Source: Bifidobacterium sp. (GTDB lineage: Bacteria; Actinomycetota; Actinomycetes; Actinomycetales; Bifidobacteriaceae). Taken from it: a DNA stretch of 64,000 nt. The position numbers were made by a program, and so were the translations under genes. The DNA lies in the NCBI RefSeq assembly GCF_022647885.1, contig NZ_JALCLM010000001.1:124001-188000 (forward strand), in the 5' to 3' direction. The notes under the pieces are model-generated. The model ran no database searches. It saw only the letters and a list, made by a program, of their open reading frames with translations, and was not told the origin of the DNA. How positions within the stretch are numbered: position 1 is the first letter of the stretch; each line of letters opens with the position of its first letter. This document shows, piece after piece, positions 1-64,000 of the stretch.

Positions 1-1111
1 GCACAGCTCCGTACATGACGCGGAGGAAACCCTCGCCGTCTGCTCCGAACCAGGTTCCTAGGCCAACACCGATCTGAGCATCGTGAATCAGCCAATCGCG
101 GACCTGCTCGGAAGTTCCTAAAGCACTGATGTCCACCCAGAAATAGAATCCACCTTCAGGAAGAGGACATTTCACACCAGGAATCGCATCGAGTACAGAT
201 TGCCCATATGCTCTTCGCTCGCGCATAAGATCAACCCAAGCATCTGCATAGGCAGGATCGTTATATGCAGCGGCTACTCCCAGCTGCGCAAAGGTATTGG
301 TTGGTCCATGCATATTAAATATCGCTATTTTTAACATGCCAAACAGCTCTCTTGGAACAACCATATAGCCAACGCGAAAGCCTGTGAGACCTAAATCTTT
401 GGAAGTACCAAACACCGTGATAGTGCGCTCACGCATACCAGGCAGATTCGCAAACGTGGTATAGGAACCGCTATATACCTGCCTCTCAAAATCCTGGTCG
501 ACAACAGCAATGAGATTATGTCGTTCAAGGATTTTCGCCACCTCGAGCAACTCGTCGCGCGTATACACCACAGCTGTCGGATTATTGGGATTGGTGAGAA
601 CCAGACAACGCGTGTGCTCGGTGATACGGCTTTCGATGTCAGCTGGATCAATGTGGAAACCGTGCTCTTGTCTTACCGGCACCAGCACATTAGTTGCACC
701 CATTTGCACAACATCGTTGATGTTTTCGGCAAATCCAGGAGAAATGTTGAGAACTTCATCTCCTGTATTTGGAGTAATACAAACACGAATTGCCAAATAC
801 AGTCCTAATGCAGAGCTAGGTATCACCAACAGTTCCCGTTGAGGATCCACGTCTAGGCCATTGAACTCCTTGAGCTTCTTCAGCAATGCCTCTCGCAACT
901 CCGGTTCTGCATACCCATTGGCCAGCGAATAGTGCGTACGTCCTTCGTCGAGGGCTCGCTTAGTTGCCTCGATAACATGGCTCGGTAGGCAGGGATCAGG
1001 GGAAAAGAGGTCAGCACCATTGAGCAAAATTTTTTTCTCAGGATCAAGCGCATCATAAGGAGTGAAATCTGGCGAGGCGATATTTCGCCATGAATTATCA
1101 ACGTTTAGCAT
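1..1111 (-). CDS. PLP-dependent class I/II aminotransferase, 3' end outside the window
   Basis: The reverse frame is open from an ATG at 1109-1111 to the left edge, about 370 residues, so only the C-terminus is missing. It starts MLNVDNSWRN. Fold-type I aminotransferase landmarks are visible: LTNPNNPT in the middle of the protein, VVDQDF where the PLP-pyridine Asp motif sits, and TSKDLGLTGFRVG carrying the Schiff-base lysine and phosphate-binding arginine. The reaction is probably transamination or a related PLP reaction on a free amino acid; the substrate cannot be read from sequence. The start is supported by GGAGGTGA inside the end of ridA, six bases upstream of which ridA stops, so the two are very likely cotranscribed. 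It is a paralogue of the aminotransferase at 5530. Family is confident, substrate unknown. Confidence 0.9.
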   Translation of the reverse strand, partial: MLNVDNSWRNIASPDFTPYDALDPEKKILLNGADLFSPDPCLPSHVIEATKRALDEGRTHYSLANGYAEPELREALLKKLKEFNGLDVDPQRELLVIPSSALGLYLAIRVCITPNTGDEVLNISPGFAENINDVVQMGATNVLVPVRQEHGFHIDPADIESRITEHTRCLVLTNPNNPTAVVYTRDELLEVAKILERHNLIAVVDQDFERQVYSGSYTTFANLPGMRERTITVFGTSKDLGLTGFRVGYMVVPRELFGMLKIAIFNMHGPTNTFAQLGVAAAYNDPAYADAWVDLMRERRAYGQSVLDAIPGVKCPLPEGGFYFWVDISALGTSEQVRDWLIHDAQIGVGLGTWFGADGEGFLRVMYGAV

Positions 1112-1117
1112 TGCCGC

Positions 1118-1495
1118 TCACCTCCTAGCGATTACTTCCACTTCGAGCTTGGCGCCTTTCGGAACACCTGCCACCTGGAATGCGGAACGTGCAGGCAACA
1201 CGCCTTGTGTGAAAAATGTGGCATACACAGCATTCATAGCTGCAAACTCATTGAGATCAGCAATAAACACTGTCGTTTTAATAACATCGGCGAGAGTCAT
1301 ATTCTGAGCATGAAGAATCGCATCGATATTGTTGAATACTTGCTTTGTCTGAGCTTCAATCGACTCTGGGATAACACCGTCTTGATTTACAGGCAATTGT
1401 CCTGACACAAATAGCAGATCGTCCGAAACTACACCTTGTGAGTAAGGACCAATCGCCGCTGGGGCTTTGTCAGTCGACACTGCTGCTTTTTCCAT
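1118..1495 (-). CDS. ridA: RidA family enamine/imine deaminase
   Basis: A 125-residue protein of typical RidA (YjgF/YER057c/UK114) length. It shows the N-terminal [11 protein letters not shown] block, VSGQLP, and near the end the arginine of LPARSAFQV and the acidic LEVEVIA strand that line the trimer active-site cleft. RidA proteins hydrolyse reactive enamine/imine intermediates released by PLP enzymes such as threonine dehydratase or cysteine-processing enzymes, protecting other PLP enzymes. Here it lies between the ABC transporter ATPase gene (48-bp gap) and a PLP aminotransferase (6-bp gap). That suggests it cleans up by-products of this pathway; the link to the distant ilvA at 62 kb is only a family-level possibility. 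Confidence 0.93.
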
Positions 1496-1543
1496 AATCT
1501 CATTCTTTCTTTCTACTGGTATTGCGTTAACAAGGCAGAGCCT

Positions 1544-2284
1544 TCAGAATCCTTGTGTGAAATTCTTCAAAAAGCTTTGTGTACGGGGATTACTGGGGCT
1601 AGTGAACACACTCTCAGGGGTTCCCGCTTCGATAACACTTCCATCTGCCATAACGATGAGCTTGTCAGAAACGTTTCTGGCAAAATTCATCTCATGCGTG
1701 ACGATAATCATGGTCATGCCGTCATGCGCAAGATCGGTCATCACTTTGAGCACCTCACCAACCAGCTCTGGGTCAAGGGCTGACGTGGGCTCATCGAAGA
1801 GCACTGCTTCTGGTTTCATCGCCAGCGCCCGAGCAATGGCTACTCGTTGCTGCTGGCCTCCCGATAGTTGGCTCGGATAATGGCCAGATTGCTCTGAAAG
1901 TCCAACTCTATCCAGAAGTTCCCGTGCTCGTTCAAGTGTGGATTCTTTGCTTTCTTTCAAACCAAAGCGAGGGCCAGATGCAATGTTCTCAAGAGCAGTC
2001 ATATTCGGAAAAAGATTGAAATTCTGAAATACCATTCCCAGATGCCTGCGTAATTCTCGCTTTTCTGGCTTGCCACCTTGAAGCGCTTTACCTTTGAAGT
2101 ATATTTTCCCTTCTGTGGCGTCTTCCAACTCGTTAATGCATCTCAGAGTCGTACTTTTGCCTGCGCCACTGGGGCCAATAATAGAAACCACTTGGCCTTG
2201 TTCCACATCAAAGGAAACATCATGAAGAATGCGCTTATCTCCTATAGTTTTGCCAAGACAGTCGAGCCTAATCAGTGCAGTCAT
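1544..2284 (-). CDS. Polar amino acid ABC transporter ATP-binding protein
   Basis: A 246-residue ABC ATPase of the GlnQ/HisP type. Walker [10 protein letters not shown] is at residues 37-45. The signature [16 protein letters not shown] is near residue 140, followed by Walker [13 protein letters not shown] and the switch histidine in IVTHEM. It would energise import through the two permeases encoded just upstream. Its ATG overlaps the stop of the preceding permease gene as ATGA (2281-2284), so translation is probably coupled. The complete transporter (lipoprotein, two permeases, ATPase) reads leftward with ridA and the aminotransferase behind it. The amino acid transported is not deducible from this subunit. 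Confidence 0.95.
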
Positions 2285-2928
2285 GCTGCTACCTTTCTAT
2301 CGAGTCGATCAGCGAATCTGCTAATGGGGAAGCAGATAACGAAGTACAGGACCGCCACCACCAATAAGGTCTGGAAGGGTTCATTCGTGAGAGCGATAAT
2401 TGCCTGACCTTGTTGGGTTAAGTCGACAAAACCGAGTATGGAAGCCAACGAGGTGTCCTTAACCACGCCCAGCAAGAAACTGGCAAGAGTCGGAGCAGAA
2501 TTCTTCAATACCTGAGGGAGAATGACCCGAACCATTGTGGTGAAACGGTTGAAAGCCAAACTTTCAGCAGCTTCGAACTGCCCTACCTCGAGCGCATTGA
2601 CACCTGCCCGAATAATTTCGGCAACATACGCACCGGTGTATAAGACGAAACCAATCCCCGCCGCCGTATATACCGACATATTCACACCCAAATACGCAAG
2701 GCCCAGGTAGATCATAAACAACTGAATCAACAATGGAGACCCACGGAATATTGATGTATAGACCGAAGCAATCACTCGCACTATACGGCTATTCGAGACC
2801 AGTCCTGACCCTGCAAGAATTCCTAACGCCATGCCGCCAACTATGGATATTACGGCTAACACCACAGTTACGGCAAGACCACTGAGCAGCAAAGGCCAAT
2901 ATTGCAACACGTTGATAAATGCGCTCAT
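2281..2928 (-). CDS. Amino acid ABC transporter permease (HisM/GlnP type)
   Basis: A 215-residue integral membrane protein with about five hydrophobic segments. It carries the polar amino acid permease EAA-type loop: the stretch EVGQFEAAESLAF followed by VILPQVLKNSAPTLASF is the cytoplasmic loop that docks to the ATPase. The N-terminal half has the expected FRGSPLLIQLFMIYLG motif. It overlaps its neighbours on both sides by ATGA, at 2925-2928 with the upstream permease and at 2281-2284 with the ATPase. This is consistent with tight translational coupling of the membrane complex. It probably forms a heterodimer with the 2925-3593 product. Confidence 0.94.
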   Translation of the reverse strand: MSAFINVLQYWPLLLSGLAVTVVLAVISIVGGMALGILAGSGLVSNSRIVRVIASVYTSIFRGSPLLIQLFMIYLGLAYLGVNMSVYTAAGIGFVLYTGAYVAEIIRAGVNALEVGQFEAAESLAFNRFTTMVRVILPQVLKNSAPTLASFLLGVVKDTSLASILGFVDLTQQGQAIIALTNEPFQTLLVVAVLYFVICFPISRFADRLDRKVAA

Positions 2929-3593
2929 CGGGTCTCCTTTGAGAAGGCCAATCTATATACACCGGCAAAAGCGAGACGAAATAGCGTAGTGATGATGTAG
3001 TAGATTGCCACAGCAACGATGTACACCTCAAGAGTCCTGAAAGATTCAGCATTGATCAACCCCGTAATTTGGGTTAGCTCTCTAACGTCAATTACCGAAA
3101 GCACCGAGGTTGAGAAGATGGTAATAACCAACATGTTGGTTAATGCCGGCCAACAATTCTTTAATGTTTGTGGAAGAATAATTTTCACAATGCCTGTAAA
3201 ACGAGGTATGCCTAGTGCATCAATGGCTTCCCACTGTCCTGAAGAAACTGCGTTGATTCCACCGCGCACATTTTCAGTGGTGTATCCGGTAAGCACCAGA
3301 ACAGACACCACAATGCCCAGAATCGTGCTGTTCACTCGAATTCCCGCTTTGGGTAATCCGAAGTATGCCATGAATATAAACACCAACGCAGGCACATTCC
3401 TGACTATTTCCACATAGATGGTCAATAGCCAGGAGAGAGCCTTCACTTTGGTGTTACTACGCACAAATGCAAGAGGAATGCTGATTGATAGGGTCAACAC
3501 GTATATCACTGCTGAAAGCCACATAGTGGAGACAGTGCCGCTCAGCAGCTCTCCCGCGTAGTCGGTCAACGACATAAAATCAAGCGTGACCAT
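2925..3593 (-). CDS. Amino acid ABC transporter permease (HisQ/GlnP type)
   Basis: A 222-residue permease with the motif EIVRNVPALVFIFMAYFGLP in the first half and the EAA loop SSGQWEAIDALGI followed by IILPQTLKNCWPALTN in the second. It is the partner of the 2281-2928 permease. The ATG at 3591-3593 is preceded by GAGGAGG with good spacing, and 51 bases separate it from the stop of the binding lipoprotein gene. Its stop overlaps the next start as ATGA. Together these features support a single transcription unit starting at the lipoprotein gene. Confidence 0.94.
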   Translation of the reverse strand: MVTLDFMSLTDYAGELLSGTVSTMWLSAVIYVLTLSISIPLAFVRSNTKVKALSWLLTIYVEIVRNVPALVFIFMAYFGLPKAGIRVNSTILGIVVSVLVLTGYTTENVRGGINAVSSGQWEAIDALGIPRFTGIVKIILPQTLKNCWPALTNMLVITIFSTSVLSVIDVRELTQITGLINAESFRTLEVYIVAVAIYYIITTLFRLAFAGVYRLAFSKETR

Positions 3594-3644
3594 TGGTTCG
3601 CCTCCTCAACATGTTCTGATATTCGTTTATCGACAATGTGACGC

Positions 3645-4502
3645 TTATTCTTGGCTCGTCGTCGATGTTCCTGTTGATTCGCTAAGGAGAGGGCTAAACG
3701 GCATATCTAAGCCATAATATTTCTTGTATAGCTTTGCGTTGGTTCCATCCGAGATCACCTGGAACACGAATTGATTAAGATAATTCAGCCATTGCTGGTC
3801 ACCGCGCTTCACTGCCATGCCGTTGTATTCGAGAGAGCCAATAGTGCCATCGAGAATCTTGAGATCGTTATCTTGCTTAGCCATGTAGTACGAGGAGTTC
3901 CCGTCATAAATAAAGGCATCAATTTGGTTGTTCTTCAACGCGGTCGTTTGCGAAGCTGTATCAGTGAAATATTGTTTATTAGCACCACTGACCGTGGAGT
4001 CTAGAAGCTTATCGAATGTAGTTCCTTTGAGAATGCCAACGTTTTTGCCTGAAAGATCTTTCGCTGTGCTAATTGAGCTGCTCTTCGTGGTAACGATGAC
4101 GGGAGCTGATGCCACATATGGATCAGTGAAGGCAACCTTCTGTGCACGATCGAGTGTCTGAGTAATCTGCGTAAATAAGACATCCACCTTTCCAGTCTCT
4201 AAGCTGGAAATACGAGCGTCAGCCGACATATCTACATATTCGACTTTTGCTCCTAAAGATTCTCCAAGCTGATTGGCCAAATCTATGTCATACCCAACCG
4301 GATTGCCGTTCTTGTCTTTGGACTCTGCTGGTGGTATCGACAATACGACTCCAACTTTTAGCGTTTTTGCTTTTAGCACGGAATCAAGTGTTGATGTTTC
4401 GGATGAGGCGCCTGAAGCACCACTTCCACACGCTGCGAATGTAAGAGTCGCACATACCGCGAGGGCAGCGGCGGCGATTCTTTTGACGTTTATGTGCTTC
4501 AT
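3645..4502 (-). CDS. Amino acid ABC transporter substrate-binding lipoprotein
   Basis: About 285 residues with a lipoprotein signal peptide: basic MKHINVKR start, hydrophobic core and lipobox FAAC followed by a Gly/Ser-rich linker. The mature part is a family 3 solute-binding domain: LKVGVVLSIPP, then GNPVGYDIDLANQLGE and the later VDVLFTQITQT region. The ATG at 4500-4502 is preferred over the GTG six bases earlier because AAAGGA lies seven bases before it. It is the first gene of the leftward transporter operon and lies divergent from the YheO-type regulator. A perfect 19-bp palindrome sits in the shared promoter region. The ligand is probably a polar amino acid; the exact one is unknown. 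Confidence 0.94.
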   Translation of the reverse strand: MKHINVKRIAAAALAVCATLTFAACGSGASGASSETSTLDSVLKAKTLKVGVVLSIPPAESKDKNGNPVGYDIDLANQLGESLGAKVEYVDMSADARISSLETGKVDVLFTQITQTLDRAQKVAFTDPYVASAPVIVTTKSSSISTAKDLSGKNVGILKGTTFDKLLDSTVSGANKQYFTDTASQTTALKNNQIDAFIYDGNSSYYMAKQDNDLKILDGTIGSLEYNGMAVKRGDQQWLNYLNQFVFQVISDGTNAKLYKKYYGLDMPFSPLLSESTGTSTTSQE

Positions 4503-4593
4503 GGGCACGTCCTTTCTCGACTAACGCAGGGGGTTGCGCTTACGAGAAAGTGTCACGGTTCATTGTTTCTAACGTGATTAAAAAATGTTACAA

Positions 4594-4612
4594 CAATAAT
4601 AATTTATTATTG
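4594..4612. promoter_or_regulatory. Perfect 19-bp palindrome between divergent genes, candidate operator
   Basis: CAATAATAATTTATTATTG has two 9-base arms around a single T. It lies in the AT-rich 198-bp region between the leftward binding-lipoprotein gene and the rightward YheO-type regulator. Its position suggests a binding site for that regulator controlling both directions, but this is inferred from location only. Confidence 0.5.
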
Positions 4613-4700
4613 AGTTAATAATTTTGTCTTATACATTGGCGTACACTGTGACCCAATCCGGCAAGCTGGCGTCACCGGTTCAACGTGGAAATATGGAGTA

Positions 4701-5498
4701 ATGAGCATGGCAGTAGCTTCCGATATATCACCAGCACTTAAGCCATACGCTGCGCTAGTTGAGTTTCTTGGCGTGATCCTCGGGGATAAGTGCGAGGTAT
4801 TGCTCCATGACTGTTCAGACTTCAACCGCTCAATTGTGGCTGTAGCGAACTCTCATATCAGTGGCCGAAGCCTTGGCGGACCAGCTACTGATCTGGTTTT
4901 GCGACTATGGCGAACGAAACGGTATGAGCATCGAGATTATTATGCCAATTACAGCAGCTTTTCTAGCGACGGCAGGGAGTTTCGTTCCTCCACCTTTTTC
5001 GTCCGTGACGCTCAAGGAACAGTGATTGCCCTATTGTGCATCAACCAAGACGATGGCCCTGTTGTCGAGGCAAAAGCACTCCTAGAACAATTTCTTTCGA
5101 GTTTTCATACAGACGATGAGCAGGCAACAAACCAATCAGAACAACAACCTAGCGACACTCAAGCCGACACTCATGCTGCTAACAATATTTCAGCTACTGC
5201 CCCTCAGCTCCCACGTTCCAGCACTAGCGAAAATCTCAGCATAAGCGTAGATGAACTCACCACAAACCGTATTCACGCGCTAGCTCTGGCAGGACATCTC
5301 GATCTAACTAGACTCTCTAAAGAAGAACGACTTGATTTCATCAAACAACTCGACGACGAGGGCATATTCCTCTTAAAAGGATCCATCGAAAAAACCGCTT
5401 CGGCACTAGGTCTCTCACAACCATCGATATACCGCTACCTGCGATGCACCCGCGACAACAGCATCAACAACGACAACTCTACAAATAGACGCCACTAA
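4701..5498 (+). CDS. YheO-type transcriptional regulator (PAS-like sensor plus C-terminal HTH)
   Basis: 265 residues with the two-part layout of the YheO family. Residues about 10-125 form a PAS-like domain, with LGVILGDKCEVLLHDC near the start and the GTVIALLCINQDD strand at its end. A low-complexity Gln/Thr/Ser-rich linker follows at about 135-180. The C-terminal helix-turn-helix (ALGLSQPSIYRYLR near the end) resembles HTH_22. Such proteins sense a small ligand and regulate adjacent amino acid genes. ATG 4701 or ATG 4707 could be the start; GGAG lies nine bases before the second. It is followed after 31 bp by an aminotransferase and is divergent from the amino acid transporter, so it is the likely local regulator. 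Confidence 0.88.
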   Translation: MSMAVASDISPALKPYAALVEFLGVILGDKCEVLLHDCSDFNRSIVAVANSHISGRSLGGPATDLVLRLWRTKRYEHRDYYANYSSFSSDGREFRSSTFFVRDAQGTVIALLCINQDDGPVVEAKALLEQFLSSFHTDDEQATNQSEQQPSDTQADTHAANNISATAPQLPRSSTSENLSISVDELTTNRIHALALAGHLDLTRLSKEERLDFIKQLDDEGIFLLKGSIEKTASALGLSQPSIYRYLRCTRDNSINNDNSTNRRH

Positions 5499-5529
5499 AC
5501 TTCGCGCATCCTTTATTAAGGAACACCCT

Positions 5530-6762
5530 ATGGAACAGCATTCACAACATCTGGCATCAACCCGAATCCAATCTTTTACAGGCGGGCTATTCTCCGAGGT
5601 AACCAAAGCTGATGTTGGCGAGAATGCATCGAAACTGATGAGTGAAGGCTGCGATCTGCTGGCATGGGCAGACCCATACTTTCCAGATAGCTCAACGCCT
5701 GAAAGCGTTCAAACTGCTCTCATAGACAGCGCCAAAGCAGGATTCTGCGCGCATTACACCATGCCAATTGGCGACAAGCAATTGCGCCAACAACTTGCCA
5801 CACATCTCACTCCTGAATTTAATCGGCAAATCAATTCGAGTCGCAATATCATCATCACTCCAGGATCCGATGCTGGTTTGTTCTACGCAATGACTGCGAT
5901 AATCAACCCAGGTGATGAGGTAATCGTTACTGATCCTTGCTACCCAAGCAATATTTCAAATTTATCACTGCTACAAGCGCACCCAGTCTTTCTTCCCTTA
6001 GATGCAGATAACAACTTTCAAATTACCTATAAGGCACTCGAAAGCGTTGCCACCAGCCGAACCCGAGCGATCGTACTCACCAACCCCAATAATCCAACCA
6101 CCACCTTTCTCCGTAAACAATCGCTCGAAGATTTGGCAAAGTTTGCGAAGGAAAAAGATATAGCTGTTATATGCGATGAAGCCTTCTGCGATCACATTTA
6201 TTCCAGCGAGCGCTTTATACCGACAGCTAGTTTGGATGCGCTTTGGGAGAGGACGCTAACCGTCCGTTCCTTCTCCAAGGGATATGGTCTCAGCGGCATA
6301 CGAGTAGGGTACATCATCGGTCCAGATACGCTGATGGATAAGCTATACGGAGCAGCTGTGAACGTACTCGGCGCAACAGCTTCGGCTGGTCAATCTGCAG
6401 CATTGGCTGCACTCAATGATCCCAAGATTCTTACTGATTTCTTTGCGGATTTTTCGCAGCGAGCAACTATGGTCGAAGATGTGCTCTCCCAAGTGCCAGG
6501 ACTCCATATCACGCCGATTGAGAGTGGATTCCTCAGCTGGATTGATGTGTCGGCATTCGGCACTGGTGATGAAGTTGCGCAATACTTGGTGCGAGAAGCA
6601 CAAGTAATTGTCAACTCGGGAGCCCCCTATGGACCATCGGGAAGTCATCACATACGAATCGTACAAGGTGTTTTTAGAGACCCCTCACGTATGCGCGACG
6701 CTTTGGAACGTATCAAAATAGCCTTACTGAAATGGCCAAAAAGCAGCGCTAGCCATCAATAA
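5530..6762 (+). CDS. PLP-dependent class I/II aminotransferase
   Basis: A 410-residue fold-type I aminotransferase, normal length for the family. Visible landmarks are TPGSDAGLFYA in the N-terminal large domain, LTNPNNPTTTF, CDEAFCDHIY with the PLP-binding Asp, and the lysine in SFSKGYGLSGIRVG. The C-terminus has HHIRIVQG with the substrate carboxylate arginine. AAGGA lies before ATG 5530. It follows the YheO-type regulator by 31 bp and is probably cotranscribed with it. It is a paralogue of the aminotransferase at the left edge, so this locus holds two related enzymes flanking one transporter. The reaction (transaminase or beta-lyase) is unresolved. Confidence 0.93.
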   Translation: MEQHSQHLASTRIQSFTGGLFSEVTKADVGENASKLMSEGCDLLAWADPYFPDSSTPESVQTALIDSAKAGFCAHYTMPIGDKQLRQQLATHLTPEFNRQINSSRNIIITPGSDAGLFYAMTAIINPGDEVIVTDPCYPSNISNLSLLQAHPVFLPLDADNNFQITYKALESVATSRTRAIVLTNPNNPTTTFLRKQSLEDLAKFAKEKDIAVICDEAFCDHIYSSERFIPTASLDALWERTLTVRSFSKGYGLSGIRVGYIIGPDTLMDKLYGAAVNVLGATASAGQSAALAALNDPKILTDFFADFSQRATMVEDVLSQVPGLHITPIESGFLSWIDVSAFGTGDEVAQYLVREAQVIVNSGAPYGPSGSHHIRIVQGVFRDPSRMRDALERIKIALLKWPKSSASHQ

Positions 6763-6840
6763 GCCATTCTCAACGAATTCGTCCAAGGTGTGACGCGTCT
6801 ACATTTCAAACTTGCTGTGTTTAGGCGATACACTTCGCTT

Positions 6841-7173
6841 ATGACCAGTTCAGAGGATTATGTCGCTTATGTCATCGATCAGGCACGAGGACCTTGGGCA
6901 CTGCGCCATCGAAAGATGTTTGGCGATTACATGGTATACGTCAATGACAAAGCAATATTGCTACTCTGCGATGACCAGACTTTTGTCAAAATCGTCCCCG
7001 AGCTGGACGAACTGATGAAGGATGCCGAACGTGCGGTGCCATATCCTGGAGCCAAAGAGCATTACATACTCGATATTGATAACAGCGACCTTGTACGTCA
7101 AGTGCTAAGTGTGCTCGAGGCTATTACCCCCTTGCCAAAGCCTAAGAAGCGCCGCACAAGCAGTGGTAAGTGA
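6841..7173 (+). CDS. TfoX/Sxy N-terminal domain protein
   Basis: About 110 residues from ATG 6841 (MTSSEDYVAYV). A GTG at 6790 would add 17 residues that lie outside the domain, so the later start is preferred. The sequence matches the TfoX N-terminal domain: RKMFGDYMVYVNDKAILLLCDD, then FVKIVPE and YILDIDN. The C-terminus is basic (KPKKRR). In gammaproteobacteria the Sxy/TfoX protein is a competence co-regulator, but isolated N-terminal domains like this one are widespread and of unknown role. It follows the aminotransferase on the same strand and could share its transcript. Confidence 0.85.
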   Translation: MTSSEDYVAYVIDQARGPWALRHRKMFGDYMVYVNDKAILLLCDDQTFVKIVPELDELMKDAERAVPYPGAKEHYILDIDNSDLVRQVLSVLEAITPLPKPKKRRTSSGK

Positions 7174-7218
7174 TACACATATCAAGTGATATTCATCAAT
7201 CATCGATAGAGGAAATAC

Positions 7219-7830
7219 ATGCAAGATATAGCCATATTGCTTTTCGACGGTTTTGAGCCCTTAGATGTTTTTGGTCCAGCTGAGGTATTCGGCTGCATTG
7301 AACGGATTGACAACTCAGCACCAGCGCCACAAATTCAGTACTGCTCCATCAACGGTGGAATGATCCATGGCGCAATCTCAACAACTATTGAGACTGTGAA
7401 GATTAGTGATATCCACGATGACGCTATATTGCTCATCCCAGGAGGGGCCGGCACGCGCCCGCTAGTCAAGAGCGACATCTTTCTCAATGCTCTTAACGAG
7501 CAACTGCCACGTTTCTCCGAGATACTCACCGTGTGCACTGGATCAGCGTTGCTTGCAGCAACAGGAAATATCGATGGGCGTAATGCGACTTCTAATAAAC
7601 GCGCCTTTGCTTGGGTACAGAGCGTGCGCCCACAAGTGAATTGGCTGGGTAGCGCCCGATGGGTAGATGACGGCGATGTGCTGACATCCTCAGGTGTTAG
7701 TGCAGGAATCGATATGGCACTCGGCTTAGTGTCAAAGGTTTATGGCCCCCAGTTTGCCTCAACACTCGCCAAAGCAATTGAATACGTGTGGAACGACGAT
7801 CCGGATAACGATCCATTTGCAGTGCAATAA
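7219..7830 (+). CDS. DJ-1/PfpI family protein
   Basis: A 203-residue single-domain protein of the DJ-1/PfpI class I glutamine amidotransferase-like fold. It begins MQDIAILLFDGFEPLDVFGPAEVFG. The nucleophile-elbow cysteine is in TVCTGSALLAATG. It lacks the C-terminal AraC helix-turn-helix found in GlxA-type regulators, so it is more likely an enzyme (isonitrile hydratase or deglycase-like) or chaperone than a regulator. AGAGGAAA is placed well before the ATG. It is the last rightward gene before a convergent LacI gene. Confidence 0.88.
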   Translation: MQDIAILLFDGFEPLDVFGPAEVFGCIERIDNSAPAPQIQYCSINGGMIHGAISTTIETVKISDIHDDAILLIPGGAGTRPLVKSDIFLNALNEQLPRFSEILTVCTGSALLAATGNIDGRNATSNKRAFAWVQSVRPQVNWLGSARWVDDGDVLTSSGVSAGIDMALGLVSKVYGPQFASTLAKAIEYVWNDDPDNDPFAVQ

Positions 7831-7881
7831 TTCAGCTCACATTGATTGATTCAACATCTAACTCAGATGCCAAATCAGCGG

Positions 7882-7908
7882 ACTAAGCGGCTACGCACTA
7901 AGCGGCTA
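7882..7908. repeat. 12-bp direct repeat at the end of the LacI gene
   Basis: ACTAAGCGGCTA occurs at 7882-7893 and again at 7897-7908 with three bases between. The right copy contains the TAG stop (7906-7908, minus strand) of the LacI-family gene. It may be a small local duplication; no function is apparent. Confidence 0.6.
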
Positions 7909-8970
7909 TTTTTCGCGGCGGGAGCCGACAATGGACTCCTTCTCCACTAAGCGACAAGAAATCATCGCCTGCACTAGATCTAGCTTCGGTAGTTCGGCGT
8001 TGGTTTCTGGCGGCAACACATCGCTCACATCCTTATCTTCGATAAGAGAGATCAATTTGCGTGTTCCCCAACAACCCATCTCATAGTGAGGGAGTTCAAC
8101 AGTAGTTAGCCGTGGAGCAAGTGTCTCTGCAATCACCTGGTGGTTGTCAACTCCCACCACAGAAAGATCCTTACCAACAAGCAACCCTTGCCATGCTGCA
8201 GCCTGATAGACACCCCACGCACGAGCATCGTTAAAACAGAAAAACCCGTCAGGTCGGAATTCAGACATCAATCGCTCAGTGGATTCAAGAGCTTCGGCAC
8301 CTATACGCGGATTAATAACTAAGTTGCTGTCGAGAGCAATACCATGCGCATTCAGTGCATCACGATATCCCTGGTAACGACCGACTTGAGCGGCAATATT
8401 GTCGTCCAGTCCGATATAAGCCACATGTTTGCATCCAGCGGCAAGTAGCCGTTCGGTCACGGCTTTACCAATAGCCGTTTCATCCGGCACAATCGAGGGT
8501 AGCTGCCCCTCAACATCTGTGGCATCGACCAAAACCAAGGGATAGTCGCGCAAAGTACGAGGAACTGACGTTTCCTGATTAAACATTCTCGCATAAAGAA
8601 AACCGTCAACACCATATTGTTTAAGAGTTTCGATCTCGCTTGATTCCAGTGCTTTCTCACCATTGGTATTAACCGTGAGCAAGGTGTACCCGAAAGCTCG
8701 AGCAGCATCTTGTGCGCCAAGAATCAAACGCCCAGCAAAGGGTGTGGTTGCTATCTCATCACTAATAAAACCTAGAATCCTGGTCCGATTCGTGCGCATG
8801 CTACTAGCGATACGGTTAGGACGATATCCGAGACGTCTAGCTTCCTTACGTATTTTGTCAGCAATTTCAGGTTTAATCCGCCCTGAATCTCGACCATTAA
8901 GGACAAGCGAGACTGAGGACACAGAAACCCCCATACCCTGGGCAATCTCCTTCATCGTGACAGCAGCCAT
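7906..8970 (-). CDS. LacI family transcriptional regulator
   Basis: About 355 residues from ATG 8968-8970. This start is chosen because GAGGAAA lies six bases upstream and the helix-turn-helix follows at once (TMKEIAQGMGVSVSSVSLVLNG, then the hinge region GYRPNRIASSMR). The C-terminal part is a periplasmic-binding-protein-like sugar sensor domain ending with VVGVDNHQVIAETLAPRLTTV. Its stop lies within a 12-bp direct repeat. It sits head to tail after the ADP-ribosylglycohydrolase gene. Two similar dyads, at 9035-9046 and 11240-11253, upstream of this gene and of the kinase gene, are candidate operators, implying it controls the kinase/glycohydrolase pair and itself. The effector is unknown. 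Confidence 0.92.
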   Translation of the reverse strand: MAAVTMKEIAQGMGVSVSSVSLVLNGRDSGRIKPEIADKIRKEARRLGYRPNRIASSMRTNRTRILGFISDEIATTPFAGRLILGAQDAARAFGYTLLTVNTNGEKALESSEIETLKQYGVDGFLYARMFNQETSVPRTLRDYPLVLVDATDVEGQLPSIVPDETAIGKAVTERLLAAGCKHVAYIGLDDNIAAQVGRYQGYRDALNAHGIALDSNLVINPRIGAEALESTERLMSEFRPDGFFCFNDARAWGVYQAAAWQGLLVGKDLSVVGVDNHQVIAETLAPRLTTVELPHYEMGCWGTRKLISLIEDKDVSDVLPPETNAELPKLDLVQAMISCRLVEKESIVGSRREK

Positions 8971-9034
8971 ACCGTTTCCTCTCATCGCATGCCCACGGAC
9001 CAACAACGTTCCGAATTCGGCATCATTCCATTAC

Positions 9035-9046
9035 GTCAAACGTTAC
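9035..9046. promoter_or_regulatory. Candidate LacI operator before the LacI gene
   Basis: GTCAAACGTTAC, centred on AACGTT, 65 bp upstream of the LacI start. It shares GTCAAACG with the dyad at 11240-11253. LacI-family operators usually centre on a CG step; assignment is by position and similarity. Confidence 0.45.
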
Positions 9047-9164
9047 ACTCTCTGGTGACATCAGCGGCATTCTTCCACTGATAGCCATGAGAAGCTCACA
9101 CAACATACCTGTATGCAACACCAGATAGTGCCTCCCTGCGCTTAGGCTGACCATGAGCTGCTCG

Positions 9165-10172
9165 TTATTGCTCACGAGCCTTATCGACCAGCGGTGCCAT
9201 AGCTTTGGCAACACCATCAAAATCAATATCGTTGACTGACCGCAACAGTGCAACATCATCGTCATTGAGATTGAACATATACCCGCCACAAATTCCACCG
9301 CAAATTGCACCGAGAGTATCTGTATCTCCCCCTATTGCAGCACAAGTGCGCACACAGGCACGGAGGTTTCCGCGATAATGATATACCACCGAAATAGCCG
9401 CTGGCACGGTTTCAATCGTCTCTAGTCCAGTTCCTAAGAACGAGTAAAGCTCATCTTTGAATTGAGCGTCATCCTTCAACTCTGCGATTCTACGACCGCA
9501 TGCGATACGTTTAAGGATGTCAGGAGTCGGAAGTTTGTTCCCATAATTAGCAGCAAGAGATGCGCTCCGACCAATGACGCTGTAGTACTCATCCCAATCA
9601 ACATCATCGTTATCAAACATGAAGCTCACTGCCGCAGCGATGATTGCAGCACCTTGAATTGCGATTTGAGTGTTATGAGTTGGCAAACAAATAGCTGCCA
9701 CATTATTCACTAATTCATCCAAATTCTGCCATGTAGACACCAATCCTATTGGTGCTATTTTCATAGCAGCTCCATTTGTGGTGCCCCATATGCCAGATTG
9801 TGATAATGGAGTGCCGTGCTTGATTGCATCAACCGCACGCTTAGTACTAGGACCAGCTACAACGGCACTTTTTTCATCGTGCTCTAACCAATCGATGAGA
9901 TATTTCACGAATATCTCTGCTTCAACCTTGCCACCAGTTTCAATGAGCATCTCACACAGAAAAATGGCATTCTCAGTATCGTCAGTTACTGTTCCTGCTT
10001 CTAAATGACGCACAAACGTTCCCAAATCGTCAGGGCTTGGTTGGAAGTCGGTGATTTCTCCATACCGCTGCTCTATCTGGGTTTTGGTGAGATTTTCCGT
10101 TGGCATGCCCATCGCATCCCCATAAGCTATGGCGAGCAGTGTTTCACGCACACGTTCTTGTGTCGTTTTCAT
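9165..10172 (-). CDS. ADP-ribosylglycohydrolase family protein
   Basis: 335 residues from the ATG at 10170-10172 (MKTTQERVRETL), which follows GGGAG. Family landmarks: LLAIAYGDAMGMPTE at the start, then TDDTENAIFL with metal-binding acidic residues, and near the C-terminus IGGDTDTLGAICGGI supplying the second metal site. Members cleave N- or O-glycosidic bonds of ADP-ribose or related ribosides with two Mg ions. Its ATG overlaps the stop of the upstream PfkB kinase as ATGA (10169-10172), so the two are translationally coupled. In that setting the substrate is more likely a small nucleoside- or ribose-derived metabolite than an ADP-ribosylated protein. That is an inference from context. Confidence 0.9.
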   Translation of the reverse strand: MKTTQERVRETLLAIAYGDAMGMPTENLTKTQIEQRYGEITDFQPSPDDLGTFVRHLEAGTVTDDTENAIFLCEMLIETGGKVEAEIFVKYLIDWLEHDEKSAVVAGPSTKRAVDAIKHGTPLSQSGIWGTTNGAAMKIAPIGLVSTWQNLDELVNNVAAICLPTHNTQIAIQGAAIIAAAVSFMFDNDDVDWDEYYSVIGRSASLAANYGNKLPTPDILKRIACGRRIAELKDDAQFKDELYSFLGTGLETIETVPAAISVVYHYRGNLRACVRTCAAIGGDTDTLGAICGGICGGYMFNLNDDDVALLRSVNDIDFDGVAKAMAPLVDKAREQ

Positions 10173-11122
10173 TGTTGACTCCCATGTTGTGTTGAGAAAA
10201 GAAACTGTTCGGCATCCGAACGCATTGGTGAAGACAGCGCTCCATAGTTCATACAAGTCAGTGCCGCACAAGCCGATGCAAACAGCAGCGACGATTCCAA
10301 GGACTGATCTCTGAGAAGATGCTCCACCATGAAGGCTGCAATAAAGGAATCCCCTGCTCCGGTTGTGTCTTTCGCCTCGATATCAAATGCGGGAATATCG
10401 CAACGCTGACCGAGTTCATCTACTGCGCTCACACCTGCACTGCCTCTGGTCAACACTATTAGCCCTTGGAAGTATTCACGAATGAAAGCAACTTGCATAT
10501 CAATGTCGCTGCTCCCAGCAAATGGCGCAATTCCCTCCTGGCAAGGAGCGAACACATCGACATATTGCAAGAACTCGATGAGGAATTGGCGGTCAATGCC
10601 CTTGGCGAGCACTGTGGAGAAATCTTCCTGCATGTTAAATACCACCAACTTGCCCAAGGCTTTGGCACGTTTGACAGCGACTAATGACAGATCTGCTGGG
10701 GTCAAATCTACATAGAGTATCGAAGTCTCACCAATGAGATCAAGGGAAGCTTCAGGTTGAGATATAGCAGGCAATCCTTTGCCTCCATCTGAATCCAAAA
10801 CCAAGGCTTTTTCCCCTTGTTCATCGACATAAATCAAACAATGAGGTGCCTGAAAACCACCACTCTGGCGAATTACGCCGCGGGTATCTACACCGATATC
10901 GCGCAAACCATTGAAAATAAGGTCGCTATCACTATCGTCAGCAATTTTCGATATGGACGCTGTCTGGGCCCCAAGACGCTGCGCTTGAACTAGTACGTTA
11001 GTGCCACTTCCCCCAAGCATGCGCATCGTTGTGCGCACAGTACAGAAACCATCACGAATGGGTAGATGGTCAACAACTTTGATGGTGTCGAGCGCGCTAC
11101 CGCCCAAACCGAGAATATCCAT
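10169..11122 (-). CDS. PfkB family sugar or nucleoside kinase
   Basis: About 317 residues from the ATG at 11120-11122, preceded by GAGGGGAAG. The upstream in-frame extension is basic and lies outside the fold. PfkB/ribokinase signature elements are visible: an N-terminal LGLGGSALDTI, the Gly motif RMLGGSGTNVLVQAQRLG, and the anion-hole/catalytic motif DTTGAGDSFIAAFMVEHLL near the C-terminus. It should phosphorylate a sugar, ribonucleoside or ribose. It is the first gene of a leftward set: kinase, coupled ADP-ribosylglycohydrolase, then a LacI regulator. The pairing suggests salvage of a ribose-containing compound. Substrate not determinable. Confidence 0.9.
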   Translation of the reverse strand: MDILGLGGSALDTIKVVDHLPIRDGFCTVRTTMRMLGGSGTNVLVQAQRLGAQTASISKIADDSDSDLIFNGLRDIGVDTRGVIRQSGGFQAPHCLIYVDEQGEKALVLDSDGGKGLPAISQPEASLDLIGETSILYVDLTPADLSLVAVKRAKALGKLVVFNMQEDFSTVLAKGIDRQFLIEFLQYVDVFAPCQEGIAPFAGSSDIDMQVAFIREYFQGLIVLTRGSAGVSAVDELGQRCDIPAFDIEAKDTTGAGDSFIAAFMVEHLLRDQSLESSLLFASACAALTCMNYGALSSPMRSDAEQFLFSTQHGSQQ

Positions 11123-11239
11123 TACTTCCCCTCTCACGACAATGTGATCACGCGGCCAACTCCACGTGCGACGGTGCAGGTGACGATCTGCACTGACCAA
11201 ACCCTTCGGTGTAGAAGCGTAGTGTTCCACTCACCCCAT

Positions 11240-11253
11240 GTCAAACGATTGAC
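11240..11253. promoter_or_regulatory. Candidate LacI operator before the PfkB gene
   Basis: GTCAAACGATTGAC is a near-perfect dyad (GTCAA/TTGAC arms) 118 bp upstream of the kinase start. It shares GTCAAACG with the site at 9035-9046, which supports common control by the LacI protein encoded at 7906-8970. Confidence 0.5.
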
Positions 11254-11302
11254 GTGAGTGTTGCTCGTCACTATACAGACGCTAAATACCTGCCTGCGCG
11301 AC

Positions 11303-11421
11303 TTGTGTAGGGATTCTTAAATAGCTCCCGCTCCTTGGCTGACCAAAAGGTTGAAATTCCGCCATTCTCAAATCGGACGGGACTACCTATACTTACGGTC
11401 TCACTAAAAATCCCTACACAA
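11303..11421. repeat. 119-bp noncoding element with 13-bp terminal inverted repeats (copy A)
   Basis: The ends are a perfect inverted repeat: TTGTGTAGGGATT at 11303-11315 and AATCCCTACACAA at 11409-11421. Inside, further pairing is possible: ATAG 11321-11324 with CTAT 11387-11390, TCCCG 11326-11330 with CGGGA 11378-11382, and CCTT 11333-11336 with AAGG 11347-11350. The same 13-bp ends bound another element at 37498-37607. It lies in the 328-bp gap (11123-11450) between the kinase promoter and the 3' end of the SNF2 gene and contains no convincing open frame. It could be a MITE-like element or a structured RNA. Confidence 0.7.
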
Positions 11422-11450
11422 ACGAATACTGAGCTCTTTATGACCGTCAA

Positions 11451-14400
11451 TCACCCCAATAAAGCCAGCAGGTCGTCCTTAGTTAAGGCCGATAGCGAGC
11501 TTCCGGACGATGCTGAAGCATCATTCACGAAACGTGTTGCCAAATCTGTCTTGGAATGCTGCAGAGCCAAGATACGCTCTTCGATAGTATCTTTGGCAAC
11601 AATCTGGTACACATTAACATCCTGTGTTTGACCAATACGATGAGCTCTATCCGTCGCCTGATCCTGTGCAGCCGCATTCCACCAAGGGTCTGCATGAACC
11701 ACCACGCAAGCACCCGTTAAATTGAGCCCTGTATTGCCAGCCTTCAGTGAAATAAGGAACACCGGAGTCTCATCGCGATTGAATTGCTCAACTAACTCCA
11801 CTCTGCGCTTCTTGGCTGTAGAACCAGTAATCACGTCATACTGCACGCCCACAGATCGCAGCCTCTCGGCAATTAAATCTAGATAACTGGTGAACTGTGA
11901 GAAGATCAGCATCTTCCTACTAGCATCACGGCAATTTGCCACTAGCTCTTCTATAGCATCAAGTTTTGCTGAGGTTCCAGACTTAGTACTGCCTGCAAGT
12001 TCAGGAAGTTTGTCATAAATCAATCGCGGATCGCAGCACACCTGTCGCAGTCTCATCAGCTGAGCAAGAATCTGAATCTTTCCTTGCTCAAAATCAAGGT
12101 CTTGCTGCTTGTTCAAACTCATCCGTAGCTTCTGCTCAAGAGCTGCATACAACTTTCGCTGCTCTCCTTCAAGACGAACAGTGACCACATTCTCAATTTT
12201 GTCTGGAAGGTCCTTTAATACCTCAGACTTCAAACGTCTGAGCATAAATGGCCCCACAAAGGCTTGCAGTTTATGCTGTGCATGCTCATCGCCGCTCAGA
12301 ATAGGCATCTCAAAGCGATCACGGAAATGCCGGTAACTACCAAGAATCCCTGGCATGAGCACGTCAAAAATGCTCCACAATTCAGATAGACGATTCTCAA
12401 TAGGCGTGCCTGTTAATGCAAATTTGTGACGGGCATCAATAGAGCGAACTGCCCTCGAAGATAGCGTTGCATGGTTCTTGATGTACTGAGCTTCATCCAA
12501 TACCAAGGAGAAGCATGAGATATCTTCATAATCCTCAATATCTCGGCGCAATAAATCATATGAAGTAACTAATACATCGCTCTGCGTGTAATGCTGCAAT
12601 ATGTCTCTGCGCTCAGACTTGCTACCTGCCACGATTGACACCCTGATATCGGGTGTAAATTTTGCGCACTCTGCAGCCCAGTTATAAACCAACGATGCAG
12701 GGCAAACAATCAAGCTAGGGCCAACCTTGCGTGATTCAGTCAATCGTCCAAGGAGGAAGGAAAGCAACTGAACCGTTTTTCCCAAGCCCATCTCATCGGC
12801 AAGTATTCCACCGAAACCTTTGTCGCTCAGGGCATTGAGCCAACGGAAACCTTCGACCTGGTATGGGCGAAGTACACCTTCAAAGACTTCAGGTAGAGCA
12901 TATGTTGCAGGATCTACTGCTTTCATATCTTCTAGGTATGCGGTGAAGCTCGAGTCTTTGTCTTGTTCGTCAACCTGACTGTCCAAATAGTATGCCTCAA
13001 AAGCCGGTACCTTGACAGCTCCCTTGTCCAAATCAGCAGTGGATAGTCCTAAATCGCTCGACACTTCATCCAGCGCTTCAACATCCATGTTTCGCACATC
13101 CACAAACGATCCATCGTGTAAGCGGTGGTAGCGTTTGCGACGTCGATAGCTGGCTAGCAATGCCGGAATATCAACCGGATCAATTTCGTCTGCAATAGGG
13201 GAAATTTCAACCAAACCGGACTTCACCGAAAGACCAAGTTTGATTATCGGATGACTTACAGCAGTAAGCCCATCGAAGGCAGGCGTAGAAAATACCTCCC
13301 CCATGCTTCTGAGCACAGCAAGGCCTTCGTTGAGCAGCTTATAGATAGCCTCATCCTGCGCTTCAGCAATTCTTGCCACAGCTCCTTGCGGGCGTGGGAA
13401 ATAATGTCGGACCGCTTCAACAGCTAAACGTTCAGTTTCTTTGTCTCTTACGACACCCGAACCAGATTGCGCACCATCGAATACGTGGAAGCGATCATCT
13501 CCATATCTGGCCTGCAGATCGCAAGTAATTCCTTCTGCGTCTCGGTCCAAATATATTTCAATATTGCAAGGAAGCTTCCTCAATCGCAACAGCTCATCAG
13601 GCAAAGATGCTGGTATTCCTATCGTCCCTGCGCTAGCTTTTGCCGCTGGGTCTTGGGTGCTCACCGCATGAACTGAGCTCAACACAGGAAGTACTGTGCG
13701 AACAAAGGCATCAACATCCTGTTTACCAAGATATAAGGAATCGCCCTCACTGTTGCCACACAGTACGGCCAGAAGATTGCTGTTTCTCACAAACACGTCG
13801 GAACAACGAAAAATTCGAGGATAATCAGATCCATCGAGTTGTTTTCCAGCTACTGGGCGCACCATAACAAATGATGAGCGATGACCCTTAACAAAACGTT
13901 CAATACACAAGTCAGCATGAATGGTGAAATCTTGCGATTGCACATTCGCTGATGATTGTGCTCCTGAATCACTAGACTCGATTACCAAACCTAATTCAGG
14001 GTTTCCATCCACAACGAGTGCCGGCATCGAAGCCATGAAATACTGTTCTGGTGGCGCATACTCAACCGGAATGCCTGAGTCCACATACAAATCGAGCAAT
14101 TCGGCAATTTCGTCCTCAGAAAGCGGCATGGCAGTTGAAGCCACTTTATGAGATCGCCGATAACTATCACCACGATGACTACTCACACTGTCGCGAATCT
14201 CAACAGCCCTGTCGAGAATATCGAGCACACTTTTAGCACGGTCATCAAAAGCATCTCGTGTGTGCACAAAACCGAGTTTCTTGCCATAAGCCACATATTG
14301 TTGCCATCGAACCGCCCTGACGAGCTCATGAATGTCCTTGACAACATAATTAATGCCGTGCGCGGGTACCGTGATGTGCAAACGAAGCTGCCAACCAACC

Positions 14401-15086
14401 GACGTATATTCAATGCTTGGGCGCAGGCTGACTGTACCAATGCCCATTCTGTGGTTAGGCTGCGAGACCACACCAGCTCCGCCAGAATCGGCCAGACTAC
14501 CGACTTCCTTGAGCAATTCGAGCTGACGAGTTTTCGCCTGTTGCTTCAGATCAGCGTCTTGCTGCAACATAAAAGCTTGAAGCTCTCTGGATGTCCGCTG
14601 CACTGGCCTACGTGGAGCATCACCCTCGCGCTGTTGAAACTCGTCAGGATTGTCGTTATATGCCATAACCACAGCAATTACGTGTTTGCACAGGGAACCG
14701 AATCTACCAAATGCTGGGCATGAGCAAGCAGCATCGGTAATATCTCCGGCATTCTGATCTACGGTTGCGCTAACGCGGTAATCGGAGCTGAGACCTTCAA
14801 TTCCGTCTACCGTCGCTGACAATACGAGCGAATCGCCTTCTGAAGCACTGCTGAGATTATGTAAACGTCCACTACTGATGACTTGATATGCGCGAAAGTA
14901 TGCAGATCCTCCTCGTTGTTTGAGAGTCGAATCGGGTACGACCTGCCAATGACCATAGGTCACTCCATCACCGAAACCTTGTTGTTCTTGAATGCCGTTG
15001 CCCCTGTTGTTGGGTCCCAAACCTGATTCATCTGCAAGTCGCCTTGTCTTCGTGCCATACACCGGCGAGCGCCAATTCAATTCCAA
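11451..15086 (-). CDS. SWIM zinc-finger SNF2-family DEAD/DEAH helicase
   Basis: About 1211 residues. An N-terminal SWIM zinc finger has the CxC-x9-CxH pattern (C121, C123, C133, H135). A long middle region typical of bacterial SNF2_N-associated proteins follows, then the Swi2/Snf2 ATPase: Walker A in ADEMGLGKTVQ, the DEAQ box LVLDEAQYIKN, LTGTPIENRLSELWSI, and in the second RecA lobe GNTGLNLTGA and QATDRAHRIGQ. Such proteins are DNA-dependent translocases (RapA/HepA relatives); their cellular role is not established. The frame opens with TTG at 15086, and another TTG at 15080 is better spaced from GTGAGG, so the exact start is open. No obvious operon partner. Confidence 0.93.
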   Translation of the reverse strand: MELNWRSPVYGTKTRRLADESGLGPNNRGNGIQEQQGFGDGVTYGHWQVVPDSTLKQRGGSAYFRAYQVISSGRLHNLSSASEGDSLVLSATVDGIEGLSSDYRVSATVDQNAGDITDAACSCPAFGRFGSLCKHVIAVVMAYNDNPDEFQQREGDAPRRPVQRTSRELQAFMLQQDADLKQQAKTRQLELLKEVGSLADSGGAGVVSQPNHRMGIGTVSLRPSIEYTSVGWQLRLHITVPAHGINYVVKDIHELVRAVRWQQYVAYGKKLGFVHTRDAFDDRAKSVLDILDRAVEIRDSVSSHRGDSYRRSHKVASTAMPLSEDEIAELLDLYVDSGIPVEYAPPEQYFMASMPALVVDGNPELGLVIESSDSGAQSSANVQSQDFTIHADLCIERFVKGHRSSFVMVRPVAGKQLDGSDYPRIFRCSDVFVRNSNLLAVLCGNSEGDSLYLGKQDVDAFVRTVLPVLSSVHAVSTQDPAAKASAGTIGIPASLPDELLRLRKLPCNIEIYLDRDAEGITCDLQARYGDDRFHVFDGAQSGSGVVRDKETERLAVEAVRHYFPRPQGAVARIAEAQDEAIYKLLNEGLAVLRSMGEVFSTPAFDGLTAVSHPIIKLGLSVKSGLVEISPIADEIDPVDIPALLASYRRRKRYHRLHDGSFVDVRNMDVEALDEVSSDLGLSTADLDKGAVKVPAFEAYYLDSQVDEQDKDSSFTAYLEDMKAVDPATYALPEVFEGVLRPYQVEGFRWLNALSDKGFGGILADEMGLGKTVQLLSFLLGRLTESRKVGPSLIVCPASLVYNWAAECAKFTPDIRVSIVAGSKSERRDILQHYTQSDVLVTSYDLLRRDIEDYEDISCFSLVLDEAQYIKNHATLSSRAVRSIDARHKFALTGTPIENRLSELWSIFDVLMPGILGSYRHFRDRFEMPILSGDEHAQHKLQAFVGPFMLRRLKSEVLKDLPDKIENVVTVRLEGEQRKLYAALEQKLRMSLNKQQDLDFEQGKIQILAQLMRLRQVCCDPRLIYDKLPELAGSTKSGTSAKLDAIEELVANCRDASRKMLIFSQFTSYLDLIAERLRSVGVQYDVITGSTAKKRRVELVEQFNRDETPVFLISLKAGNTGLNLTGACVVVHADPWWNAAAQDQATDRAHRIGQTQDVNVYQIVAKDTIEERILALQHSKTDLATRFVNDASASSGSSLSALTKDDLLALLG

Positions 15087-15221
15087 ACCTCACTCTGCCC
15101 TTGATTTATTCGCAACTTAAGACAATACTCGACCGGTGCTAATTCTTCGCTTAACGACGCATAAGTGACGGTGCGTAGGTGTTTGGCAGCGGTTTGTGCA
15201 TCCTCGGATACTCGCCTACCC

Positions 15222-16394
15222 CTAGGAGAGTTGTTTCGGCACAGAAGATACCGGTAACATCGTCTGAGAAGTCACAGAATCAAGTAATTTTCCGCTTAAT
15301 ACCGTTACTGCCCCTATTGTTATGAGCGCACTCAGTAGCAGCGCTGTCGCCTCGCCACTAGCAAAAACTCCCAAAGTTTTACCCATCGCTACTGCCCCAA
15401 CCGGCACACCGAGCTGTGCCGATGTAGATAAAGCGATTGGCCATGGTTGTTTGCTAAATACCAGCAAGCCATGAGCCAGCAGAGATGCGACTGCTAGGCA
15501 CACGCCTAGCAAGATTGCTTGGGGATCTGTTATCAAGCTGTGCAAATCCAAGGAACTCCCAACCCACACAAAGAATATCGGTTCAAAGAAGCCTTGTGTG
15601 AGCGCAAAAGTCTGATTCGCCACACGGTGAGGCTCATGCACCGCAGCCATCGCTAAGCCCATCGCAAAGCCCGCCAACATCACTGATACGCCCATTGATA
15701 CCGCAATAGCAGCCAGAATAAACAGCATAGTGAGCGTCATTCTCAGCTCAATCGCTAAGCCTCGCTCCTCACTCAGATGGTGCACTCGATGCCAATAGCC
15801 GGTTCTTCTGGCCCACTCAAGAATCAAACTGAAAGCAGCTGCAACTACTAGCACTGCGAGAGCTCCTAGCGCCGCTCTCCCTGCTCGCTGGGGTTCCAAT
15901 ACCAAAGGCAGCACAATAATAGATGAGGCATCCGCAACGGCAAGCTGCACCAACATTTCCAGTCCTGCACTGCTGGTGACACGAGCTCCTCCTAGAGCTG
16001 GCATCACAATACTTGCAGACGATGAAGCGATAACCACAGCGTAGACAGCTCCATGCCCTGTTCCGAACACATTCGAGATCAGCAGAGCCAGCGGAATCGC
16101 AATCGCGCTCACGCACAAGGCCCTCAGCACTCCTCGCGTCAGACCTTTCAACATTGCTGATTGTCGTAAGGGCACATGTGTGCCCGCAACGAACATCACC
16201 AAGGCAAAGCCAATCTGCGCCAAGAATGTGAGAACGTCATTATTCGAATCGACAATCTGTAAACCCGAACGCCCTAAGACCATTCCTACTAGTAACTCGC
16301 CAATAACCACCGGAATATGCATCGTGTGGTTCAAGCTCAGTATTGGCCCCAGCATCGCAACCGCGCACAACAGCGCTAATAGCGCAAAACTCAC
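15222..16394 (-). CDS. CPA2-type cation:proton antiporter (KefB-like membrane domain)
   Basis: About 390 residues with roughly 12 hydrophobic segments, matching a Na+/H+ exchanger (CPA2) membrane domain without a C-terminal TrkA-N or USP domain. Recognisable parts are the first segments with IPVVIGELLVGMVLGRSGL, LAQIGFALVMFVAGTHV, and the membrane-embedded QLAVADASSIIVLPLVL where transport residues lie. The GTG at 16392-16394 is preferred because it overlaps the stop of the preceding gene as GTGA and has GGTGG upstream; an ATG 18 bases earlier lacks a ribosome site. The coupled partner is a ParB-like small protein. Ion specificity (Na+, K+) unknown. Confidence 0.88.
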   Translation of the reverse strand: MSFALLALLCAVAMLGPILSLNHTMHIPVVIGELLVGMVLGRSGLQIVDSNNDVLTFLAQIGFALVMFVAGTHVPLRQSAMLKGLTRGVLRALCVSAIAIPLALLISNVFGTGHGAVYAVVIASSSASIVMPALGGARVTSSAGLEMLVQLAVADASSIIVLPLVLEPQRAGRAALGALAVLVVAAAFSLILEWARRTGYWHRVHHLSEERGLAIELRMTLTMLFILAAIAVSMGVSVMLAGFAMGLAMAAVHEPHRVANQTFALTQGFFEPIFFVWVGSSLDLHSLITDPQAILLGVCLAVASLLAHGLLVFSKQPWPIALSTSAQLGVPVGAVAMGKTLGVFASGEATALLLSALITIGAVTVLSGKLLDSVTSQTMLPVSSVPKQLS

Positions 16395-16795
16395 AGTTCC
16401 ACCAATACACAAGGAATATCAGTATTTTCGTCGTTATGGTAGCAAGCACACACGCGGTGATATCCATCGGCAATTTGCAAAGGTCGGGCGTCTTCAATGC
16501 TGCCACGAACTAGCAGTATGGGAGATATTTCGTCTCCGTGATGAATTTTGCTGAGGTCTGCGGCCACATGTGGATTATCGGTTCCAAGCAAAGGAAGTCT
16601 GGCAGCTCGTAAAATATCCTTAGCTTTGAAATGTTGCAATACCGTATGGTGTTTCATGGCACCTACTATGGAATCGACCTGATCGTCGAGCGCCAGCAGA
16701 GACAGATATGAGGCTGCTGCGGGAAAGTCATGCTCTTGCGGAGCAGCTTTCCACAATACTGTTGTGGCTCCATCGGCCTTTGATTTGTTACTCAT
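16391..16795 (-). CDS. ParB/Srx-fold small protein
   Basis: 134 residues from the ATG at 16793-16795, preceded by GGGAGGAG. The C-terminal part has a ParB-like pattern: KAKDILRAARLPLL, then PILLVRGSIEDARPLQIADGYHRVCACY, where the DGYHR motif matches the ParB/sulfiredoxin-fold GxxR region. There is no helix-turn-helix or CTP-binding partner region, so it is not a chromosome-partitioning ParB. Its stop overlaps the antiporter start as GTGA, implying coupled expression and possibly a functional link with ion transport. Bifidobacterial and other actinobacterial genomes carry such stand-alone proteins; their function is unknown to me. Confidence 0.78.
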   Translation of the reverse strand: MSNKSKADGATTVLWKAAPQEHDFPAAASYLSLLALDDQVDSIVGAMKHHTVLQHFKAKDILRAARLPLLGTDNPHVAADLSKIHHGDEISPILLVRGSIEDARPLQIADGYHRVCACYHNDENTDIPCVLVEL

Positions 16796-17046
16796 TGCCG
16801 CTCCTCCCAGATTATTCCCCTTATGTATGCGCACACATCATAGCTCAGAGAGAGTTTGTGAACAGTAAATTGCACTGTATGCGCATAATCTGCAGCTTGC
16901 GGCATCGCATAAGTTGCCGACCTTGATTACATTTGGTTATTACCAAAGTGACGCTTGATTCTAGTACTTCCTGAAGTAAGCAACAATAATTACCTGCCGC
17001 TTCAATGCCTTTCATCATTTTGGCCAGTAAAGGAGCATAACCGACA

Positions 17047-17652
17047 ATGCATACTGACAGCGATAAGAACGCAGCAAGCTCTGATGAGCTACCGCGCTGC
17101 TCTTGGGCAAATACCGACGATGATGCAATGAGACGCTATCACGACAGTGAATGGGGGCAAGCTCTTCACAACAGCCGCGCTCTTTTTGAATTACTATCAC
17201 TCGAACTCATGCAATCCGGTCTTAGCTGGAAAACTATCCTGCACAAGCGTCAAGGTTTTATAGAAGCTTTCGATAATTTCGATGCTCATTCAGTGATGAA
17301 TATGGCTAGCAATATAGACTCGTTACTCACCAACCCGTCAATTATCAGAAATCGCAAAAAAATCCAAGCAATTATCACTAATGCTCAGGCAATCGTGCGA
17401 CTTGAAGACAACAACATATCGTTCACGGATTACATCTGGAACTTCGTAGACGGTGTTGCGATTACCAATGCTTTCGTCGACCATGCCCAAGCACCATGCG
17501 AAACACCTCGTTCAACAGCGATGAGTAAGCAGATGAAACATGACGGTTTCAGATTCGTAGGACCGATAGTTGCTTATTCATTCATGGAAGCAGCGGGACT
17601 GGTCAACGACCACGAAATCCACTGTTTTAGGTGGAAGCAGATAGCTCAGTAG
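17047..17652 (+). CDS. tag: DNA-3-methyladenine glycosylase I
   Basis: 201 residues, typical for Tag. It has CSWANTDDDAMRRYHDSEWG at the N-terminus, ELMQSGLSWKTILHKR in the helix-hairpin-helix region, and NDHEIHCFRW at the C-terminus. The N-terminal Cys and His and the C-terminal His and Cys correspond to the zinc site known in E. coli Tag. It excises N3-methyladenine from alkylated DNA. AGGAG is upstream of ATG 17047. The gene is divergent from the ParB-like/antiporter pair and convergent with the GH1 gene, with a long inverted repeat between the convergent ends. Confidence 0.95.
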   Translation: MHTDSDKNAASSDELPRCSWANTDDDAMRRYHDSEWGQALHNSRALFELLSLELMQSGLSWKTILHKRQGFIEAFDNFDAHSVMNMASNIDSLLTNPSIIRNRKKIQAIITNAQAIVRLEDNNISFTDYIWNFVDGVAITNAFVDHAQAPCETPRSTAMSKQMKHDGFRFVGPIVAYSFMEAAGLVNDHEIHCFRWKQIAQ

Positions 17653-17669
17653 CAGTATCAAGCCTTAGC

Positions 17670-17730
17670 AAATCACTCCTATATCCGAGTGTGAGACCAA
17701 CGCTCACAAGCCCCGATATAGGAGTGATTT
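17670..17730. terminator. Long nested inverted repeat between convergent genes
   Basis: Arms AAATCACTCCTATATC (17670-17685) and GATATAGGAGTGATTT (17715-17730) are perfectly complementary over 16 bp. Inside lies a second stem, TGTGAG/CTCACA. The tag gene ends 17 bp to the left and the GH1 gene 38 bp to the right, so a bidirectional terminator is the simplest reading, with T-rich flanks formed by the arm ends. Confidence 0.7.
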
Positions 17731-17768
17731 ACCAAACCATTACCATCCGGTCAAGATGGTATTCAAGC

Positions 17769-19178
17769 TCATACTGTATTGCTGCGCGCTATTTCTCGAT
17801 ACCTCAATCCGGAATCCTTCCAGATCCGTTCCTGATTCTCGTAATCGACTCTGATAATCCCAAAACGTTTGCTGTATCCCAAGGACCACTCAAAATTATC
17901 AAGTAAGGACCACGCGAAATATCCGCTTACAGCAGCTCCAAGATCGATCGCTTCAGCAACTGCTCGAACATGAGCATCCAAATAGGCCACACGTTCAGGA
18001 TCGTGCACGATTTCGCCACCGAAGGGAGATCCGCCACTTTCCACTTCGTCATCCCATGCTGAGCCATTCTCGGTAACTGCGAGAGCTAGGCCCGGATAAC
18101 GCTGTGACATTTCGACCAAGATGTCACGCAAGCCTTCAGGCTCCTGATTCCAACCCATCGCCGTCAACTGTCCTGTAGGAGGAAGTACCTCCACGTATTC
18201 CTGTGCAGGCATGGGATTTGCGTGAGATGCGGCTATCCGCGATGCCTCTGAACTGTCAGACATGTGACGCTGCTTCACATAAGCCGTGGAATAGTAATTA
18301 ATGCCGAGATTATCCAGAGATTGGTGAATTATTTCCAAATCACCCTGCTGCACAAATCCCCAATCACTAATTTCCTTAGTTGCCTGCATAATCTTGTCGT
18401 CGTAGCGTCCTTCAAGCATGGGCCCAAGCCAAATCTCGTTGGCAAAAAGATCTGCTCGCTGCTTTGCTGCAATATCTTCAGGCTTGTCGCTAGCAGCACG
18501 ATTGACTTGTAGATTCAAGGTAACCGAAATCTTGGCATTCTGCCCCAGAACTCCTCGTATAGCCTTGACTGCAAGGCCATGCGCTAGGTTGAGGTGGTGC
18601 GCTGCAGCAAGGGTTTGCTCATAGTCTCGAATCCCCGGAGCGTGCATGCCATTGCCATAACCTAGATATGCGGAGCACCATGGTTCGTTCAGCGTAGTCC
18701 AGGTATCTACCAAATCGCCGAAGGCTCTTGCCAACACCTGCGCATATTGCGCAAATGCCACCGCAGTTTCTCTGCTGGCCCATCCCCCACGGTCTTGCAA
18801 ATACTGTGGAAGATCCCAATGATAGAGAGTCACCACTGCCTTAATACCTGCCGAGCGAAGAGCTCGAAGAACTCTGAGATAGTGTTGCACTCCCTCGTCG
18901 TTTACTGGGCCTTGATATTCAGGAAAAATTCTGGACCAGGAAATTGACATTCGGTAGGCACCCACACCAAGCTCTTGCATAAGCTCGATATCTTCGATGT
19001 AACGGTGATATTGGTCGCATGCCACCGCACCGGAGGATCCGTCCGAAATCGTCCCCGTTTGTTCACAGAAAGTATCCCAAATCGATGGGGTACGTCCCCC
19101 TTCTTGTATCGCACCTTCGACCTGATATGAAGCCGTGGCGACTCCCCAAAGAAAGTTTGGTGGAAATGTATATGTCAT
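17769..19178 (-). CDS. GH1 beta-glucosidase
   Basis: 469 residues from the ATG at 19176-19178, just after AAGGAG. It is a complete glycoside hydrolase family 1 TIM barrel: PPNFLWGVATASYQVEG at the N-terminus, the acid/base glutamate in TLNEPWCSAYLGY, the nucleophile glutamate in ALAVTENGSAW, and SLLDNFEWSLGYSKRFGI near the end. No signal peptide, so it acts in the cytoplasm on imported beta-glucosides such as cellobiose. It is the last gene of a leftward set: binding lipoprotein, two permeases, this enzyme, with a LacI gene upstream. This arrangement resembles the cellodextrin (cldEFGC) operon known from Bifidobacterium breve. Confidence 0.95.
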   Translation of the reverse strand: MTYTFPPNFLWGVATASYQVEGAIQEGGRTPSIWDTFCEQTGTISDGSSGAVACDQYHRYIEDIELMQELGVGAYRMSISWSRIFPEYQGPVNDEGVQHYLRVLRALRSAGIKAVVTLYHWDLPQYLQDRGGWASRETAVAFAQYAQVLARAFGDLVDTWTTLNEPWCSAYLGYGNGMHAPGIRDYEQTLAAAHHLNLAHGLAVKAIRGVLGQNAKISVTLNLQVNRAASDKPEDIAAKQRADLFANEIWLGPMLEGRYDDKIMQATKEISDWGFVQQGDLEIIHQSLDNLGINYYSTAYVKQRHMSDSSEASRIAASHANPMPAQEYVEVLPPTGQLTAMGWNQEPEGLRDILVEMSQRYPGLALAVTENGSAWDDEVESGGSPFGGEIVHDPERVAYLDAHVRAVAEAIDLGAAVSGYFAWSLLDNFEWSLGYSKRFGIIRVDYENQERIWKDSGLRYREIARSNTV

Positions 19179-19345
19179 GTTTCTCCTTACACGTGTGTGC
19201 GGTATGCGGCAGACGAAGATGCTGGTCGTCATCCGTCACAGACGATTACATAATGTGTGAGCTCTTAACCTCACGTACGGTTCTTGCCGCTCCCAGTAGC
19301 ACAACAGCAAGTTCACAGTATTACTGCGCTGTTGTACGCCAATCT

Positions 19346-20293
19346 CTAACCCTTGACAGCTCCCGCCATAATCCCAGATACCAATTGCTTGCCAGCAATG
19401 AAGAACAAGATAATCAGAGGGAAAGTAGTGAGAATCACGCCTGACATCACAATCGTATAGTCCGTGAAATGAGCACCCTTCAGCGTTGCAGCCGCAACGG
19501 TGAGCATGCTGTTTTTATTGGAACCAAGGATGAGCATAGGCCAGAAATAGTTAGTCCATTGCCCAATGAAAGTGAAGAGGAAGAGCATAGCCGCAGCAGG
19601 TCGTGCCGCCGGCATCGCAACTGACCAGAATGTGCGAATCATCGATGCACCGTCCACTCTTGCAGCTTCAATCAGCTCATATGGCAAGGCGTCACGCAAG
19701 TACTGCGTCATCCAAAACACTCCAAATGAAGTCACCAAGCCTGGAATGATAACAGCCCACAGTGAGCCGAATAGTCCCGCCTTATTCGCAAGAATATATA
19801 GAGGTACAACGCTCAGCTGCTGCGGGATAGTCATAGTTCCCACCACGAAAGTCAGCAATACTCCACTGCCACGGAAACGCAATTTCGCGAATGAATACCC
19901 TGCCAAGGTGCTGAACAGGACGGTAGAAACCGACACCACTGTCGCTACCATCAATGTCCCTCCCAGAGCTTGCCAGAATTTGATTTCACCAAAAGCTCGA
20001 GCGAGATTCCTAAACAGCGCTCCGCCCATCACCAACGCACGTACTCCATATTGATTTGCCGGAGTGTCTTGTGAAGCGATAGAGACTGCATAATACAGAG
20101 GGAAGAGGAACAGCAGCATAAAGCACGTCAGCACTGCATAACTCACCCATCCTGGTTTTCTTCCCTCAGAAGTAATGCCAAGACGCGCATTACGTCTGCG
20201 AGCAGCCGCTGCTACACGTCGACCATAAACTTGTTCCAAAGCCGGTGAAGCAATCGGCTCTTTCTTTGACCATCTATCGAAATCAGTCATCAT
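19346..20293 (-). CDS. Carbohydrate ABC transporter permease (MalG-type)
   Basis: 315 residues with an unusually long hydrophilic N-terminus (about 50 residues) before six membrane segments. The EAA loop is visible as ELIEAARVDGASMIRTFWSVAMPAARPA. The C-terminus KQLVSGIMAGAVKG is typical of MalG-family sugar permeases. The start overlaps the stop of the MalF-type permease (20290-20293, ATGA). It should pair with that protein to import a beta-glucoside supplied by the lipoprotein at 21568. No dedicated ATPase gene is present here, so a shared MsiK-type ATPase elsewhere is likely, as in other bifidobacterial sugar systems. Confidence 0.94.
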   Translation of the reverse strand: MMTDFDRWSKKEPIASPALEQVYGRRVAAAARRRNARLGITSEGRKPGWVSYAVLTCFMLLFLFPLYYAVSIASQDTPANQYGVRALVMGGALFRNLARAFGEIKFWQALGGTLMVATVVSVSTVLFSTLAGYSFAKLRFRGSGVLLTFVVGTMTIPQQLSVVPLYILANKAGLFGSLWAVIIPGLVTSFGVFWMTQYLRDALPYELIEAARVDGASMIRTFWSVAMPAARPAAAMLFLFTFIGQWTNYFWPMLILGSNKNSMLTVAAATLKGAHFTDYTIVMSGVILTTFPLIILFFIAGKQLVSGIMAGAVKG

Positions 20294-21429
20294 GCCACCT
20301 CGCTTGGCTGTGTTGCTGATGCCGCCTGAGCGGCGATCCTGGCATTAGCGCCCGAACGCTGTGCTTTAAGCAATTCAGCTTCCTGACGTTGCTTGAGATG
20401 CTTCATGGCTGTTTTGTCTCGTTTCACATGCGAGCCTGAAGACATGCGTCTAGTAAGCCAGAAATTCAATATCGTCACCAATACGATGATGATGAACAGG
20501 AACCATGCCACTGCGGCCGCACGGCCTAGATTTGGTTGGCCAACTGTTACATTTACGAATCCTAATTTGTATAGGTACAGAGACACCGTCAAATACTGAT
20601 TATTGACACCTCCACCAGCACTTGCAGCATTGTGGAAGAGCTGAGGCTCATCAAAGATTTGCAATCCGCCGATTGTGGATGTGATAATCACGAAGATCAA
20701 TGTTGGCCGGAGCATCGGTAAGGTGACCGAACGGAATGTTCTCCATTTACCAGCTCCATCAACCACGGCAGCTTCAATAACGTCACGAGGAATCGCTTGC
20801 ATTGCGGCAAGAAAAATTAGAGCGTTATATCCAGTCCAGCGGAAGTTCACAATCATAGCGATTGCTATATGCGACCAAAAAGCACTCCCATGCCACATGA
20901 TTGGCTGCATGCCGATAGCTTGTAGCAAAGCATTGACCGCACCCATTCTGTCCGAAAAAATTTGAGAAAAGATAATACCTGCTGCTGAAGGTGCCACTAC
21001 ATATGGCAACAGCACGCCCATGCGCCAAAAAGTTTTAGCTTTCAAGTTGGCGTCAAGAATCCATGCAATCAACAGCGCACATATCACCTGTGGAACCGAG
21101 CTGAGCAGAAAGATTGATACGGAGTTCCTCAGTGCAACCCAAAATGCCTCCTGATGCAGAACCCATTGGAAGTTGCCAAGCCACGAAGCCTGTGTATCAG
21201 CGCAAGTTGCCCCACAAACCGCCCAACCAGCATCTCCGGTGAGCGTGTTGTACTGACGCATTGCCACATAGACCGTATAAATCAGTGGGAACAAACCTAC
21301 AACAGCAAAAAGTAAGAAGAATGGCGCTATATATAGGTAAGGCGAAGCTTTCCACTCAACAATGCCCATCCTACTTCGCCAGGAGTTTGGTGATGTCTTT
21401 CTCTGCGTGACATCTTGCGATTCTGACAT
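20290..21429 (-). CDS. Carbohydrate ABC transporter permease (MalF-type)
   Basis: 379 residues from the ATG at 21427-21429, chosen because AAAGGAGA lies just upstream. Six or more membrane segments start at YLYIAPFFLLFAVVGLFPLIY. The EAA loop reads IPRDVIEAAVVDGAGKWRTF followed by VTLPMLRPT. A charged Lys/Arg/Gln-rich tail of about 50 residues follows the last membrane segment. It is translationally coupled to the MalG-type partner downstream. The position between binding lipoprotein and partner permease is standard for oligosaccharide importers. Confidence 0.93.
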   Translation of the reverse strand: MSESQDVTQRKTSPNSWRSRMGIVEWKASPYLYIAPFFLLFAVVGLFPLIYTVYVAMRQYNTLTGDAGWAVCGATCADTQASWLGNFQWVLHQEAFWVALRNSVSIFLLSSVPQVICALLIAWILDANLKAKTFWRMGVLLPYVVAPSAAGIIFSQIFSDRMGAVNALLQAIGMQPIMWHGSAFWSHIAIAMIVNFRWTGYNALIFLAAMQAIPRDVIEAAVVDGAGKWRTFRSVTLPMLRPTLIFVIITSTIGGLQIFDEPQLFHNAASAGGGVNNQYLTVSLYLYKLGFVNVTVGQPNLGRAAAVAWFLFIIIVLVTILNFWLTRRMSSGSHVKRDKTAMKHLKQRQEAELLKAQRSGANARIAAQAASATQPSEVA

Positions 21430-21567
21430 AATCTCTCCTTTGAGAAACGCCATATCGGATAGTTCAGGTTAAACCTGCGCCACTTCGTCGTCTATATCGT
21501 GCCCGCATATAGCCCGCCAATATATCGTGTGAAGGGACGCAGATTTATAGCCTGTGTTGTCGGAATA

Positions 21568-22878
21568 TTATGAGAGAGCTTTCACATCACTCACGAATTG
21601 TTGCCACGACTGTGCAGCTGTTTGCTCCTTAGTGACATCCACACGTCCAAGAGCATCTCCCAACTTGGAATCGATGTCATAATATTGGCTGCCGGTGTAT
21701 GGAATCACCTTGACGGCATCCGCACGATTGGCATAAATCTTGCCGGTTGGAGCGTTATTGAGGAAGCTATCAACCTTGTCGGTAACCTCGGAATTCTTCA
21801 AAGCAGTCGGTGAGCTTGGGAACTGAGCGGCTGCTTTGAAGGTGGCAACCTGCTGTTCTGGAGCTGTTAGCCACGCCACCAGCTTTGCTGCCTCGGTCTT
21901 CACCTGAGAAGTTTCGGGAACTACCAACCATGAACCGCCTTGGTTGCTACCTCCGCCAGGCGTAACATCCGCTACATCCCAGCCCTTGAAATCTTCTCCC
22001 GAGTTGCCTTTGATATTGTTCACCAGCCAAGCAGGGCACATAATTGTGGCGAATCCGGAATCTGATTTGAAATTAGCATTCCAATCATCCGACCACTGAG
22101 TCAGATGTGCAGACATATCTGTCGTTGCAGTGAGCTGATTATAAAGATTCTTCACAGTGCTGTCTGTAGCGACGACTGTGCCGTCCTTCTTCACGTACGC
22201 TTCCTTGATTTGCGTCTTCATGGTGCCCCAGATGCCACCCATGGCGTCGTACCAAGGTAGACCAGTCTTCTTCGTATACTCCTCACCGGCCTTGAAGTAG
22301 CTATCCCAGGTAGCGTTATCGCCACCAAGCATCTTTGCTACTTCGTCGCGGTCAGTTGGAAGACCTGCTTTGGCAAATAGATCGGAACGATAGCACAATG
22401 CAGTCGGACCAATGTCATTACCGGCACCAATCAGTTTCCCGCTATCTGTTGTGCCACCCTCAGTCTTCCAATCAAGCCAGTCGTTCCCTTTGACATAACT
22501 AGACAAATCTAAGAATTTATCTGGCATGGCCAATATGGAGGGCATCCATGCAATATCGGCAGCATACACGTCATAGGCATCCGAGCCGGAGGAAATAGCT
22601 GTATTGAATGCAGAACGAGCATCATCTGATCCTGATGCCACGGTTTCCTCGATTTTCACATTAGGATGTTCCTTCTCATAAGCCGCCCACAAATCTGCAC
22701 CTGGTCGTTCCGCGGTGCTCTTGCCGTAGCCGAAGTTATTGAAGGTTTGTACTTTGATTACTACTTTTCCGTCACTATTAGTGCTGCTTGCAGTATCGCC
22801 AGATCCCCCACAGCCCGCGAAACTGACAACCGCAGCCCCCGCAGCTAAGGAAGCCAATACTTTCTTAGAAACACTCAT
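21568..22878 (-). CDS. Sugar ABC transporter substrate-binding lipoprotein
   Basis: 436 residues from the ATG at 22876-22878, with GGAAGGGG directly upstream. The signal peptide has lipobox SFAGC and a GGSGDTASS linker. The mature protein is a family 1 extracellular sugar-binding domain: YAADIAWMPSILAMPDKFLDLS, later GGSNQGGSWLVVPETS and KLVAWLTAPEQQVATF. It delivers an oligosaccharide, probably a beta-glucoside given the GH1 enzyme in the same operon. A LacI-type dyad lies 78 bp upstream of the start, consistent with repression by the adjacent regulator. Confidence 0.94.
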   Translation of the reverse strand: MSVSKKVLASLAAGAAVVSFAGCGGSGDTASSTNSDGKVVIKVQTFNNFGYGKSTAERPGADLWAAYEKEHPNVKIEETVASGSDDARSAFNTAISSGSDAYDVYAADIAWMPSILAMPDKFLDLSSYVKGNDWLDWKTEGGTTDSGKLIGAGNDIGPTALCYRSDLFAKAGLPTDRDEVAKMLGGDNATWDSYFKAGEEYTKKTGLPWYDAMGGIWGTMKTQIKEAYVKKDGTVVATDSTVKNLYNQLTATTDMSAHLTQWSDDWNANFKSDSGFATIMCPAWLVNNIKGNSGEDFKGWDVADVTPGGGSNQGGSWLVVPETSQVKTEAAKLVAWLTAPEQQVATFKAAAQFPSSPTALKNSEVTDKVDSFLNNAPTGKIYANRADAVKVIPYTGSQYYDIDSKLGDALGRVDVTKEQTAAQSWQQFVSDVKALS

Positions 22879-22955
22879 CTTTTCCCCTTCCTGATATCGC
22901 ACAACGATGTGCGACATGTGCTGTTCAAGCCCTCTTTGCCTTGAACAATTCACAA

Positions 22956-22969
22956 TGGAACCGTTTCCA
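22956..22969. promoter_or_regulatory. Candidate LacI operator of the beta-glucoside operon
   Basis: TGGAACCGTTTCCA is a near-perfect palindrome (TGGAA/TTCCA arms around CCGT) in the 216-bp space between the LacI gene end and the binding-lipoprotein start. The central CG and arm spacing match LacI-family operators. Confidence 0.65.
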
Positions 22970-23094
22970 ATACGGTCTTATAAGATTATCGCTAGATGCA
23001 TTGTTTGTAAAGTTTGCTTACCGCAAACTATGCGTCTGCCACGAATTCTCTGAGTAATTTCACCTGGCACAACCCGTGGCGACGCAACAGAACT

Positions 23095-24105
23095 TCACGC
23101 GGTGTCACGCGGTTTCAATTGGACGTCAAAAATCTTGCTGCGATCACGGCACACACCGTCTTTCAGACAGTCCTGCAGCATCTGAGCTGCACCATTAGCC
23201 ATATCGTCAAGCGGCTGCGCAATTGAAGTTAACTTCGGAGAGAGAGCCTTCGCGAGCCGAAAATCATCAAAGCCAATGATTGCCAAATCTTGTGGAATCC
23301 GAATGTGTCTGCTGCACATTGCAATGGCTTGCATAGCACCTGCTGCAATCTCGTCAGATTCAGCAAAAACTGCATCGACGTCAGGAAAATCTTCGAGAAT
23401 ACGATGCATAGCTGCATATCCGGAATCCGTTGAAAATGGCCCTTGTAACACCACCACAGGGCTCAATCCAGCTTCTTGCAACGCTTGGGTAATACCCTCA
23501 GTTCTGTCACTTGGTGCGGTCATATCTTCAGGTCCGGCAATCACAGCAATGCGACTCCTACCAATCTCAATCAATCGCTGTCCCGCTAGGTACCCTCCGG
23601 CTCGATTATTGACATCAACGTATGGCACTGAACTTCCGTGTGGGGGCCGCCCAATGAATACCTGAGGCTTGCGATAATGGTGAATCACCTCGGCCACTCG
23701 ATTGCTCTGATGATAGCTGAGCACTACTAAACCATCCGCTCCGACTCTGTCCAACAGACTCTTAAAACCTTCTGCATCATCAGGATTCGTCAAAGCCAAA
23801 AAAGGCAACAGTCCACGCTGCGCAAAAGCCAGAGAAAGGCGACTAATCATCCCTGATATAAACGGATCGCCAAAAATGAAAGGGGCGGGCTCGGGAACAG
23901 CAAGTGCAACAACACCACTGCGCCCCGATGAAAGCCGTCTGGCGGCAGAATTCGGCGAAAAGTGGAGCTCCTCAGCAGCTTGACGAACTCGCTGTCTAGT
24001 GGCTGCAGAGGCAGATCCATTGCCCAAAGCACGCGAGGCTGTAGAAACCGCAACGCCAGCGCGATTAGCCACATCACGTATTGTCACCACTTTATCTGCG
24101 TTCAT
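23095..24105 (-). CDS. LacI family transcriptional regulator of the beta-glucoside operon
   Basis: 336 residues. The N-terminal helix-turn-helix is VTIRDVANRAGVAVSTASRALGNG, followed by the hinge ELHFSPNSAARRLSSGRSG and a sugar-binding core ending with LAIIGFDDFRLAKALSPKLTSI. No strong ribosome site precedes ATG 24105; a GTG 15 bases later (VTIRD) is also possible. It reads in the same direction as the beta-glucoside operon it precedes, and a LacI dyad (22956-22969) sits between them. It is therefore the likely local repressor, comparable in position to CldR. Confidence 0.92.
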   Translation of the reverse strand: MNADKVVTIRDVANRAGVAVSTASRALGNGSASAATRQRVRQAAEELHFSPNSAARRLSSGRSGVVALAVPEPAPFIFGDPFISGMISRLSLAFAQRGLLPFLALTNPDDAEGFKSLLDRVGADGLVVLSYHQSNRVAEVIHHYRKPQVFIGRPPHGSSVPYVDVNNRAGGYLAGQRLIEIGRSRIAVIAGPEDMTAPSDRTEGITQALQEAGLSPVVVLQGPFSTDSGYAAMHRILEDFPDVDAVFAESDEIAAGAMQAIAMCSRHIRIPQDLAIIGFDDFRLAKALSPKLTSIAQPLDDMANGAAQMLQDCLKDGVCRDRSKIFDVQLKPRDTA

Positions 24106-24117
24106 AAGAACTAATGA

Positions 24118-24558
24118 TTACACACCATCAATCACCTTTTCCCATGTTGCGAGAGGACCTGAGACAACTCTAAACATTGGATGGGCTTCAGGCGTCATAT
24201 GCAGCATGCGAGTATAGGCATTTGGATCGCGCTGTTTCAATTTTGTGAGCAGCAAACGCCACTCATATGCAAGCTGTTCATTCCCAACGTCAAGACGAAG
24301 CTTCTTGTCGGGTTTTCTCAAAATCTTGGATCGATCAAAATGGTATCCCCTGCGGTCCGCCTCATCTACCAAAGGCGCCAAATATCCCGCTATCGCCAGC
24401 AGAGGATCTTCGCATTCACGGAAACGATTGAGCTGCGGATGATGTGTATATCCTTTGGTGTTACCAGCTAAAACCGCCTGTGCCAATAATGATTCGCGCC
24501 AGCAAGCTACGATGCCTTTAACGTCGAGTACCGATGGGGTAAGACTCCACATTCTCAT
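24118..24558 (-). CDS. Pyrimidine-dimer DNA glycosylase (DenV/Pyr_excise family)
   Basis: About 146 residues from the ATG at 24556-24558, eight bases after AAAAGGA. The sequence follows the T4 endonuclease V-type family closely: MRMWSLTPSVLDVKGIVACW, then RESLLAQAVLAGNTKGYTHHPQLNRF, and EADRRGYHFDRSKI. These enzymes cut at cyclobutane pyrimidine dimers or related UV lesions. It ends 12 bp before the LacI gene start on the same strand, so the two may be cotranscribed without an obvious functional link. Confidence 0.88.
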   Translation of the reverse strand: MRMWSLTPSVLDVKGIVACWRESLLAQAVLAGNTKGYTHHPQLNRFRECEDPLLAIAGYLAPLVDEADRRGYHFDRSKILRKPDKKLRLDVGNEQLAYEWRLLLTKLKQRDPNAYTRMLHMTPEAHPMFRVVSGPLATWEKVIDGV

Positions 24559-24656
24559 TGTTTCGTCCTTTTCATAGCTCAAGACTTGCCAAGGTCAACA
24601 GAATACAACAAGCAGAAGGGTTGACTGCCTTCGATCCATGAATACGCAGATATTCA

Positions 24657-24718
24657 GTCACCCTGTCACCCTGTCACCCTGTCACCCTGTCACCCTGTCA
24701 CCCTGTCACCCTGTCACC
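24657..24718. repeat. 8-bp tandem repeat (CTGTCACC), almost 8 copies
   Basis: The unit CTGTCACC repeats seven full times at 24663-24718, preceded by a partial unit (GTCACC). It lies in the 367-bp gap between the leftward glycosylase gene (start 24558) and the rightward Ala/Lys-rich gene (start 24926). The unit length is not a multiple of three and no frame crosses it convincingly. Such arrays change copy number by slippage. Confidence 0.95.
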
Positions 24719-24795
24719 CAGGATTATGCCCAAAGGTCTTGGTTGAACGCAACTGAGAATCGTACAAATACGCGAATACTCACCGCTCGAAATGT

Positions 24796-24833
24796 ATAAG
24801 TTTAAGACTTATAACACTTCAAAAAGTAAGTGT
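24796..24833. promoter_or_regulatory. Two adjacent short dyads upstream of the Ala/Lys-rich gene
   Basis: ATAAGT-N5-ACTTAT at 24796-24812 is followed at once by ACACTT-N8-AAGTGT at 24814-24833. They lie 93 bp before the small-protein start in an AT-rich stretch. They may be operator sites; no regulator is identified. Confidence 0.4.
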
Positions 24834-24925
24834 GACTTAATTCACCCTTCTGAGTATTCGCTATTTTTCTGCGTTGGAGAGATTATAGTGGTGTTCACTG
24901 TTCCTACTACCGAAGGGGGTTCGTT

Positions 24926-25162
24926 ATGGGATTATTTGACGATGCAAAGAAGGCAGCGAAGGATGCTGGCGACAAGGTTGCCGAGGCAGCATCTGATGTA
25001 AAGGATGCAGTTTCTGAGAAATTCTCCGAAGCAACCGACAAGGCGTCAGATAAAGCTTCTGACAAGTTGGACGAAGCCAAGGCAAGCGGCAAGGTTGCGG
25101 GTGCCGAAGCAGAAAAGGCAGCCACCGAAGCCAAGAACGCAGCCAAAGATAAACTTCGCTGA
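24926..25162 (+). CDS. Ala/Lys/Asp-rich helical small protein (LEA- or CsbD-like)
   Basis: 78 residues composed almost only of Ala, Lys, Asp, Glu and Ser with repeats of the type DAKKAAKDAGDKVAEAASDVKDA and ATDKASDKASDK. Such composition forms amphipathic helices and resembles stress-associated LEA/YtxH/CsbD-like proteins. There is no signal peptide or membrane segment. GAAGGGGG before the ATG gives a strong ribosome site, and a good terminator lies about 80 bp downstream, so it is a monocistronic gene. Function unknown; a stress-protective or nucleoid-associated role is only suggested by composition. The 8-bp tandem repeat and two dyads lie upstream. Confidence 0.8.
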   Translation: MGLFDDAKKAAKDAGDKVAEAASDVKDAVSEKFSEATDKASDKASDKLDEAKASGKVAGAEAEKAATEAKNAAKDKLR

Positions 25163-25244
25163 TTTCGTTACCGCATTTAAGATAATTCAGCGAAATTGTT
25201 GTGTGGTGATTAATCGTTGTTTTATCTGATGCTTATATGCATCT

Positions 25245-25278
25245 ACAAGTGGGTGACCCTACGGGGTCACCCACTTGT
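25245..25278 (+). terminator. Hairpin terminator
   Basis: ACAAGTGGGTGACCC (25245-25259), loop TACG, GGGTCACCCACTTGT (25264-25278): a perfect 15-bp stem followed by CTTATT. It closes the small-protein transcript. From here to 25516 I see no convincing gene. Confidence 0.85.
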
Positions 25279-25516
25279 CTTATTAACAAACAATTGAGTT
25301 CCGAATTGCCATTATGACAATGCCGTGCTGCGCTTTCATTATCGCAGAATCAACGCAGATACCCCCTCGAAACCACAACCGTCCACTCGCACGCTCTTGG
25401 TCAAAACTCTCGTTTGTAACATTCCCGCTGACATTTGTGTATAGGTTTTCATTTGCAATATGTGTTGGATATGCTGAGTTCTGGTTTGGTGTTTCATTGC
25501 GAGAAAGGGGTACGGC

Positions 25517-25690
25517 GTGCTTGGTTCAGTCTGCGGCGTACCAGAGTGCCAAAACCATGCTTCTCATGAGTGGGATACTGTGCGCGGGTGCCCTGCTGAC
25601 TCGCACACATTCGTTCCCATCCCCGTATGCGATTTCCACTATTGGGTTCTCGACAACGGCGGGAAACTTACGTTAAAGTTCCGCGGCTAA
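25517..25690 (+). CDS. 57-residue Cys/His-rich protein, probable zinc-binding
   Basis: A GTG at 25517 preceded by AAAGGGG opens a 57-residue frame ending TAA at 25688-25690. The protein contains VCGVPECQNHASHEWD, then a Cys in TVRGCPAD and a Cys and His in IPVCDFHYWV. The cysteine/histidine layout (C-x4-C, C, C-x2-H) suggests one zinc knuckle or ribbon. The residue composition is protein-like and the ribosome site well placed, so I judge it real although it is short and uses GTG. No relative with known function is recognised. It is convergent with the HAD gene, whose end lies 40 bp away. Confidence 0.6.
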   Translation: MLGSVCGVPECQNHASHEWDTVRGCPADSHTFVPIPVCDFHYWVLDNGGKLTLKFRG

Positions 25691-25730
25691 AGATACTAGG
25701 TGTATGTGTGAGGATGCTTTCACCGTCGGT

Positions 25731-26417
25731 TCAACGACGGTGCATCTGCTGTTTCCGCGACTCTACGAAAGCCTCAAGAGCGCGAGCATCTATGCCCGCG
25801 TAGCTATCGATAGTGGCATATTGATGCTGATCACTAACGTCAGTTCTGGTGAATCCAGTAACAGCCACCGTGGTCGCTCCTGCAGCAATAGCTGATTGAA
25901 GTCCCGATGGTGAGTCTTCAAGAGCCACACACTCCGCAATATGTTGCGGATCAATGTGTATCGTCTTAGCAGCATAAATATATGGAGCTGGATCCGGCTT
26001 GGATGCTAAACCGTCATCCCCACAAACGAAAGCTGTGAAAGCATTATTCGGCGCTTGCTGAATAACTACCTCCGCCAATGTTCTTGGGGAGGATGTTACA
26101 AGAACAGAAGGAATTCCTGCCTTTGCCAGTGAACGCAACACATCTAGGGCTCCTGGAGTCCAAGGCATGGTTTCACGTTCACGCTCAGCAACATATTGGA
26201 CCATCAAATCAGCAATTTGCGATTCAGGGAGATCCGTTCCCATTTCGCGCATTTTGCGTGCGCAAAGTATTAAGGCAGTGCCAGACATCTGCCAACCTAA
26301 ATCTTCATTCCAGGTGCCACCATAACGTCTGGCAATTGCGAGTTCACTTTCGTGCCAGTAAGGCTCTGAATCAATCAGAGTACCGTCCATATCCCAAAAT
26401 ACGGCTCGCAATGTCAT
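25731..26417 (-). CDS. HAD-superfamily hydrolase (beta-phosphoglucomutase-like)
   Basis: 228 residues of the HAD subfamily with an alpha-helical cap. Motif I is FWDMDGTLIDSEPYW with the nucleophile and acid aspartates, motif II is LVTSSP, motif III includes KPDPAPYIYAA, and motif IV is VALEDSPSGLQSA. It should be a phosphatase or phosphomutase for a small sugar phosphate. GGGAGG precedes the ATG at 26415-26417. It follows the DEAD-box helicase on the same strand with a hairpin between, so it probably has its own promoter. Confidence 0.92.
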   Translation of the reverse strand: MTLRAVFWDMDGTLIDSEPYWHESELAIARRYGGTWNEDLGWQMSGTALILCARKMREMGTDLPESQIADLMVQYVAERERETMPWTPGALDVLRSLAKAGIPSVLVTSSPRTLAEVVIQQAPNNAFTAFVCGDDGLASKPDPAPYIYAAKTIHIDPQHIAECVALEDSPSGLQSAIAAGATTVAVTGFTRTDVSDQHQYATIDSYAGIDARALEAFVESRKQQMHRR

Positions 26418-26442
26418 ATGACCTCCCTGTCAACCTCAACAT

Positions 26443-26484
26443 TATCGCTCTGTGAAAGGCTATCATGCCTCTCATAGAGCGATA
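26443..26484 (-). terminator. Hairpin between DEAD-box helicase and HAD genes
   Basis: TATCGCTCT (26443-26451) pairs with AGAGCGATA (26476-26484), with additional inner pairing of GTGAAAGG and CCTCTCAT. It follows the helicase stop by about 17 bp. No long U-run follows, so terminator strength is uncertain. Confidence 0.55.
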
Positions 26485-26500
26485 GGGAGATTAAGCTGGC

Positions 26501-28144
26501 TCAGCGGCCGGAATTGCGGAATGGAGCTTTGCCACCACTACGCTTATGCGAATGTCGGAAAGAATGATTCGTCTCAGATGAACTTGCGCTCGTCTGCTTG
26601 TTATTGCGTCGTCTGGAATCAGCTGACTTAGGTGCATGAGTCCGCTCGGAACGTGGTCCGTCAAAACGACCGTCGCGTGAACGAGAGCCTTGTGACCTAG
26701 AACCGCGTGATCTAGAACCCTGCGAGCCGCGTCCTCCACGCCCTTGACGCGGTGGACGAGATTCAGGCAACGTCCAACCCGAAACCAGCGGTGCATGTTG
26801 TCCAACCAACTTTTCGACAGCTGGGGAGTCACTCGTCACCGAGAGAGCTTTGGCTTCAATACCTGCAGCGCGCAGCAAGCGGCGCACATCGCGACGCTGA
26901 TCTGGGAGCACTAAGGTCACCACATCACCCTCATGACCCGCACGAGCAGTACGTCCAGAACGGTGTAGGAATGATTTTGCGTCTGCCGGTGGGTCAACCT
27001 GTACAACCAATTCCACGCCGCTGACATCTACACCACGAGCAGCTACGTCGGTGGCAACTAGCACTCGAACGTCGCCCTCACTGAAAGCACTGAGGTTTCT
27101 ATCTCGCTGATTCTGCGAAAGATTTCCATGAAGCTCTGCTGCAGGAATGCCATTATCGGTCAGATTCTGAGCAAGTTTCTTTGCCTGATGCTTAGTTCTG
27201 GTGAAGAGAATGCGCTTACCTGAACCTGAGGCAAGAGCCCTTACCAGCTGATGCTTCTGTCCCAATGTGGTTTCAAAAATGTGGTGAGTCATCTGTGTCA
27301 CCTGCGCAGTAGCAGAATCCACAGTATGAACCTTAGGATCATTGAGGAAGCGATTTACCAGTGCATCTACACCGTGATCAAGCGTGGCTGAGAACAACAT
27401 GCGCTGTCCATCAGCAGATACCTGCTCAAGCAAGCGTTCTACGGCTGGCAAGAAGCCCATATCTGCCATCTCATCAGCCTCATCGAGAACTGTGATCTCA
27501 ACGTGTTCCAAGGTAAGGAGGTGCTGCCTCAACAAATCTTCGAGACGTCCAGGGCAAGCAACAACGATATCTGCGCCAGCACGGAGAGCATCTACTTGGC
27601 GGTTCTGACGAACGCCTCCATAAATGGTGGTGGTGCTCAGTCTGCATGTTGCAGCAAGTGGTTCAATAACTTCATTAATCTGATTGGCAAGCTCACGAGT
27701 TGGAGCCAAAACCAAAGCGCGAGGGCTAGGCAATGGACCCCGACTGCGACCGGCGCTACGATTGCTGCGTCCGCGGCTGTTATGACCCTTGCCACGGTGG
27801 AAATCGTCGCTCCCACCACGCTTGATGAGATCCTGCTCATACTCTTGAATTTCGCGGTCTACAGCAGCAGGACTCTGCGTGCTCAAACGTGTAATGAGAG
27901 GGATAGTAAAGGCCAGAGTCTTACCTGAACCGGTCTTACCGCGCCCGAGTATGTCGCGACCTGCAAGAGCATCAGGAATGGTGTCAACCTGAATTGGGAA
28001 AGCAGTGCTTTTGCCGTCTGCAGCAAGTGCTGCAACGAGAACGTGAGGAACACCGAGCTCAGCAAAAGAAGTATCTGAGGAAGTGTTTGAATCAGTAGTA
28101 GAAGTTGAATTAATAGTATGTGATGCAGCTTTGGTGTTTGACAC
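26501..28144 (-). CDS. DEAD-box ATP-dependent RNA helicase
   Basis: 547 residues. After a Ser/Thr-rich N-terminus come the Q-motif region TAFPIQVDTIPDAL, motif I in GRGKTGSGKT, PTRELANQI, the DEAD box VLDEADEMADMGF, SAT in MLFSATLDHG, and motif VI HRSGRTARAG. An unusual insert of about 40 basic Ser/Arg/Gly residues follows motif I. The C-terminus is a long Arg/Gly/Ser-rich, RNA-binding-like tail ending KRSGGKAPFRNSG. It should unwind RNA in ribosome assembly, RNA decay or cold adaptation. A leader of about 220 bp with a small hairpin precedes it; regulation through that leader is possible but not shown. Confidence 0.95.
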   Translation of the reverse strand: MSNTKAASHTINSTSTTDSNTSSDTSFAELGVPHVLVAALAADGKSTAFPIQVDTIPDALAGRDILGRGKTGSGKTLAFTIPLITRLSTQSPAAVDREIQEYEQDLIKRGGSDDFHRGKGHNSRGRSNRSAGRSRGPLPSPRALVLAPTRELANQINEVIEPLAATCRLSTTTIYGGVRQNRQVDALRAGADIVVACPGRLEDLLRQHLLTLEHVEITVLDEADEMADMGFLPAVERLLEQVSADGQRMLFSATLDHGVDALVNRFLNDPKVHTVDSATAQVTQMTHHIFETTLGQKHQLVRALASGSGKRILFTRTKHQAKKLAQNLTDNGIPAAELHGNLSQNQRDRNLSAFSEGDVRVLVATDVAARGVDVSGVELVVQVDPPADAKSFLHRSGRTARAGHEGDVVTLVLPDQRRDVRRLLRAAGIEAKALSVTSDSPAVEKLVGQHAPLVSGWTLPESRPPRQGRGGRGSQGSRSRGSRSQGSRSRDGRFDGPRSERTHAPKSADSRRRNNKQTSASSSETNHSFRHSHKRSGGKAPFRNSGR

Positions 28145-28262
28145 CGGTTACCTTTCATTAAGGAATGATTCCAGCGGCGTTGTTATCAGGCCGCGCGGCC
28201 GCGAGCAAGGCCAATGATTTCGTGGAAAATTCCCGATAACCGAAGCGTTCAAGCGACATGGT

Positions 28263-28280
28263 GGGATTCGACTGAATCCC
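28263..28280 (-). promoter_or_regulatory. Small hairpin in the leader of the DEAD-box helicase gene
   Basis: GGGATTC (28263-28269), GACT loop, GAATCCC (28274-28280), about 120 bp upstream of the helicase ATG. The rest of 28145-28365 also holds a CG-rich palindromic patch (GCCGCGCGGCCGC). Cold-shock helicase genes often carry structured leaders; here it is only a suggestion. Confidence 0.35.
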
Positions 28281-28365
28281 GAGCAAAGATTCACTATAGC
28301 ATAGCGAGGCCATAACACCGAATGATGATGTCTAAAAGCAGTATTGAGTAGTCAGGCTAAGCGTG

Positions 28366-28947
28366 TCAGCGCAAACCCCAGATAATCAATGATTTCGATG
28401 CTGGGAAGATGTCTTCGTTAGACTCGTCAGAGTCCTGCACACTATGCTCCGCCTCTTCCATATGCCGATGTAGCTCGCGGCGCCATAGACGGGCTCTCTC
28501 CGAGCGCTGGATTTCAATGACCTGCCCATCCACACCGGCAGCGAAAATGCTCGAACCTTCAGGCTTACGCAAACGTCTTAATTGCCGCCGAAGTTGCCTA
28601 TTTTCTTCAGCCAGTTCGAGAATTCTGGTGATGCCAGCAAGATTGATGGATTCTTCCTGACTCATATATTGAGCTTGGCAAAGTCTGTCTAAATCTCGGA
28701 TTGAATATCTGCGAGCGCCACCTTCAGTGCGTTTAGGCACTATGAGCCGCAAACGATCATATTGTCGCAAGGTCTGAGGGTGAATATCTGCCAAGTCAGC
28801 AACTTGACCAACGGTGAGTACAGGAAGATCAATATCTATACCAACGTCGTCGGCTCCATCCAAGTCAACGTGACCTTCAACCAAGGAGCGCGCGCAGATG
28901 AGATACATCTGTCTGATTTCTCTCGCTATCGTTGCCACACCCCTCAC
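28366..28947 (-). CDS. hspR: HspR heat-shock repressor (MerR family)
   Basis: Up to 193 residues. The MerR-type helix-turn-helix begins LTVGQVADLADIHPQTLRQYDRL and continues IVPKRTEGGARRYSIRDL, followed by a helical region with KPEGSSIFAAG. In actinobacteria HspR binds HAIR sequences with DnaK as co-repressor and represses the dnaK operon. It lies directly behind dnaJ, the standard order. The GTG at 28945-28947 is one possible start; a GTG nine bases later and the ATG at 28906-28908 are also plausible, so the N-terminal 13 residues are uncertain. A HAIR-like site is present before dnaK. Confidence 0.93.
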   Translation of the reverse strand: MRGVATIAREIRQMYLICARSLVEGHVDLDGADDVGIDIDLPVLTVGQVADLADIHPQTLRQYDRLRLIVPKRTEGGARRYSIRDLDRLCQAQYMSQEESINLAGITRILELAEENRQLRRQLRRLRKPEGSSIFAAGVDGQVIEIQRSERARLWRRELHRHMEEAEHSVQDSDESNEDIFPASKSLIIWGLR

Positions 28948-29059
28948 CTCTCTTTCATATGAAGCTCTATCTCGGATTCGTATCTGTTTAGTTAGCTATT
29001 AGTGTGACAATCTCCCCCTCGCAGATGCCACGAGGCACATTGAGAAGGGGGAGTAATCG

Positions 29060-30085
29060 TCATTTTGCTTCAGGCGTTAAGCGTTGCTCACTAATTTCAG
29101 CAGCGAATGATTCACTGTCGTTATCGAATTCTCGGAGCATTTTCTTTTGCTTAATGCTGAGCTTATGTGGAAGAGCAACTCGTAGGGTTGCTACTAAATC
29201 GCCCTTACCTTTGGTGTTGTGCACACCTTTTCCAGAGATACGTATTTCTGTACCTGTTGTGGATCCAGAAGGAACTTTGACAGTAATAGTTTCCCCGTCT
29301 ACATCCAAGGCTTCGACTTTCGCACCCAAAGCCGCTTCGGCGACTGTCACTGGCAGATCCATCAGCACGTCAAGACCATGCAGCGTGAAATGCTCGCTCT
29401 CCTTGACGTGCACGGTGAGATACAAATCACCATTGGCACCACCGTGCTGACCTGGATGACCTTTGCCTGCCAACCGGATCTTCTGCCCATCATTTACACC
29501 AGCTGGCAGGTGAGTCTTGAACTTGGTACCGCCGACGCTCAATGAGACCGTCGCACCCTTCACAGCCTGACGAAAGCTCAGCGTGATTGAAGAGTTTCGG
29601 TCGGCACCTGCTACTGCCTGCGGCTGCTGTTGCGCACGTTGATATCCACGTCTTGAGGAACCGCCACCAGCACCTCCGAAGGAGGAGAAGATATCTGAGA
29701 AATCAGGCTGCCCTCCTCCGGATGTTGAGAAGCGTACTCGTGGATCCCCTTGTGCTCCCCCAGCTCCGCCAAACATGGAACCGAAGATGTCCTGGAAGCT
29801 ATTAGCGTCAAAACCTTGTTGGCTTGAGCCTCCTGCAAAACGGGCTCCGCCCATGCCAAACTGCCGAATTGCATCATACTTTTGACGCTGCTCTTTATTA
29901 CGAAGCACATCGTATGCCTCAGAGATATTTTTGAACTTCTCTTCGGCTGCGGCACCCTTATTAAGATCAGGGTGATATTGGCGTGCCAGCTTGCGGTATG
30001 CCTTGGTTATCTCCGTTTCGCTGGCATCCTTAGAGACACCCAGAACCTTATAAAAGTCCTTGTTCAGCCATTCATTCTCAGCCAT
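29060..30085 (-). CDS. dnaJ: Co-chaperone DnaJ lacking the Cys-rich zinc domain
   Basis: 341 residues. The J domain is at residues 10-75 with the HPD motif at 38-40 ([10 protein letters not shown]). A Gly/Phe/Ser-rich linker follows ([14 protein letters not shown] and repeats), then directly the two beta-barrel substrate-binding subdomains ([20 protein letters not shown]). The four CxxCxGxG zinc repeats of type I DnaJ are absent, making it a type II (CbpA-like) protein, as known for DnaJ1 in bifidobacterial dnaK operons. It stimulates DnaK ATPase and delivers clients. GGGGAGG precedes the ATG. It lies 49 bp after grpE and 112 bp before hspR. Confidence 0.96.
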
Positions 30086-30134
30086 TTATGCCTCCCCGCT
30101 TGATGATGGTCGTATTGTTCGTTTCTTGGACCTT

Positions 30135-30796
30135 TCAGTCAGCCTGCGATGGAGCACCCTGTGGGGATGCAACCACTACTCGAGCCGCACGGACAACCCT
30201 GTCTCCAATTCGGTATCCGGATTCGACAACCGTATCGACAGTTTCTTTCTTAGCGGTGGCATCTGGCTTGTGGAGAATAGCCTCATGCTGAGTTGGATCG
30301 AAATCTTCTCCAGCTTTGCCGAATTTCTCTACACCAAATTTCTCAAAGGTCTTATCGATCTTCGCGCTAACCGCTTGGAAGGACTCATCCATTTCACCGT
30401 GCTGACGGATTCTGTCAATGTCATCGAGAGCTGGCAACAATGCGCTCAGCACATCGATAATGCCGTGTTGGCGGAATCGATCCTGCTCTTTGACAGTGCG
30501 ATTACGGAAGTTGATAAATTCGGCTCTCTCGCGTTGCAATGCATCGAGATATCCGGCGGCTTCCTGCTTCGCCTTACCGAGATCAGTCAACCCATCCTGA
30601 CTCTGATCCGTTTCGCCCTGCTCTGTTGCAGATTGTTCATTCTGCTTACTTGCGTCAGCAGCGTTTGAGTTTTTGGAGTCGGTCGGATTGGATTTGGCAC
30701 CATCCTCTGGGGATGCTGATTCACCGCTGTTGTTAGCAGCTAGTGAATCAGCGTCAGGCATATCCCTCAGGTAATCGTCCTTATCGAACTCGGACA

Positions 30797-30797
<1 letters not shown>
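30135..30797 (-). CDS. grpE: Nucleotide exchange factor GrpE
   Basis: About 220 residues. An acidic disordered N-terminus precedes a long coiled-coil helix (KAKQEAAGYLDALQRERAEFINFRNRT) and the C-terminal beta domain with IDKTFEKFGVEKF and VVESGYRIGDRVVRAARVVV. GrpE releases ADP from DnaK. The ATG at 30795-30797 shares a base with the TGA of dnaK (TGATG); the GTG immediately before it is an alternative. The N-terminal half is Gln/Asn/Ser-rich, longer than in E. coli GrpE. Confidence 0.96.
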
Positions 30798-32668
<1,871 letters not shown>

Positions 32669-32780
32669 ATCATTTCCTCCTGGTTGTACTCGTACGAGAT
32701 CATTTCATCTCGCACCTTCACGGTTTCCCGCTCACGTTCCTGGGCAGGGTCAATATCTGTATTAACCTCTGCTCTCGAAA

Positions 32781-32801
32781 CTTGAGCCTACATCACTCAA
32801 C
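32781..32801. promoter_or_regulatory. HAIR-type HspR operator before dnaK
   Basis: CTTGAGC-N7-ACTCAAC matches the known HAIR consensus CTTGAGT-N7-ACTCAAG with one mismatch at the end of each arm. On the minus strand a TTAATAC-like -10 follows, so HspR bound here would block the dnaK promoter. The remainder of the 280-bp gap 32669-32948 holds no gene. Confidence 0.88.
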
Positions 32802-32948
32802 TTCTGAAGGCAAACGAATATTCCCAGTTTTCTTAAAACCTACAAACTATGGAGGAATTCATCTGAAACACAGGACACAGCAAGTCCTCAGAGCTGGCGC
32901 GCGAGGAGCACTACCGCTGCAGCTGAAACCAATATGGAAACCAGCGAT

Positions 32949-33545
32949 TTAGAGCCAAGCTGCAAAACCGCGTTCAAGCAAAGGGGTATGAAGCATGATG
33001 AGTGTGCCGTAACCGAATAACACCAGTAAGAACAACCCTTCAGGCATCAAAAACCAAGAAGCAACAACTAAGGATGCCAGCAGCGCATCGATAATCACCA
33101 TAATCACCGTCTGCTTAGCACGCGATATGCCGATTATTACAGAGTTTTTGAGCGTAGTGCCCACCGAGTTTTCAAAACGAGCCTGTAAAGCCCAAACCCA
33201 AAGCCAGGCGATGTACCAAATAACAGAAAAAGAAATCTTAACGATAAGCAATGGCGTGAACTGAAGAAAAATCCAGGCATATACCAATACCACCCCGCTC
33301 AAAGCAAAGGGCACCCACAACAAGGTCGACTGAACAAAATTCTTCTTAAAGGAACTGAAAAAATTAGCAGTCACATGCCCACGAGCCTCAAGTGACTTAC
33401 GTCCGGCATCATGAGCAGCAGTCATCGCTGCACCGACTGTGACAATTGGCAAGCTGGTCACTATAAGCAGCACGTTAATCCAAATAGCATCGACCATAGC
33501 GGACAACCCGCGCATAAAAGGTGAATCAGGTAAAAACATGCCCAT
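32949..33545 (-). CDS. DUF624/YesL-like membrane protein
   Basis: About 198 residues from the ATG at 33543-33545, which follows GGGGG. It contains four to five hydrophobic segments (IWINVLLIVTSLPIVTVGAAM; LWVPFALSGVVLVYAWIF; GLFLLVLFGYGTLIML) and the conserved LPIVTVGAAMTAAHDAGRK motif typical of the YesL/DUF624 family. YesL-type genes are usually found beside carbohydrate ABC transporter genes. Here it is divergent from a sugar-binding lipoprotein gene, consistent with that, but its function is unknown. Confidence 0.85.
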   Translation of the reverse strand: MGMFLPDSPFMRGLSAMVDAIWINVLLIVTSLPIVTVGAAMTAAHDAGRKSLEARGHVTANFFSSFKKNFVQSTLLWVPFALSGVVLVYAWIFLQFTPLLIVKISFSVIWYIAWLWVWALQARFENSVGTTLKNSVIIGISRAKQTVIMVIIDALLASLVVASWFLMPEGLFLLVLFGYGTLIMLHTPLLERGFAAWL

Positions 33546-33804
33546 AAGAACCCCCTGCTGTGACTTCAATGTCAAGTTACATCAACAACTACCATGCAAC
33601 GATCACCCGCCAATATATACAGAAAAGCATTATTGCTCCATATAAGCAGGCAACTATGAGAACGTATACATCAACTCCTGCTCATCATACATTGTCAAGC
33701 TTAAACCCGCGATAAATGGCGTTATTATTCATGTCACTGAATGAAGCAAAAAGGCGATACATCCGCGCAAATCACCACTCCACCGCATGTCGCCAAATAT
33801 AAAT

Positions 33805-33818
33805 GCTATCGTTTTCAT
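33805..33818. promoter_or_regulatory. Candidate LacI-type operator before the first alpha-glucoside binding gene
   Basis: GCTATCGTTTTCAT, about 115 bp before the ATG at 33931. ATCGTTTTCAT recurs before the permease operon (39805-39818), and a GTTTTCA relative occurs at 40093-40106. A short dyad CTGAGA-N5-TCTCAG (33820-33836) follows immediately. The probable regulator is the LacI protein encoded at 41791. Confidence 0.55.
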
Positions 33819-33930
33819 TCTGAGAGCAATTCTCAGCTACATAGTGACTCGCACATCGAAGTGCACAAAGTTATTGACACGAAGTCGTGCAGATAACAAC
33901 GAGTCCAACATCCACATCAGGAGGGGATTA

Positions 33931-35289
33931 ATGAGGAGACTCAAGACTATCGCCGCTGCAGGTATAGCCGTCATCATTGGATTAGGAGGCCTGAGCGCTT
34001 GCGGCGGCAGCACTGCAAGCAGCGACAAAGGTCATGTGTATTTTCTCAATGGCAAACCAGAAGTAGTAGATCAACTCAAACAGTTGGCCGAGGACTACAC
34101 CAAAAAAACTGGGGTGCAGGTTGATATCCAAACGGCAGCATCGGGGAGCTACGAATCCACACTCACCTCGGAACTCTCCAAAAGCAATGCTCCGACAATG
34201 TTCACGGTTGCAGGATATGACGAATTCGCAAAATATAAGCAGTATCTCAAACCTATTCAAGACACCGATGTCTACAAATTAATGTCCGCAGAAGGTAAAG
34301 CAAACGCACACCAAGATGCTGACGGGACATACACAATGCCTTACGCAGCAGAGTGGTACGGCATCATCTATAACAAGAAAATTATCAAGGATTACGCTTC
34401 GAAAAGTTATGCCCTTATCAAGAGCGACGCAGACATCACTAATTACGCCACGTTGAAGAAGGTGGCAGAAGACATTCAGAAACACAAGGATGATCTGGGC
34501 ATCAAAGCAGCCTTCGCCACTCCTGGTCTAGATTCCTCGGGCTCATATCGCTTCGCCGCACATATGACTCGCATACCTCTGTTCTACGAATTCAAGGACG
34601 CTAACAGCACCTTCGAGGAGACCATCAAAGGCACGTATCTGAAGAATTACAAAGACCTGTTTGACCTAGAGATGAAAAACAGTCCAACCCAGGCCACACT
34701 GCTCAGCTCAAAATCCTATGACGATGTCACTGCCGAATTTGCACTTGGCGATGTGGCCTTCTATCCCAACGGTATCTGGGCTTACACGCAAATCAAAGAT
34801 CACAACGTAGCCGATGATGATCTGGGAATGCTCCCCTATTACATGGGCATCAAGGGTGAGGAAAATTACGGCCCAGCTTCTGTGTATGACGCTTCTTGGG
34901 CGATCAATTCTAAGGCAGATGAAAAAGATCAACAAGCCTCTCTCGACTTCATCAAATGGATGGTCAGCAGCGAAGAAGGGAAAAAGACACTAAGCAAGGA
35001 GATGGGCTTATCCGTTCCCTTCACGACCTTCACAGATGAATATCAGCCCAGTAACCCTCTACTCACTGCCGCCAGAGCTTACGAAAAGGCAGGAAAGCAA
35101 GACGTTCGCAGCTTCCCACTCCCAAGCCCACAATGGCAGGAAGATCTGACCAGTGCATTGACCGAATATGCACAAGGCACAGGGAAATGGGATGCTTTCA
35201 CATCAACCTTTACCAAGGAGTGGAAGAGCGAATGGGCAAACAACAAATCCGAACTCGGACTACTACCCGAATCGCAAAAATTCAACTAA
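33931..35289 (+). CDS. Sugar ABC transporter binding lipoprotein (MalE-type, first paralogue)
   Basis: 452 residues from ATG 33931, directly after AGGAGGGG. The lipoprotein signal has basic MRRLKT, a hydrophobic core and lipobox LSAC. The mature protein is a family 1 oligosaccharide-binding domain: HVYFLNGKPEVVDQLKQLAE, VQVDIQTAASGSYESTL, AEWYGIIYNKKI and SFPLPSPQWQEDL near the C-terminus. It is clearly paralogous to the protein at 40210. No permease genes follow; instead a GH13 glucosidase gene comes next, after a strong hairpin. It probably uses the permease pair at 37.8-39.5 kb. The substrate is probably an alpha-glucoside or maltooligosaccharide. Confidence 0.93.
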   Translation: MRRLKTIAAAGIAVIIGLGGLSACGGSTASSDKGHVYFLNGKPEVVDQLKQLAEDYTKKTGVQVDIQTAASGSYESTLTSELSKSNAPTMFTVAGYDEFAKYKQYLKPIQDTDVYKLMSAEGKANAHQDADGTYTMPYAAEWYGIIYNKKIIKDYASKSYALIKSDADITNYATLKKVAEDIQKHKDDLGIKAAFATPGLDSSGSYRFAAHMTRIPLFYEFKDANSTFEETIKGTYLKNYKDLFDLEMKNSPTQATLLSSKSYDDVTAEFALGDVAFYPNGIWAYTQIKDHNVADDDLGMLPYYMGIKGEENYGPASVYDASWAINSKADEKDQQASLDFIKWMVSSEEGKKTLSKEMGLSVPFTTFTDEYQPSNPLLTAARAYEKAGKQDVRSFPLPSPQWQEDLTSALTEYAQGTGKWDAFTSTFTKEWKSEWANNKSELGLLPESQKFN

Positions 35290-35395
35290 CAACGAAGTCC
35301 CATTAACCACACTGATTTGACACTGCGTAACTATTCGGGTGCGTATCCTCGCATCCAGATAGGCGAAAAGCGGCATATCAACAAGAAAATACAAC

Positions 35396-35429
35396 AGGCT
35401 GCTGCGACGAATTCTCATCGCAGCAGCCT
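35396..35429 (+). terminator. Hairpin between binding lipoprotein and GH13 genes
   Basis: AGGCTGCTGCGA (35396-35407) and TCGCAGCAGCCT (35418-35429) form a perfect 12-bp stem with a 10-base loop, without a U-run. Placed 107 bp after the lipoprotein stop and 19 bp before GH13. It may stabilise the upstream mRNA end or attenuate readthrough, as described for many binding-protein genes. Confidence 0.6.
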
Positions 35430-35447
35430 GCAATCGAAAGGACAGTG

Positions 35448-37208
35448 ATGACCGATAACAACCTCAACGACGACTGGTGGAAACAGGCCGTTGTGTACCA
35501 GATTTATCCACGCAGCTTCAAAGATGCCAACGGCGATGGTTTAGGGGATATCCCAGGCATCACGCAGAAAATGTCGTATCTGCGCGATCTGGGCATTGAC
35601 GCCATTTGGCTCTCACCCTTCTACCCCTCCGACCTTGCTGACGGCGGATACGACATCATCGATTACCGCAATGTCGATCCTCGCCTCGGCACCATGGATG
35701 ACTTTGATGAGATGGTCTCGACCGCACACCAGCAAGGTATCAAAGTAATTGTCGATATCGTTCCTAATCACACTGCGAACCGTCATGCTTGGTTTGTAGA
35801 AGCGTTGGCAGCTGGACGTGGCTCTGCAGCTCGTGACCGATACATCTTCAGAGAAGGATCTGGCGCTAACGGTGAACTTCCGCCCAATGACTGGCAGTCA
35901 TTATTTGGCGGCCCTGCTTGGGAGCGCGTTGAGGATGGGCAGTGGTATCTGCACATCTTTGCCAAAGAACAGCCCGACCTCAACTGGGACAATCCCGAAG
36001 TCCATGAAGAATTCAAAAAAACACTTCGCTTCTGGTCTGATCACGGAACCGATGGTTTCAGAATTGATGTAGCGCATGGCCTCGCAAAGAAGCTCGACGG
36101 TGCACCACTTAAGGATCTATCTCGCTGGGCTGTACACGATACTATGTCTCATGATGGTACCCATCCGCTGTGGGATCGCGCAGAGGTACATAGCATTTAT
36201 CGCGAATGGCGACAGGTATTTAACGAGTACAATCCTCCACGTTTTGCCGTAGGTGAGGCCTGGGTAGTTCCAGAGCATCAATACCTATATGCATCTCCCG
36301 ATGAGCTTGGTCAAGTTTTCAATTTTGAGTTCGCGAAGGCTGAATGGTTCAGCAGTGATTTCCGTACAGCAATCACAGAGGGCCTCGAGACTGCTCGCGC
36401 ATCCGGATCGACCGCGACTTGGGTAATGAGTAATCATGACATTCCCCGACATCCAAGTCGATATGGCCTGCCACAAGCACCCTCGAAGAGCTACCACCAG
36501 TTACCAAAAGATTGGGTGTTGCGCGATGGAACCAGCTATGTAGAAAATCGCGAGCGCGGAACACGTCGTGCACGAGCCGCAATCCTGATGGAAACTGCTC
36601 TCCCAGGTTCCGTATACATCTATCAGGGCGAGGAACTCGGGTTGTTTGAGGTTCCAGACATTCCTTGGGATCGATTGGAAGACCCAACACCGTTTAGAAC
36701 GCGTGGCCGTTTCACGGAGAAGGGTCGCGATGGTTGCCGTGTGCCATTACCTTGGGATTCCACAGATCTGCCCAAAGCAGCTTCATGGGATAATCATTTT
36801 GGCTCCGGAGCTTCGTTTGGCTTCTCCACGAACAACGCTCAAGAGGGATTGCCAAGTGCTGAACCACATCTCCCTCAGCCCTTGTGGTACCGAGATTTTG
36901 CGGTTGATGTTGAGCAGAATGATTCAGATTCTATGTTGTCTCTGTATAAGTCATGCTTGTCACACAGAGCCGAGCTACTCACCCCCGCCACGGATTCAAC
37001 AGTAAGCTGGCTCGACATGGGCGAGGATGTGATTGCGTATTCACGCAAAGCTGCAGACGACAGCGCATACACACGCGTCATATCCATAACCAACTTTGGA
37101 GCAACACCGATTTCCATACCCGTTGGAACTCTGCTGCTACGCTCCGATGAACTCGACAGCGAGGGGCAATTGCCGCAGGACGTCACAGTCTGGTTGGGAA
37201 TCGAATAG
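35448..37208 (+). CDS. GH13 alpha-glucosidase (oligo-1,6-glucosidase type)
   Basis: 586 residues. ATG 35448 is preferred to the GTG at 35445 by spacing from AAAGGA. GH13 conserved regions: DIVPNHT (region I), GFRIDVAHG with the nucleophile Asp (II), AVGEAWV with the acid/base Glu (III), VMSNHDIPRH (IV). The N-terminus WWKQAVVYQIYPRSFKDANGDG is typical of the alpha-glucosidase/sucrose isomerase subfamily. No signal peptide, so it acts on imported alpha-glucosides in the cytoplasm. It follows the binding-lipoprotein gene and ends at a strong terminator. Close to known bifidobacterial Agl enzymes, but linkage specificity (alpha-1,4 or 1,6) is not decided. Confidence 0.95.
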   Translation: MTDNNLNDDWWKQAVVYQIYPRSFKDANGDGLGDIPGITQKMSYLRDLGIDAIWLSPFYPSDLADGGYDIIDYRNVDPRLGTMDDFDEMVSTAHQQGIKVIVDIVPNHTANRHAWFVEALAAGRGSAARDRYIFREGSGANGELPPNDWQSLFGGPAWERVEDGQWYLHIFAKEQPDLNWDNPEVHEEFKKTLRFWSDHGTDGFRIDVAHGLAKKLDGAPLKDLSRWAVHDTMSHDGTHPLWDRAEVHSIYREWRQVFNEYNPPRFAVGEAWVVPEHQYLYASPDELGQVFNFEFAKAEWFSSDFRTAITEGLETARASGSTATWVMSNHDIPRHPSRYGLPQAPSKSYHQLPKDWVLRDGTSYVENRERGTRRARAAILMETALPGSVYIYQGEELGLFEVPDIPWDRLEDPTPFRTRGRFTEKGRDGCRVPLPWDSTDLPKAASWDNHFGSGASFGFSTNNAQEGLPSAEPHLPQPLWYRDFAVDVEQNDSDSMLSLYKSCLSHRAELLTPATDSTVSWLDMGEDVIAYSRKAADDSAYTRVISITNFGATPISIPVGTLLLRSDELDSEGQLPQDVTVWLGIE

Positions 37209-37220
37209 AAGAACTCTGCA

Positions 37221-37260
37221 ATAGGGCGTTCGGATTGGCATATTGATCCGAACGCCCTAT
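37221..37260 (+). terminator. Rho-independent-like terminator after GH13
   Basis: ATAGGGCGTTCGGAT (37221-37235) and ATCCGAACGCCCTAT (37246-37260): perfect 15-bp stem, 10-base loop, followed by TTCTAT. It lies 12 bp after the GH13 stop. Confidence 0.9.
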
Positions 37261-37310
37261 TTCTATGCCCTAATGCGCGTGCGTCATCTCCCGCACTGTG
37301 TACACGCCCC

Positions 37311-37340
37311 ACACCCACACCCACACCCACACCCACACCC
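37311..37340. repeat. Tandem ACACCC hexamer, 5 copies
   Basis: Five ACACCC units at 37311-37340 following CCCC, with more CACCC-rich sequence up to about 37374. Simple repeat in the noncoding 592-bp gap 37209-37800; prone to slippage. Confidence 0.95.
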
Positions 37341-37497
37341 AGTATGTAAACACCCACTGTGTGTAACACCCACCACAAAATACCGAGTGCGCATTCTCCC
37401 ATATCTAGAACGGAGTTTTCGGCCAGTTATGCAGTGTATTACACACTCTGGGGAAGTATGAGCCCATATGAGTACGCGAAAATCACCAGAGCGTCGG

Positions 37498-37607
37498 TTG
37501 TGTAGGGATTGTCTGGCAAATAGCGCATGCACAATTAGCAGAATCGTTGCAATTCCAGGCTTTCTTGATTCTATGGCATCGCTAGCGCAACAGTAATCCC
37601 TACACAA
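37498..37607. repeat. 110-bp noncoding element with 13-bp terminal inverted repeats (copy B)
   Basis: Ends TTGTGTAGGGATT (37498-37510) and AATCCCTACACAA (37595-37607), identical to those of copy A at 11303-11421. The interior is mostly different but again nested: TAGCG 37521-37525 with CGCTA 37580-37584, and AGAATC 37540-37545 with GATTCT 37567-37572. Short matches to copy A remain (AAATAGC near the left end; GTTG-AATTCC near the middle). It sits between the convergent GH13 and MalG-type genes. No protein-coding frame fits it. A MITE or a structured RNA are the main options. Confidence 0.7.
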
Positions 37608-37649
37608 TCGTGCATACCCCCTTGTAGTTGCGCGGATTAGCGCAATATA

Positions 37650-37688
37650 GTGAAGCCGCCCAGCGCTCTTGGCGTTGGACGGCTTCAC
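37650..37688 (+). terminator. GC-rich hairpin in intergenic region
   Basis: GTGAAGCCG (37650-37658) pairs with CGGCTTCAC (37680-37688), with extra internal CC/GG pairing. It lies 43 bp right of element copy B. It could terminate a transcript running rightward through that element. No protein gene ends here. Confidence 0.5.
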
Positions 37689-37725
37689 ATGTAGTCCCAT
37701 TAATGATATTTTGAGCAGACTTTGC

Positions 37726-37775
37726 GAGAAGGTGCTTGCTTAGAGCGAGTACCTTCTCACTCTAAGCAAGCACCT
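37726..37775. promoter_or_regulatory. Two overlapping, mutually exclusive hairpins
   Basis: AGGTGCTTGCTTAGAG (37730-37745) pairs perfectly with CTCTAAGCAAGCACCT (37760-37775). GAGAAGGT (37726-37733) pairs perfectly with ACCTTCTC (37751-37758). The stems share AGGT at 37730-37733, so only one can form. The region lies 25 bp beyond the MalG-type stop. On the minus strand the 16-bp stem could act as terminator of the permease operon. Confidence 0.6.
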
Positions 37776-37800
37776 AATGCATCTGTTGGTGTAATGAGTA

Positions 37801-38637
37801 TTAACCCTTAACTGCTCCTGCCATAACACCCTTGATAATGTATTTCTGGCACAACAAGTAGAAGACGACAATAGGCACAATGGCCAAGACCAAGCAGCCC
37901 ATCATAGCTCCCATATCTACGGAACCATATCCACCCTTGAGATACTGAATAGCGATTGACATGGTCTTATATTTACGCATATCCAAAGTGAGGTATGGCA
38001 GTAGGAAGTCGTTCCAGATCCACATGGTTTGAAGAATGGCAACGGAGATCAGCGAGGGACGCATGATTGGCACAACGATTTGGAAGAAAATACGTGGCAC
38101 ACTAGCACCGTCAATCATTGCTGATTCTTCAAGTTCAACTGGAATGGATTTCACCACACCTGTGAAGATGAACACGGCCAGTCCTGCACCGAAACCGAGA
38201 TAAATGATCCACAAACCCCACGGAGTATTGAGTCCGAGCGTATCGGCAATTTTGGAGAGTGTGAACATCACCATCTGGAATGGCACAATCATATTGAACA
38301 AGAACAAAATGTATAAGGTCTTGGCAGAGAAATTATTAACTCGGACAATCCACCAGGCGCACATTGACGTGCACAACAGAATTAGCGAAACCGAACCGAC
38401 AGTAACTACAACTGTCCAGCCGAAACTTGATATGAGATTCGTCTGTTCAATGCCGCGAGTGTAATTTCTAAAACCGACAAAAGCTTTTCCCACAGGCAGT
38501 GAAAATGCATTCTGCGAGATGTACGCCTTTTCCTTAAAGGAATTTATGAGGACCAATAGAATTGGGAAAATCCAAGCGATAGAGACAACTCCAAAGAAGG
38601 TTGTCCACCATGCTCCATGCTTGACTTTGTCACTCAT
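37801..38637 (-). CDS. Carbohydrate ABC transporter permease (MalG-type)
   Basis: 278 residues, six membrane segments, starting WWTTFFGVVSIAWIFPILLVLINSF. The EAA loop is IPVELEESAMIDGASVPRIF followed by IVVPIMRPS. The C-terminus is CQKYIIKGVMAGAVKG. Its start overlaps the stop of the MalF-type gene by ATGA (38634-38637). With that partner it forms the only permease pair between two MalE-type binding genes, so both lipoproteins may feed it. No ATPase gene nearby, so a shared MsiK-type ATPase is inferred. Confidence 0.94.
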   Translation of the reverse strand: MSDKVKHGAWWTTFFGVVSIAWIFPILLVLINSFKEKAYISQNAFSLPVGKAFVGFRNYTRGIEQTNLISSFGWTVVVTVGSVSLILLCTSMCAWWIVRVNNFSAKTLYILFLFNMIVPFQMVMFTLSKIADTLGLNTPWGLWIIYLGFGAGLAVFIFTGVVKSIPVELEESAMIDGASVPRIFFQIVVPIMRPSLISVAILQTMWIWNDFLLPYLTLDMRKYKTMSIAIQYLKGGYGSVDMGAMMGCLVLAIVPIVVFYLLCQKYIIKGVMAGAVKG

Positions 38638-39488
38638 GCTGCCACCTCTTTGCTTGTTGTCAGACGATTTTGCAACAGCACAATAACCGCCACGATGAGG
38701 AAGAATACAACGGCCTTAGCCTGTCCAACCCCTTCAAAACCAATTCGCCCATAGAACGTTCTGAAAATATTGAGGGCGAGAAGTTCAGAACTGTTTGACG
38801 GAGCACCATTGGTCAACGCCAAGTTTTGATCGAACATTTTGAAACCATTGGTGACAGTTAGGAACGAGCACACAGTTATTGACGGCATCATCAGCGGAAT
38901 GATGACCTTTGTCAAGGTCTGACGACCACTGGCTCCATCGACTGCTGCTGCTTCGATAACATCTCCTGGCAAGCTCTGCATGCCAGCGATATAGATAATC
39001 ATCATGTAGCCGATTTGCTGCCAGCAAACCAACATGACCATTCCCCAGAACCCATACGTTCCAGAGAACGTTATTGACCTTCCCCACTTCGCGAGAACTC
39101 CGTTAAGCAGTAAGAGCCAGATATAGCCCAAGATAATGCCACCGATAAGATTCGGCATAAAGAACACCGACCGGAAAAGATTTGATCCTTTCATCGTTTT
39201 CGTCAGCATATATGCGATAGCAAAAGCGACGATATTAACGATAACGGTGGTAATAACCGTAAAAGCAACGGTGTACCAGAGTGCGTGAATGAATTCCTTA
39301 TCTGAGAAGACACCTCTGTAATTGCGGAGTCCGACCCATTGGGCATCGGTCACCGTAGTGAACTTGGTAAAGCTCAGGTATATGCCCATTATGAATGGAA
39401 CGAGAAATCCAATTATAAATGCTGCAAACGTTGGCAGAGCAAAAAGCCCCCACCACCTACGTACAGCTTTTCCGACCATCGTAATCAT
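38634..39488 (-). CDS. Carbohydrate ABC transporter permease (MalF-type)
   Basis: About 284 residues from the ATG at 39486-39488 (MITMVGKAVRRWW). GGAGGAG lies some 14 bases before, longer than usual; upstream in-frame ATGs lack ribosome sites, so the start is not firm. Six membrane segments follow, beginning LFALPTFAAFIIGFLVPFIM. The EAA loop is LPGDVIEAAAVDGASGRQTL followed by VIIPLMMPS. First gene of the leftward permease pair, divergent from the second binding-lipoprotein gene across a 721-bp region with LacI-type sites. Confidence 0.93.
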   Translation of the reverse strand: MITMVGKAVRRWWGLFALPTFAAFIIGFLVPFIMGIYLSFTKFTTVTDAQWVGLRNYRGVFSDKEFIHALWYTVAFTVITTVIVNIVAFAIAYMLTKTMKGSNLFRSVFFMPNLIGGIILGYIWLLLLNGVLAKWGRSITFSGTYGFWGMVMLVCWQQIGYMMIIYIAGMQSLPGDVIEAAAVDGASGRQTLTKVIIPLMMPSITVCSFLTVTNGFKMFDQNLALTNGAPSNSSELLALNIFRTFYGRIGFEGVGQAKAVVFFLIVAVIVLLQNRLTTSKEVAA

Positions 39489-39804
39489 AGGTTGCTCACT
39501 TTCTCCTCCTCGAGATAAGACTTGCACCTCACCCATTTGACCCGAAGAAATCAACGCGCCCTTACGCTGTCAATGGGACATCTAAGGTTCACCATCTAAG
39601 GATGGGAACCCGAACACTGAAAAACTATCAAAGCACGAGAGGAAAGTCAAACGCTGTCATTTGATGCGGACGCGATTCGTCACTTCAAAAAGGAATTTTT
39701 AGGAAATACATTTTTGTTGCAATTAAGCCGCATATCCCAAATATCAGCTTTTCGCGCTGCAACACTCTTCGTGTTCCGAACAGGTACAGGCATATAAAAC
39801 ATTT

Positions 39805-39818
39805 GCGATCGTTTTCAT
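39805..39818. promoter_or_regulatory. Candidate LacI-type operator before the permease pair
   Basis: GCGATCGTTTTCAT within GCGATCGTTTTCATCG, in the divergent region 39489-40209. ATCGTTTTCAT is identical to the site at 33808-33818. The rest of the region between permease and lipoprotein genes (721 bp) shows AT-rich promoter-like stretches but no gene that I trust. Confidence 0.55.
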
Positions 39819-40092
39819 CGACTAATCGCACATCAATTTGTAAGCTTTCTCAACCATTCACCACATTTTGTACCACAAAAATTGTGTGTTTTCATACTCA
39901 ACAGGACTCTTTTTCCTAGGAAGAGGCAGTGATATAGGCATGATTACCAGCCATAAAATTCGGCAAAAACTGGCCGATTTTCAGCGCTTCTAGACATATC
40001 TGATCAACGACAACTTGAGCAGATCTCGTCAAAGTGCGCATCTGCTGCTACCAGAATATTCGTGGAACAGTTAGCATTTCTAGCGATATTAT

Positions 40093-40106
40093 GTTAACGT
40101 TTTCAC
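40093..40106. promoter_or_regulatory. Candidate LacI-type operator before the second binding gene
   Basis: GTTAACGTTTTCAC, 104 bp before the ATG at 40210, with the AACGTT centre typical of LacI/CcpA-family operators and similarity to the sites at 33805 and 39805. A 7-bp hairpin AGTAAGC/GCTTACT (40114-40133) follows within the probable leader. Confidence 0.6.
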
Positions 40107-40209
40107 TCAAGGGAGTAAGCAAAGCGGCTTACTAACCTGATAACCGAACGGTTTCACACTCACTACATCTGACAGAGGAGTCGGGTGAGAATAAGAAGGA
40201 GTCGGTCAT

Positions 40210-41553
40210 ATGAAAGTCGCGCACAAAGCATTATCGGCAACTCTAGCGATAGCGATGTTGGCGGGCACCGCTGCTTGCGGGAGTAGTTCCGATGAGGGGG
40301 ATGCCTCGACAGGCGGTATTTATTATCTCAACAACAAACCCGAGATAGCTGACAGCATGAAGGCCTTGGCCGCAGAGTACACGAAAGAAACCGGCGTTCC
40401 TTTCACAGTACAAACCGCAGCATCAGGGACTTACCAGCAGTCACTGAAATCAGAACTGTCAAAGAACCAACCACCAACGTTGTTCCAGGTGCTTGGTCAA
40501 ACGGGTCTTGACACTTGGAAAGACTATGCCGCCAATATGAGCGACACTGAAATCTACAAGCAGCTGAACGACCAAGATCTGGCATTGAAGTCAGACGATG
40601 GCAACGAGGTTCTCGCAGTTCCTGTGGTTACCGAAACTTACGGCATTATCTATCGCAAAGATTTATTACAGAAATACTTCGAACTACCAAATGCAAGCAT
40701 TAAAGACGTGAAGGACATCACCGACTTTGCTGCTCTAAAAACAGTAGCTGACGAAATCCAACAAAATGCGAGCGCTCTAGGCGTTAAAGGTGCTTTTGCA
40801 TCAATGGGCTTCGACGCTTCGAGCAACTGGCGCTGGAGCACTCATTTGGCAAGCATCCCGTTGGCTTTCGAGTTCGCCAAAGATAACGTCACCAAGCAGC
40901 CTTCCAGTATTAAGGGCACATACCTTAAGCAGTTCAAAAACATTACTGATCTTTATCTCAAAGACTCTACTGTCGCCACCAGCGCTCTGAGTGGCAAGAC
41001 GATGGATGACTCACTTTCTGACATCACCACAGGCGCAGCCGTATTCTTCCAAAATGGATCATGGTCTTGGCCTGACTTAGTATCAGGAGGCTTAAAGGCT
41101 GATCAGATTGGTGTGCTCCCAATTTACACAGGCATCCCAGGTGAAGAAGACTACGGTATGTCCACTGGCTCTGAGACCTTCTGGTGCGTCAACAAGCAGG
41201 CATCTGAAGAATCTCAGAAGGCCACCAAAGCCTTCTTGAAGTGGTTGATTACCTCAGATAAGGGACGCGAAACCTGGTCACATACCATGGGATTCACCAC
41301 ACCGTTCAAGACCTTCACGGGCGAATATGCCACCGACAACCCCATCGTTAAAGCCGCAAATGCTTACCAAGAAGCAGGCAAGAAGAACGTCCAATGGGCA
41401 TTCCTGTACGACCCAAGCGATGAGTGGAAGACAAATCTAGGCAACTCCTTGCTTGAATATGCACAAGGCACCGGCGATTGGAATGCTGTGAAGAAATCAT
41501 TCGTGGACAACTGGGCCACTGAATATGAGACTACAAAGGCCAATCAAAGCTGA
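40210..41553 (+). CDS. Sugar ABC transporter binding lipoprotein (MalE-type, second paralogue)
   Basis: 447 residues with GAAGGAG eight bases before ATG 40210. The signal peptide ends at lipobox GTAAC. The mature domain parallels the 33931 protein closely: YYLNNKPEIADSMKALAAEY, FTVQTAASGTYQQSL, KSELSKNQPPTLFQV, YGIIYRKDLL, LLEYAQGTGDWNAV. The C-terminal halves differ more, which may mean different ligand preferences. It is divergent from the permease pair and followed by a terminator and the LacI gene. Most likely the main binding protein of that permease. Confidence 0.94.
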   Translation: MKVAHKALSATLAIAMLAGTAACGSSSDEGDASTGGIYYLNNKPEIADSMKALAAEYTKETGVPFTVQTAASGTYQQSLKSELSKNQPPTLFQVLGQTGLDTWKDYAANMSDTEIYKQLNDQDLALKSDDGNEVLAVPVVTETYGIIYRKDLLQKYFELPNASIKDVKDITDFAALKTVADEIQQNASALGVKGAFASMGFDASSNWRWSTHLASIPLAFEFAKDNVTKQPSSIKGTYLKQFKNITDLYLKDSTVATSALSGKTMDDSLSDITTGAAVFFQNGSWSWPDLVSGGLKADQIGVLPIYTGIPGEEDYGMSTGSETFWCVNKQASEESQKATKAFLKWLITSDKGRETWSHTMGFTTPFKTFTGEYATDNPIVKAANAYQEAGKKNVQWAFLYDPSDEWKTNLGNSLLEYAQGTGDWNAVKKSFVDNWATEYETTKANQS

Positions 41554-41575
41554 CCCAGAACACTGTCTCTGAGAA

Positions 41576-41616
41576 GGGCGGGAACGCTGAGGTTTTGAGC
41601 GTCTCCCGTCCTTTTT
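41576..41616 (+). terminator. Rho-independent terminator
   Basis: GGGCGGGA and inner GCT pair with AGC and CTCCCGTCC across a GAGGTTTTG loop, ending in TTTTT at 41612-41616. It closes the binding-lipoprotein transcript. Confidence 0.9.
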
Positions 41617-41650
41617 GATGTCCATCTAGATTTAAGTTGTATATAAACTC

Positions 41651-41664
41651 AATGCACGTGCATT
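41651..41664. promoter_or_regulatory. 14-bp perfect palindrome before the LacI gene
   Basis: AATGCACGTGCATT is fully palindromic, 127 bp before the LacI start at 41791. The central CG is LacI-like but the arms differ from the GTTTTCA sites nearby, so it may bind another regulator or be an autoregulatory site. Confidence 0.4.
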
Positions 41665-41790
41665 ACATAGGCGTATCACGCAGGCTTATCACACATAGAC
41701 ATACTCGATGCACTACGAAACAGTTAATGAGCCTTATGCTTATAACCGCATATGAGAAATATTGGAGAAACCACGCATCAAGGAGAAGCC

Positions 41791-42828
41791 ATGGCTGCCA
41801 CTATTCACGAAGTCGCTAAGCAGGCGGGCGTATCTATTTCCACGGTTTCGCGATCATTCACGCACCCAGAATTAGTTTCTGAAAAAACGAAGACGACCGT
41901 CTTAGATATCGCTAATACCATGGGATTTTCAATATCCCGTTCGGCAACTGCGCTAAAATCCGGTGTCTCGCTACGAATTGCACTGTTACTGAGCGATCGT
42001 CTCGGTTCATGGTTTAATTCAGCAATTCTCGAAGGTCTGAATTCTGTGCTCCATCCAGCCGGCTACGATATTTCAATCTTTCAAATTGACAGCAGTGCTG
42101 AGCGCAAATCATTCTTCGAGACTTTACCCACACGAAGGAATGCTGATGCAGTTATTGTTGCTTCCTTTGATGTCGCTGATGACGAAGTTGAACGTCTTCA
42201 CTCGCTGGATGTTCCGATTATCGGCATTAACTCAGCCACACATAATGTCTACAACGCGTCAGTACGCATTAACGATGAATTGGGTGCGATGTTGGCCTTC
42301 AAGCATATTTATTCTTTAGGCCACCGAGACATTGTCTATGTACAGACAGACCCTATGAATTCCTTGTTCTTTAGTGTGCAACAGCGAAAAGATGCATTCA
42401 TCGAATGTTGTAAAGAGTCTTCGCTGACTCCAATGGTGCTGACAGCAAGTACTTCTGGCGATCGCATCTCAGATATTCTCACACAATTGTTCACACTCGA
42501 AAACATGCCAACAGCAGTTATCTGTCAGGAAGATGGTTTGGCAATTCCTCTGATATTTCAACTTGCACGAAGTGGTTTGCGAGTACCACGAGATGTCTCA
42601 GTGATTGGCTTTGATGACAGCATTTATGCTAAAGACACCGGCTTGACCACTATCAGACAGGATCCTCTGAACATGGCAAAAACCGCTGCACGCATGACCT
42701 TGGAACTGATTGATAGAGAGCACCCCAACAATCCACAACGAATTTTTGAACCCCAGCTGATGCTGAGATCAAGTACCGATGTGGCCAGGGCATCTGCGAC
42801 CACGGGACTATTTAGCTCACCACGCTGA
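41791..42828 (+). CDS. LacI family regulator of the alpha-glucoside locus
   Basis: 345 residues from ATG 41791, which is preceded by AAGGAG and immediately followed by the helix-turn-helix ATIHEVAKQAGVSISTVSRSF. The sensor core includes LRIALLLSDRLGSWFNSAILEG, the Asp/Asn-rich ligand region and SVIGFDDSIYAKDTGLTTIRQDPL. It is MalR-like in context: downstream of a MalE-type gene and near three similar dyads at 33805, 39805 and 40093. Probably represses uptake and hydrolysis of alpha-glucosides without inducer. This is inferred from position. Confidence 0.92.
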   Translation: MAATIHEVAKQAGVSISTVSRSFTHPELVSEKTKTTVLDIANTMGFSISRSATALKSGVSLRIALLLSDRLGSWFNSAILEGLNSVLHPAGYDISIFQIDSSAERKSFFETLPTRRNADAVIVASFDVADDEVERLHSLDVPIIGINSATHNVYNASVRINDELGAMLAFKHIYSLGHRDIVYVQTDPMNSLFFSVQQRKDAFIECCKESSLTPMVLTASTSGDRISDILTQLFTLENMPTAVICQEDGLAIPLIFQLARSGLRVPRDVSVIGFDDSIYAKDTGLTTIRQDPLNMAKTAARMTLELIDREHPNNPQRIFEPQLMLRSSTDVARASATTGLFSSPR

Positions 42829-42927
42829 GCGTTGCCTTGATTGGGTACTATTCAAGTGAGCGATGCTCGAATAAGCAATGCTCAGAGTAAGCAGATCAAT
42901 ATGTGCGCATATCCCTCAGAACGCTGA

Positions 42928-43629
42928 CTAGCAATTCCAGTGGTCAATAACGTTATCTCCGTGGTAACGCGACAGCACCGAATAGTGAGCTGTGTCAAGA
43001 CGCAATAATCGCGCTACATGAGGATCCAGGCCTAACCAGTGTGCGGTAAGGATGCGCAGAATATGAGCGTGTGCGACCATCAATACAGTGCTGCCTTGAT
43101 TTATCAGAGGCTCAACCGTCTGGAGTACTCGTCCTACGCGCTCAAAGGCCTCATCGAGCGTCTCCCCCTCACCATTGTGGACGTGTACCATTTCTCCGGA
43201 AGGCAGCGTTGATTCCCAGTCTCCGCCTAAATCTTTACGTAGCGATTCTGGCCCATCACGCCATAGCGTCCAATCGTCGCCATTTGCATGAGCGAGTTCC
43301 TCCCTCGTTCGGCCTTCTGCACGACCGTAATCCCATTCCGCCAAACCATCGAGAATGGTGGCCTCAGTGAATCCTGCCAGTTCAGCAGTAGTTCGTGCTC
43401 GCTGCAGCGGGCTCGAATACACCATATCTGGAGTGAAATGCCCTCCAAACGCTCTCGATAAGCGATGGCCTGCCTGGCTAGCTTGCAACTCTCCAGCGGC
43501 GGTGAGTGGAATATCCGTTCTTCCTGTGTGTTGGCCGGAGACACTCCATGCGGTCTCTCCATGCCTCAGTAATACGATGAGTCCTTGTTTCGAAGCGTCT
43601 TTGCTTTCGTCAATATGAGAATCAGCCAT
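42928..43629 (-). CDS. Histidine phosphatase family protein (phosphoglycerate mutase-like)
   Basis: 233 residues. The catalytic RHG motif is in IVLLRHGETAWSVSGQHTGRTD; the second histidine is in LMVAHAHILRIL, and EWDYGRAEGRTREEL supplies the acid residue. The length and AEGRT motif fit broad-specificity acid phosphatases of the PhoE/CobC type rather than glycolytic Gpm. Start ATG 43627-43629 has only a weak AGAG-type ribosome site. It is divergent from the DUF4235 gene across a region holding a nine-G tract. Substrate unknown. Confidence 0.9.
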   Translation of the reverse strand: MADSHIDESKDASKQGLIVLLRHGETAWSVSGQHTGRTDIPLTAAGELQASQAGHRLSRAFGGHFTPDMVYSSPLQRARTTAELAGFTEATILDGLAEWDYGRAEGRTREELAHANGDDWTLWRDGPESLRKDLGGDWESTLPSGEMVHVHNGEGETLDEAFERVGRVLQTVEPLINQGSTVLMVAHAHILRILTAHWLGLDPHVARLLRLDTAHYSVLSRYHGDNVIDHWNC

Positions 43630-43720
43630 GTCTCTACTCTACTCACAGATAGCCCCGATGCCGAATATGTCCTGAACACTCCCCACCTATGAATTCTCAA
43701 CTCCATACCCGTATAACTGA

Positions 43721-43729
43721 GGGGGGGGG
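43721..43729. repeat. G9 homopolymer in divergent promoter region
   Basis: Nine consecutive G at 43721-43729, about 90 bp from the phosphatase start and 100 bp from the DUF4235 start. Long G runs are slippage-prone and can vary promoter spacing. Confidence 0.95.
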
Positions 43730-43828
43730 CTTGGTAGCATCACATACGCAGCAGCGTCACGTTTGTAGGGAAATTCATTCGTTGTGAAGCCTGCTCCATA
43801 AACGTTGAGGTTGTGGAATAATGTGGAT

Positions 43829-44200
43829 GTGACTCAAGAACGGCAAACTGACCTAACCGATACAGCGGATCGGTTGACGGCCAAATTCGATTCTGTCAAT
43901 TCGAAGGTGGACACCATGAGGGAACAAGCGCAAAACGATCCTGACACGTTCGGTGACAAACTCATCAAACTAGCACTTCCTGCGCTGACTGGTATGTTGG
44001 CTGGTCAGATTTTCAAGATGATATGGAATAAACAGCGCGGCAAAGATGGGCTTGATGAGGAGGAGCGTCAAGAAGGATTCTTCATGAGTCTAGTTTTTGC
44101 AGCGTTATCAGCTGCAGTCACTGCTGTTGTTTCTCAGCTTTCCGACAGAGGCTCTGAGGCCTTTGTGAATCACCGTCACAAGAAGGCTGCAAAACACTAA
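43829..44200 (+). CDS. DUF4235 membrane protein
   Basis: About 123 residues. An N-terminal hydrophilic helix (TDTADRLTAKFDSVNSKVDTMREQ) is followed by two membrane segments (LIKLALPALTGMLAGQIFKMIW; FFMSLVFAALSAAVTAVVSQL) separated by a charged loop, the DUF4235 pattern of actinobacteria. The start is uncertain: GTG 43829, GTG 43823 or TTG 43805 are in frame and no clear ribosome site decides. The basic tail is HRHKKAAKH. Function unknown; usually a small membrane protein near stress or envelope genes. Confidence 0.75.
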   Translation: MTQERQTDLTDTADRLTAKFDSVNSKVDTMREQAQNDPDTFGDKLIKLALPALTGMLAGQIFKMIWNKQRGKDGLDEEERQEGFFMSLVFAALSAAVTAVVSQLSDRGSEAFVNHRHKKAAKH

Positions 44201-44295
44201 TCACGTCGTCTATATATCGGTATGTCCTACCCTGATAGTGAATATCGATGTTATTCCCACTGTTCACACGCCACTGTTGAGTGCATAATAGTGAC

Positions 44296-45123
44296 ATGTC
44301 AACATCCACACATGATGTGCAGTCTCCCAGCTCAGCAGAGTCCGAGTTCACAGATAATCCGACAGTCCAGTGCTTATTGCATCGCCGCTCAATTCGACAC
44401 TTCAAATCCACGCCGATTGATGACAAAACTGTCGACATGTTGCAGACCGTTGCTCAGCATGCTGCCACGAGCCAATACCTGAATTCTTGGTCAGCAATAC
44501 GCATCAGTAACACCGAAGTTCAACATCAACTTGCTGATATCGGGCACCAAACATATATAGCTGAAGCGCCCTTACTATATATCTTTGTGGTCGATCAACA
44601 TCGTAATATGCGCCTAGCTGCACAGCAGGGTATAGATACTCACTCGTCGTCATTCACGCTCAATAGCAGCTATATTTTTACCCAATCACAGAATGACGCT
44701 GTACTCGCTCTACATGCTATGGAAACTGCAGCTAATGCCATTGGCTTAGGATGCGTGATATTGGGCTCAGTGCTCAACGATATCGACCGTATTATTGACC
44801 TTCTGCATCTACCAGCGCTCACTTTCCCTGTTTTAGGTCTCGCCATAGGTGAACCTGATCAGGAGCCGGCGCTGAAACCTCGCCTTCCGCAGAGTACCCA
44901 ATTTTTCGAAAATCACTATCCAGATGACGAGAACCTAGAGCTACTGACTCCTGCTTTTGAAGACTTTAACGAAATTGTGCATCAGTATTATGATTTACGC
45001 GATACCAGCAAAACAGTCCCATCTTTCAGCAATCAGATAGCTCATATCTCGCAGTCACCATCTCCACTTAATAAGTGCATTAGCACTCCATCTGAACGTC
45101 AAGGATTCACTCCGCAACGATAG
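44296..45123 (+). CDS. Nitroreductase family (NfsA/FRP-like) flavoprotein
   Basis: About 275 residues from ATG 44296; a GTG 15 bases earlier is also in frame, and neither has a strong ribosome site. The FMN-binding N-terminus is LLHRRSIRHFKSTPIDDKTVDML; the dimer/FMN region FTQSQNDAVLALHAMETAANAIGLGCVILGS and LTFPVLGLAIGEPDQEPALKPRLP are typical of oxygen-insensitive NADPH nitroreductases (NfsA group). The N-terminal 25 residues are Ser/Thr-rich and outside the domain. Probable role: reduction of nitro compounds, quinones or flavins. Confidence 0.9.
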   Translation: MSTSTHDVQSPSSAESEFTDNPTVQCLLHRRSIRHFKSTPIDDKTVDMLQTVAQHAATSQYLNSWSAIRISNTEVQHQLADIGHQTYIAEAPLLYIFVVDQHRNMRLAAQQGIDTHSSSFTLNSSYIFTQSQNDAVLALHAMETAANAIGLGCVILGSVLNDIDRIIDLLHLPALTFPVLGLAIGEPDQEPALKPRLPQSTQFFENHYPDDENLELLTPAFEDFNEIVHQYYDLRDTSKTVPSFSNQIAHISQSPSPLNKCISTPSERQGFTPQR

Positions 45124-45176
45124 GAAGACGAAGTTCACCGCCACGACGGTCCGACAATCCATAGTTTTAGGAGCGA

Positions 45177-45425
45177 TTAACGGCGTCTAGGCTTATATCC
45201 ACGTTTGCGGGATCGTGGCTTAGCTACATTCTGACCTTCAAACGCAGCTGTTGAATCCGGAGAACGGCTAGTTAAGTGCCACGATCCGCAAAGCTCACAA
45301 CGATAGACCCAGAGTTCCACACCACGTTGAATTCTGCTGTCTTCAGCGGCTCGCCTAGCGGATACTTGATCGTGATACATAATCTTGGAGGATGCGCTGC
45401 ACCGACGCGGTACAAAGTAATGCAC
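45177..45425 (-). CDS. Small zinc-ribbon-like protein
   Basis: 82 residues from the GTG at 45423-45425, with AAAGGGGAA upstream. It contains one CxxC with a following His (VYRCELCGSWHLTS) and a strongly basic tail (KPRSRKRGYKPRRR). The region AAEDSRIQRGVELWVYRCELC resembles a short conserved protein that I recall from other bifidobacteria. It is 14 bp downstream of the aldo/keto reductase stop on the same strand, so cotranscribed. Perhaps nucleic-acid binding; function unknown. Confidence 0.75.
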   Translation of the reverse strand: MHYFVPRRCSASSKIMYHDQVSARRAAEDSRIQRGVELWVYRCELCGSWHLTSRSPDSTAAFEGQNVAKPRSRKRGYKPRRR

Positions 45426-45439
45426 GGCTCATTTCCCCT

Positions 45440-46378
45440 TTACGGCAGATCGTTACCGGCCGCAATATATAAGCCGTACCATTCCTGTGCACTCAGCTCT
45501 ATATCGGCGCCTGCCGCCATATCAGAGAGACGAGAAGGCGTCATTGACCCCAGCAAGACTTGCATTAGTGCAGGATGACGGAGAATCCATGCGACAGCTA
45601 TAGCACTACTGCTTACTTCATGCTGCTGTGCTATGCGATCCAATTCCTTGTTGAGCTCGGGGAATTTGGGATTACCTAGAAATACACCTTCGAAGAAACC
45701 ATATTGGAATGGACTCCAAGCCTGTATAGTCATATGCTTCAGCCTGCTATACGAAATCAGTCCACCGTCGTGATCCAGACTCGGGGCGTCTACCATATTG
45801 ACATGAAATTCCTGTTGAACCATGCCTGTATGTCCCAATCCAAATTGCAATTGGTTCACTTCGAGTTTTTGGTCAACAGCGCTTTGCAGCAACTCAACCT
45901 GCATAGGATTGACATTACTTACACCGAAGTGCCGAACTTTTCCACTGTTCTGTAACTCATTGAACGCTTCAGCCAATTGATCTAGCTCGACTAATGTATC
46001 TGGACGATGCAGCAGCGCGAAGTCAACATAATCAGTCTGCAAACGTTCTAATTCACCATCAAGCGCCTTAATGAGATGATCTTTTGAAAAATCATAACGA
46101 GTGATATCTCCGCTATCCGGATTTCTATAAATTCCGAATTTTGTTTGAATGTAGATGCTTTCGCGCTCAACATGACAATCTTTTATAGCTGTGCCAAAGC
46201 GTTGAGAACTTTGCCCACCTGCATAACCATCTGCAGTGTCAAAGAAATTAATACCGGCATCTAATGCAGTTTGCACTATCTGCGAAGCTTCCTCGCCACT
46301 TTTCTCAGCGATACGCATCACGCCCAAGGCCACTCGCGAAGCATTAATACCTGAAGTTCCTAATGGCGCATATCTCAT
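45440..46378 (-). CDS. Aldo/keto reductase
   Basis: 312 residues of the AKR fold. Catalytic residues: Asp and Tyr in NFFDTADGYAGG, Lys in YIQTKFGIY, His in ALLHRPDTL. The sequence HFGVSNVNPMQVELLQSAV and the insertion WSPFQYGFFEG place it near the YdhF-type (AKR11/12) oxidoreductases. NADPH-dependent reduction of an aldehyde or ketone; substrate unknown. Starts with an ATG preceded by GGAGCTGCAAAG. Followed by the zinc-ribbon-like gene. Confidence 0.93.
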   Translation of the reverse strand: MRYAPLGTSGINASRVALGVMRIAEKSGEEASQIVQTALDAGINFFDTADGYAGGQSSQRFGTAIKDCHVERESIYIQTKFGIYRNPDSGDITRYDFSKDHLIKALDGELERLQTDYVDFALLHRPDTLVELDQLAEAFNELQNSGKVRHFGVSNVNPMQVELLQSAVDQKLEVNQLQFGLGHTGMVQQEFHVNMVDAPSLDHDGGLISYSRLKHMTIQAWSPFQYGFFEGVFLGNPKFPELNKELDRIAQQHEVSSSAIAVAWILRHPALMQVLLGSMTPSRLSDMAAGADIELSAQEWYGLYIAAGNDLP

Positions 46379-46575
46379 CTTTGCAGCTCCTTGTGTACTG
46401 TGAATAACGTATCTGTGTCAACCTATAGGAATTCTAACTCTCGCTAAGTCTCAGTAACAGTGAAGTGCCCGTAAGCGTATAACCCAACGACCACACGAGA
46501 CAACCTACAACTCATCTCGAGATGTCATCGCACTGGCCGAAGGGTATGTGTCTTTAGGCGTGGTATGAGATGCGT

Positions 46576-48063
46576 CTAGGCCTTGCGCACTGTTGCAGCC
46601 CTCAGCATTGATAGAGCAGCAATCACCACTACCGCGCTCACACAAACAAAAGCATATTGTGACCCAGTAATAGTTGCTGTTGCGTATTGTTTGCTTCCAG
46701 TAGACCCATGGCCGGCCTGTGCTACCGCAATAAACACTGACATCACTGTGGTACCAACTGCCCCCATCAACTGTTGGAGAGTGCTAAACATTGCGTTACC
46801 ATCCGCTTTCAAAGCTGGTGGAAGCTCATTAAGCGCATCAGTCATAATATTTGAATACGCAGTCGAAAATCCCAGCATATATACCATGTAGTACGCACCT
46901 AAGGCCACTACTCCCGTGCGAGTTCCAAACACGGTAAGAAGCAACAACCCACAGAACGCTACTATAAAACCAGCAAAGATTGGCTTGACTGCGCCTATTC
47001 TGTCAAGAAGCATTCCTCCTAGTGGTGCCATAATGGCGCCAAACACTGCACCTGGGAGTACTACCAATCCGGCAGTCAACGAGCTTCCTCCCAAACCAAT
47101 TTGAATTACTGTGGGTATCACAAATCCCAAACCGATGGTGATAAACGGAAATAGTACATATGACAATAGATGCCATCTGAAGCTAGCACTAGCTAATACG
47201 CCTAAGCGGATTAGTGGAGAAAATGACTTTCGTGATATCTGGGAAAAGATTAGCAACGCAGCTATTCCAAGAATGAGCAATAGTCCCGCCACAATTAAGG
47301 TGTTTAGGAAGGAGCTGTTATTTGTTGATGCAGAGGTAATCGCTGCACCAATCTGTTCAATCGCGAATAGTACCGATGTGAATCCTATGGCCACAGTGAG
47401 TAGCTGAAGTGCGCTAAAGCGAGCTGCAACTGTCGGCTCAGTCTGTTCAATGCAGCGCAGGCCTACGACCAGCGCCACCAACAGGAAAGGAATGATAAAT
47501 ACGAATACCCATCTCCAAGACATCACAGAGGCGACAACACCGCCAAAAGTCGGTCCCAGTGCAGGGGCTGATGCACAGACGAGGTTACCGATACCCATCA
47601 ATTGCCCGATTTTCGATTTCGGGGATTGTTCCAAAATAATATTGAACATCAGTGGTAGAGCAATGCCAGTACCACAACCTTGTAATAGCCTTGCGGCGAG
47701 CAGCATAGGGAAGTTCAGTGAGCTGACGGCAACAATCGCCCCTAATAAGCACAGAGACACTGCAATCATAAACTGCACGCGTAAGGTCACGCGCCGTTTG
47801 AAATAGGACGAGAGAGTAACCGTCAAAGACACTACCAGTAGATAACCAGTGGTCAGCCACTGGATGGTCGACGTGCCGACAGAGAATTCCTTCATTAAGA
47901 CAGGGAACAGGACATTCATCACTGTCTCGGTAAGAATGCCTATAAAAGTCAATGTTCCTGTTGCGATTACAGCACCAAGTAACTTCTTAGGAATTGTCGC
48001 ATCTTGCAGATCAGTGTTTTGAGTCGGTTGATCCTGAACAAAAATCTCATTCTTTGTAGTCAT
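46576..48063 (-). CDS. MFS drug efflux transporter, DHA2 (EmrB/QacA) type
   Basis: 495 residues with about 14 hydrophobic segments, the DHA2 topology. Motif A-like loop SYFKRRVTLRVQF after segment 2, motif C-like GNLVCASAPALGPTFGG in segment 5, both antiporter features. The N-terminus is hydrophilic and cytosolic. Likely a proton-coupled efflux pump for a toxic compound; the substrate cannot be read. No regulator gene adjacent. It lies between the aldo/keto reductase and the first rRNA operon, on the same strand as the rRNA but downstream of its terminator. Confidence 0.93.
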   Translation of the reverse strand: MTTKNEIFVQDQPTQNTDLQDATIPKKLLGAVIATGTLTFIGILTETVMNVLFPVLMKEFSVGTSTIQWLTTGYLLVVSLTVTLSSYFKRRVTLRVQFMIAVSLCLLGAIVAVSSLNFPMLLAARLLQGCGTGIALPLMFNIILEQSPKSKIGQLMGIGNLVCASAPALGPTFGGVVASVMSWRWVFVFIIPFLLVALVVGLRCIEQTEPTVAARFSALQLLTVAIGFTSVLFAIEQIGAAITSASTNNSSFLNTLIVAGLLLILGIAALLIFSQISRKSFSPLIRLGVLASASFRWHLLSYVLFPFITIGLGFVIPTVIQIGLGGSSLTAGLVVLPGAVFGAIMAPLGGMLLDRIGAVKPIFAGFIVAFCGLLLLTVFGTRTGVVALGAYYMVYMLGFSTAYSNIMTDALNELPPALKADGNAMFSTLQQLMGAVGTTVMSVFIAVAQAGHGSTGSKQYATATITGSQYAFVCVSAVVVIAALSMLRAATVRKA

Positions 48064-48233
48064 AAATCTAAGAGGCCGTTCCCGGCGAACCTTTCTAGGG
48101 CTTGGTTGAGAAGTATCTAAGAAGTAGATATGAATCGGTCGAGCATAAAAGATGCTGAACCGCCAAGCATAAACACCAGAACACTATCAGATGACTATAG
48201 ACATGTTTTGTTTGTGGTGTGTGGGTATGAGTG

Positions 48234-48263
48234 AACCCCGGGTAGGTGTTCCTACTCGGGGTT
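48234..48263 (-). terminator. rRNA operon A terminator hairpin
   Basis: AACCCCGGGTAGG (48234-48246) pairs with CCTACTCGGGGTT (48251-48263) with one mismatch, 16 bp downstream of the 5S gene in the direction of transcription. Confidence 0.75.
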
Positions 48264-48278
48264 CTGGTAACGTGTAAA

Positions 48279-48395
48279 GCGGCAACGTGCTACTCTCCCA
48301 CACCCTAACGAGTGCAGTACCATCGCCGTGCTAGGTCTTAGCTTCCAGGTTCGGAATGGAGCTGGGCGTTTCCCCTAGGCTATGGTCGCCGCAAA
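48279..48395 (-). rRNA. rrf: 5S ribosomal RNA, operon A
   Basis: About 117 nt. On the minus strand it reads TTTGCGGCGACCATAGCC... and contains the universal CCGAACCTGGAAG region and terminal GGGTGTGGGAGAGTAG. Ends are estimated to within a few bases. Between it and the 23S gene is GGAACCGGATAGTGGACGCG, a motif repeated in the 16S-23S spacer. Confidence 0.95.
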
Positions 48396-48547
48396 TCTTG
48401 AATTGTCATCCCCGTGTTACAGGAATGGTATGTGGCCGCTTGGGAACCGGATAGTGGACGCGATGTATATCGTTTGTGAATCAACAAGTGCTCCTTGTTG
48501 AAGTCATATTGCTAGAAGGACTTACGGTATCCATCCAACCCTAAAGT

Positions 48548-53514
<4,967 letters not shown>

Positions 53515-53771
53515 AAATGAAGAGCCCAAAAAATGACCCTTAAATATAATTCATATTGACGGATTCGTTAAAAAACGAACCACACAAAAATCTCGGTACT
53601 CATTAAGCTAATCAAAGCACTCCACCAAAAAATGAAGCTCATACCGAACTGGCAATTAAAAAAGACTATAAAAAGTAGTACAAATACGCTCTTGAGTTCT
53701 CAAACCACCACCACACCAGACCTTTGAAGTCATCTCGAAGATTTCTTCTCGCTGTCGGGCAGCAAGAGGAC

Positions 53772-53800
53772 AATTTACACGAGATGCCCCACCTGTGCAA
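53772..53800 (-). promoter_or_regulatory. Candidate promoter of rRNA operon A
   Basis: On the minus strand TTGCAC (-35, 53795-53800), 17 bp, TAAATT (-10, 53772-53777). It lies just outside the duplicated block. The corresponding place before operon B has TTGCAT-N17-TAAGTT. Between promoter and 16S is the leader with TTGAGAACTCAA, the known boxA-adjacent actinobacterial motif. The rest of 53801-53996 shows a degraded-looking open frame but no gene I trust. Confidence 0.55.
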
Positions 53801-53996
53801 ATCATCCCTCGCTGGATTTTGACAAACGCTGCAATACAGCCGATATTTCGGCGTGTCGTATTTGCTGGTTTCTTCCATTCTTTGCTTTGCATACATCTCG
53901 AAGTCACCAAAATACCTCAAATATTTCTTCCCTTCGGCGTGTTGCAGGTTCACTTCAGCTGGGCTGCCGTAGACGCCGGCATATTGGCCACGGATT

Positions 53997-54287
53997 CTAA
54001 TGGAATAGTTCGTCGTGGCTGCCCACACGCAGGAATACGGCAGTACCGCTGGATGTACGCCATATCAGCAGACAATCGAGACGGTTGTCGATGTGGCACT
54101 CGAGCACTCCACTCCAATCGCCAGTGAGCCTATGGGCACGATGCCTGCGCCGTAGCTCATCGCGAGACTCTTCGTTGTCTGCAAGTACGAGACGAATTAC
54201 ACGGCGTAGGCCCTCGGTGTCCATATGTTTCCTGGTCATTCTTTTCACATCGCGCTCAAAGCCTGAGGTGTATTCGGGAACGAGCAT
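53997..54287 (-). CDS. YafQ/RelE-superfamily toxin (mRNA interferase)
   Basis: 96 residues, typical for YafQ. N-terminal YTSGFERDVKRMTRKHMD, then RLTGDWSGVLECHIDNRLDCLLIW and the C-terminal GSHDELF hallmark of YafQ proteins, with catalytic His/Asp in HIDNRLD and the terminal HDELF. The toxin would cleave mRNA on the ribosome. It follows the antitoxin gene by two bases on the same strand. The pair occupies the gap between two rRNA operons, with the rRNA A promoter about 200 bp downstream. Confidence 0.88.
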   Translation of the reverse strand: MLVPEYTSGFERDVKRMTRKHMDTEGLRRVIRLVLADNEESRDELRRRHRAHRLTGDWSGVLECHIDNRLDCLLIWRTSSGTAVFLRVGSHDELFH

Positions 54288-54289
54288 GG

Positions 54290-54556
54290 TCAGATTCCCA
54301 AAGAATCAAACATCTCGTCAGCGTTCTTGAAACGCTGACGTCCGGTCTGCGCGATCTCCTCCGCCTCACGAATCGCGGCGAGAGTCTGCTCATTGGGGAT
54401 AGGCTCATAACTGAGGTTCAACGGAATACGACGTTCCCGCACCATCTGGCGATAGAACGCCCTTGTGACAGAGGAAAGATCGAAGCCGAAGTCCTCTGCG
54501 ATATCAGAGGCCTTCAGTTTGGTCTCATCGTCCACTCGTACAGTAATAGTCGCCAT
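54290..54556 (-). CDS. RelB/DinJ family antitoxin
   Basis: About 88 residues from the ATG at 54554-54556 (MATITVRVDDETK). The N-terminal ribbon-helix-helix (ITVRVDDETKLKASDIAEDFGFDLSSVTRAFYRQMV) is DinJ/RelB-like; the C-terminal half (EAEEIAQTGRQRFKNADEMFDSLGI) would wrap the toxin. An upstream extension of 23 residues is unlikely because the ribosome site AAAGG is near the inner ATG. It autoregulates with the toxin, probably at the dyad 54595-54611. Confidence 0.9.
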   Translation of the reverse strand: MATITVRVDDETKLKASDIAEDFGFDLSSVTRAFYRQMVRERRIPLNLSYEPIPNEQTLAAIREAEEIAQTGRQRFKNADEMFDSLGI

Positions 54557-54594
54557 GGTGCTATCAACCTTTACTTTCGTCTTACACTGTTTAT

Positions 54595-54611
54595 CTATTG
54601 TCATACAATAG
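54595..54611. promoter_or_regulatory. Candidate antitoxin operator
   Basis: CTATTG-N5-CAATAG is a perfect dyad 39 bp before the antitoxin ATG. RHH antitoxins bind such dyads over their own promoter. Confidence 0.6.
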
Positions 54612-54827
54612 TGTAGTAATAGCAAGAGATATCAATTTTTCATCAAAGGTGAAGCTCATAAATGCGTTCTATTGCACTTCCACGAAGCAAACGAGACGCC
54701 TAGTGTATTCCGTGTGAAAGGCTGATGTACTCGCAATAGCGGAATAGCCGATAATATACATTATGTTCGCTTCTTTGCGAACACCGATAAAGGTTGTTTT
54801 TTTGTTTGTGGTGTGTGGGTATGAGTG

Positions 54828-54857
54828 AACCCCGGGTAGGTGTTCCTACTCGGGGTT
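54828..54857 (-). terminator. rRNA operon B terminator hairpin
   Basis: Same hairpin as in operon A (AACCCCGGGTAGG with CCTACTCGGGGTT). It separates operon B from the toxin-antitoxin unit that is transcribed next in the same direction. Confidence 0.75.
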
Positions 54858-54872
54858 CTGGTAACGTGTAAA

Positions 54873-54989
54873 GCGGCAACGTGCTACTCTCCCACACCCT
54901 AACGAGTGCAGTACCATCGCCGTGCTAGGTCTTAGCTTCCAGGTTCGGAATGGAGCTGGGCGTTTCCCCTAGGCTATGGTCGCCGCAAA
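54873..54989 (-). rRNA. rrf: 5S ribosomal RNA, operon B
   Basis: Same sequence as the operon A gene at offset 6594; about 117 nt, ends estimated. Confidence 0.95.
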
Positions 54990-55141
54990 TCTTGAATTGT
55001 CATCCCCGTGTTACAGGAATGGTATGTGGCCGCTTGGGAACCGGATAGTGGACGCGATGTATATCGTTTGTGAATCAACAAGTGCTCCTTGTTGAAGTCA
55101 TATTGCTAGAAGGACTTACGGTATCCATCCAACCCTAAAGT

Positions 55142-60108
<4,967 letters not shown>

Positions 60109-60367
60109 AAATGAAGAGCCCAAAAAATGACCCTTAAATATAATTCATATTGACGGATTCGTTAAAAAACGAACCACACAAAAATCTCGGTACTCATTAA
60201 GCTAATCAAAGCACTCCACCAAAAAATGAAGCTCATACCGAACTGGCAATTAAAAAAGACTATAAAAAGTAGTACAAATACGCTCTTGAGTTCTCAAACC
60301 ACCACCACACCAGCAAGCTTTCCAACTCCCTTGAGGAGATGTCCGCCGTGCTGAGCAGCGAGTAATA

Positions 60368-60396
60368 AACTTACCCTGATGAGGGTAGATATGCAA
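60368..60396 (-). promoter_or_regulatory. Candidate promoter of rRNA operon B
   Basis: On the minus strand TTGCAT (-35, 60391-60396), 17 bp, TAAGTT (-10, 60368-60373). It lies 55 bp outside the repeat, as in operon A (53 bp). The surrounding sequence is unrelated to that of operon A. The rest of 60400-60635 shows no gene. Confidence 0.55.
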
Positions 60397-60635
60397 ATTG
60401 ATAGGCGCACTGAAGCCTGGGAGCCTTGGTATTCCAAGCTTCCATCGGCGTGTTGATTTGAAGCAACAAATCTCAACAACACCAGATTATCGCCTTGTTC
60501 TCGGGAATATTGGATTGCTTAATTTCTCAGCACGGCGTGTCGAGCTCGAGATACGACCACCTCTATACCGTTGTGACGTTGATATACGACATAAAGGCAT
60601 TATGGCGTTCACAAACGAGGTGGTAATACAGCCAT

Positions 60636-61403
60636 ATGAGCAAGAACATAGCAATACTTACCGGAGCAGGAATTTCAACCTCCGCAGGAATACCCGACTT
60701 CCGTGGACCTCAAGGCGTCTGGACTAAGCACCCTGAACAGATGAGCGTTTATGACATCGATGCTTTTATGACTAATAAGGAAGAACGCGAATACTCCTGG
60801 CGGTGGCAAAAAGAGTCACCCGTATGGAATGCACAACCTGGAGTTGCGCACAAAGCCCTGCTGCGTTTGGAACAGGCGGGCTTGTTGACTCTGCTGGCAA
60901 CACAGAATTTCGATGCACTTCACGAAAAAGCAGGTAATTCGCCAGACCTCATCGTGAACCTCCACGGTTCTATCGGTACCTCACACTGTCTGAAGTGCCA
61001 TGCACAGTACGACACAGCAGAGATTATGAATCATTTAGATGAAGAGCCTGACCCACACTGTCATCGTCAGCTCCCCTACCGTTCAAATATGACATGTGGC
61101 GGCATACTCAAAACCGATGTGGTGTATTTCGGAGAAGCACTTCCCGAGGGTGCCATGGAAAAAAGCATGCGTTTGGCCACATCCGCAGATGAGTTTTGGG
61201 TTATAGGCAGCACCTTAGAAGTATTCCCCGCTGCATCATTAGTGCCAGTCGCTGCTCAAGCTGGTGTGCCAATCACCATTATGAATATGGGAAGCACTCA
61301 ATACGATTCATTGGCAACAAGGCTCATTCGTGAACCAATACAAGATGCCTTACCTCGTTTAGTATCCGACACTATTAGTGAATCTGAGTCTAATAACAAC
61401 TAA
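60636..61403 (+). CDS. SIR2 family NAD-dependent protein deacylase (sirtuin)
   Basis: 255 residues. Rossmann NAD site ILTGAGISTSAGIPDFRG, TQNFDALHEKAG with the QN and catalytic-His region LHGSIGTSHCLKC, and later IGSTLEVFPAASL and MNMG. The zinc cysteines are present but spaced unusually: CxxC, 20 residues, Cys, 11 residues, Cys (HCHRQLPYRSNMTCGG). The typical second pair is CxxC. It removes acyl groups from lysines, regulating metabolic enzymes. Start ATG 60636 has a weak, distant GAGGTGG. Divergent from rRNA operon B. Confidence 0.93.
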   Translation: MSKNIAILTGAGISTSAGIPDFRGPQGVWTKHPEQMSVYDIDAFMTNKEEREYSWRWQKESPVWNAQPGVAHKALLRLEQAGLLTLLATQNFDALHEKAGNSPDLIVNLHGSIGTSHCLKCHAQYDTAEIMNHLDEEPDPHCHRQLPYRSNMTCGGILKTDVVYFGEALPEGAMEKSMRLATSADEFWVIGSTLEVFPAASLVPVAAQAGVPITIMNMGSTQYDSLATRLIREPIQDALPRLVSDTISESESNNN

Positions 61404-61408
61404 AGGAG

Positions 61409-61449
61409 ACCACCCACACCAACCGTCTTGGTTTTTCGGTGTGGGTAGT
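61409..61449. terminator. Bidirectional hairpin between convergent genes
   Basis: ACCACCCACACC (61409-61420) pairs with GGTGTGGGTAGT (61438-61449), with inner AACC/GGTT. It lies between the sirtuin and ilvA stops, with a T5 run in the loop. Confidence 0.8.
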
Positions 61450-61459
61450 CCCCCCCCCC
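61450..61459. repeat. C10 homopolymer next to the terminator
   Basis: Ten consecutive C immediately right of the hairpin. In the 80-bp convergent gap; likely variable in length. Confidence 0.95.
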
Positions 61460-61483
61460 TAATGCATCAGTAGATTTCAGGTA

Positions 61484-62770
61484 TCAGTAGGTCTGCTCGA
61501 CTCGGAAACCTTCTGATCGCAAGGTATCTAGTACCTGAGCAATATGGTCAGGGCCATTCGTCTCGACCGTAACCTCAAGCAGAACCCCATTGCGATAATG
61601 CCCAGAAGCCTTGAACTGATCATGATTCAACTCAATAACATTCGCTCTCAAACCTGCTAGCAATGTAGCTATTTTCGCAAGCTGACCAGGAATATCAGGC
61701 AGTTCAACACCGAATTGCATGATTCTCCCGCGTGAAATCATCCCTCGCTGAATAACCGCACCAATAGTAACTGTATCGATGTTGCCGCCTGAAACAATCG
61801 GGACCACCACATGAGGTCCTGGTTCAGACTGGAATACTTGAGATTGCAAATCCAACTGTGCCAGAGCAGCCAAAGGAACAGCGCCCGCTGCCTCAACAAC
61901 CAACTTATGCTTCTCAAGCATCAACAAAATCATCTCAGAAATATCGCGCTCAGTAACCTGCACCAAATCGTCCAAGTATTGCTGCAGTAGAGCGAAAGTG
62001 AGATCTCCCGGGCGTTTTACGGCAACGCCTTCAGCTGCAGTATTGACCTGATCCGCCTCAACAACATGGCCAGCTGTAAACGATTCTCTCCACGCAGGCG
62101 ATCCAACAGGTGTTGCGCCAATCACACGGACATCAGGACGGAAAGTTTTCACCGCCAGCGCTACACCAGCCGCTAGGCCGCCGCCGCCCATCGGCACAAC
62201 GATGTCAGTGACATCAGGCACATCTTCGAGTATCTCCATAGCAATTGTGCCTTGCCCACAAAGCACTTGATAATCGTCGAATGGATGAACAAAAGTCATA
62301 TGCCGTTCTTGTGAAAGCTGCTGAGCATAGGCAAAGCTTTCGTCGAAGACATTACCGTGCAGTACTACCTCAGCTCCATATGCCCGAGTGGAATCAACTT
62401 TAAGAGGAGGAGTAATTTGTGGCATCACAATTGTCGCCTGAGCTCCTCGCTCACGGGCAGCGAAAGCAACACCTTGAGCATGGTTTCCAGCAGATGCGGT
62501 AACAATACCTTTATCGAGAGCTTCTTGAGATAAGGATGCAATCTTGTTGTATGCTCCGCGCAGTTTGAAAGAGCCTGTAATTTGAAGATTCTCAGGCTTC
62601 AGCAGAGTGCGATGACCATTTCGTGTGCTCAGAATTTCAGATTCTTCGATTCGCGTATGACGCACCGTGCCTTTAAGTCGCTGCACTGCAGCAAGCAGTT
62701 CGGCACGATGATCGCATGAGAGAAACTTTTGGACTTCGTCGCTTTGCATGCCACTCATTATCACGCCCAC
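61484..62770 (-). CDS. ilvA: Threonine ammonia-lyase with ACT domain
   Basis: About 428 residues. PLP enzyme of fold type II: lysine in QITGSFKLRGAYNKI, SAGNHAQGVA, phosphate loop PMGGGGLAAGVALAV, then a C-terminal ACT domain (GVELPDIPGQLAKIATLLAG; YRNGVLLEVTVETNG). It converts threonine to 2-oxobutanoate for isoleucine synthesis or catabolism; the single ACT domain fits the catabolic or actinobacterial short type. GTG 62770, ATG 62758 or ATG 62749 are possible starts; none has a strong ribosome site. The released 2-aminocrotonate is the classical RidA substrate. Confidence 0.95.
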   Translation of the reverse strand: MGVIMSGMQSDEVQKFLSCDHRAELLAAVQRLKGTVRHTRIEESEILSTRNGHRTLLKPENLQITGSFKLRGAYNKIASLSQEALDKGIVTASAGNHAQGVAFAARERGAQATIVMPQITPPLKVDSTRAYGAEVVLHGNVFDESFAYAQQLSQERHMTFVHPFDDYQVLCGQGTIAMEILEDVPDVTDIVVPMGGGGLAAGVALAVKTFRPDVRVIGATPVGSPAWRESFTAGHVVEADQVNTAAEGVAVKRPGDLTFALLQQYLDDLVQVTERDISEMILLMLEKHKLVVEAAGAVPLAALAQLDLQSQVFQSEPGPHVVVPIVSGGNIDTVTIGAVIQRGMISRGRIMQFGVELPDIPGQLAKIATLLAGLRANVIELNHDQFKASGHYRNGVLLEVTVETNGPDHIAQVLDTLRSEGFRVEQTY

Positions 62771-63056
62771 GCATGACGAGCTTAGCCAATAGAGTCCGGC
62801 ATGTTCACTAAGTGGACGTAATTACTGGCAATAACCAGTGCCCTTAGCTCCAGCAGAAGGCTTGCAACGAGGCAGTTCCTTAGCCCTTGCGCTAAGAAAA
62901 GTCAAGACCTATTCAAAGCACTCGCGCTCTGCTAGATTGCTAGATTGATTGCGCTTCCTGCCAGTGTTGCAATAAGCAATCAGCTACTGAGAACGGCATT
63001 TACAACGAAGTGCACATGAGTTATGGCTAAGAGAATATTCGGGTAAGGGAAATATG

Positions 63057-64000
63057 ATGAACACGAACACACACCACAGGCACAGCTCAAATATGGTCCG
63101 ACGTCTGACCGTGACGGTTTTGGCTGGACTAAGCGTTATCGCTTTAACTGCGTGCTCAGGTACTGGGCAATCAGCCACATCCTCTGACGCAACGTCTAAG
63201 ACTTCAGGCAATTTTCCCGTCAGTATTAAGCACGCGTATGGCACCACAACGATTGAGCAACAGCCCTCACGCGTATCAACTATTGGTTGGACGAATCAGG
63301 ATGCCGTCATCGCTCTAGGAGTTGTTCCAGTTGATATGCCCAAAATTACTGATGGAGCAGCAGGAGACAGTGGCATTTTGCCTTGGACCGAAAGCGCGCT
63401 CAAGAAACTAGGAGCCACAGGCGATAAGGCGCCGAAACTGCATGACGAAAGCGACGATATAGATACAGAGGCCATTGCTTCCACTAGCCCTGACGTCATT
63501 ATTGGTATTCAATCAGGCATCTCCAAGGCTCAGTACCAGACGATGAGCAAAATAGCTCCGACCATCGCATACCCAGGGAAAGCGTGGGCAGCGCAATGGA
63601 GAGAAGTCCTTGAATTGAGCGGAAAAGCACTCGGGAAAGAAAGTGAAGCAAAACAAGTGATCGCCGACGATGAGGAAGCAATCAGTAAGGCAGCGGCAGC
63701 TCACCCAGATCTCAAAGGCAAAAACGCTTCAGTAATGTATTTCGATACCACCAAACTCTCGACCATCAGTGTGTATACCACTGCCGATACTAGGCCAGCT
63801 TTCCTCGAAGATTTGGGACTACAAACTCCCTCTTCAGTCAAGAAGATATCGAATTCTACCGATTCCTTCTATAAAGATATCGCTGCTGAAAACGTCGACC
63901 AATTCAACGACGTGGATATCATTGTGACCTACGGAGACAGCACCACACTCAGCACGCTGCAAAAAGACCCGCTGATCTCGCAAATTCCTGCGGTTAAGCG
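63057..64000 (+). CDS. Siderophore/iron ABC transporter binding lipoprotein, 3' end outside the window
   Basis: The frame is open from ATG 63057 (or 63054) to the right edge, 314 residues. AAGGGA lies before the start. The signal peptide has basic MVRRLTV, a hydrophobic core and lipobox LTAC followed by a Ser/Thr linker. The mature part is a FecB/FepB-type domain: TTTIEQQPSRVSTIGWTNQDAVIALGVVPV, then DIDTEAIASTSPDVIIGIQSGIS, YFDTTKLSTISVYTTADTRPAFLEDLGL. It should deliver ferric siderophore to a permease that would lie to the right. The gap 62771-63056 before it holds a short direct repeat GCTAGATTGCTAGATT but no recognisable Fur/DtxR site. Confidence 0.92.
   Translation, partial: MNTNTHHRHSSNMVRRLTVTVLAGLSVIALTACSGTGQSATSSDATSKTSGNFPVSIKHAYGTTTIEQQPSRVSTIGWTNQDAVIALGVVPVDMPKITDGAAGDSGILPWTESALKKLGATGDKAPKLHDESDDIDTEAIASTSPDVIIGIQSGISKAQYQTMSKIAPTIAYPGKAWAAQWREVLELSGKALGKESEAKQVIADDEEAISKAAAAHPDLKGKNASVMYFDTTKLSTISVYTTADTRPAFLEDLGLQTPSSVKKISNSTDSFYKDIAAENVDQFNDVDIIVTYGDSTTLSTLQKDPLISQIPAVK

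Follow-up and report, generated by a model that had tools for sequence, protein, structure and literature searches.

A dispersed family of short intergenic DNA elements with inverted ends and a helically phased core in two Bifidobacterium species

Results

Elements A and B in the window

The window analyzed here is a stretch of 64 kb from a Bifidobacterium genome (hereafter G000), which consists of one contig of 2,342,264 bp. It contains two short elements, A and B, each bounded by a 13-bp sequence and its inverted copy. These inverted ends had been described in an earlier note on the same DNA, and our analysis confirmed them at exactly 11303-11421 (119 bp) and 37498-37607 (110 bp). The following features were placed at the two loci:

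10169..11230, minus strand: left neighbor of element A, an ORF of 353 aa (pfkB-type sugar kinase by eye)
11303..11421, no strand: element A, 119 bp, long-arm class, with arms of 54 and 65 bp from the core dyad
11303..11315, plus strand: element A end site 1, TTGTGTAGGGATT
11347..11370, plus strand: element A core, AAGGTTGAAATTCCGCCATTCTCA, with its dyad between 11356 and 11357 (from the motif position)
11409..11421, minus strand: element A end site 2, inverted TTGTGTAGGGATT
11451..15086, minus strand: right neighbor of element A, an ORF of 1211 aa (SNF2-type helicase by eye) whose 3' end lies about 30 bp from the element
37498..37607, no strand: element B, 110 bp, standard class, with arms of 55 and 55 bp
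37498..37510, plus strand: element B end site 1, TTGTGTAGGGATT
37539..37562, minus strand: element B core, AAGCCTGGAATTGCAACGATTCTG on the minus strand, with its dyad between 37552 and 37553 (from the motif position)
37595..37607, minus strand: element B end site 2, inverted TTGTGTAGGGATT

Element A presents a tandem context: both neighbor genes are on one strand, with gaps of 72 and 29 bp. The window holds only four exact copies of the 13-bp end, which are the ends of elements A and B. Upstream of element B, CCCACA units form a short tandem array (window about 37308-37341). A scan of the window with Rfam returned nothing at element A or B and detected rRNAs only. These belong to two complete rRNA operons (window 48277-53512 and 54871-60106), which form a direct tandem with a distance of about 6.6 kb; each of the three rRNAs has the same Rfam score in both operons.

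No described bifidobacterial family with such ends was known to the earlier note, and we reached the same conclusion: Rfam is empty at both loci, and we found no matching bifidobacterial family in the open literature. In the literature text that was accessible to searching, the 13-mer itself was absent and its complement appeared only in a paper on rabbit microsatellite markers. The matches listed did not include a comparable repeat family from bifidobacteria, and the available text of a survey of REP sequences (PMC12306157) does not mention bifidobacteria.

A dispersed family of elements

We searched G000 for the 13-mer TTGTGTAGGGATT with at most one mismatch, using the pattern read backwards as a control. 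A total of 105 forward and 104 reverse sites were found, relative to 1 and 0 for the control, and chance is therefore excluded. The earlier note had proposed a search of the whole genome and of related genomes, which uncovered a dispersed family in G000 and in a further species of the genus, the second carrier G090, where 74 end sites are forward and 75 are reverse. The concern that the two elements of the window could be the only copies, with ends that are not conserved, did not hold, given the number of end sites in the genome and the preservation of the ends at orthologous loci.

An inverted partner was observed less than 200 bp away for 96 of the 100 forward ends listed (of 105) in G000, so that MITE-like terminal inverted repeats are present. 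The other four ends among those listed comprise three outward-facing arrangements (L011, L031, and L080) and one end standing alone (L079). These four lack an inward partner and were excluded, which leaves a working set of 96 elements for G000. The working set of G090 includes 59 distinct paired elements at fetched loci (L109, L110, L122, and L138 were excluded), and the pooled set contains 155 elements. Ten further elements outside of the 155 (3 of G000 and 7 of G090, in L224-L233) were used as a check set. Both ends are perfect in 60 of the 96 G000 elements and in 32 of the 59 G090 elements.

The consensus of the ends extends to CGT-TTGTGTAGGGATT-TT. Outside of the end, elements of the 108-110 class present a C at position -2 in 122 of 138 ends, a G at position -1 in 103, and a T at position 0 in 104. 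The trinucleotides found on both sides of element A (CGA/CGA) and of element B (TCG/TCG) had previously been taken as a hint of a 3-bp target duplication. Our data do not support this interpretation: the flanking CG(T)/ACG is a symmetric, inverted extension of the end motif. The nearest non-carrier to the two carriers, judged by two proteins, is G086, and its empty sites are too diverged to align, so that a target duplication is unreadable there.

Length classes and central core

The lengths of the elements fall into discrete classes. In G000 (n = 96), we observed lengths of 88 bp (2 elements), 98-99 bp (15), 108-110 bp (69), and 119-121 bp (10), with none between. The same distribution was found in G090 (n = 59), with lengths of 88 bp (1 element), 97-98 bp (12), 107-111 bp (42), and 119-121 bp (4). 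The Rayleigh R of these lengths at 10.5 bp is 0.91 in G000, 0.90 in G090, and 0.89 for the pooled set, relative to a mean of 0.07 and a maximum of 0.25 across 5000 draws in which each length was jittered by half a period. The best-fitting period of the whole lengths is 11.0-11.1 bp. All ten elements of the check set were in class (98, 98, 108, 108, 109 five times, and 119 bp).

A de novo, two-strand motif search of all 155 interiors, starting near the center, yielded one 24-bp core motif, aacgtTGgAATTCCGCCATTtTtg, of about 16.8-16.9 bits. When the interiors were shuffled and searched three times from an identical start, the motifs obtained reached 6.7-6.9 bits at best and presented no positional preference. 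The motif holds a dyad core of approximately GTTGgAATTCCGCCATT (dyad AATT), whose consensus can also be written as approximately AAnGTTGGAATTCCGCCATTTT. With the exception of a few rows, the dyad AATT is central in the 107-110 and 88 classes and lies about 5 bp off center in the 97-99 and 119-121 classes.

When measured from the dyad, the arms average 44.1, 54.4, and 65.3 bp (respectively, 32, 256, and 15 arms), which corresponds to steps of 10.4 and 10.8 bp between classes. Both arms measure 43-45, 53-55, or 65-66 bp in 151 of the 155 elements, the exceptions being L101, L123, L141, and L156 of G090. The R of arm lengths is 0.925, against 0.03-0.10 in shuffled interiors, and the best-fitting period is 10.5-11 bp, although it is not sharply defined within 10-11.5 bp. 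Because the arms measure about 44, 54.5, or 65 bp and almost never fall between, the rotational register from end to core to end is fixed. By rounding to the nearest turn, 152 of the 155 elements are described by six combinations of arms: 109 are standard on both sides, 22 and 4 have one arm shorter by a turn, 9 and 5 have one longer arm, and 3 have both arms shorter. This indicates that one helical turn has been gained or lost independently on either side.

The two halves of the core are unequal, one being strong (GGCGGAA in 43 of the 155 elements) and the other variable. The strong side is opposite in 18 of 43 ortholog pairs, which implies that the core acts as a symmetric site; in the 25 pairs that agree on the strong side, the core is 63% identical. 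The sequence of the spacer is largely free, with weaker preferences for A.A at 21-23 and AGTAT at 29-33. The A/T content along the arms showed no peak at 10.5 bp, which places the phasing in the three sites themselves rather than in any visible pattern of wrapping. Each element is a site on double-stranded DNA in which three regions are conserved: two inverted ends and a central dyad core.

Conservation at orthologous loci

Based on flanking ORFs, 43 of the 59 G090 elements share their locus with a G000 element, and both flanks are conserved for 37 of them. Among the fetched loci, 16 G090 elements and 53 of the 96 G000 elements had no partner, and decayed sites among these 53 would escape notice. 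Across the 43 ortholog pairs, 1073 of the 1118 positions of the ends are identical (96%), a value that is conditioned on finding elements by their ends and leaves lost sites uncounted. The interiors of the same pairs present a mean identity of 0.50, relative to 0.45 between unrelated elements, and only a few pairs are more similar (e.g., 0.73 for L149/L093). The 40-bp flanks have diverged as much as the interiors (P = 0.46; Wilcoxon test; 43 pairs).

The length is also preserved at these loci: the two members differ by at most 2 bp in 38 of the 43 pairs, by one full turn in four pairs, and by 13 bp in one pair, whose G090 left end contains three mismatches. Neutral sequences of such age would not be expected to keep 26 positions at 43 loci. 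Since ends and length are kept while interiors and flanks are near saturation, we read these comparisons as selection on the ends and on the rotational phase at single sites.

The three outward-facing arrangements are kept in both carriers as well, with start-to-start distances of 116, 116, and 74 bp. In two of these loci the core is at the same place in both species (and weak in one species of each); the third has no core.

The rplL locus, with flanks that are 95% and 80% identical and an interior that is 57% identical, could suggest that interiors are hyper-mutating. We rejected this possibility, as flanks and interiors are equally diverged over the 43 pairs. Copying from or to L124 (89% alike) is a simpler account of the rplL locus.

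Copied interiors and bracketed genes

Few elements are nearly identical to one another. G000 presents a single such pair (L040/L090; 95% over 113 bp; inverted). In G090, we found the pair L102/L104 (97% over 110 bp; direct), to which L107 is 82-83% identical (inverted), and the pair L124/L125 (89% over 116 bp; inverted). When the whole loci of near-identical copies were compared, the long match ended within a few bases of the element. Interiors are otherwise rarely shared: one G000 pair is alike throughout and all other matches in this genome are at most 51 bp long, and G090 contains one trio and one pair.

The loci of L040, L090, L107, L104, and L125 hold unrelated elements in the other species. 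The occupation of the L040 and L090 loci by other elements in G090 points to the replacement of an interior at an occupied site, and entire interiors seem to have been substituted at the existing sites. The shared end measures only about 13-18 bp on each side, which makes ordinary homologous gene conversion appear improbable.

We identified two modules that are bracketed by elements in one species and absent from the corresponding locus of the other. In G090, L102 and L104 enclose genes for a LacI-type regulator, a RhaT/GlcU-type symporter, and a sucrose-6-phosphate-hydrolase-type enzyme (the first two names are below the NCBIfam cut-offs and the third is above its cut-off); G000 has the single element L008 there. 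In G000, L004 and L005 enclose a gene of 301 aa (L219 4932-5834), for which G090 has one element, and the protein has no Pfam or NCBIfam match. Apart from weak LacI-type matches, the bracketed genes were not found in the parts of the other species' genome that were searched. L006/L007 constitutes a counter-example: the enclosed gene is present in both species and G090 has no elements. The number of cases is small, and neither is backed by a test against chance. The bracketed modules and the few near-identical copies in unrelated flanks suggest rare copying or recombination.

Search for an associated protein

We searched the genomes for proteins that could act on these elements. Y1_Tnp (PF01797) was found in none of six genomes, including both carriers, but in 5 of 14 control genomes, and RAYT is thus absent from the genomes searched. 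No serine recombinase was matched in G000. Each carrier presents five matches to Phage_integrase, and neither contains a tyrosine recombinase trio (RIT/MIC), as judged by position. Three tyrosine recombinases are apparently common to the carriers: XerC, XerD (for both of which the correspondence relies on match rank and position only), and an integrase of 450 aa. Each has a counterpart in G086. A carrier-specific recombinase was therefore rejected for the families covered, as no tyrosine recombinase was seen to be common to the carriers and absent from G086, and G000 gave no serine recombinase match.

The 450-aa integrase (L258 861-2211 in G000, L253 861-2211 in G090, and L255 in G086) is 100% identical between the carriers and 99% identical to the G086 protein. 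Its region presents 96% DNA identity between the carriers, 94% with G086, and 99% with G096 over 2.9 kb. The surrounding 3.5 kb are 94-96% identical, which is closer than most of the flanking genes compared. The presence of this integrase in G086 with 99% protein and 94% DNA identity makes it look separately transferred, and the region likely represents a recently shared integrated element.

Distribution in other genomes

Exact pairs of ends were detected in two of 151 genomes of the family and, among 396 genomes of the phylum, only in the genome of the window itself. Viral contigs contained no exact pair in two scans, and the pair pattern was not found among named genomes, a set that may omit records close to G000. 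With a sequence profile, the family was detected among 27 genomes of the genus in G000 and G090, in addition to a marginal match in G100 (E = 0.0095). Among 121 genomes of the family, 11 presented matches at E ≤ 0.001, corresponding to the two carriers and to nine genomes with one to six matches. The best of these relatives are three elements of G064 (E = 2.8e-8, 4.8e-6, and 2.7e-5) and one element of G120 (E = 4.5e-6), all matched on both strands, as expected of a dyad-symmetric element. The matches in G081, G083, G099, G105, G106, and G113 cover the profile partially and on one strand, and may be due to chance or something else. Inferred from match coordinates, the relatives at C15:40670, C31:15623, and C13:3002 of G064 span near 128, 118, and 98 bp, that at C19:225418 of G120 near 128 bp, and that at C2:173259 of G046 (one strand) near 108 bp, again in steps of about ten. 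G064, G120, and G046 belong to other genera of the family, where the relatives are diverged and of low copy number.

In contrast to the carriers, G086 has no intact element at 50 mapped orthologous loci, and its gaps are shorter by at least 60 bp at 39 of them. We searched 1.08 Mb of this genome for decayed elements. The best end-like site (G086:C9:291309; 16.1 bits) lies at the locus orthologous to L024, which is only a hint that it may be a relic and that the family may predate the two carriers. The other 49 loci have no end-like site near 16.1 bits, and the reversed-matrix control reached 14.0 bits in the same 1.08 Mb. An analogous family with other ends was rejected for G086, as no 13-mer was present in more than four copies in 280 kb.

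Discussion

About a hundred intergenic DNA elements form one real, functional-looking family, which is not RNA. Because the elements may have originated as MITEs, we group this family with the known short dispersed bacterial elements with inverted ends and do not rank it as wholly new. To our knowledge, and within the open literature covered, neither the helical rule linking end, core, and end nor the conservation of such elements site by site has been described in bacteria.

The reading that we favor, with about an even chance of being correct, is that the element is a double-stranded DNA site for a putative recombinase- or transposase-like complex that would bind three points and copy or bracket DNA at a low rate. 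A putative protein complex would grip both ends and the core together and would bend, wrap, or loop the roughly 110 bp into a closed complex. The element would then be treated as one unit and copied to, or over, other sites at a low rate, and genes that are gained or lost could become bracketed by elements. Continued use, by the complex or by the host, might keep the ends and the phasing intact. Sharp-edged copies and bracketed genes would be accounted for by a recombinase- or transposase-like complex, and selection at fixed sites by an architectural one. Against this reading, recent copies are few (one G000 pair and two G090 sets) and the recombinase searches were negative.

A more specific version, which we consider unlikely on balance, would be a bacterial recombination system with about 100 end-core-end cassette sites, in which a putative enzyme copies sites and inserts or removes modules; such a system would resemble integrons but operate on dispersed double-stranded DNA. 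If this were true, the diverged relatives in other bifidobacterial genera would make the system old in the family. Integron attC sites are short sites that border gene cassettes and function as folded single strands, and phage attP sites possess a core that is flanked by arm sites. The elements resemble the former in bordering cassette-like genes and the latter in combining a core with flanking arms. However, a folded strand would favor pairing between the arms, which was not seen here, although the ends could pair, and neither an integron integrase nor a dedicated phage integrase was tied to the family.

For the length rule, the closest analogue in the literature is eukaryotic. According to the available parts of two studies (PMC3408717, PMC3464196), the internal eliminated sequences (IESs) of Paramecium have ends with a conserved consensus, interiors that decay fast, and a size periodicity of about 10 bp that is read as helical phasing of a transpososome-like excision complex. 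IESs are likewise short, with conserved ends, decaying interiors, and an approximately helical size rule; unlike our elements, they have a weak end consensus and are excised from the somatic genome, and those parts mention no central core. The bacterial family is distinguished by near-invariant ends of 13 bp and by a core that is phased with each end. REPINs, as described in the accessible text of one study (PMC8049555), are comparable in copy number (about 100 per genome), in their inverted conserved ends with a short diverse spacer, and in their long persistence. They differ in being duplicated by RAYT, the REP-associated tyrosine transposase, whose domain (Y1_Tnp) is absent from both carriers, and the lengths of our elements are helically phased. 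Finally, bifidobacteria harbor other mobile units: in the sections available, the mobile integrase cassette (MIC) combines three integrases with an inverted repeat of 96 bp and a palindrome of 20 bp (PMC2430713), and RIT elements consist of recombinase trios (PMC3414803). The repeats printed for the MIC differ by eye from the ends and core reported here, and no trio of adjacent recombinases was seen in either carrier.

Each genome offers about a hundred natural variants, which across two species amounts to a ready-made saturation experiment. The parts that are kept (the ends, the core, and the rotational phase of each arm) would outline the footprint of the putative protein complex, the spacer being nearly free. 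Elements that move DNA would represent a novel class of mobile or cassette site in bacteria, and elements with an architectural role would be lineage-specific fixed landmarks of the chromosome. Either way, they would provide a bacterial match, more sharply defined, to the helical size rule of ciliate DNA elimination.

The strongest rival, although rather improbable in our view, is a site of chromosome architecture or insulation that a lineage-specific nucleoid or topology protein would wrap and for which the host would select. In line with this hypothesis, orthologous loci keep the ends and the phase, and the convergent placement at gene ends would fit it equally well. Gene contexts were analyzed for 88 elements with long flanks (29 of G000 and 59 of G090; L031-L100 were excluded because their flanks are too short). 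A greedily called ORF overlaps 16 of these, and the 72 contexts that were scored comprise 33 tandem, 32 convergent, and 7 divergent cases; many elements are located between convergent genes or 15-40 bp past the end of a gene. Furthermore, the elements are found all round the G000 chromosome. We used 102 positions (99 of the 100 listed, without the lone end L079, plus 2227078, 2314825, and 2332031), whose gaps present a CV of 1.01 relative to 0.99 under the null, and gaps shorter than 5 kb are rarer than random (10 vs 19.8). However, this CV is that of random positions, and regularly spaced landmarks were therefore rejected. An apparent depletion around coordinate 0, which came in part from a listing of 100 of the 105 matches, was rejected as a depletion of the origin: three further positions were added, dnaA is located at 288,828, and the largest gap has a P of 0.15 under random placement. 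An architectural role is also at odds with the absence of the elements from the closest relative at the 50 mapped loci, and neither sharp-edged recent copies nor bracketed gene modules would be expected from it. The putative recombinase- or transposase-like complex remains our preferred reading.

We consider quite unlikely an ordinary burst of MITEs, that is, non-autonomous copies of a lost insertion sequence whose phasing reflects the transposition competence of very short transposons and whose interiors have decayed. MITE families typically share an interior common to their copies and derived from an IS. The present elements have little interior sequence in common apart from the phased core region, and the few close element pairs that we inspected showed no IS bounded by such ends. 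The earlier note had offered a MITE with diverged cargo as one reading. The sharp-ended recent duplicates and the empty G086 loci agree with this proposal, as do the inverted ends and the intergenic placement; the notion of diverged cargo is at variance with an interior that holds a phased core and with ends and phase that are kept at orthologous loci. After a simple burst, ends (96% identical) and phase should have no reason to persist at orthologous loci whose interiors and flanks become saturated, and the phase of the core is kept relative to each end independently. Like our elements, bacterial MITEs (e.g., Correia elements) are, in the text available, short, intergenic, and bounded by terminal inverted repeats, and an IHF site has been reported in a Correia element (PMC10969869). 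Helical periodicity of short excised DNA is also known from the available parts of the studies on Paramecium IESs (PMC3408717, PMC3464196), which is in favor of such a burst.

It is very improbable that the elements serve as operators for a global transcription regulator, with looping from one phased site to another. Only 7 of the 72 contexts are divergent, and many elements lie behind gene ends, away from promoters. Looping operators combine a dyad core with phased distal sites, an organization to which the elements do bear a likeness.

The least credible explanation is a structured RNA family or an RNA-processing hairpin. Nested pairing inside the outer stems of A and B had been noted earlier, and the two 13-bp ends are indeed complementary and could pair. 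However, the arms inside do not covary: across 111 elements of the main class, matching at mirror positions was 0.317, relative to 0.317 (sd 0.007) for arms of different elements, and one of 40 mirror positions (46) reached a z of 2.9. Nested pairing is therefore not a feature of the family. The missing covariation, together with lengths that step by one helical turn about the dyad, which is a property of double-stranded DNA, and with the absence of an Rfam match, disfavors the structured-RNA reading of the earlier note.

Some interiors do fold: a stable hairpin (z below -2; mononucleotide shuffles) was predicted in 22.5% of the 111 interiors. These hairpins, found in about a fifth of the interiors, may represent terminators, as many elements occupy the intervals that separate the ends of genes. 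In addition, a long, perfect-looking hairpin lies beside one outward-facing element in both carriers (L011 from 1325 and L109 from 1442). Its stem differs between the two species and still pairs, which by eye corresponds to compensatory change.
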